Origin: a virus | DNA: 24,813 bases | Strand: one strand, 5' to 3' | IMG/VR virus record: IMGVR_UViG_3300025617_000110 | Location: 1 to 24,813 of that record | In this document: positions 1-24,813 of the stretch, in pieces | How the letters are laid out: every line of letters begins with the position of its first letter | How positions within the stretch are numbered: the stretch's first letter is position 1 | The notes under the pieces: model-generated | What the model was told of the DNA's origin: nothing | Database searches by the model: none | The model's input: only the letters and a program-made list of their open reading frames with translations | Translations under genes and position numbers: made by a program

Positions 1-1
1 T

Positions 2-1360
2 GCTAAGAATGTATATCCAGTATCTATGGGCTATTCACCATTTCCTAACTCAGAAGACTTTTCATCATCTGCAACTGAGAGTCTAAACTCTGTAGCAGTT
101 GGCAAGTATGGTGATGAAGTTAATATCTTTGCAGGCGGTGATTCTAAGTTATTTAAATTTAACGGCACAAACTTAGGTCTAGATGATGTGTCTAAAACTG
201 GTGGATACGCATCTACAAACTCATGGAAGTTTGCTCAGTTTGGTAATGTAATGTTAGCTGCAAACAATCAGTCTAAGTTACAGTCATGGACATTAGCATC
301 TTCTACACAATGGGGTGATGTAGATACAAACGCACCTATTGCTAAATATGTAACAGTGGTTCGAGACTTCGTAGTCTGTGCACACTTAGATGGTGGTAGT
401 AACCCATCAAAAGTTCAATGGTCAGATATAAATGACGAGACTTACTGGCTGTCAGGAACTACAAGTCAGTCAGATTTTCAGATAGTCCCTGATGGTGGCA
501 ACATTACAGGACTCACAGGTGGTGAGATGGGGCTTGTATTTTTAGAAAAGTCTATTGTCCGCATGACTTACGCTGGTTCACCATTATTCTTTCAGTTCGA
601 TGTTATATCAAGAGGACTAGGATGTTTAGAGGGTAACAGTATTGCACAGTATGGTGCTACATCATTCTTCTTGTCTGATGACGGCTTCTACAAATGTGAT
701 GGTCAAACAGTAACAGGCATTGGTACAGAGAAAGTAGATAGATACTTCTTTAACCATGTAGACTTAACCGAAATAGATACTATGTCTGCTGCCATTGACC
801 CAGTAAAGAAATTAGTCATATGGAACTACCCAAACACTGATGGTGGTCGTAGTATTCTTATCTATAACTGGCAACTAAATAAATGGTCTAGAGCAACTAC
901 AGATACTTACAGTGTAGGCACAATAGCTACCACAGGCACAACACTAGAAGGTCTCGCTGCACTATATAACAATATTGAGACAGTCCCTGCATCACTAGAT
1001 GATAGGATTTGGGTTGGCGGTAAGTTCTTATTTGCTGGTACACAAGGTGATAAAATTATTACATTTAGTGGTAGTGCATATAACTCTGAAATTATTACAT
1101 CAGATATTGAGTTAGGTTACAACTCTGTAGTAACTTTAGTTAGACCACAGATAGATGGTGGCTCTGCTGATGTTAAAGTTGCATCAAGAAAAGAGTTGGA
1201 TGACAACATTCAGTTTGGTTCGTTAGTCACTACATCACAAGAAGGTCGTGCTAACTTTAGAAGTTTTGGTAGATACCATCGGTTCTCTGTGCAACCTACA
1301 GGTAACTGGACAGATGCAGTATCTATTGATGTCGATGTAAAACCACAAGGTAATAGATAA
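2..1360 (+). CDS. gp10-like tail/head-completion beta-propeller protein, 5' partial
   Basis: The reading frame is open to the window edge, so the start is missing; an internal ATG at 26 follows in-frame codons for AKNVYPVS. About 453 residues remain. The architecture matches the P22 gp10 type of packaged-DNA stabilisation or tail-hub protein: an N-terminal N-x-Y-P-x-x-x-G-Y segment, repeated short beta-strand blades (WSDINDETYWLSG, VRDFVVCAH, GLVFLEKSIVRMTY) and a C-terminal all-beta region. In such phages this protein plugs or extends the portal channel after packaging. No signal peptide is seen. It overlaps the next start by one base (TAATG), as expected for an operon. The family assignment rests on architecture, not on a database match. 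Confidence 0.7.
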   Translation, partial: AKNVYPVSMGYSPFPNSEDFSSSATESLNSVAVGKYGDEVNIFAGGDSKLFKFNGTNLGLDDVSKTGGYASTNSWKFAQFGNVMLAANNQSKLQSWTLASSTQWGDVDTNAPIAKYVTVVRDFVVCAHLDGGSNPSKVQWSDINDETYWLSGTTSQSDFQIVPDGGNITGLTGGEMGLVFLEKSIVRMTYAGSPLFFQFDVISRGLGCLEGNSIAQYGATSFFLSDDGFYKCDGQTVTGIGTEKVDRYFFNHVDLTEIDTMSAAIDPVKKLVIWNYPNTDGGRSILIYNWQLNKWSRATTDTYSVGTIATTGTTLEGLAALYNNIETVPASLDDRIWVGGKFLFAGTQGDKIITFSGSAYNSEIITSDIELGYNSVVTLVRPQIDGGSADVKVASRKELDDNIQFGSLVTTSQEGRANFRSFGRYHRFSVQPTGNWTDAVSIDVDVKPQGNR

Positions 1361-2163
1361 TGGCTAACCAGTTTAGACGATTACAGCCACAGTTTGCTAC
1401 AACTCGTGAAATTGCTGAGATTACTAACCAAGTATTAAATGGTAAGACTAATAACACAGGAACAGTTACTCTAAATACTGGCGGTGCAACAACCACTAAT
1501 ATTGACAATGAAAGAATTAGTGCAGATAGCCAAATAATACTTGTGCCACTTACTATTGCTAGTTCATCTACAGGAAGTCTTGCACCGTTTGGTTTATTTG
1601 AACATCAAGCAACACAAACATTTACTGCAAACACTGCAACAGTGGTTAATATTGCAACAGAAGAAGAAGCATATTTAATGTCACTAGCAAGTAATCAAAT
1701 TACAGTAGATTATGCAGGGCTATATCATGTAGATGTTTTAGGTAGATTTAATAATCCATTATCACAAATACATAATGCTTTTGTATGGTTGAGAAAAAAT
1801 GGTACAGATGTAGAACATTCATGTCAGTCAATAACCGTTCCTGATAAACAAGGCTCTGTCAATGGTGCTGCTCATGTTGCTTTGTCACACCCAATAAGTT
1901 TAGCTGCTAACGATTATATGGAAATTGTGGTGGCAGTTGATGATGCCAATGTAGAATTAACAGCAGAGGCTGCACAAACAACACCTTATGTTAGACCTAG
2001 TATTCCATCCTTGTCGGTGGAAGTGTCTATGATAGACCCTAGTCAAACATCAGGTTCAGCAATACAACCGTATATTAGTTACAAGCAAAAAGGACAGGCA
2101 ACAATAACACACTTGCCTAACAGTGTATCTGATAACACATGGGGATATGTTATAATAGGGTAA
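1360..2163 (+). CDS. Putative tail fibre/receptor-binding protein with C1q-like jelly roll
   Basis: This is a 267-residue beta-rich protein. The N-terminal 45 residues (MANQFRRLQPQFATTREIAE...) look like a virion-attachment helix. They are followed by a Thr/Asn-rich strand region and a segment around residues 120-160 with the C1q/TNF-like pattern GLYHVDVLGRF...FVWLRKNGTDVEHS. That pattern is common in marine phage fibre proteins, where the trimeric jelly roll binds host surfaces. The start overlaps the stop of the upstream structural gene, which supports translational coupling. Receptor binding is inferred from fold-like features and position at the tail-gene boundary. The target receptor cannot be predicted. 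Confidence 0.55.
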   Translation: MANQFRRLQPQFATTREIAEITNQVLNGKTNNTGTVTLNTGGATTTNIDNERISADSQIILVPLTIASSSTGSLAPFGLFEHQATQTFTANTATVVNIATEEEAYLMSLASNQITVDYAGLYHVDVLGRFNNPLSQIHNAFVWLRKNGTDVEHSCQSITVPDKQGSVNGAAHVALSHPISLAANDYMEIVVAVDDANVELTAEAAQTTPYVRPSIPSLSVEVSMIDPSQTSGSAIQPYISYKQKGQATITHLPNSVSDNTWGYVIIG

Positions 2164-2165
2164 TT

Positions 2166-2315
2166 ATGGATAATATCGTGCAATATTTTGAACACACCAC
2201 AAAAGCTGGTGAAACAGTAATAACTCGAAATACAACTGATGGTTATTCATATTCATTCAACATTAATACAGACCCAACTGAGTATCAAAAATATTTAGAA
2301 TGGAAAAACAGATAA
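2166..2315 (+). CDS. Small hypothetical protein (49 aa)
   Basis: An ATG two bases after the fibre stop opens a 49-residue frame beginning MDNIVQYFEHTTKAGE and ending NTDPTEYQKYLEWKNR. It fills the otherwise empty gap before the oxygenase gene and overlaps that gene's start by 16 bases in another frame. Small proteins of this size next to fibre genes are frequent in marine podoviruses, but I do not recognise a family. There is no signal peptide or membrane segment. No strong Shine-Dalgarno sequence is visible, so re-initiation after the upstream stop is likely. Confidence 0.5.
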   Translation: MDNIVQYFEHTTKAGETVITRNTTDGYSYSFNINTDPTEYQKYLEWKNR

Positions 2316-2779
2316 TAGACAACTTCTTATGTGAAGATGATTTACATAAGGTTAAAAGTCTAATACTAGATAAATACTTTTCTTGGTATTACAACGATGG
2401 GAAAGAGTATGCTGATGACGAGTTCTTTCAGTTCACGCATATATTTTATAACAACCACAGTCCTAACAGTTCTTACTTTAAAGAACTACAGCCGTTCTTA
2501 GACAAACTAGATGTAAAAGCACTCATCAGAATTAAGGTTAATAATACTGGTCGAGAGCATACAATTAGAGCAGGTTCATACCATATAGACACACAAGTGC
2601 CATGTAACACAGCAATATGGTATCTAAATACTAATAACGGTAAAACACTTTTTGAAGATGGTGACGAAGTGGAAAGTGTAGAAAACAGAATGGTGATATT
2701 TCCATCACACATAAAACATACTGCTACTACACATACAGATACAAAGACTAGGATTGTAATTAACTTTAATTACATATAA
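2300..2779 (+). CDS. 2OG-Fe(II) oxygenase
   Basis: This 159-residue protein carries the facial triad of 2-oxoglutarate/Fe(II) dioxygenases: H95-x-D97 in SYHIDTQ, H140 in PSHIKHTA and R151 in TRIVINF, which would bind the 2-oxoglutarate carboxylate. Order and spacing fit the double-stranded beta-helix core, and the length is typical of compact phage versions. Such enzymes hydroxylate protein, nucleic acid or small-molecule substrates; the substrate here is unknown. It sits between fibre and internal-virion genes, so modification of a virion or host surface component is possible. It overlaps the next gene by one base (TAATG). Confidence 0.82.
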   Translation: MEKQIIDNFLCEDDLHKVKSLILDKYFSWYYNDGKEYADDEFFQFTHIFYNNHSPNSSYFKELQPFLDKLDVKALIRIKVNNTGREHTIRAGSYHIDTQVPCNTAIWYLNTNNGKTLFEDGDEVESVENRMVIFPSHIKHTATTHTDTKTRIVINFNYI

Positions 2780-3192
2780 TGGAAAAAAATCTTTTTGTAG
2801 TACCTACTAATCATATTCACCAATTCTGGAATTTAGCAGAACCACACTTACAAAAAGCAATAGATGAAAGTCATGGTGAGTTTACTATAGACCAATTACG
2901 ACAGTTCGTTTCACAAGGACAGTCGGACTTATTATTAATCATGGATAAAGATAAGAAATGTCATTGTGCATTTACTGTGCAGTGGATTACTTATCCTAAC
3001 GACAGAGTTGCTTATATTACATATCTCGGTGGTAGAACTAATAATTCTGCATGGGAACAATTTGTAATATGGGTTAAGAACAATGGTGGAACTAAGATAC
3101 AAGGTTCTACTGGTAAAGAATCAATCGTCAGACTATGGCGAATGAAATGGGGAATGAAACCTAAATACACACTAATGGAGCTTGAATTATGA
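2779..3192 (+). CDS. GNAT-like small phage protein
   Basis: This is a 137-residue protein. Predicted strands AYITYLGG and KIQGSTG and the late WRMKWGMKPKYTLMELEL end resemble the degenerate acetyltransferase (GNAT) fold of small podovirus proteins such as T7 gp13, which is also about 138 residues and encoded just before the internal core proteins. The position immediately upstream of putative ejection proteins agrees with that. A clear acetyl-CoA-binding Q/R-x-x-G-x-G/A motif is not visible, so enzymatic activity is doubtful. It overlaps the next gene by four bases (ATGA). Identification is tentative. Confidence 0.45.
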   Translation: MEKNLFVVPTNHIHQFWNLAEPHLQKAIDESHGEFTIDQLRQFVSQGQSDLLLIMDKDKKCHCAFTVQWITYPNDRVAYITYLGGRTNNSAWEQFVIWVKNNGGTKIQGSTGKESIVRLWRMKWGMKPKYTLMELEL

Positions 3193-3986
3193 CTTTTTTG
3201 AAAATCTTTAAAACCTTGTTTGGACTAAATCCAGATGCGTTTACTTTTTATGGTGGTGGTGGTGGAGGTGGTAGTAAAACTGAAACCAAGCAACAGCTAG
3301 ACCCTACTGTTAGACCTTTTGTTGAGTACGGTTTACAAGAAGCTAAACAGTTATATCAAACAGATACTCCATCTTATTATCCTTATCAAACCTATGTAGA
3401 CCCATCGCAACAAACACAGTCTGCATTACAGGCAGCACAAAATAGAGCTATGGCAGGTAGTCCATTAGTACCAGCCGCTCAACAACAACAGTTGTCTACG
3501 ATACAAGGTCAAAATTTAGGTCTGAATCCATTCTTTTCTAACGCATTGCAAGGTGCTGCAGGTGTAGCTACAACACAGTTCCAAGACGCTCTAAAAGACA
3601 TTGCATCACAAAGCTCACAAGCTGGTCGTTACGGATCTGGTGCTATGGCAGACTTACAGTCTCGTGCATCTAAAAATTTAGCTGATACTCTTACAAATAA
3701 AGCTGGCGAACTTGCTTATCAAAACTATGCTGCTGAAAGAGGTGCTCAAGAAAGAGCTATTGCAAGTGCTCCACAAATGGCACAGGCCGACTACGCAGAT
3801 ATTCAACAGTTACTCAATGTAGGGCAAACAGCAGAGGATTATCAAAAACAAGCACTGGAGTCAGATATTGCTAGATTTGAGTTTGAGGAAAACAAACCTT
3901 ACACTAAACTACAGTCTTACTTATCTGCTGCATACGGTGCTCCTATGGGTCAAGTGACTACAAGTAAATCGTCAGGAGGGAAGTAA
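3189..3986 (+). CDS. Putative internal virion/ejection protein A
   Basis: This 265-residue protein has a short hydrophobic start (MTFLKIFKTLFGLNP), a run of seven glycines near residues 22-28 and then a long Ala/Gln-rich helical body (QQLDPTVRPFVEYGLQEAKQ, ALQAAQNRAMAG, TAEDYQKQALESDIARFE). Such a composition is usual for ejected internal proteins encoded between tail genes and large ejection proteins in short-tailed phages (T7 gp14-like position). No enzymatic motif is visible. The gene is translationally coupled on both sides by ATGA and TAATG overlaps. Function is inferred from position and composition. Confidence 0.5.
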   Translation: MTFLKIFKTLFGLNPDAFTFYGGGGGGGSKTETKQQLDPTVRPFVEYGLQEAKQLYQTDTPSYYPYQTYVDPSQQTQSALQAAQNRAMAGSPLVPAAQQQQLSTIQGQNLGLNPFFSNALQGAAGVATTQFQDALKDIASQSSQAGRYGSGAMADLQSRASKNLADTLTNKAGELAYQNYAAERGAQERAIASAPQMAQADYADIQQLLNVGQTAEDYQKQALESDIARFEFEENKPYTKLQSYLSAAYGAPMGQVTTSKSSGGK

Positions 3987-4738
3987 TGGGTGCTCCAGTA
4001 TTAATAGGTGCAGGTATAGGTGCTGCTACATCTTTAGCTTCAGGTGGCAATCCATTACAAGGTGCTTTATTAGGTGGTATTGGTGGTGGTACATTTGGTG
4101 GATCAGGTGCATTAGGATCTGGTTTTACAGAAGGCGGTTTATTTAGTTTAGGTTCTGGTTTAACAGGTGCAGGAACTGTAGCAACATCAACTCCAACATT
4201 AGGTGGTTTAGCATTAGAAGGGGCTACAACTGGTGCTGTAGGTGGTGCATTATCAGGTGGTGGTGCAGGTGCTGTTTCAGGTGCTACAGCTAGCCCATAC
4301 GCTTTTGGTAATAACGCACTAGAAGTAACAGGCAATACAGTTAATCCTGCTTTAATTGGATCATCTGCTGGCGGTCAAATACCATTTACTGGTGTAGATA
4401 AAGCAATAGATGCAGTAACACCTAGTGGCGGATTTGATCCAGATGGTAACTTTTTAACTGATATGTTTAGAAGAGACCCAGTAGGATCATCAATGTTAGG
4501 TATGTCTGCAGCACAAAACATAATGAATCCTACAGGTGCAGGAGTGCCACAACCAAATGTTGGTTCTATTCGTGCAGGATCAATTGATCCAACACCTGAC
4601 AAGCCAGTCAATGTATTGAGTCCAGCAGACTACGGTACAGATTTGGCAACAGATGAAATTGGTGTGACAGGCGATATATATTCAGTATTTCCAGAACGAC
4701 TAAAAGGTTTTGGTGGTCGTGGAATGTTTTATAGATAA
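3986..4738 (+). CDS. Glycine-rich hydrophobic internal virion protein
   Basis: This is a 250-residue protein. The first 110 residues are dominated by glycine, alanine and leucine in glycine-zipper spacing (GAGIGAATSLASGG, GALLGGIGGGTFGG, AVGGALSGGGAGAVSGA). Such segments can insert in membranes, as expected for a component of the ejection channel. The C-terminal half is polar (FRRDPVGSSMLGMS, VFPERLKGFGGRG). The start is supported by a strong GGAGGG just upstream and a TAATG overlap with the previous gene. A large proline-rich frame on the opposite strand is only its shadow. Function is inferred. Confidence 0.5.
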   Translation: MGAPVLIGAGIGAATSLASGGNPLQGALLGGIGGGTFGGSGALGSGFTEGGLFSLGSGLTGAGTVATSTPTLGGLALEGATTGAVGGALSGGGAGAVSGATASPYAFGNNALEVTGNTVNPALIGSSAGGQIPFTGVDKAIDAVTPSGGFDPDGNFLTDMFRRDPVGSSMLGMSAAQNIMNPTGAGVPQPNVGSIRAGSIDPTPDKPVNVLSPADYGTDLATDEIGVTGDIYSVFPERLKGFGGRGMFYR

Positions 4739-4748
4739 GGAAAAAAAT

Positions 4749-5900
4749 ATGTTATACGGATTATTAGATGATGATTTTAATCTTTTTGGTGGCGGTATTG
4801 CTAATTCTTTACTTACACCAGATCAAGCATCACAGCTTAAAAATCAAGCATTAAAAACAGCAGGTTTAACTACAGCATTAAGTTATTTAGCACAGCCTAA
4901 AAATAGAAATGTTGGTAGTGTTATTCCTTATGCTGCACAAGCTGGATTACAAGGTTTTGGTGCTGGTCAAAATATGTACAATATGGGATTAGGTTCCGTA
5001 TTACGAAACAAAACATTACAAGCAGCATTAGGTAGCAAAATTGATCCATTTTCTAAAGTTGATTTAAAAGACATTGATAGATCACGAACAACTCCTGAAG
5101 ATATTAGTTATGCTAGAACAACAGGGGATATTTCAAAACTTAAATTTAAAGACCAAATTAAAAATCTTTATCAAACTAGCCCAACGGAATTAGCTGATGG
5201 CAGTCAAGTTTTTTTACCCACACCAGAAGGAATGGCTCAAGGTAAAGTGCCGTTAACAACATCTAATCAACCTTATACTAAAGAAATTAAAGTTAAACCA
5301 AAAGCATTGACTGCTGACCAATCTGATTCTTTAGGTTTTGCTTCTAAAATGCAACTTGCTAACAATTCTTTTGAAAATCTTGTTAAGGAAGATGGGTCAT
5401 TAAGTTACAGTCCTGCTCGTACAAACTTTAAAGGAGTTGTTGAAAAAGTCTGGGTAGTAGGAGATGCTGGTGCTGCTGCTCTTAACAAACTTAATTTAAG
5501 TGATGAAGATAAATTAGCAGTTCAATCACAAAGAAACTTTATTAACTCAGTGTTGAGGAAAGAATCTGGTGCAGCTATTGCAGCTCATGAATTTACAAAT
5601 GCACAGAGACAGTATTTTCCTGAAGTAGGCGATACACCTCCAGTATTAAAACAAAAAGCCGATAATAGAAAAATTGCTATTGCTACTATGCAAGCTGCTG
5701 CTGGACAAGATCCTGAAGCAATGGACAAATTAAATGCACTACAAACACAATTAACAACTAAAGTAGAAGATTCTCCATCTACAGCAAAAGAAGTAGAACA
5801 ACAAACTGCTCAATCACAAACCGCCTATATTGGCAATAGAAAAATTATTGTAAAAGACAATCAATGGGTATTTGCAGATACAGGTGAATCAGTAAATTAA
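4749..5900 (+). CDS. Internal virion protein with SGAAI-AHEFTN motif
   Basis: The chosen ATG is preceded by AAGGA at 4737-4741 with suitable spacing; a longer frame from a TTG at 4710 would overlap the upstream gene and has no such site. The product is 383 residues, mostly helical and polar. Residues around 273-290 read LRKESGAAIAAHEFTN followed by QRQYFPEVGD. This signature recurs in structural or ejection proteins of many phages and prophages, but its role is unknown to me. The C-terminal 25 residues (YIGNRKIIVKDNQWVFADTG) look like a small beta domain. A related motif occurs in the late gene at 21179. Confidence 0.55.
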   Translation: MLYGLLDDDFNLFGGGIANSLLTPDQASQLKNQALKTAGLTTALSYLAQPKNRNVGSVIPYAAQAGLQGFGAGQNMYNMGLGSVLRNKTLQAALGSKIDPFSKVDLKDIDRSRTTPEDISYARTTGDISKLKFKDQIKNLYQTSPTELADGSQVFLPTPEGMAQGKVPLTTSNQPYTKEIKVKPKALTADQSDSLGFASKMQLANNSFENLVKEDGSLSYSPARTNFKGVVEKVWVVGDAGAAALNKLNLSDEDKLAVQSQRNFINSVLRKESGAAIAAHEFTNAQRQYFPEVGDTPPVLKQKADNRKIAIATMQAAAGQDPEAMDKLNALQTQLTTKVEDSPSTAKEVEQQTAQSQTAYIGNRKIIVKDNQWVFADTGESVN

Positions 5901-5913
5901 TAAAGGAATATTG

Positions 5914-7986
5914 ATGACATTAAAACTTCCAGAAGGTGCAACACTTGAGCCTATAAATCCAACTGGCATTGCATTACCAGAAGGTGCAACATTACAACCT
6001 CAAACATCTATGTTAAGAGAAGGCCGTAGGCAGTTAGGATTAACAGGCAGGTATTTAGCAGAAGGTGCAGGTAGTATATTTGATCTACTAGCATCTCCTG
6101 TCAGGTCAGGTCTTAATGTTGCATTGCCAGAAAATATGCAAATTCCTGAAATGTCTATTGGAAAATATGCTTCTGATGTTGTTGGGTTGCCAGAACCAAA
6201 AACTGGCTTAGAAAGAGTTGTTGGTGAAGCATCAAGGGGTTTGACTTCTGTTGGTACTACTGGCGGATTAGGAGCACTATTTAGACCACAATCTGTAACA
6301 GGGGGTGCTATAAAAAAAGCATTTACTGAAAGTATGCCAACTCAATTAGTTGCTGGTTCTGGAGCAGGTGCTACATCTCAGTTAGCAGAAGAGGCTGGTG
6401 CAGGTACTGGAGGGCAATTACTTGCAGGTTTAGCAGGGGGTCTGTCTGCACCGAGTATAGCAAGAAAATTACAAAAACCTACTAGCTCTATCAATAAAAC
6501 AATATCGAATGTTATTAATAAATCTAACAGCCCTGTTGAAGTAAATCAAGCTGTTGATAATGTTCTAGAAAATACATTGAAAAACAATAATATTAAGTTT
6601 AGTGAATTAACTGATGATGTTATATCAACGGTTCGTGAAGATATTAAAAATGCTACTAAGGTAAACCCTAAAGTATCTAATGATGCACTTAAAAGATTAG
6701 TTGATTATAGAATTACTGGTGCAACACCAAAACAAGGTACTATTACTTTAGACCCAGCTAAAATAACACAAGAAAAAAATCTTGCTAAATTAGGAGCAAA
6801 TAGTCAAGATCCAAATGCTCAAAGATTATCTCAAATAGAAGCTGAAAATAATGCTATTTTAGTTAGAAACATGAATGAGTTAGGTGCAAAAAATGCTGTT
6901 GAGCCACAACAAGCTAGTGCCATACTATATAATAAATTTCAAAATATAGCAGATAACAACAAGCAAATTATTAGTGACTTATACAATAAAGTCAAAGACA
7001 ATCAAGGAAGATTTGCAAAGTTTGATAGTAACACTTTTGTAAGTAAAACTCGAAAAGATTTAATTGATCAAGCAGAAGAATTAAATGTACCAGCTTATTT
7101 TACACAGAGAATTAAACAAATTGAAGATGGAGTGTTTGATCTAAATGTGTCAACATCTGCTCAATTAAAAAGTCAAGCAGCAAAAATCTTAAGAAGCGAT
7201 GCAGACGGCAATACAAAAAAAGCAGTAAGTATTATTAGGCAAAATTTAGATGATGCAACTTTATTACCAAATCAAGGGCTTGGCAAAGAAGCACTAGAAG
7301 CAGAAAAAGCCGCACGAAAATATACATATCAATATAAACAACTTGAAGATTCAGTGCCTGCATTAAAATACATAGCAGATAAAAAATCTATTGATACATT
7401 TTTTAACAAAAATATTTTAAATGTTGATACAGCACAATTAAAAAGAACATTAGAGCAATCTGATAATGCAACACGACGGGTAATTAAAAACAATGTATTA
7501 GGTCACCTAAAATCTAAAGCGACTAATAATGCACCAGATGAGGTTGCATTAATTAGTGGTGCAAATTTAGATAAAGCATTAAAATCATTAGGAACAGATA
7601 AATTAAAATTATTATTTAATAAAAAAGAAATTGCACAATTAAAAGCTGTTGCAAATGTTTCTAGATATGAACAATTCATACCAAGAGGTGCTGCTGTTAA
7701 TGTATCAAATACTGCTTCTGGTTTGTATAATATATTAGAAAGAGCAGGACAGTCAGCATTGCTAGGTAAAATACCATTAGGCAGGTCTTTAGTTGGTGAG
7801 CCAGCACAAAATATTGTTTTATCTAATCAAGCAAGACAAGCACAAGATGTTAGTAAGTCATTAGGATTAGCATCAGAATTACCTACAACTAAAACAAGAA
7901 GTTTGTTATCACCTTACACAGTTCCTTTAATGTCAGAAGAAGAAATACCTACTATCAATATTGTCGGTGGACAATACCCTAGATGA
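5914..7986 (+). CDS. Large internal virion/ejection protein
   Basis: The start is the ATG at 5914, behind AAAGGA at 5902-5907, in preference to the adjacent TTG at 5911. The 690-residue product opens with two LPEGATL repeats (residues about 5 and 22), continues with a Gly/Ala-rich hydrophobic stretch (about 130-180) and then a long Asn/Lys/Ala-rich helical body. Length, location as last of the ejection-type genes and the membrane-compatible middle segment fit the large T7 gp16-like or P22-like ejection proteins. No lytic transglycosylase active-site motif is evident, unlike T7 gp16. Function is inferred from context. Confidence 0.5.
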   Translation: MTLKLPEGATLEPINPTGIALPEGATLQPQTSMLREGRRQLGLTGRYLAEGAGSIFDLLASPVRSGLNVALPENMQIPEMSIGKYASDVVGLPEPKTGLERVVGEASRGLTSVGTTGGLGALFRPQSVTGGAIKKAFTESMPTQLVAGSGAGATSQLAEEAGAGTGGQLLAGLAGGLSAPSIARKLQKPTSSINKTISNVINKSNSPVEVNQAVDNVLENTLKNNNIKFSELTDDVISTVREDIKNATKVNPKVSNDALKRLVDYRITGATPKQGTITLDPAKITQEKNLAKLGANSQDPNAQRLSQIEAENNAILVRNMNELGAKNAVEPQQASAILYNKFQNIADNNKQIISDLYNKVKDNQGRFAKFDSNTFVSKTRKDLIDQAEELNVPAYFTQRIKQIEDGVFDLNVSTSAQLKSQAAKILRSDADGNTKKAVSIIRQNLDDATLLPNQGLGKEALEAEKAARKYTYQYKQLEDSVPALKYIADKKSIDTFFNKNILNVDTAQLKRTLEQSDNATRRVIKNNVLGHLKSKATNNAPDEVALISGANLDKALKSLGTDKLKLLFNKKEIAQLKAVANVSRYEQFIPRGAAVNVSNTASGLYNILERAGQSALLGKIPLGRSLVGEPAQNIVLSNQARQAQDVSKSLGLASELPTTKTRSLLSPYTVPLMSEEEIPTINIVGGQYPR

Positions 7987-7987
7987 T

Positions 7988-8056
7988 ATGGCACGAACTA
8001 AAACTACCACCTATAAACTTGTACAACGCACCAAGAAAGGAAACAAATGGAAGTAG
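7988..8056 (+). CDS. Tiny basic ORF (22 aa)
   Basis: An ATG one base after the preceding stop opens a 22-codon frame (MARTKTTTYKLVQRTKKGNK...), strongly basic. It covers the gap before the XhlA-like gene and overlaps its start by ten bases. No clear ribosome-binding site precedes it. It may be a real mini-protein or merely a leader that couples translation to the next gene. Confidence 0.3.
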   Translation: MARTKTTTYKLVQRTKKGNKWK

Positions 8057-8211
8057 ATCACACCGAAGCTAGGCTCAACACGCATGAAGCCATATGTAAA
8101 GAAAGATATGAGTCTATCTGTGCCAGACTATCACGATTAGAAAAAATAATGATAGCTATGACAGGTGGTATTCTGTTTGTTCTTATTCACATTGCATTAA
8201 AAATGGCATGA
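8047..8211 (+). CDS. XhlA-like tail-anchored membrane protein (54 aa)
   Basis: This 54-residue protein has an N-terminal charged helix (HTEARLNTHEAICKERYE) and a C-terminal membrane helix at about residues 33-53 (KIMIAMTGGILFVLIHIALK). This layout is that of XhlA/haemolysin-like phage lysis accessory proteins, which associate with the inner membrane. AAAGGA at 8034-8039 gives a good ribosome-binding site. It overlaps the next start by four bases (ATGA) and lies at the head of the lysis region. Enhancing holin or endolysin action is inferred from family and position. Confidence 0.6.
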   Translation: MEVDHTEARLNTHEAICKERYESICARLSRLEKIMIAMTGGILFVLIHIALKMA

Positions 8212-8681
8212 ATAGATTAAGTGCATTAATAGTATCTGTATTACTTGTATTACTATTCTTTATACACTATGGATATGCTGCGGATACTACTATTAAATAT
8301 TCTGGGATGCCTGTACCAAGTGCTATGGCTCCCTCTATTAGTGCTTTCAGTAATGATATGTGTGCAGCTCCATATAGTGGTGGAGCTAATACAGGTGTTA
8401 TATCAATATCTGGAGGCGGTGTTATAAACGATAGCAACTGTGAACGCATTAAGCTATCTAAAGTATTAAATGATTTAGGCCTAAAAGTTGCAGCAGTTAG
8501 CGTTTTGTGCCAAGATGAACGAGTATTTGAAGCAATGTTACAGGCAGGAAGTGCTTGTCCTATAAATGGTGCTATCGGTGATGCTGCAATGATGGCATGG
8601 TTTGAACTTAAACCTGAGATATTTGCGAGGTTATATGGCAAGGATTGGACTCCTCCTACTATCACTTATCCTATGGAGTAA
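8208..8681 (+). CDS. Exported cysteine-containing phage protein
   Basis: This is a 157-residue protein with a clear Sec signal peptide: positive start MNR, hydrophobic core LIVSVLLVLLFFI and an AXA-like site near residues 22-25. The mature part has four cysteines (C52, C78, C101, C117) in motifs DMCAAPYSGG, DSNCERIKLS, VLCQDE and SACPINGAIGDAA, likely forming two disulphides in the periplasm. I recognise the pattern from uncharacterised phage proteins in lysis regions but know no function. Its 3' end is overlapped by 47 bases by the next gene. Confidence 0.65.
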   Translation: MNRLSALIVSVLLVLLFFIHYGYAADTTIKYSGMPVPSAMAPSISAFSNDMCAAPYSGGANTGVISISGGGVINDSNCERIKLSKVLNDLGLKVAAVSVLCQDERVFEAMLQAGSACPINGAIGDAAMMAWFELKPEIFARLYGKDWTPPTITYPME

Positions 8682-9654
8682 TGCGTATGCGTGGTATTGT
8701 AATTACACACCTGACTCAAATGGTTTTATGGTTGAAGACTCGCTTGTATGCAATGGCATTGACAATGAAACAGCTGTTAAAGATTTTTGGTGCGTATCTT
8801 ATAGACCAGATGACCCTATTTGTACACAGTTTATCGAACCTATTTGTGTGGATAGTATCGAATATATTACTGAAACTTGTCCCCCAAATCATTCAGGTGG
8901 AATACAAAAGGCTAGAACTTTTATTTGTCAACAAGCAAGCTGGACAGATTGGCAAGTTACTTCTAATAACTGTACCCCTAACCCTCCTACTTGTATTAGT
9001 TCATCTGATTCTAGGAATATGGCGTGTCCTAGTGGCTATGATGGTCAAATTATTGAAACGAGGATAGGTAATTGTCCAGACCCTTACGGAGAAATACAGT
9101 TTACCGAATGGTTAGAAAGTACAAATACTTGCGTGCAAAGCACAACGGATCCTATATCGCCAATATCAGTAACGAGTCCTACAAACCCTGTATCACCAAT
9201 CCAAATAGAGTCTGTAACTGTACCGATAATAGATGTACCGCAGACGAATAACGAGCCTACTATAGAATCACTCGTCAGCGAAGAACTCAACGATAGCGTT
9301 GAGGAAGTCAAGGATGTGAGTACAGAGGATAGTCAGTCCACCGACAGCAAAGATAAGCAAGATGACAACGGGAAGAACGATAACGGAAAGAATAGGAAAG
9401 ATACACCTATCGATAGTCCTAAAGAAATTGTTCATGGATTTGGCCTTGTCCTTTCACTAGAAATATTAAATAAACCAATGGAGTTTTATCAACCTCCACT
9501 AGAAGACCTATTTACTATCATACAGGAGTTTCCAGTAAATGCAGATACCAGAGAGTTTCAACTTGACCTTCTCAAGCAAGACCATATCCAAAATTATTAT
9601 GATTCTATTTCCAATCATACTTGGGAGCGGATACGGAGCCGTAGTATTTATTGA
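8635..9654 (+). CDS. Exported Cys-rich protein with two CPxG...WxxW modules
   Basis: The ATG at 8635 has GCGAGG just upstream and starts a good signal peptide (MARIGLLLLSLILWSNAYA, cleavage after residue 19). The 339-residue product has a Cys-rich region with two similar modules: CPPNHSGG...CQQASWTDW...NNC and CPSGYDGQ...NCPDP...FTEW...NTC. A Pro/Ser/Thr-rich linker and a charged Asp/Lys/Asn stretch follow (about 225-280), then a less repetitive C-terminus. Such modules occur in exported phage and pilus-tip proteins, so a periplasmic or surface role is likely. Its last 116 bases encode a different protein in a second frame. Function is unknown. Confidence 0.6.
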   Translation: MARIGLLLLSLILWSNAYAWYCNYTPDSNGFMVEDSLVCNGIDNETAVKDFWCVSYRPDDPICTQFIEPICVDSIEYITETCPPNHSGGIQKARTFICQQASWTDWQVTSNNCTPNPPTCISSSDSRNMACPSGYDGQIIETRIGNCPDPYGEIQFTEWLESTNTCVQSTTDPISPISVTSPTNPVSPIQIESVTVPIIDVPQTNNEPTIESLVSEELNDSVEEVKDVSTEDSQSTDSKDKQDDNGKNDNGKNRKDTPIDSPKEIVHGFGLVLSLEILNKPMEFYQPPLEDLFTIIQEFPVNADTREFQLDLLKQDHIQNYYDSISNHTWERIRSRSIY

Positions 9655-9967
9655 GAAGATGAATAAAACAATAGCTGCTACAGGAAAGTTTACGGTTATT
9701 GAAGATGATATTAGCTCATTAAAATTACAATTAAATACTATAAAAGAAAGACAGTTAGAAGGATTAGATGCAAACATTAGATTACAAAACAAGGCAAGTG
9801 ATGCTTATGTGCTATCAAAAGAAGCTAGTGCAATTAGTAAATCAACGCAAAGAGAGCTTGAAGCTTCCACTGCAAACATGAAATCAGAAGTAGATACTGC
9901 ATTAAAAGCAGTCAATGAAAAATTAGATGTTATTAAAAGAGCAACAACTAATCCACTAGGGAGATAA
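9539..9967 (+). CDS. Membrane-anchored coiled-coil protein, spanin/holin-like candidate
   Basis: This 142-residue protein has one membrane segment at about residues 18-38 (SKIIMILFPIILGSGYGAVVFI) and a long helical C-terminal part (EDDISSLKLQLNTIKERQLE, KSTQRELEASTANMKSEVD) that should form a coiled coil. That topology is shared by i-spanins and some small phage membrane proteins. AGGAG at 9523-9527 precedes the ATG with slightly long spacing. The gene starts inside the 3' end of the exported Cys-rich gene and ends one base before the holin start, placing it in the lysis operon. Spanin function is inferred; no lipoprotein partner was identified. Confidence 0.55.
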   Translation: MQIPESFNLTFSSKTISKIIMILFPIILGSGYGAVVFIEKMNKTIAATGKFTVIEDDISSLKLQLNTIKERQLEGLDANIRLQNKASDAYVLSKEASAISKSTQRELEASTANMKSEVDTALKAVNEKLDVIKRATTNPLGR

Positions 9968-9968
9968 A

Positions 9969-10367
9969 ATGGTTTGGACAGCATTAATTGGCCCAGTAGC
10001 AGGGTTACTAGATAAGTTTATTGAAGACAAAGATCAGAAGAATAAGTTAGCACATGAGATTGCTACAATTTCTGAGAAACACGCACAGGAACTAGCTAAA
10101 GGCCAGCTAGAAGTTAACAAGGTAGAAGCTGCACATCGTTCACCTTTGGTTGCTGGTTGGAGACCTTTTATAGGATGGGTTTGTGGTATTGCATTGGCAT
10201 GGCACTTTGTATTATCGCCTGTTATAATATTCATAGCAGCGTTGTGCAATATAACATTACCTGCATTACCAGAATTTGATATGGGATCTTTAATGACTGT
10301 ATTAATGGGAATGTTAGGTCTAGGAGGTTTGAGAAGCTTTGAGAAGGCTAAAGGATTAACTAAATGA
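9969..10367 (+). CDS. GTA-type 3-TM holin
   Basis: The 132-residue protein has the hallmark segment EVNKVEAAHRSPLVAGWRPF (residues 48-67), followed by hydrophobic helices at about 68-94 and 106-122. This matches the family described as 'holin of 3TMs, for gene-transfer release', found in gene transfer agents and marine phages. It would form holes in the inner membrane to release the endolysin. An amphipathic charged N-terminal part precedes the core. It directly precedes the endolysin gene and overlaps it by four bases (ATGA), as in other holin-endolysin pairs. Confidence 0.85.
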   Translation: MVWTALIGPVAGLLDKFIEDKDQKNKLAHEIATISEKHAQELAKGQLEVNKVEAAHRSPLVAGWRPFIGWVCGIALAWHFVLSPVIIFIAALCNITLPALPEFDMGSLMTVLMGMLGLGGLRSFEKAKGLTK

Positions 10368-10792
10368 GATTATCCCCACATTTCAGCTTGGAAGAGCTGA
10401 CACATTCCGATACAGCTACAAGATTAGGTATTGATAATACACCTACAGCAGAAATAATTGATAACTTAACTTTTTTAGCGAAAGAATTAGAATATGTTCG
10501 AGATATACTTAATACTCCTATGCTTATTAGCAGTGGCTTCCGTTGCTATGCTCTCAACGATCATTTGGGAAGCAAGCGAACTTCTAGCCACACGAAAGGT
10601 TTGGCGGTTGATTTTATCAGCCCTAGTTTTGGCAATCCCCGCAGCATTTGCGATGCTATCATCTTAGCTAATATCAACTATGATCAATTAATATTAGAAT
10701 ATGATAGGTGGGTTCATTTGTCATTCAGGCAAGAAGACCCAAGAAAAGAAGCTTTAATTATTAATAAACAAGGAACACAGTTGTTTAAATAG
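10364..10792 (+). CDS. M15-family peptidase endolysin
   Basis: The 142-residue protein opens with SPHFSLEELTHSDTA, typical of the phage M15 peptidase domain. Zinc ligands are visible: H76 and D83 in SSHTKGLAVDF, and H118 in RWVHLSF, with E112 in LILEYD as probable catalytic base. Length and motifs fit single-domain M15_3 endolysins that cleave peptide bonds in peptidoglycan stems. There is no signal peptide, so export depends on the adjacent holin. Two bases separate it from the next gene. Confidence 0.88.
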   Translation: MRLSPHFSLEELTHSDTATRLGIDNTPTAEIIDNLTFLAKELEYVRDILNTPMLISSGFRCYALNDHLGSKRTSSHTKGLAVDFISPSFGNPRSICDAIILANINYDQLILEYDRWVHLSFRQEDPRKEALIINKQGTQLFK

Positions 10793-10794
10793 TT

Positions 10795-11496
10795 ATGAAT
10801 AACTCAGTATTAGTAATATCTGATTTACATATACCGTATCATCACCAAGATGCTTTTGATTTCTTAAAAGCGTTAAAGAAGAAGTATAAATTTGATATGG
10901 TTGTAAATATTGGTGATGAATGTGATCAGCACGCAATTAGTATGCATGAACATAATCCAGATCTAATGTCAGCAGGTGATGAGCTTAGGAAGTCTAAACA
11001 ATACATTCAAGATTTAGAAAAGATATTTCCTAGGATGACCCTAGTACATTCCAATCACTCATCATTAGTTTATCGCAGAGCGTTAAAGTATGGTCTACCT
11101 AAAGACTATCTAAAATCTTACAACGAGTTTTTAGGTGTAGGTAAAGGATGGGAGTGGGTAGATGATTTAACTATTACATTATCCGATGGATCAAAATGTT
11201 TCTTTACTCATGGGATGTCAGCCGATGTACTAAAAGTTGCACAACAATACGGCATGAATACGGTTCAGGGCCATTATCATACTAAATTCAACATAGGTTA
11301 CTACTCTAACCCAGAGTCTTTAATTTGGGGGATGCAAGTAGGATGTCTCATTAATCAAAAGTCTATGGCATTTGACTACGCCAAAAACTTTAAGTCTAGG
11401 TTTATTGTTGGCTGTGGAATAATTATTAATGGCCAGCCAAAATTAGTTCCAATGATCTTGGATAGAAATGGTCGCTGGAATCAGAAGATTTTATAA
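10795..11496 (+). CDS. Calcineurin-like metallophosphoesterase
   Basis: This 233-residue protein has the ordered metallophosphoesterase motifs D-x-H (SDLHIP, residues 9-14), G-D-x-x-D (NIGDECDQ), a degenerate G-N-H box (HSNHSS), a G/T-H box (FTHGMS) and G-H-x-H (QGHYHTKF). The metal-binding set is therefore nearly complete, although the usual glycine and acidic residue of GNH(D/E) are replaced. Such proteins in phages act on nucleic acid or nucleotide phosphoesters; the substrate is unknown. It follows the endolysin closely and is transcribed with the late genes. Confidence 0.82.
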   Translation: MNNSVLVISDLHIPYHHQDAFDFLKALKKKYKFDMVVNIGDECDQHAISMHEHNPDLMSAGDELRKSKQYIQDLEKIFPRMTLVHSNHSSLVYRRALKYGLPKDYLKSYNEFLGVGKGWEWVDDLTITLSDGSKCFFTHGMSADVLKVAQQYGMNTVQGHYHTKFNIGYYSNPESLIWGMQVGCLINQKSMAFDYAKNFKSRFIVGCGIIINGQPKLVPMILDRNGRWNQKIL

Positions 11497-11512
11497 TACA
11501 ACAAGGGCTGCT

Positions 11513-11674
11513 ATGGAAATAGATGAGATAGGTGAATTAATGGTTGGTAAAACCATTGAGGAAGTAAATATTGTGTACGGTGAGGATGTATTGGTTATTT
11601 ACCTAAGCTGTGGATCTTCAATAGAAATAGTAGTAGATTCTATATACGCTGACATTCCAGATCTAGATGATTAA
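11513..11674 (+). CDS. Small acidic hypothetical protein (53 aa)
   Basis: ATG at 11513 is preceded by AAGGG about six bases away and gives MEIDEIGELMVGKTIEEVNI..., 53 residues. A longer frame from 11468 would overlap the phosphoesterase and lacks support. The protein is acidic and beta-rich (DVLVIYLSCGSSIEIVVDSI), like small phage proteins of unknown role. Its 3' end overlaps the next start by eight bases. Confidence 0.55.
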   Translation: MEIDEIGELMVGKTIEEVNIVYGEDVLVIYLSCGSSIEIVVDSIYADIPDLDD

Positions 11675-11876
11675 AAATAAGCGTGTCATGACGCTGCCTG
11701 ACGGCTTTGAGTGCGATAATTACTCTCAGGAATACCAAAGGTACTGTGAAGCATTAAACCTCTCTAAAAAGCCCTTAAATAAGCGACAAGAATGGCTATT
11801 AAAACTAAAAGATAACGAAAGGGTAGAGCAATTAAAATACTGGCTGCAAATCATCTGGGGAAAAAAGAACAACTAG
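11667..11876 (+). CDS. Small hypothetical protein, DUF7696-like, with possible -1 extension
   Basis: The product is 69 residues, or 62 if the internal ATG at 11688 (MTLPDGFECDNYSQEYQRYC) is used. The LPDG...YSxEYxxxCEA pattern resembles small phage proteins I tentatively place in DUF7696; function is unknown. It is the last plus-strand gene before the converging minus block. Near its end lies the heptamer A AAA AAG in the zero frame (11861-11867). A -1 slip there would replace the last two residues with 39 others, ending at 11986. Whether this occurs is unknown. Confidence 0.55.
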   Translation: MIKNKRVMTLPDGFECDNYSQEYQRYCEALNLSKKPLNKRQEWLLKLKDNERVEQLKYWLQIIWGKKNN

Positions 11877-11982
11877 ATATAAATCCACTAACTTTTGTTA
11901 ATGCAATTATTGGAACAACTTTACCCATATACTTTTATTACACAAGCGAAATACTATGTTTTTTTATGTGTTTATTTCACCA

Positions 11983-12045
11983 CTAACCTAGCAACAACAT
12001 AATAAGAAAACATATACCAACTGCAATAGCTTCTTCTAAGTTCAT
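11983..12045 (-). CDS. Putative 20-residue membrane peptide
   Basis: On the minus strand an ATG at 12045 follows GAGGAA with good spacing and opens a 20-codon frame, MNLEEAIAVGICFLIMLLLG, which is a single hydrophobic helix. It is the last reading frame of the minus block. The size is too small to be certain; a ribosome-binding site is the main support. No family is known. Confidence 0.35.
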   Translation of the reverse strand: MNLEEAIAVGICFLIMLLLG

Positions 12046-12046
12046 A

Positions 12047-12199
12047 TTATTCCTCAAAAATAATTTTATTATCTGGAAACATCTTATATGGTTTTAATGT
12101 AATAGAGTCTATTACCTCAATACGGATACTGCCATCACCTTCTTTAAATACAGATAGGTCATAGTGGGTTCCATCAATTATCAGTTTTCTTGTTTTCAT
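12047..12199 (-). CDS. Small hypothetical protein (50 aa)
   Basis: The minus-strand frame starts at 12199 inside the 3' end of the preceding gene (26-base overlap) and encodes 50 residues beginning MKTRKLIIDGTHYDLSVFKE. The sequence alternates polar and hydrophobic residues as in a small beta protein. No known family is recognised. It forms part of a tight chain of overlapping minus-strand small genes. Confidence 0.45.
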   Translation of the reverse strand: MKTRKLIIDGTHYDLSVFKEGDGSIRIEVIDSITLKPYKMFPDNKIIFEE

Positions 12200-12332
12200 T
12201 GCAATATCCATGTGCTGCTAAGTTAATGTGGCACCACCACTTTTGACGATCATAAAACTTTGCTGGCTTGCCACAGCTTGAGCAAACTTGGCCAAAAGTA
12301 TTTTGGGTGGTGTATTTTTTTTTAGTCTTCAT
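12174..12332 (-). CDS. Small zinc-ribbon-like protein (52 aa)
   Basis: The minus-strand frame starts at 12332, overlapping the end of the DUF3310 gene, and encodes 52 residues. It has C-S-S-C-G-K in QVCSSCGKPAKFYDR, then C and H in WWCHINLAAHGYCNEN. Four cysteines and two histidines in this order suggest a small metal-binding fold. Such peptides are common in phage early regions; function is unknown. It overlaps the following gene. Confidence 0.5.
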   Translation of the reverse strand: MKTKKKYTTQNTFGQVCSSCGKPAKFYDRQKWWCHINLAAHGYCNENKKTDN

Positions 12333-12594
12333 CGTGAAGTGGATCTTCTACCCACTCAGTTGGCATTACTGGAGATGACTTCTTCTTATCTAATTCATCA
12401 GCTAGGTCTAGTGCATACCAAGCAATCTTACGAAGCTCTTGAGACCAAGCATCTTTATTACCTAGTCGTTCTGAATACTTCATTAAATTTCCTTTAACAT
12501 AAAACTTGTAATTGTCACCAAGCTTTGCTTTAATCACATCTATAGTTTCTATCCCACCCACTTTATAGTGATCAGGATTTATCATATCACTCAT
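12322..12594 (-). CDS. DUF3310 protein
   Basis: The 90-residue protein has the DUF3310 signature NPDHYKVGGIETIDVI at residues 6-21, followed by GNLMKYSERLGNKDAW and a helix RKIAWYALDLADELDKK. DUF3310 occurs in phage early proteins, among them the nucleotide-kinase protein gp1.7 of T7. The domain alone, as here, has no proven activity, so a role in nucleotide metabolism is only suggested. It overlaps the upstream gene by four bases. Confidence 0.8.
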   Translation of the reverse strand: MSDMINPDHYKVGGIETIDVIKAKLGDNYKFYVKGNLMKYSERLGNKDAWSQELRKIAWYALDLADELDKKKSSPVMPTEWVEDPLHDED

Positions 12595-12818
12595 GACTGC
12601 TCCTCAATAATTAACATACCTTTATCATAATCACAGGAAAATTTCTTAATTCGTGTATAAACAAATCCTTCATCTTTAACCTGTGCTAATAATTTACCTT
12701 TATGGCAAACTAACTCTTTAGGCTCAACTGGTAAAGCCATATAATACTGTAATAATATACCAATAATTAAAAATACCACAATTATCAGTAAAACATAACT
12801 CCAGATTTTACTTAACAT
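12591..12818 (-). CDS. Small membrane protein (75 aa)
   Basis: This is a 75-residue protein with an N-terminal hydrophobic helix at about residues 6-26 (WSYVLLIIVVFLIIGILLQY) and a small polar domain with C38 and C62 (ELVCHKGKLLAQ, KKFSCDYDKG). It is either a signal anchor or an inner-membrane protein with a periplasmic domain. GAGGAA precedes the ATG. It is the first of the minus-strand genes left of pqqA and diverges from it across an 84-base intergenic region. Function is unknown. Confidence 0.6.
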   Translation of the reverse strand: MLSKIWSYVLLIIVVFLIIGILLQYYMALPVEPKELVCHKGKLLAQVKDEGFVYTRIKKFSCDYDKGMLIIEEQS

Positions 12819-12832
12819 AAAATAATTCCTCG

Positions 12833-12864
12833 TTGTCTTGTAGTTTTGAGCTTATCTGTATAAT
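12833..12864 (+). promoter_or_regulatory. Predicted sigma70-type promoter of pqqA
   Basis: A perfect -10 box TATAAT lies at 12859-12864. Possible -35 boxes are TTGTAG at 12838-12843 (15-base spacer) or TTGTCT at 12833-12838 (20-base spacer); both spacers depart from 17. Transcription would start near 12871, about 30 bases before pqqA. Confidence 0.5.
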
Positions 12865-12876
12865 TACACTTGTAAT
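12863..12876. promoter_or_regulatory. Operator-like palindrome upstream of pqqA
   Basis: ATTACA-CT-TGTAAT is a perfect inverted repeat with six-base arms and a two-base centre. It overlaps the end of the -10 box and the predicted transcription start, where a repressor would block initiation. The binding protein is unknown; chance occurrence in AT-rich DNA is possible. Confidence 0.4.
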
Positions 12877-12902
12877 GCAATTTATTTAGAAAGGATAACA
12901 TT

Positions 12903-12974
12903 ATGTGGACAAAACCATCAGCAACAGAAATGAGATTTGGCTTTGAAGTAACAATGTATGTTTGTAACAAGTAA
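12903..12974 (+). CDS. pqqA: PqqA, pyrroloquinoline quinone precursor peptide
   Basis: This is a 23-codon gene. The peptide starts MWTKPSATEMRF and continues GFEVTMYVCNK. It has the PqqA hallmark E-V-T-x-Y, with E15 and Y19, the two residues that PqqE cross-links and the later enzymes turn into PQQ. The MWTKP start and GFEVTMY core match proteobacterial PqqA peptides, and 23 residues is the usual length. AAGGA at 12891-12895 lies seven bases before the ATG. It is the only plus-strand gene within the minus block, with its own predicted promoter, and converges on the neighbour's stop with three bases between. No pqqB-E genes are visible, so host enzymes would have to process the peptide. Confidence 0.9.
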   Translation: MWTKPSATEMRFGFEVTMYVCNK

Positions 12975-12977
12975 AGT

Positions 12978-13172
12978 TTAACGGGGAGCATCAACCCTCC
13001 CCATTAATCTCTCATACATTACTGTATGATTCTTAATCCACCTAAAAGGAATTTCAACCTTTAGCATTCCAACATGATGTCCTGACCTGTGATGACATAA
13101 TACTTGTGCTTGATCAGGTAACATATGCCTATTTTCTTTAGGTATAAACCTAATAACACTAGAAGGGAACAT
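12978..13172 (-). CDS. Small basic hypothetical protein (64 aa)
   Basis: The start at 13172 lies inside the end of the SSB-like gene; a longer frame to 13340 would be out-of-frame shadow. The 64-residue product reads MFPSSVIRFIPKENRHMLP... with QVLCHHRSGHHVGMLKVEIP and ends MGRVDAPR. One Cys and several His suggest metal binding but no motif is certain. The stop is three bases from the pqqA stop (convergent), and the last codons contain a GC-rich hairpin. No family recognised. Confidence 0.5.
   Translation of the reverse strand: MFPSSVIRFIPKENRHMLPDQAQVLCHHRSGHHVGMLKVEIPFRWIKNHTVMYERLMGRVDAPR
12983..13002. terminator. GC-rich hairpin between convergent genes
   Basis: GGGGAG (12983-12988) pairs with CTCCCC (12997-13002) around an eight-base loop. 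It lies just after the pqqA stop on the plus strand and within the last codons of the minus gene. Neither side has a clear U tract, so it may be a weak bidirectional terminator or a 3' stabilising structure. Confidence 0.35.
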
Positions 13173-13443
13173 CTTCCACCAATTCTTGCTGAGGTGCTGA
13201 TGCTGCACTTGCTGAGTCGCTATGAAATACTCTAACATTTCCAAGTATAGGTGTCTGGACACCAGCTTCTCTTTCTTCTTTTGTAACTGACTGGCTAATA
13301 AATCCATTGTTGTCATATTGATCTTTATTATCAGTATCAATAAAAGTTGTTAGATCAAGATATGTACCTTTAGAACCTTTGTACAATTTTTCTTTATCAA
13401 TCTTAGTTACATCTATTCTTACGCTTACGCCTAATTTGGCCAT
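13159..13443 (-). CDS. Putative single-stranded DNA-binding protein
   Basis: This 94-residue protein has a beta-rich body (SVRIDVTKIDKEKLYKGSKG, TYLDLTTFIDTDNKDQYD, NNGFISQSVTKEEREAG, VQTPILGNVRVF) and a flexible Ser/Ala/Gln linker. It ends in ELVEDVPF, like the acidic (D)DIPF tip by which bacterial SSBs contact partner proteins. Proteins with this layout are common in podovirus early regions near recombinases. GGAGAA precedes the ATG. SSB function is inferred from the tail, size and the neighbouring exonuclease and annealing protein genes. Confidence 0.6.
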   Translation of the reverse strand: MAKLGVSVRIDVTKIDKEKLYKGSKGTYLDLTTFIDTDNKDQYDNNGFISQSVTKEEREAGVQTPILGNVRVFHSDSASAASAPQQELVEDVPF

Positions 13444-13454
13444 ATTATTTCTCC

Positions 13455-14234
13455 TTAATAAAATCTAACTTTGTTAATATCTGCTGTTCGATAATTATAT
13501 ACCTTCTCCACCGCCTCAAGATATTTTTGCATCGTAGCTTCTTTTTTTAATCCAGTTGGTTGTAATTCCAGCTTTCTTAAAAATATTTTATGGTTATACT
13601 TTTTATTTCTAAAAAGTCTTAACATACAATACACAAAACTTCCTTGCTTATAGTCTTCAAAAAACTGACCTATATCTGCAAGCTTTTTAGCTTGACTGTA
13701 TGCTCCATCTAAATCTGTTACTTTAAATAATCCTTTATCAAAATCTCTTTTATGTTGCCCAGTTCTTGCTAAAGAATTTGTTAATAATGCTATAGATGAA
13801 TTATATGAATGTCCAGTTTCTTCTTGAAAGTCTCTAAATAACAAATAATCTCTATATCCTCGTTTACAATAACTTTGTAAGTATTGTTTATTCCCCCAGT
13901 TTGAAGAGTTAGTATTTAATCTTTGTACATCTTCTAATTTCAATTTAGGAATAACAATAAAATGAATAGCAAGGCTTAAAGATTTTGCAGCTAAAAACCT
14001 ATGTTGTCCATCTATTATTTCATATCTATCATTAACAATGATTGGTACAGGAATGTATTTTTCAACCATAGACTGTTTTATTCTTGTTAAATTTTCTTTG
14101 TTAATATCTCTGTTTCCATCAATAAAACTAAATTGGTCGTAATCTTTTGTTTTTAAAACCTTAACGGATTCATCTACGCCTGATTTGAATAATTTAGAGC
14201 TATTGGCAATAAATGCTTGGCTTAATGTATTCAT
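13455..14234 (-). CDS. ParB-like nuclease-domain protein
   Basis: This is a 259-residue protein. The N-terminal third carries the ParB/sulfiredoxin-type core: GNRDINKENLTRIKQSM (40-56), then YIPVPIIVNDRYEIIDGQHR (60-79) with the typical D-G-Q-H-R box, followed by a helical region. Phage versions may act as nucleases, regulators or nucleotide-dependent switches; which applies here is unknown. The rest (about 110-259) is helical and Lys-rich with no recognised domain. It starts one base inside the end of the YqaJ gene. Confidence 0.75.
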   Translation of the reverse strand: MNTLSQAFIANSSKLFKSGVDESVKVLKTKDYDQFSFIDGNRDINKENLTRIKQSMVEKYIPVPIIVNDRYEIIDGQHRFLAAKSLSLAIHFIVIPKLKLEDVQRLNTNSSNWGNKQYLQSYCKRGYRDYLLFRDFQEETGHSYNSSIALLTNSLARTGQHKRDFDKGLFKVTDLDGAYSQAKKLADIGQFFEDYKQGSFVYCMLRLFRNKKYNHKIFLRKLELQPTGLKKEATMQKYLEAVEKVYNYRTADINKVRFY

Positions 14235-14809
14235 TATTTCTCCTTAGTATATTTAGGTTTCCTCTTGTAACGAGGGGGTTCAACATCATCGTTCACAAAT
14301 TGGATAAACTCTTCCATCTTCGGTAAATACCAATCCATAAACTTACTATCATATGGAACATACTCACGATGAGTTTCATGAGGTGTCCATACATAAAACC
14401 AGCCACCAACAGTCCTTGATACAAAACACTGCATCTGTATCTGAAACCAATAGCGTTCTGGAATCTCTGGGTATATCTTCTGGGTAAACGGACATTTTAT
14501 TTCAACAGGAATCCATTGATCATAAGCCTGATAAAATATGAACGCATCAGCCGATGCTCCGCAAGGCAAAATATCATGGACAAGTAATTTATTACCTGCT
14601 TTGCATATTTGATCCATCTCATCTTCAAACGCTGCAAGAGCAATAGGCTCGTTATCGAGACCCCACTGAGTCATAATATTGCCAGAAAATGGTTCTGCAC
14701 GACCAGTCTTTTCCCTCCATAACTTTTGTCTTTCGTAAACAGCCGACCATGCTTGGCTGGCTGTCACGATAGAATTACGAAGTTTTTTATTACTAAGATG
14801 CGAACTCAT
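14234..14809 (-). CDS. YqaJ-type recombination exonuclease
   Basis: This 191-residue protein shows the YqaJ/lambda-exonuclease-type PD-(D/E)XK core. It has TASQAW (16-21), WGLDNEPIALAAFE with E54, CGASADAF with D88, VEIKCP with E103 and K105, and YWFQIQMQCFV with Q123/Q125. It would degrade duplex DNA from ends to give single strands for the adjacent annealing protein. Length is at the compact end for the family. It overlaps the upstream gene by 17 bases, indicating coupled expression of a two-component recombination system. Confidence 0.85.
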   Translation of the reverse strand: MSSHLSNKKLRNSIVTASQAWSAVYERQKLWREKTGRAEPFSGNIMTQWGLDNEPIALAAFEDEMDQICKAGNKLLVHDILPCGASADAFIFYQAYDQWIPVEIKCPFTQKIYPEIPERYWFQIQMQCFVSRTVGGWFYVWTPHETHREYVPYDSKFMDWYLPKMEEFIQFVNDDVEPPRYKRKPKYTKEK

Positions 14810-15329
14810 CAGTTTTCTCTCTAATTTGATTTCTAGTTTCTGGTTTTAATTTATACCAGTATTTTAATTTACCATCTTTTGAGAGTTCTTTTAAAATACT
14901 AATGTGATCGTCAATACTTCTAATATCTTCTTTAGGCTGAGGCTTAGCTTCAGGTCGATCAATCTCATCTTCTGAATAGATAAAACCATGCAGGCCTAAC
15001 AGTTTAAGAACAGCTCGATCAACTGCTCGTTTTTCTGCCATTGCAACTGTATAGCTGTTTTTACAATTGTGAGGTGCTGCTTCACCATATGTAGTCACAG
15101 TTTGATCTTTTAATTTTGCTACACATTTAATTACAGCAATTTTATTTTTAGTATCAAACTCTACTTCATGTAACTCATACTGGATATTTTTTTGTGCTGC
15201 AGCAATCTCAATCCACTTGTGATACATAACCCAAGTGCCATGACAATCCCACAAACATTCTTTCCAGTCGAAGCCTTGCTTTTGCAAGACTTCTTTTACT
15301 CTATCATCTATTTTTTTCTTAGCGGCCAT
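14793..15329 (-). CDS. Putative single-strand annealing protein
   Basis: The ATG at 15329 has AGGAG seven bases upstream; a longer frame from 15392 has no such site and overlaps the 47-aa gene. The 178-residue product contains a Rad52/ERF-like pattern: YHKWIEIAAAQKNIQYEL, KIAVIKCVAKLKDQTVTTYG, then EAAPHNCKNSYTVAMAEKRA and VDRAVLKLLGLHGFIYSEDE. Such proteins anneal complementary single strands. Its gene precedes the YqaJ exonuclease and an SSB-like gene, a classic phage recombination trio. A GC-independent Lys/Glu-rich C-terminal part follows. Assignment is by pattern and context. Confidence 0.65.
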   Translation of the reverse strand: MAAKKKIDDRVKEVLQKQGFDWKECLWDCHGTWVMYHKWIEIAAAQKNIQYELHEVEFDTKNKIAVIKCVAKLKDQTVTTYGEAAPHNCKNSYTVAMAEKRAVDRAVLKLLGLHGFIYSEDEIDRPEAKPQPKEDIRSIDDHISILKELSKDGKLKYWYKLKPETRNQIREKTDEFAS

Positions 15330-15462
15330 CGTTTTGCTCCTGTTCTTCTTGTTCTTGTTGTTGTCTTTCTCGGTCATCCATTCTAGCACCAAGCTCTATT
15401 AACTCGTTAGTAAGTGACTGGATCTCCCAAGTGATATATTCAAATTTTTCTTTTGCATTCAT
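15319..15462 (-). CDS. Small Gln/Glu-rich protein (47 aa)
   Basis: A minus-strand ATG at 15462, behind AAGGAG, encodes 47 residues: MNAKEKFEYITWEIQSLTNE, then a helical acidic part and a Gln/Glu-rich end (RERQQQEQEEQEQNDGR). It is predicted to be all helical or coiled coil. It starts at the last base of the upstream gene and overlaps the next by 11 bases. No family recognised. Confidence 0.5.
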   Translation of the reverse strand: MNAKEKFEYITWEIQSLTNELIELGARMDDRERQQQEQEEQEQNDGR

Positions 15463-15719
15463 TATGATCTCCTTACAGCTTCATCTTTAAGATACTCAAT
15501 AGTATCGTTGTCGAGTCTTGCTAATACACTTAAACCATTTGAGAATGGTGTGATATCACTTTGGTCGTCAACTTCTACATCTTCTAAGTCAACAATAAGT
15601 TCGGTAGGATAACCGATTTGCGATTCTTCTGATATGTTTGCAAATACTTTGATGCCCAAATCAAACTCACGATATTTATCTTCTACTGTGATTTCTGTGT
15701 TAAATGTTACTTGTTCCAT
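15462..15719 (-). CDS. Acidic hypothetical early protein (85 aa)
   Basis: This is an 85-residue acidic beta-rich protein (MEQVTFNTEITVEDKYREFD, YPTELIVDLEDVEVDDQSDI, ARLDNDTIEYLKDEAVRRS). AAAGGAG precedes the start at good spacing. It is the first gene of the leftward early operon, directly downstream of the predicted minus promoter. Proteins in that place are often host-takeover factors or anti-defence proteins, but nothing in the sequence shows this. No family recognised. Confidence 0.55.
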   Translation of the reverse strand: MEQVTFNTEITVEDKYREFDLGIKVFANISEESQIGYPTELIVDLEDVEVDDQSDITPFSNGLSVLARLDNDTIEYLKDEAVRRS

Positions 15720-15756
15720 AAATTTCTCCTTTGTTAAAATAAATGTTACATATACG

Positions 15757-15786
15757 ACTATACACTATATTTTATTTTTGTGTAAA
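15757..15786 (-). promoter_or_regulatory. Predicted leftward early promoter
   Basis: Read on the minus strand, TTTACA (15786-15781) and TATAGT (15762-15757) are separated by 18 bases. The promoter would drive the 15719-to-12978 gene block. It is back-to-back with the rightward promoter. Confidence 0.5.
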
Positions 15787-15808
15787 ATTATTTTGTATAT
15801 AAAATTAG

Positions 15809-15837
15809 TTGACTCTACATCTATAAACTGATAAATT
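15809..15837 (+). promoter_or_regulatory. Predicted rightward early promoter
   Basis: TTGACT (15809-15814) and TAAATT (15832-15837) are 17 bases apart. The start would lie about 35 bases before the Cro-like gene. The 15720-15877 interval holds no gene besides these divergent promoters. Confidence 0.55.
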
Positions 15838-15877
15838 CTCAAAAGGTAAAAACTTTTTTAACTTATTTGGAGACAAC

Positions 15878-16042
15878 ATGAATTACCAAGAAGCAATAAA
15901 TAGGTTTGATGGCAACATTAGTGCAATGGCACGAGCTTTAGATGTATCCAGACAAACCATATACAATTGGGCCAGCGAAGGCGAGTTACCAAAACATAGG
16001 GCAATGCAACTTGAATACTATCTACAGACTACAAGCGTTTAG
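15878..16042 (+). CDS. Cro-like HTH regulator (54 aa)
   Basis: This 54-residue protein resembles the P22 Cro type: NYQEAINRFDGNISAMARAL then DVSRQTIYNWASEGELPKHR, with the helix-turn-helix across about residues 12-33 and a short tail. GGAG lies five bases before the ATG. It is the first gene of the rightward early operon, next to divergent promoters, so repression of early promoters is the likely role. No CI partner is encoded on the other side in this window. Confidence 0.75.
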   Translation: MNYQEAINRFDGNISAMARALDVSRQTIYNWASEGELPKHRAMQLEYYLQTTSV

Positions 16043-16187
16043 TCACGAAATAGTTGATCGGGAAGGTTTTTCTCTTCGCAGATTCTATAGCTATAGAGAT
16101 GCCAAGGAATATATATACAATAAACCTGATTACAAGGTGCAAAAAATTAAGATTGATTTAACTAAAATTGAGGAGTGTTTATTTTGA
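16011..16187 (+). CDS. Small hypothetical protein (58 aa, TTG start)
   Basis: The frame stays open from 15942 but the first part overlaps the Cro-like gene. A TTG at 16011 behind TAGGG is the likelier start and gives 58 residues: NTIYRLQAFSHEIVDREGFS then LRRFYSYRDAKEYIYNKPDY and a VQKIKIDLTKIEECLF end. The body resembles small phage proteins that end in cLF; function is unknown. It overlaps the next TTG start by four bases. Confidence 0.5.
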   Translation: MNTIYRLQAFSHEIVDREGFSLRRFYSYRDAKEYIYNKPDYKVQKIKIDLTKIEECLF

Positions 16188-16819
16188 GAATTAGAAATTG
16201 GGACAAATTCCAACACTATAAGCCTATGCACAGTAAATACAAAAAACAAATGACATGGTTAAAGTTATATGGTGGAGACATATTAAATGATATAGACTGG
16301 TTTGAACTATCAGACACTAATAAAGCAATATATATTGAGTTGTTATGTTTAGCTAGTCAAAATCATGGAAACTTACCTAATATAAAGACTATTGCATTTA
16401 GACTAAGACGCTCAAAAGACCAGTTACAAAAGGCTATGAGTGAATTACAGCATTGGATAGAGGATGGTATATACTCTGTATATACAGTCCCTATACCAGA
16501 AGAAGAAAAAGAAGAAGAAGAAGAAGAAGAAAAGAGTAAGCAGAAAAAGGATTATTTGACAGATACAAATTTTCAAAAGTTTTGGGATGCTTATGATTAT
16601 AAAGTTGGTATAGTTGATGCCTACAAAGTTTGGCAAAAACATAAATGCCAAAAAGATTTAGATAAAATATTGTCGCATATAAAACATTACAATGATTCTA
16701 AAGATGTTAAAGATGGATTTAAGAAACATCCAAGAACATATTTAAATCAAAAAATGTACTTAGATCCAATTACTAAATCTAAATCTAAAGTTAAATATGA
16801 TTGGGAGGGTGCTAAATGA
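16184..16819 (+). CDS. Replication initiator/helicase loader-like protein
   Basis: TTG at 16184 is chosen because GAGGAG lies eight bases upstream; a GTG at 16175 is too close to it. The 211-residue product has an N-terminal winged-helix-like domain (RIRNWDKFQHYKP, WLKLYGGDILNDIDWFELSD, TNKAIYIELLCLASQNHGNL). A Glu/Lys linker follows (GAA-repeat DNA at about 16499-16535), then a C-terminal DnaT-like domain (FQKFWDAYDYKVGIVDAYKV, FKKHPRTYLNQ). This is the build of phage replication proteins that bind an origin and load helicase. The DnaB-like helicase gene follows with a four-base overlap. Confidence 0.7.
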   Translation: MRIRNWDKFQHYKPMHSKYKKQMTWLKLYGGDILNDIDWFELSDTNKAIYIELLCLASQNHGNLPNIKTIAFRLRRSKDQLQKAMSELQHWIEDGIYSVYTVPIPEEEKEEEEEEEKSKQKKDYLTDTNFQKFWDAYDYKVGIVDAYKVWQKHKCQKDLDKILSHIKHYNDSKDVKDGFKKHPRTYLNQKMYLDPITKSKSKVKYDWEGAK

Positions 16820-17745
16820 AAACAGTCGGAGAGGTAATGGATCAACTAACCATTACAAAAGAAGAGGTACATGGATATGAAAGTGAATATGTAGAAGATT
16901 TTTTAATTAAAGATACATCTAGCTTTGCTGATGCTGTTGTAGATTATTACTACAAAGAATCTGATAAAGGTAAAAGTTTAGGTCTGCCAAAACTAAATGA
17001 GGGATTTGTAGCTAGACCAGCAGAGCTTACGTTAGTTACTGGAATATCATCACACGGAAAAACTCAAATGCTTATGCAATGGGTACATCACTTATCTAAA
17101 GATGCAAAGTGTTTGGTGATGTCTATGGAAATGCGCCCAGAGATATCTATAGCGCGTCTTACGAAAATTGCTCTTGGTCGAAACTCAACAGGATCACCAC
17201 CAACTGAAAAATTTATTAGAGATTATTGTGAAGAGAAAAAGGAACAGATTTATATCTATGACCAACAACAAGAGACAAATTCTGATGATATCTACGCAAG
17301 TTTGATCTATGCAAAAGAAGTTCTTGGTTGTGAATTCGCAGTTGTGGATAGTTTAATGACGGTCGCGGACGTGGGGGAGTCAGAGAATGGCTTCAATGAG
17401 CAGAAAAAATTTATAAATAAATTATCTGTATTATGTAAAGCATTAAATATGCATATCTTTTTAGTGGCTCACTTAAGAAAAGTAGCAGATGAATTACAAG
17501 CACCAGATGCTCAGGCAATTTATGGATCATCTAATATAAGAAACTTAACTGATAATATTTTGATGGTGTACAGAAATAAACAAAAAGAAGTTTGGGCAAT
17601 GGAAAATCAAAAAAGTGAAGATGAGCTTCGAGGTATTCCAGATGCATTAGTGTATATACAAAAACAACGAAACCATCCGTACGAAGGTAAATTTGGTTTT
17701 TACTTTAATAAAAATAGTTTAACTTATCAGGAGAGGCCAGCATGA
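16816..17745 (+). CDS. DnaB-like replicative helicase
   Basis: This 309-residue RecA-fold helicase has Walker A G76-ISSHGK-T83, the SMEMRPE box (103-109), Walker B FAVVD (174-178), H219 in VAHLRK and a QKQRN arginine finger region near 282-286. The usual DnaB N-terminal domain is missing, and the protein is about 130-150 residues shorter than bacterial DnaB. It would unwind phage DNA during replication with the loader encoded upstream. No primase or DNA polymerase is seen in the window, so host enzymes may be used. It overlaps neighbours by four bases on both sides. Confidence 0.88.
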   Translation: MKTVGEVMDQLTITKEEVHGYESEYVEDFLIKDTSSFADAVVDYYYKESDKGKSLGLPKLNEGFVARPAELTLVTGISSHGKTQMLMQWVHHLSKDAKCLVMSMEMRPEISIARLTKIALGRNSTGSPPTEKFIRDYCEEKKEQIYIYDQQQETNSDDIYASLIYAKEVLGCEFAVVDSLMTVADVGESENGFNEQKKFINKLSVLCKALNMHIFLVAHLRKVADELQAPDAQAIYGSSNIRNLTDNILMVYRNKQKEVWAMENQKSEDELRGIPDALVYIQKQRNHPYEGKFGFYFNKNSLTYQERPA

Positions 17746-17885
17746 GCGTAAATGATTTTATAAAAATGATTAAAAAAAGTTTTCCAGATGCGGTATACAA
17801 AGCCACATCTAAAGATGGTATAGTATTTAAAAGTAAAGGATGGGATGACTATGAGGTTCAGTCTAACAAAACACAATCTAAATAG
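17742..17885 (+). CDS. Small basic hypothetical protein (47 aa)
   Basis: The ATG overlaps the helicase stop (ATGA) and follows GGAGAGG. The 47-residue product starts MSVNDFIKMIKKSFPDAVYK and ends EVQSNKTQSK. It is basic and soluble, without recognised motifs. It overlaps the NinB-like start by about 40 bases. Confidence 0.55.
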   Translation: MSVNDFIKMIKKSFPDAVYKATSKDGIVFKSKGWDDYEVQSNKTQSK

Positions 17886-18222
17886 TCTGGTTCAAAAACT
17901 ACAAGGATTAGACTTTAGCAAGATGTGGAAGATCGAGATTAAAGAAGGTAAACATAATAGATCAATAGATCAAAACAAATATCTCTGGAATTTATACAGA
18001 ATTCTCGGAGATCATTTAGGGTATGATCCAGAAGAATTGCATGAGTTATTGACTTACAGATATTTAAGGGAAGAGAAAACAATTAAGAATGAGAAAGTAA
18101 TTGTTATAACTAGAACATCAACTTTAAATACTCAAGAATTTAATGACTATGTAAAACAGGTAAAATTTTTTGCATCTGAGTACGGATGTAGATTACCAGA
18201 TATAAAAGATGTATCGCTCTAA
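17845..18222 (+). CDS. NinB-like recombination protein
   Basis: The product is 125 residues (123 if the second ATG at 17851 is used). AAAGGA at 17835-17840 is closer to the first ATG than ideal, so either is possible. The signature HNRSIDQNKYLWNLYRILG, then YDPEELHELLTYRYL, TRTSTLNTQEFNDYVKQV and ASEYGCRLP fits the NinB/lambda Orf superfamily. Those proteins bind single-stranded DNA or SSB and help recombination mediators. It lies in the early right operon ahead of DUF1364, as in lambdoid nin regions. Confidence 0.75.
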   Translation: MTMRFSLTKHNLNSLVQKLQGLDFSKMWKIEIKEGKHNRSIDQNKYLWNLYRILGDHLGYDPEELHELLTYRYLREEKTIKNEKVIVITRTSTLNTQEFNDYVKQVKFFASEYGCRLPDIKDVSL

Positions 18223-18484
18223 GAAGTTATTAGTATTACTTAGAGAATTGCCTTGTATGCATTGTGGTGCAATGGACGGTACAGTTTGTGCGGCTCATAG
18301 AAATCAAGGCAAGGGAATGGGAATGAAGCAGAGTGACGCCCTTGTAGCAGCATTATGTCATATATGTCACTTTGAGTTAGATAATGGTAAAGACTTATCC
18401 AAAGAGGAACGAAGAGAGCTTTGGGATCAGGCTTATATAAATACCATGCAATATTTAATTGAGACTGGGAGGTTGAAATGCTAG
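18209..18484 (+). CDS. DUF1364 HNH-like nuclease
   Basis: This 91-residue protein has the DUF1364 pattern: RELPCMHCGAMDGTVCAAHR, NQGKGMGMKQSDALVAALCH, ICHFELDNGKDLSKEERREL. CxxC and CHxCH are probable metal ligands in a HNH-like fold. The family is found beside NinB in lambdoid nin regions and is predicted to be a nuclease. It overlaps the upstream gene by 14 bases and the next by seven. Confidence 0.8.
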   Translation: MYRSKKLLVLLRELPCMHCGAMDGTVCAAHRNQGKGMGMKQSDALVAALCHICHFELDNGKDLSKEERRELWDQAYINTMQYLIETGRLKC

Positions 18485-18675
18485 AGTATTGCCTAGTAGT
18501 TTACTTAACAATGGAAGATCCTAAATACATAGGCCACTTCCAAAATTGTGCAATAGCAAACAATTATGTTCAGGAGTATTATTCTGATGCTCCATATACA
18601 ATTTGTCTTCATGACGATTATATAAATTTGCCAGCACATTTAGTTAAAAAAGAAATATATGAAGCAGACTTTTAA
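18478..18675 (+). CDS. Small hypothetical protein (65 aa)
   Basis: This 65-residue protein (MLEYCLVVYLTMEDPKYIGH, FQNCAIANNYVQEYYSDAPY) has an alternating beta-alpha pattern and no membrane segment. It overlaps the previous gene by seven and the next by 17 bases, so it is a normal member of the operon. No family recognised. Confidence 0.5.
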   Translation: MLEYCLVVYLTMEDPKYIGHFQNCAIANNYVQEYYSDAPYTICLHDDYINLPAHLVKKEIYEADF

Positions 18676-19156
18676 TAACTGTTACGATTATGGCAAAAAA
18701 GCAGAACATCGATTTGCAGAAGATCATTTAACTTACATTAAAAATCCAACTAAAGATCAAGATATGTATGAACATTGGGATGTGCAAGGAATGTGTATTG
18801 CTATAAATAAAAATCATTATAAGTTTGATGTCAAAAGCACCCAAAAATTAAAACACCCTGCACCAGAAAAAATAATGGAAGAGGTGTGGGTAGAAGGAAC
18901 TAATGTTGTCGGTAAAGATGGATGGGTAAAAGGCAAAGCAGACTATATCGTTTTTGAAAGAGAGAAAACTTGGTTTATTGTTAACAGAAAACAATTATTA
19001 GATTTAACACAAACCAAATTAAAAGAAAATAATTATGAAACTGGCAAAGGTATTTATATGATTCATACAAGAAAAGGTAGGCAGGATAAGGTAACACAAG
19101 TGCCATTTTATGATATGAAACAAATTGAACATTATGAACTTGTAAAAAGGAGCTAA
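18659..19156 (+). CDS. PD-(D/E)XK-like nuclease
   Basis: This 165-residue protein has NCYDYGKKAEHRFAEDHLTY (probable early E), EHWDVQGMCIAIN (D), then HYKFDVKSTQKLK with the D-x-K active-site pair. This order is that of PD-(D/E)XK folds, as in phage Holliday-junction resolvase-like or restriction-like proteins. The substrate is unknown. It is separate from the YqaJ enzyme encoded at 14234. Confidence 0.55.
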   Translation: MKQTFNNCYDYGKKAEHRFAEDHLTYIKNPTKDQDMYEHWDVQGMCIAINKNHYKFDVKSTQKLKHPAPEKIMEEVWVEGTNVVGKDGWVKGKADYIVFEREKTWFIVNRKQLLDLTQTKLKENNYETGKGIYMIHTRKGRQDKVTQVPFYDMKQIEHYELVKRS

Positions 19157-19157
19157 T

Positions 19158-19295
19158 ATGTCAAAAGGTAGTTCACCTCGCCCAATACCGAACCCTAAAC
19201 AGTTCGAGGACAATTGGGATAAAATTTTTGGAAAGAAGGAAAAGAATGGCAGGGATGTCACCGACTCAGTTAAGTCTGAGAAAACTAAAAAGTGA
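19158..19295 (+). CDS. Small hypothetical protein (45 aa, MSKGSSPRP family)
   Basis: The ATG follows AAAGGAG and encodes 45 residues, MSKGSSPRPIPNPKQFEDNW, then DKIFGKKEKNGRD and a charged tail. The SKGSSPRP...F..NWDxIFGK pattern recurs in many phages, close to replication genes, with unknown function. Its end overlaps the next gene by 50 bases in another frame. Confidence 0.6.
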   Translation: MSKGSSPRPIPNPKQFEDNWDKIFGKKEKNGRDVTDSVKSEKTKK

Positions 19296-19587
19296 AGGGT
19301 ATGAGACCGTACAGGTCGTTGAGGTCTGGATACCATCTTTCGGTAATCGTGCATTTGGTAACCGCCGCGATTTATTTGGCTGTTGGGATATATTGGCAGT
19401 CAAAGATGGAGAAACCGTTGCTATACAAGTTACTAGCAAATCGAATATGTCAGCACGAATTAAAAAGATCGCAGACATCGAGCCACACACAAAAAACTTA
19501 AGGGAAGCCAACTGGACATTATTAGTTCATGGTTGGTTTAAAAATAAGTCTAACCGCTGGGAGGTAAAAGAAACTGATGTCAGCTAA
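19246..19587 (+). CDS. Restriction-endonuclease-like small nuclease
   Basis: ATG at 19246 follows AAGGA; a frame from 19228 has a TTG start inside the upstream gene and is not chosen. The 113-residue product has RRDLFGCWDILAV, then ETVAIQVTSKSN and ARIKKIAD. The D...x-Q-V-T-S core is typical of small VRR/PD-(D/E)XK-like phage proteins where Q replaces the usual E. Activity is plausible but not proven. It overlaps the next gene by 11 bases. Confidence 0.5.
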   Translation: MAGMSPTQLSLRKLKSEGYETVQVVEVWIPSFGNRAFGNRRDLFGCWDILAVKDGETVAIQVTSKSNMSARIKKIADIEPHTKNLREANWTLLVHGWFKNKSNRWEVKETDVS

Positions 19588-20002
19588 AAATAAATACGAT
19601 AACTATAATTATGACTATATAGTAAACGGTCAAAAGTATAAAAGAAAACAAGTTATAGATATGATCTTAGATCAGCTGGACAGAGAAAACATGACTATTC
19701 TTGAGATATCAAAAGCAACAGGCATTAGTGAAAAATACATGAGCAACTTAATGCAGGTTCTTAGAGATCAAGATTTAATTATGAATACTAAACTAAGAAG
19801 AGATGGCCATTATTTATATAAAAGCTACAATGACTGTTTATTGGCTAAAATGCTTTACCCTTCAGTTCAGGAAGTTGAAAAGAAATTTACGGTAAAGAAT
19901 AGGATTGTTAGAACAGTTCATGATGGAACTAGTAAGTCTAGCGGATCTAAACAATCCATAACTTATGGTAGCAGTTATTACGATTCAGTAAACTGGGAGT
20001 AA
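19577..20002 (+). CDS. Winged-helix DNA-binding protein
   Basis: This 141-residue protein has a helix-turn-helix around residues 38-66 (MTILEISKATGISEKYMSNL then MQVLRDQDLI) followed by a wing (TKLRRDGHYLYKS). An LYPSV...VNWE tail follows. A transcription regulatory role fits its place just before the putative antiterminator. It could equally be a replication accessory protein. Two bases separate it from the next gene. Confidence 0.55.
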   Translation: MSAKNKYDNYNYDYIVNGQKYKRKQVIDMILDQLDRENMTILEISKATGISEKYMSNLMQVLRDQDLIMNTKLRRDGHYLYKSYNDCLLAKMLYPSVQEVEKKFTVKNRIVRTVHDGTSKSSGSKQSITYGSSYYDSVNWE

Positions 20003-20004
20003 TC

Positions 20005-20322
20005 ATGCATAAAGATTTATTTTTAGAATATATGCAAAATTGGGCTAGATGGATGAAGTCTGAAGATCATAAGCTTGGCTTCCCTCAAAGAAGTATTGGT
20101 ATGGCTGGAGCATCATCCACAAGCTTTGACGATATGATTGAAGAGGCAGATTCTGAGATAGTTAGAACTATAAACTCATGCATTGATTCTTTAGGAAGCG
20201 AAGAGGTTAATGCAATCTGGGCCAGATACATAGGAACTAAGAAGCCAATGTACTATGAGATGAAGTTACAAATAGGTCTGGATAAGTTACAAAGCATGGT
20301 AGAGGCTAGGGTACAGATATAA
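20005..20322 (+). CDS. Q-like late antiterminator candidate
   Basis: This 105-residue protein starts HKDLFLEYMQNWARWMKSED, followed by LGFPQRSIGMAG, a Ser-rich stretch and a helical DNA-binding-like end (EVNAIWARYIGTKKPM, LQIGLDKLQSM). The early W-A-x-W motif and helical C-terminus resemble small phage antitermination proteins (Q type). It is the last rightward gene before a leader promoter and terminator that precede the late genes, where Q genes are found. The identity needs a profile search; sequence similarity visible by eye is modest. Confidence 0.5.
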   Translation: MHKDLFLEYMQNWARWMKSEDHKLGFPQRSIGMAGASSTSFDDMIEEADSEIVRTINSCIDSLGSEEVNAIWARYIGTKKPMYYEMKLQIGLDKLQSMVEARVQI

Positions 20323-20345
20323 AAAAGGGCTACCGAAGCAGCCCT
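20321..20345 (-). terminator. Intrinsic terminator, UUCG loop
   Basis: On the minus strand, AGGGCTGC-TTCG-GTAGCCCT is an eight-pair stem (including one G-U pair) with a UUCG tetraloop, followed by TTTTT. It would end transcripts of the two minus genes to its right. On the plus strand it lacks a U tract. Confidence 0.75.
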
Positions 20346-20373
20346 GTATGGAGATTTCTATAAGATCCTCCCT

Positions 20374-20556
20374 TCATTTAGCAAGCATTTTTTTATACTT
20401 TGCTAATTCTTTATTGTACACCTCAGCAAGTGCTTCTAGCTTTTTTTTATTAATAATAATTTCTGCATATAAACCTTCACACTTATGCTTTTGATCTAGA
20501 ACATCTTGCACTTCTTTATCTACATTATCTAAAATATTTTTAATTTCTGTACTCAT
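20374..20556 (-). CDS. Coiled-coil small protein (60 aa)
   Basis: This 60-residue helical, heptad-rich protein reads MSTEIKNILDNVDKEVQDVL, then DQKHKCEGLYAEIIINKKKL. AAAGGAGAG precedes the start. It lies second in a two-gene minus cassette that ends at the UUCG terminator. No family recognised. Confidence 0.55.
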   Translation of the reverse strand: MSTEIKNILDNVDKEVQDVLDQKHKCEGLYAEIIINKKKLEALAEVYNKELAKYKKMLAK

Positions 20557-20583
20557 GATTCTCTCCTTTGTTAAACCTAGAAC

Positions 20584-20859
20584 TTATCGCTCTAGGTTAT
20601 ATTCGTTAAAAATTCCTTTTACTAATACCCATGATTTTCTATGAGTATTACGGAACATCTCGCTTGGTATATCAGCCCATGATCCGTCACCAACTGGTTG
20701 CCATATATCTTCAACACTTAAGCTAAACTTTTCACCATTATCAACAAACAAAAAGTTTTTAGTAATGCGAGCAACTTTACCAATATGTCTGCTATCACCA
20801 TTCCAACCTGATGAAACATCATCACCTACTTTGAAACTATGTTTTTTAATATCTACCAT
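20584..20859 (-). CDS. Small beta-rich hypothetical protein (91 aa)
   Basis: The ATG at 20859 follows GGAG by six bases and is preferred over the ATG at 20871. The 91-residue product has an SH3/KOW-like beta pattern (SFKVGDDVSSGWNGDSRHIG, KVARITKNFLFVDNGEKFSL) and an Arg/Trp-rich end. It is first in the minus cassette, behind a promoter with a consensus -35. Function is unknown. Confidence 0.55.
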   Translation of the reverse strand: MVDIKKHSFKVGDDVSSGWNGDSRHIGKVARITKNFLFVDNGEKFSLSVEDIWQPVGDGSWADIPSEMFRNTHRKSWVLVKGIFNEYNLER

Positions 20860-20892
20860 GTCAATCTCCATATAATTAAGTTAGTAAAGATA

Positions 20893-20931
20893 TTATTATC
20901 TATTTTGATATTATTGTCAACATATTTGACA
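20893..20931. promoter_or_regulatory. Minus promoter with -35 palindrome
   Basis: TGTCAA-CATAT-TTGACA (20915-20931) is a perfect inverted repeat. Its left arm read on the minus strand is a consensus TTGACA -35, followed 16-19 bases on by TAATAA or TAATAT around 20895. It would drive the minus cassette; the repeat may be an operator or a divergent -35 pair. Confidence 0.45.
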
Positions 20932-21010
20932 CTATTTATTTAAATTAATTAAAAAAAGTTAAAAACATACTAAATATTGTGGTCTGAGTATCGGAAGACA
21001 CCTAATTATT

Positions 21011-21019
21011 TGATATAAT
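21011..21019 (+). promoter_or_regulatory. Extended -10 late promoter
   Basis: TGA-TATAAT is a perfect extended -10 element. No good -35 is seen 17 bases upstream, which extended -10 promoters can do without. A GTCT-N10-AGAC inverted repeat lies in that zone (20982-20999). Start predicted near 21026. Confidence 0.6.
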
Positions 21020-21025
21020 AATGGG

Positions 21026-21096
21026 GTAGGGGGAAGTACGCCCAATTTACTCCCTCTATCCTCCTTTGTAAGGCCCATTTCGGTGGGCCTTTTTTT
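21026..21096 (+). ncRNA. Putative late leader RNA (pR'-tR'-like)
   Basis: From the predicted start the RNA forms a long hairpin (arms about 21024-21038 and 21048-21061, 14 pairs with one bulged A, nine-base loop) and then the terminator. A roughly 70-nt transcript would accumulate unless antiterminated. The layout resembles lambda's 6S leader before the late operon; function is inferred. Confidence 0.45.
21070..21096 (+). terminator. Intrinsic terminator of leader
   Basis: AAGGCCCA (21070-21077) pairs with TGGGCCTT (21084-21091) around TTTCGG and runs into a U tract to 21096. It lies between the late promoter and the first late gene, so late genes need readthrough. Confidence 0.85.
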
Positions 21097-21119
21097 ATAC
21101 CTAAATATAGGAATCAATC

Positions 21120-21176
21120 ATGGCAGGCAAATGTAAATCAAAAGGCAGAAAAGGCTACGGAAAGAAAGGGAAGTAA
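21120..21176 (+). CDS. Tiny basic protein (18 aa)
   Basis: AGGA at 21109-21112 precedes an ATG that opens MAGKCKSKGRKGYGKKGK, 18 very basic residues. Similar Lys/Gly mini-proteins occur in phage late operons. Two bases separate it from the next ATG. Translation is plausible but unproven. Confidence 0.4.
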   Translation: MAGKCKSKGRKGYGKKGK

Positions 21177-21178
21177 TA

Positions 21179-21595
21179 ATGACTCCAGAAGAACAAGCTT
21201 ATTTATTATCTATGTTGAAAAAAAAATCTGGGGCGGCTATTTCGGCTCATGAATTTACAAACATGGGTAATGATGTAGATGCTGGCATATTCAATGATCC
21301 AGAATACAAGTTCAGAAATATGAGAACACCTGACTCTGTTGTAGACCCTAAGACTGGACAATACTTAGGCGAGTATGAAATGATGCCACAAAGTTTATTA
21401 GGTTCCAATCCTGCAAGTGCTCCTGCAATACAAGGAAATATGCAAACGATTCCTAGTGGAAACAATCTCGGTGGAGTTACTACAAACCAAGGCATGAGAA
21501 TGATTGAACAAAATATGGTTAACAGTGGTAACCAAATCATTGATCAAAGCAGATTAAATCTAGGTGCGTTACTTAGAAGACTTGGAATGCAGTAA
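21179..21595 (+). CDS. Late protein sharing SGAAI-AHEFTN motif
   Basis: This 138-residue protein has LKKKSGAAISAHEFTN in its first 30 residues, closely matching the motif of the internal virion protein encoded at 4749 (84% identity over 50 bases). The rest is Asn/Gly/Met-rich and low in structure, with a helical end (RLNLGALLRRLGMQ). It is near the start of the late operon and overlaps the next gene by one base. The role of the motif is unknown. Confidence 0.55.
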   Translation: MTPEEQAYLLSMLKKKSGAAISAHEFTNMGNDVDAGIFNDPEYKFRNMRTPDSVVDPKTGQYLGEYEMMPQSLLGSNPASAPAIQGNMQTIPSGNNLGGVTTNQGMRMIEQNMVNSGNQIIDQSRLNLGALLRRLGMQ

Positions 21596-21774
21596 TGTCT
21601 TTATATGACAACATCCGCAAAAAACGAGACAGAATCAAAGCAGGTTCAGGGGAAAAAATGCGTGGAAAAAATGACCCAAAAAGACCAACAGCCAAAGACT
21701 TCAAAAACGCAGCAAAAACAGCAAAAAACACAACAAAGAAAAAAACTAAGCGAACTACTAAAAAGCGTGGGTGA
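21595..21774 (+). CDS. Lys-rich hypothetical protein (59 aa)
   Basis: The ATG overlaps the previous stop (TAATG) and encodes 59 residues: MSLYDNIRKKRDRIKAGSGE, KMRGKNDPKRPTAKDFKNAA and a Lys/Thr tail. The MSLYDNIxxKRxRIxAGSGExMR pattern is a common phage family without known function. The very basic tail suggests nucleic-acid contact. Confidence 0.65.
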   Translation: MSLYDNIRKKRDRIKAGSGEKMRGKNDPKRPTAKDFKNAAKTAKNTTKKKTKRTTKKRG

Positions 21775-21783
21775 TTGTATCTA

Positions 21784-21918
21784 ATGTGGAGCTGGCATAT
21801 ATACTTAGGATTTAATTTTGGATTTGAAGCCTACGAAGGTGAGGTTGATGGTGATCCTGTAGACTATTTTCTTATCAACATAGGATGTATTAGAATCCAA
21901 CGAGCGGAGTGGGCATAA
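21784..21918 (+). CDS. Small hypothetical protein (44 aa)
   Basis: A 44-residue frame, MWSWHIYLGFNFGFEAYEGE and then DPVDYFLINIGCIRIQRAEW. It is hydrophobic but without a clear membrane helix. It overlaps the next start by one base (TAATG), which supports real translation. No family recognised. Confidence 0.5.
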   Translation: MWSWHIYLGFNFGFEAYEGEVDGDPVDYFLINIGCIRIQRAEWA

Positions 21919-22172
21919 TGGCAGTTAAAAAGAAAAAAGTTAATCTGTCAGTTGGTCGAGGTGAAAAGTTACCAGCAAGTCGAGGCGGTGGGCTAACAGC
22001 CAAAGGTAGAGCTAAATATAATAAAGCAACAGGAAGTAAGCTAAAAGCACCAGTCACTGGTAAAGTGAAAGCAGGATCTAAGGATGCAAAGAGAAGGAAG
22101 TCATTCTGTGCTAGATCAGCAGGTTGGACAGGTGAAAGAGGTAAGGCTGCAAGGAAAAGATGGAAGTGTTAG
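21918..22172 (+). CDS. DUF6321-like basic protein
   Basis: ATG at 21918 follows GGAG by about eight bases and a GTG at 21909 is less likely. The 84-residue product has GGGLTAKGRAKYNKATGSKL, then RRKSFCARSAGWTG and ends ARKRWKC. This resembles DUF6321 phage proteins, often near packaging genes. It is very basic and so may bind DNA. It overlaps the next gene by 13 bases. Confidence 0.65.
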   Translation: MAVKKKKVNLSVGRGEKLPASRGGGLTAKGRAKYNKATGSKLKAPVTGKVKAGSKDAKRRKSFCARSAGWTGERGKAARKRWKC

Positions 22173-22387
22173 AAGATAGTCCATGTAATGGTATTTGCCG
22201 TATGGAGAAAGTTAATGGACAATATAGATGTGAGTCTTGTTATAGAGACTACGATGACTTAGCTCAGTGGTTATATATGACTAAGGAAGATAGATTAGAA
22301 AGAATGGAACAACTTAAACAAGTAATGACCCATAATGGAGTTACAAATGGCAACAAGAAAAAACTTAAAACAAACACTAAAAACTAG
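22160..22387 (+). CDS. DUF1289-like Cys protein
   Basis: This 75-residue protein has DSPCNGICRMEKVNGQYRCE then SCYRDYDDLAQW and MTKEDRLERMEQL. The C-x-x-x-C...C-x-x-C-Y-R pattern is that of DUF1289, whose members are thought to bind metal. Its role in a phage late operon is unknown. It overlaps the next gene by 41 bases. Confidence 0.7.
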   Translation: MEVLEDSPCNGICRMEKVNGQYRCESCYRDYDDLAQWLYMTKEDRLERMEQLKQVMTHNGVTNGNKKKLKTNTKN

Positions 22388-22601
22388 AGAAAAGATTCAG
22401 ACAAGTCAGCTTATAAATCGCCTGCAAAATCATGCACTTAGCGAAGAAATAAATGAACTTAAGCCAAGTCAATTAAAAGCGATTGAGATACTATTGAAGA
22501 AGTCGTTACCTGACTTACAGTCTACTGAAATCACAGGTGATTCTGATGCTCCAGTAAACTTTAAAGTAATTACTGGTATTCCTAAGAAATCAGATGAGTG
22601 A
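22347..22601 (+). CDS. Terminase small-subunit candidate
   Basis: The ATG at 22347 follows GGAG by six bases; an ATG at 22335 is less supported. The 84-residue protein is helical (LKTREKIQTSQLINRLQNHA, LKPSQLKAIEILLKKSLPDL) and ends with a polar tail. Location immediately upstream of the large terminase, overlapping it by eight bases, suggests the small, DNA-recognising subunit. It is shorter than usual, so it may be a partial or divergent type. Confidence 0.5.
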   Translation: MATRKNLKQTLKTREKIQTSQLINRLQNHALSEEINELKPSQLKAIEILLKKSLPDLQSTEITGDSDAPVNFKVITGIPKKSDE

Positions 22602-23904
22602 GGTTGAATTACAAGAGCTCGAAACTGAAGAAGAAGAGGTTATCGAGGAAGAGGTTGATTTAAACTACAGACCTAGAGATCCACAGTTATTAATACATGA
22701 GGCTGTTGAAGATCATAGGTTTAATGTAGTCGTTGCTCATCGTAGGATGGGTAAAACGGTTTCAGCTATCAATCAGTTAATACATAGTGCATTAAACTGC
22801 GAGAAGTCTAACCCTAGATTTGCTTACATTGCTCCTACATACAACCAAGCTAAACGAGTGGCTTGGGATTATTTACTTGAGTACACAAGGCCATTAGATG
22901 CTAAAGCGAATATTGCAGAGCTTAGAGTTGATTTTATGGGTGTCCGTATCTCTTTATACGGTGCTGATAATGTTGATTCTCTTCGAGGCATCTACCTCGA
23001 TGGTGTAGTGATTGATGAGATTGGTGATGTAAATCCTAATCTATTTACAGAAGTAATACGACCAGCTCTGGCTGACCGCAAAGGCTGGACTTTGTTTATT
23101 GGTACACCTAAAGGTGCTAACCACTTTAAAACATTACGAGATAAAGCTTCAACTAAAGATGACGGCTGGAACTTATTAGAGTTTAAAGCTAGTGAGACAA
23201 AGATATTAGATCAAGAAGAGCTTGATGCTGCATTTAAAGCTATGGGTGAGTCAAAGTTCTTACAAGAGTTTGAATGTAGCTTCGCAGCTCCAGTTGAAGG
23301 TGCTTATTACGGTAGCTTGATCAATGATCTATATACAAAAGGTCAAGTGACTGATGTTCCTACTGATGGTATAGCAAAGACATTTACAGCTTGGGATTTA
23401 GGTATGGGTGATTCTACTGCTATTTGGGTAGCTCAAGTTGTAGGTAAAGAAATTAGATTGATTGATTTCATGGAAAATCATGGAGTTGGATTAGATCATT
23501 ACATTAAATGGATAAGGGATAACGGCTACGCTACTGCTGAACATCTTTTGCCACATGATGTACAAGTTCGTGAACTAGGAACTGGTAAGTCTCGTAAAGA
23601 GATGATAGAAGAGTCAGGTCTTCCAGTGACTGTTGTAGCAAAGTTAGGTGTCGATGATGGTATTCAAGCAGTAAGAAGAATGTTACCTAGATGCTGGTTC
23701 GATATAAAAACAAAACAAGGCTTAGATGCTCTACAAAACTATCGTAGAACTTACGATGATAAAAGAGATGTATTTTTTGATAAGCCTATACACGATTGGT
23801 GTTCCCATGCTTCTGATGCTTTTAGATACCTTGCAGTTGGGTTAGATGAAGGCACAAGTGATTGGAATAAACCACTAGACATAAACAATTCATGGGTAGT
23901 TTAA
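22594..23904 (+). CDS. terL: Terminase large subunit
   Basis: This 436-residue protein has an acidic N-terminus, Walker A AHRRMGKT (48-55), Walker B GVVIDE (137-142) and a coupling GTPKG (170-174). The C-terminal RNase-H-like nuclease has D268 in TAWDLGMGD, D322 in PHDVQV and D408 in SHASDAF. It cuts and pumps DNA into the procapsid through the portal. Length and motifs fit the Terminase_6-type families of podoviruses. Both ATPase and nuclease active sites look intact. Confidence 0.93.
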   Translation: MSEVELQELETEEEEVIEEEVDLNYRPRDPQLLIHEAVEDHRFNVVVAHRRMGKTVSAINQLIHSALNCEKSNPRFAYIAPTYNQAKRVAWDYLLEYTRPLDAKANIAELRVDFMGVRISLYGADNVDSLRGIYLDGVVIDEIGDVNPNLFTEVIRPALADRKGWTLFIGTPKGANHFKTLRDKASTKDDGWNLLEFKASETKILDQEELDAAFKAMGESKFLQEFECSFAAPVEGAYYGSLINDLYTKGQVTDVPTDGIAKTFTAWDLGMGDSTAIWVAQVVGKEIRLIDFMENHGVGLDHYIKWIRDNGYATAEHLLPHDVQVRELGTGKSRKEMIEESGLPVTVVAKLGVDDGIQAVRRMLPRCWFDIKTKQGLDALQNYRRTYDDKRDVFFDKPIHDWCSHASDAFRYLAVGLDEGTSDWNKPLDINNSWVV

Positions 23905-24813
23905 ATGGCAGATGACAATAAATTAAAGAGTATTCTGGATTCAGAGATCGATGATGCTATCGGTTATCTAGAGACAGAGACTACTGACGAAAGACAGCAA
24001 GCACTCGAATACTATTTAGGTGAACCATATGGTAATGAAGTTGAAGGTAAGTCTCAAATCATTACAAGAGAAGTAGCAGAAGTAGTTGATGGTTCATTGC
24101 CACAACTTATGCGTGTATTTACTTCATCTGACGATGCAGTTGTATTTGAACCAGTTAATCAAGGTGATGAAGAAGCTGCTGAACAAGCTACTACTTATGT
24201 AAACCATATATTCTATAAAGACAATAACGGTTTCGAGATTATGCATGACTGGATGAAGGATGCACTTCTTCAAAAGGTTGGTGTTGTTAAAGCATACTGG
24301 GAAGATAAGACAGATGTTAATGTTGAGAAGTATTATGGCCTAAGTGATGACGAGTTGGCTATGATTGCTCAAGACGAAGAAGTTGATATTGTAAGCCAAG
24401 ATTCTACTATTGTTCAAGAAGCTCAGCTTGATCCAATGACTGGCATGGAAGTATCACCAGTTATATCAATGCATGATGTTAAGCTTAAGCGTTCTGTTAA
24501 CAAAGGCAAAGTGGTTGTAGAGAATGTACCACCAGAAGAGTTCTTAATATCTAAGCGTGCTAGAACTATTGCAGATGCACCATTTGTAGCTCATCGTAAG
24601 ATGGTGACTCGTGGTGAATTGATTGCTATGGGTTATGACGAAGAGGTAGTAGAAAAGTTACCTACAGGTGATGCACTAGAGTTTAGCCCAGAAAGAATAG
24701 CTAGATACTCCAGAGGTGAACAACCTACCGATATGGATTCAGATGATGAGTCAATGCAGTTGGTTGAATACTTTGAGTGCTATATTCAAGTAGATATGGA
24801 TGATGATGATATT
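23905..24813 (+). CDS. Portal protein, 3' partial
   Basis: The ATG immediately follows the terminase stop. 303 codons are visible and the frame runs off the window. The sequence reads MADDNKLKSILDSEIDDAIG..., with QQALEYYLGEPYGNEVEGKS, ITREVAEVVDGSLPQLMRVF and VENVPPEEFLISKRARTIAD. This is the pattern of P22-like portal proteins, which form the dodecameric DNA gate. An acidic insertion lies at about residues 155-185. Confidence 0.88.
   Translation, partial: MADDNKLKSILDSEIDDAIGYLETETTDERQQALEYYLGEPYGNEVEGKSQIITREVAEVVDGSLPQLMRVFTSSDDAVVFEPVNQGDEEAAEQATTYVNHIFYKDNNGFEIMHDWMKDALLQKVGVVKAYWEDKTDVNVEKYYGLSDDELAMIAQDEEVDIVSQDSTIVQEAQLDPMTGMEVSPVISMHDVKLKRSVNKGKVVVENVPPEEFLISKRARTIADAPFVAHRKMVTRGELIAMGYDEEVVEKLPTGDALEFSPERIARYSRGEQPTDMDSDDESMQLVEYFECYIQVDMDDDDI

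Follow-up and report, generated by a model that had tools for sequence, protein, structure and literature searches.

Pyrroloquinoline quinone (PQQ) is made from a short peptide, PqqA, which is cross-linked at Glu15-Tyr19 by PqqE with PqqD and then taken on to PQQ by host proteases, PqqB and PqqC. One PqqA peptide is destroyed per PQQ produced, while the enzymes are reused. A phage PqqA, with methylotrophs as the hosts it is predicted to serve, has already been reported from VP_266, a T4-like methylotroph virus of Lake Baikal that also encodes methanol dehydrogenase (PMC7678222), and pqqA, pqqE and pqqD are among the virus-encoded genes listed from reservoir sediment. The idea of a phage PqqA is not, therefore, wholly new, and the stretch of viral DNA analysed here (IMG/VR record IMGVR_UViG_3300025617_000110, 24,813 nucleotides; hereafter the window) is a further example of the reported type, although it is Venkman-like and without methanol dehydrogenase. 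What seems new is the breadth of the phenomenon, pqqA being found in every cultured methylophage in the phage collection searched, an observation that seems to be unreported in the part of the literature covered.

The window peptide matches the PqqA (TIGR02107/PF08042) of host Methylophilaceae in its length of 23 residues, its MWTKP start, its EMRFGFEVTMY core and its E15/Y19 pair. Unlike the host copies, however, the window gene is single, is carried by a phage and lies away from pqqBCDE. As with the classical auxiliary metabolic genes psbA, phoH and mazG, pqqA is host-like and would prop up the metabolism of the infected cell but, unlike theirs, its product is a consumed substrate, not an enzyme or regulator.

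The pqqA gene and its phage context

The first entry in Table 1 is a real PqqA gene. Its product scores 44.7 bits against the NCBIfam TIGR02107 equivalog model (cut-off 20) and 43.3 bits against Pfam PF08042 (cut-off 21.1), and the DNA pattern for PqqA has a single match in the window and none in 100 dinucleotide shuffles. The reactive Glu and Tyr have the E-x-x-x-Y spacing and lie inside an EVTxY core, as they do in the homologues from isolates. The sequence-only reading, which had proposed a 23-codon plus-strand pqqA at this position, with a good ribosome-binding site, among phage genes and with no other pqq gene in the window, is borne out on each of these points: a Shine-Dalgarno sequence precedes the start codon, no homologues of pqqB, pqqC, pqqD or pqqE were found in the window by local tblastn, and the terminase, portal protein, replicative helicase and RecE-like exonuclease (recognised through PHROGs) and the holin and M15 peptidase (through Pfam) are those of a phage. 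Together with the existence of complete isolate relatives, these genes place pqqA in a genuine phage genome.

Table 1. Coordinates of pqqA, its local signals and the phage genes discussed
Feature	Position	Strand	Remarks
pqqA, 23-aa PQQ precursor peptide MWTKPSATEMRFGFEVTMYVCNK plus stop	12903..12974	+	E15 and Y19 present
Shine-Dalgarno AAAGGA	12890..12895	+	7 nt 5' of pqqA ATG
Perfect -10 hexamer TATAAT	12859..12864	+	putative own promoter of pqqA, weak -35
11-bp hairpin, terminator-like	12978..13007	.	3 nt 3' of pqqA stop
Neighbour of pqqA, 75-aa phage protein	12591..12818	-	function not assigned
Neighbour of pqqA, 94 aa	13159..13443	-	acidic C-terminal tip EDVPF, no Pfam match
RecE-like recombination exonuclease	14234..14809	-	early/replication region; PHROGs
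Large terminase	22594..23904	+	71% identical to Venkman
Portal protein	23905..24813	+	PHROGs; continues past window end

Among 50,697 phage records, the window terminase comes closest to its counterparts in the OM43 phage Venkman (71% identity) and in Manatee Spring ctXG6705 (68%), with pelagiphage terminases next at around 50%. Given this proximity, the window derives from a tailed phage related to Venkman, with a likely Methylophilales (OM43-like) host. Judged by eye, the tail of the 94-aa neighbour is SSB-like and the protein is possibly a single-stranded DNA-binding protein; the Manatee Spring phage has a gene annotated as a putative SSB next to its pqqA. Elsewhere in the window, positions 2300-2779 (+) match PHROGs with the conflicting names DNA endonuclease V and 2OG-Fe(II) oxygenase, while a metallophosphoesterase (phrog_221) is encoded after the lysis genes at 10795-11496 (+). 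A metallophosphoesterase has been reported as an auxiliary gene in MEP401-type phages (PMC10580990).

Both genes flanking pqqA in the window are on the opposite strand, so that pqqA forms a stand-alone unit there. The -10 hexamer upstream was not called by a sigma-70 scan of the window employing spacings of 16-18. The T-tract of the hairpin beyond the stop codon is on its minus-strand side, and the hairpin may therefore serve the convergent gene or both genes. A strongly structured pqqA transcript in the window itself was considered and dropped (z -0.18).

Occurrence in cultured and collected phages

A tblastn search of the phage collection (50,697 records) with the 23 residues matched Venkman, P19250A, MEP301, MEP401, MEP402, four Melnitz isolates and Manatee Spring ctXG6705. 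The gene is thus present in nine of the nine Methylophilales or Methylophilaceae phage records matched in the collection; 'every cultured methylophage' is used here in the sense of those found in the collection, MEP431-434 and HIM624-A falling outside these results. Like the window, Venkman, P19250A, MEP301, MEP401/402 and Melnitz have one copy of the same peptide gene and no pqqE, differing from the window peptide in the MKW start of Melnitz and in Ser or Thr at position 4 of MEP301 and P19250A. MW202697, a MEP401-like Manatee Spring phage of unassigned host with a terminase 74% identical, gave no pqqA match in the same search; the gene therefore falls short of being universal in the strict sense. 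No pqqA was found in the SAR11 phages of the collection (the pelagiphage, HTVC023P-like members).

The further matches comprised two contigs labelled Acinetobacter phage and one at chance level (E=5). One of the contigs so labelled (CAKLQF020000010.1, 3001-6054; L130) has a polyphosphate kinase gene next to a pqqA-pqqE operon and, with its full pqq operon, looks like bacterial chromosome.

It had also been predicted that automated gene callers would miss so small a gene, and the GenBank phage records bear this out. Those of Venkman, P19250A, MEP301, MEP401 and MEP402 have no annotation under the pqqA match, while in the ctXG6705 and Melnitz records a hypothetical protein is annotated over it on the opposite strand. 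In Venkman (MT375522.1) the pqqA codons occupy 9977-10045 on the minus strand. Two such antisense products, UOF77531.1 (L002, 2067-2195) and QZI94879.1 (L129, 2961-3056), are probably spurious. No PHROGs family matches pqqA, and this absence, combined with a length of 23 codons, would explain why the phage gene has been overlooked. The publications covered on these cultured phages, a partial literature, make no mention of PqqA, and PQQ appears in them once, as a medium ingredient.

Conservation and expression signals in IMG/VR

Viral pqqA was sought in IMG/VR through two non-overlapping DNA patterns, specifying Lys or Thr/Ser at position 4 and both ending at codon 19. Each yielded at least 120 contigs, giving at least 240 viral contigs with pqqA in total. 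These fall into dozens of gene-content groups, many of the contigs being short, and represent many unrelated phage lineages. The peptide is conserved in related phages, a point on which the original proposal might have foundered: it is shared by the nine methylophage records, ctXG6705 and the IMG/VR contigs, and the E-V-T-x-Y spacing is retained in the isolates.

A stop codon directly follows codon 23 in 271 of the 272 pattern-found viral loci listed (152/152 in a first analysis and 119/120 in a second). Since the patterns extend only to codon 19, this conservation of length is not imposed by them. Measured over pattern-free codons in 109 distinct sequences, pN is 0.166 and pS 0.698, a dN/dS of 0.094: viral pqqA is under strong purifying selection. 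Scans of the whole of IMG/VR for viral pqqA with E15 replaced (by any residue but Asp) or Y19 replaced (second-base changes only) found none, the same skeleton having recovered 239 of 248 known loci as a positive control.

A Shine-Dalgarno sequence is present, among the matches listed, in all 123 methylotroph-type viral loci with enough upstream sequence. Of 93 non-redundant viral loci, 30% have a perfect TATAAT upstream, compared with 8% in shuffles. Across the viral homologues hairpins are over-represented as well, with a mean z of -1.56 for the 5' leader and of -2.27 for the region 3' of the stop, and both neighbours are on the other strand in 91 of 219 loci. Viral pqqA appears from these signals to be a small independent transcription unit, and its transcription is predicted on the same grounds. 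Each of the 46 long or complete viral records bearing pqqA has exactly one copy and none has a PqqE above the model cut-off; no PQQ alcohol dehydrogenase was found in the viral records searched.

Some loci were set aside. In L248, L255, L256 and L260, which encode RLGLEVTLYISNR-type peptides, pqqA lies near contig ends and these are probable host flanks; L260 alone of the four has pqqB beside pqqA.

Host copies and the origin of the phage gene

All 150 Methylophilaceae genomes have pqqA, with a median of 4 copies and a range of 1-12, and pqqE is present in 11 of 12 sampled genomes of methylotrophs, the likely host family as inferred for the window phage. The host pqqA copies are scattered in the genome, LSUCC0135 having 12 with identical scores. 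The dosage of the substrate gene seems to be of importance to hosts as well.

Window PqqA is one or two residues away from the nearest host peptides sampled, and phage alleles parallel those of hosts, K4T included. Thr/Ser at position 4 was considered as a phage-specific variant and dropped, being a common host allele too. At the DNA level, window pqqA is at most 86% identical to the sampled host copies and up to 100% identical to phage copies. The host homologues and the dN/dS value together mark pqqA as a host-derived metabolic gene kept by selection.

Phages probably gained pqqA more than once. L027 and L087, related to HTVC023P/HTVC027P by capsid protein, carry a methylotroph-type pqqA immediately after the capsid gene; in L247 and L017, of the same HTVC023P-like lineage, pqqA is of the alpha type and located elsewhere. 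The differing types and sites within this lineage, and the absence of the gene from its SAR11 members, fit repeated uptake following the host. Alpha-type pqqA (TYEKIRLGFEVTMYFKNS and similar) occurs in viral contigs L247, L249-L254, L257, L259 and L261-L270; two of these contigs exceed 200 kb.

Proposed role and its alternatives

We consider it very probable that phage pqqA supplies the consumed peptide, from which host enzymes make PQQ for methanol dehydrogenase. The phage would contribute the PqqA substrate only, in a gene of 72 bases, and borrow the rest: PqqE/PqqD, proteases, PqqB and PqqC of the host would process the phage peptide to PQQ. Because the peptide is consumed and the enzymes are reused, it is the peptide that would run out first if host messages were lost during infection. 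PQQ would then be kept up for the XoxF-type methanol dehydrogenase, and with it the energy supply of the infected cell. Overexpression of pqqA or pqqAB gives more PQQ, and PqqA added to cell-free extract is converted to PQQ at 70-80% (both reported or cited in PMC7936290 and PMC9851590), and no gene of an OM43 isolate is transcribed more strongly than xoxF (PMC5120137). We infer expression of the gene, processing by host enzymes and an effect on PQQ and methanol oxidation; more PQQ for the host methanol dehydrogenase fits both the host range and the biochemistry of the PqqA family. Some observations pull the other way. With several pqqA copies already present in the host, the benefit to the phage is not obvious; the lack of a PQQ dehydrogenase in the viral records searched counts against a role in PQQ supply, as does the missing pqqA match in MW202697. 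The broader proposition, that pqqA is a near-general rule in phages of PQQ-dependent methylotrophs, often acquired by unrelated lineages, and that supply of the consumed substrate relieves a bottleneck, we hold with less assurance, as somewhat better than an even chance.

The same peptide might conversely act as a decoy, binding PqqD/PqqE, blocking PQQ synthesis and stopping host methanol oxidation. A stand-alone, probably well expressed peptide could indeed titrate PqqD, but nothing would oblige a decoy to keep the two reacting residues, yet none of the replacements of either that were scanned for was found in IMG/VR, and the retention of these residues makes such a role less likely. The phage peptides also stay within host allele types and, methanol oxidation being hard to replace in methylotrophs, its shutdown would presumably hurt the phage; we regard blockade as improbable. 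A similarly small chance attaches to a use of the PQQ outside methanol dehydrogenase, for instance in redox protection or through its release to nearby cells. The same peptide would lead to the same cofactor whatever its use, and the hosts of some viral contigs, those with alpha-type pqqA, are not known as methylotrophs; in the phage collection, however, pqqA occurs only in methylophages and phages closely related to them, and the most expressed host gene, xoxF, encodes a PQQ enzyme (PMC5120137).

Least credible of all, and very remote in our estimation, is a functionless passenger or host contamination. The gene is small, and contigs of bacterial type are indeed to be found in viral records (L260 with pqqB beside pqqA, and the CAKLQF contig), but complete isolate phages carry pqqA, and purifying selection, many independent sites and stand-alone expression signals all speak for a functional phage gene. 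The selection and isolate data already contradict this explanation, and supply of PqqA for PQQ synthesis remains the reading we prefer.

Significance

Bacteria of the OM43/LD28 groups are main methanol consumers in the coastal sea and in lakes. The case of pqqA illustrates that very short genes can lie hidden even in well-studied phage genomes, and cultured pairs are available in Venkman-H5P1, MEP401-FZCC0133 and P19250A-IMCC19250. If the proposed role is true, pqqA would offer a clear example of raw material being fed into a pathway by a phage and, should OM43/LD28 phages commonly maintain PQQ in dying cells, viruses would act directly on methanol turnover.

Follow-up and report, generated by a model that had tools for sequence, protein, structure and literature searches.

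A probable Q-type antitermination switch with a consensus pause element ahead of the late genes in a group of aquatic phages

Ahead of its packaging genes, the window, which is the whole virus record of 24,813 bases (24.8 kb), carries a set of elements by which, in our reading, the late operon is switched on through Q-type antitermination, with a probability of roughly 0.8. Q-dependent late control had been proposed in an earlier note on this DNA, and it is supported by the relationship of a 105-aa protein to annotated antitermination proteins, by the Q21-like predicted fold of this protein and by the recurrence of promoter and terminator behind the Q gene. The elements and their conservation are observed in sequence, as are the relatives of the protein and, in predicted models, its modest fold match; we infer a start site, a pause, loading of the protein (Q binding) and read-through. 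Host polymerase would use the late promoter and would pause after about 14–15 nt at the consensus pause C21039/G21040. Without the Q-like protein, it would resume and stop at the nearby terminator, leaving a leader of about 71 nt. The Q-like protein probably uses a sigma-region-4-like helix-turn-helix to dock on promoter DNA in the paused complex; polymerase carrying it would be resistant to terminators and would transcribe the packaging and structural genes.

Results

Layout of the late region

The features of the region are as follows.

20005 to 20322, plus strand: gene of the Q-like antitermination protein, 105 aa
20374 to 20556, minus strand: small ORF of 60 aa from the ORF list, in a minus-strand cassette between the Q gene and the late promoter; family searches gave no match
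20584 to 20871, minus strand: small ORF of 95 aa from the ORF list, in the same cassette; weak match to PHROG 9742
21011 to 21019, plus strand: extended -10 of the late promoter, TGATATAAT; same element in relatives
21024 to 21061, plus strand: leader hairpin of 14 pairs, from folding
21029 to 21044, plus strand: consensus pause element GGGGGAAGTACGCCCA, conserved in relatives, with the pause predicted between C21039 and G21040
21059 to 21064, plus strand: C-rich TCCTCC element, from a motif search of leaders
21070 to 21096, plus strand: intrinsic terminator (stem 21070–21091, T run 21090–21096)
21120 to 21176, plus strand: lysine-rich ORF of 18 aa (MAGKCKSKGRKGYGKKGK), the first frame past the terminator
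22594 to 23904, plus strand: terminase large subunit, 436 aa, 71% identical to the Venkman terminase over 94%; PHROG 2

The late region runs from the extended -10 through leader, terminator and small ORFs to the terminase, followed by a further long ORF that leaves the end of the record and that, by its position in relatives, may encode the portal. The lambdoid order of Q gene, late promoter and packaging genes is thus found in the window, and the same order is found in relatives. The Q-like gene does exist where the earlier note had placed it, but "just upstream" is too close a description, as the gene ends about 690 nt before the promoter with two minus-strand ORFs in between. Likewise, the elements do precede the packaging genes, but the terminase does not start until about 1.5 kb downstream.

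The minus-strand ORF pair (20326–20920) has a promoter-like site of its own (11/12, 20920–20892) and is closed by a terminator at 20345–20326, the sole strong one on that strand in the whole record under the strict rule. ORF pair, promoter-like site and terminator make up an inserted cassette.

The extended -10 is present as claimed, with only three of six positions matched at the -35. Three TGNTATAAT sites occur in the window against 2.8 expected, which is chance level. Promoter-like sites near the late promoter are likewise no more frequent than chance, and none is a clear candidate for a second late promoter. Since the promoter match alone is no better than chance, the case rests on conservation in relatives. 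The combined pattern TATAAT-N7-12-GGGN7CGYC occurs once in the window and in 0/100 shuffles, and at the level of sequence it is this rarity, together with conservation in relatives, that gives the switch its significance.

The Q-like protein

The 105-aa protein is 40% identical (42 of 106) to UOF77537.1 from MW202481, annotated 'phage antitermination protein Q', and 38% identical to Venkman gp37, annotated 'antitermination-like protein', which bears out the Q-like identity suggested earlier. In the phages collection it has matches in three records only; besides these two there is EBPR podovirus 1, with 31%. The Pfam family PF06530 (Phage_antitermQ) scores 15.6 bits, below the cut-off of 26, and matches 5 of the 18 family members weakly, with a best E of 0.0056. 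A profile search of PDB sequences with E up to 1 retrieved neither Q21 nor any other solved antiterminator. Because sequence similarity to Q21 was tested and not found, the protein is not filed in the 21Q family.

AlphaFold models were obtained for the window protein (mean pLDDT 80.6, with residues 25–38 poorly predicted) and for its relative in L173 (mean pLDDT 79.2). The best structural match of both is Q21, at Z scores that are weak, being under 8: 6p1b for the window protein (Z 6.4, 86 aligned residues, rmsd 3.0) and 6p18 for the relative (Z 6.0, 98 aligned, rmsd 5.8), with a further Q21 entry for the latter (Z 5.9, 92 aligned, rmsd 3.3). Sigma region 4 domains rank next. Foldseek alone gave nothing significant. 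A direct-repeat binding element of the Q21 type (QBE) between -35 and -10 was not clearly found beyond chance in 79 promoters: direct repeats with five of six positions at a spacing of 7–9 occur in 18/79 promoters, as against about 13% of shuffles with five or six, and the window reaches only three of six.

A scan of genome contigs found no Q relatives, and therefore no host or prophage can be named. A PADLOC search returned nothing useful, and the DLP12 Q region of E. coli, with nmpC and an insertion sequence behind the Q gene, is uninformative as a comparison.

Conservation behind the Q gene

In the terminase set, 48 of 80 loci have at least 2.2 kb upstream and were counted. A promoter followed by GG-N8/9-YGYC lies upstream of TerL in 21 of these 48 on the plus strand and in none on the reverse strand. 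Among all distinct TATAAT sites of an initial collection of loci, the element is present at 16/38 sites followed by a terminator and at 23/1174 sites without one.

After the pattern had been fixed, a held-out set of fresh contigs was assembled via three other Q proteins. Its 163 loci were reduced to 156 by removing L302 and L307 as contigs already seen and five more with less than 150 nt downstream. Of the 156, 134 have the late-promoter element at most 400 nt downstream of Q, compared with 3 on the reverse strand of the same stretch and 12 in the upstream stretch. Among 70 distinct held-out leaders, 63 have an intrinsic terminator after the promoter, and 0/70 have one on the reverse strand. 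Because the sequences behind all these counts are related to one another, they do not amount to independent events, and some held-out leaders are identical or nearly identical to earlier ones, for example relatives of L083. Whole-record searches detected a Q relative in 18 of 30 related contigs, including all 10 longer than 20 kb, and the element is present in 11 of the 16 contigs with Q in which the stretch upstream of TerL could be tested.

Scanning the whole collection for TATAATN7-12GGGN7ACGCCCA gave 25 stretches. Three of them (L201, L212 and L216) have a Q-like gene by profile and two (L217, L219) are, judged by sequence, from the same group of phages. Of the remaining stretches, most look like chance matches, and the pattern alone is not specific at this scale.

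EBPR podovirus 1 (L117, 5869–6480) has a terminase outside the listed relatives. It combines the same Q-like gene with a TTGACA promoter, GGGGCAGAGGTGCGCCCA and a terminator within about 150 nt, just before TerS. On the reversed strand of L215, near 9467, a promoter, GGGAATTTCCACGCCCA and a terminator-like hairpin stand directly behind a 96-aa ORF. No relative of this Q was detected in L215, and an HNH-like ORF (labelled by eye) lies further upstream; possibly another protein family uses the same element there.

The consensus pause element

When leaders are aligned on the predicted pause, the bases G-11, G-10, Y-1, G+1 and C+3 (21029, 21030, 21039, 21040 and 21042 in the window) are nearly fixed, partly by construction: the pattern used to pick the 29 aligned leaders itself called for GG and YG, and the covariation analysis is anchored on G, Y and G, so that invariance in those alignments is in part built in. 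The predicted RNA 3' end falls 19–24 nt after the -10, mostly 20–21, corresponding to an RNA of about 14–15 nt. G-10 Y-1 G+1 is reported as a pausing signal of polymerase (PMC7876045). In the held-out set, this consensus stands 18–25 nt after the -10 in 71 of 73 distinct leaders, compared with 17.7% of shuffles; the 73 were chosen solely by a TATAAT within 130 nt after Q, which nine loci lack, and this count and the 63/70 terminators are the less biased figures.

The lambdoid layout would have a -10-like promoter-proximal pause at this place. We could not find such a hexamer (NAnnnT near the lambda position) in any of 77 distinct leaders, under a rule that lambda passes, as do 19% of shuffles; the G-10 Y-1 G+1 consensus is there instead. 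The earlier note had not remarked on this consensus. The family appears to keep the consensus pause while showing no -10-like half, and the loading pause seems to be encoded by the consensus pause element.

Lineages that deviate

Venkman has a Q relative but lacks the element before its late genes. Seven loci (L052, L055, L056, L060, L062, L071 and L075) have Venkman's sequence after the same -10, without the element, and L024 and L025 also lack it. In L090–L094, promoter, leader and, where detected, terminator are kept and the pause consensus is absent. No leader terminator was found in L150, L168–L172 and L219 despite promoter and pause element.

The Venkman-like phages have a conserved late-promoter sequence of another kind, in which CAATTAAGC comes after AACTTAAAATGATGATATAAT and the GGG pause element is absent; it lies about 2.3–2.9 kb before TerL in the seven loci and at 1–520 on the reverse strand in Venkman (L194). 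L025, L034 and L080 have an inverted repeat GGGTAT...ATACCC in the place of the element, close behind a TATAAT and about 3.4–4.3 kb before TerL. Elements without a terminator stand at 3847 in L150, 906 in L168, 965 in L170 and 1791 in L172, and in L150 and L168–L172 a gene starts at once after the element.

The leader RNA and alternative readings

RNA folding of 21024–21099 gives a hairpin of 14 pairs and a terminator of nine pairs (-33.4 kcal/mol, z -4.24, 0/200 shuffles as good), confirming the earlier description of a 14-pair hairpin and a strong terminator within about 70 bases. By the strict rule, the terminator is the sole strong intrinsic one on the plus strand of the record, and it stands soon after the late promoter, as in the lambdoid layout. 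With a start at 21026, which is the start we predict, the terminated leader would be about 71 nt long. Rfam has no match in the window at the gathering threshold.

A C-rich element of the TCYCC type (TCCTCC/CTCTCC) is found in 87 of 103 distinct leaders, compared with 6.4% of shuffles; in some it stands between hairpin and terminator, in others inside the terminator loop. Candidate roles are those of a small-RNA seed, an anti-Shine-Dalgarno stretch and a Nus-type site. The terminated leader might act chiefly in trans, as a small RNA whose seed is C-rich, with the late genes transcribed otherwise. Its anatomy of 5' hairpin, C-rich stretch and U-tailed terminator fits, and StxS, reported as a stable RNA between pR' and tR' (PMC7873438), is a precedent, with which the window shares the anatomy alone, as seen in sequence. 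Against this stand the pause consensus, which is more constant than the C-rich stretch, and the lack of a clear second late promoter among the chance-level sites nearby. We regard a predominantly small-RNA role as unlikely; a small-RNA function could be an added role of the Q-controlled leader.

The antitermination reading also has to be weighed against an RNA that itself modifies polymerase with no protein required, as HK022 put does, which was the other proposal of the earlier note. In the window's clade a strong hairpin indeed sits at the very 5' end, and L083 (z -4.05) and L018 have comparable ones. However, hairpin size differs by lineage, from 14 pairs in the window's close relatives to 4–6 pairs elsewhere and almost none in some, while the pause consensus stays constant; the 14-pair hairpin is clade-specific. 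The two adjoining conserved stem-loops of about 70 nt that define put were not found in the leader, which has one hairpin of variable size and the terminator. A Q-like gene, moreover, is present in every case, either close by or, in long contigs, at another place. Short inverted repeats spanning the predicted pause are frequent among held-out leaders, and one inner pair of the short stem, -8:+2, covaries (0/3000 shuffles), as does the pair -6:0 more weakly (p 0.003), both without correction for relatedness among the sequences. Two tests were negative: the mini-hairpin shows no two-sided change in 16 aligned lineages, and its outward pairs show no covariation once close duplicates are removed (p 0.60 and 0.30). 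An RNA mini-hairpin is a possible selected unit; a put-like leader acting on polymerase by itself is quite improbable, and that proposal is not supported.

It is highly improbable that the consensus pause recruits another elongation factor of the NusG type, as ops is reported to do for RfaH (PMC5995543), with the Q-like protein acting otherwise: the part conserved at late promoters among relatives is indeed the pause element and not the -35/-10 spacer, but the element lies at a promoter directly behind the Q-like gene in most held-out loci, and Q21 is the best fold match of the Q-like protein.

Discussion

As the simplest account, the switch would operate in the manner of late control in lambda and phage 21. 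The closest known arrangement is lambda pR'-Q-tR', which has the same sequence of a Q gene upstream of the late promoter, a promoter-proximal GGG...CG, a leader, an intrinsic terminator and the late genes. The lambda pR' sequence carries GGGTTAATTCG, whose C is 22 nt after the -10, or +16 in our own numbering. In contrast to lambda, the window leader is shorter, the -10-like AACGAT has no counterpart, and the protein has no sequence match among solved Q proteins. Phage 21 Q is the best structural match of the two predicted models, which suggests a shared sigma-region-4-like helix-turn-helix; polymerase engaged with Q21 is reported to be arrested at +14 (PMC6606751). It differs in sequence, in chain length (139–156 residues in Q21 compared with 105 aa here) and in the direct-repeat binding element and -10-like hexamer, neither of which is clearly seen here. 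Lambda, phage 21 and AlpA are described as also using a -10-like hexamer (PMC6606751, PMC9371919).

AlpA of Pseudomonas aeruginosa and GafZ of Caulobacter are described as antiterminators that are loaded at a promoter and get past a terminator close to it (PMC9371919, PMC11150451), and by these descriptions they may be likened to the switch proposed here. According to the same sources, AlpA differs in needing a -10-like sequence, and GafZ in serving a gene transfer agent. With RfaH/ops the likeness lies in the recruitment of an elongation factor by a consensus pause; here the pause would lie at a promoter next to a Q-like gene.

In the available parts of the open-licence literature, including the accounts of Venkman (PMC8163748) and of an OM43 phage (PMC9004378), we found no description of late control in these phages, and among the titles and abstracts of that literature none describes such a pause element. 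We put forward tentatively, and with well under even confidence, that a separate class of late switch is widespread among freshwater and marine phages, in which a small Q-like protein would be loaded at a consensus pause with a mini-hairpin and without a sigma-dependent -10-like pause, and in which the short terminated leader may have a second function as a small RNA, its conserved C-rich stretch being the seed.

The switch would provide a concrete, testable timing mechanism for a group of common aquatic phages. It also bears on whether an antiterminator really needs the sigma contact or the consensus pause, the two halves of the loading pause at lambda pR', as only the second of them seems to have been retained in evolution here. 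Beyond that, the recurrent element would be a handle for locating late operons in uncultured phages.
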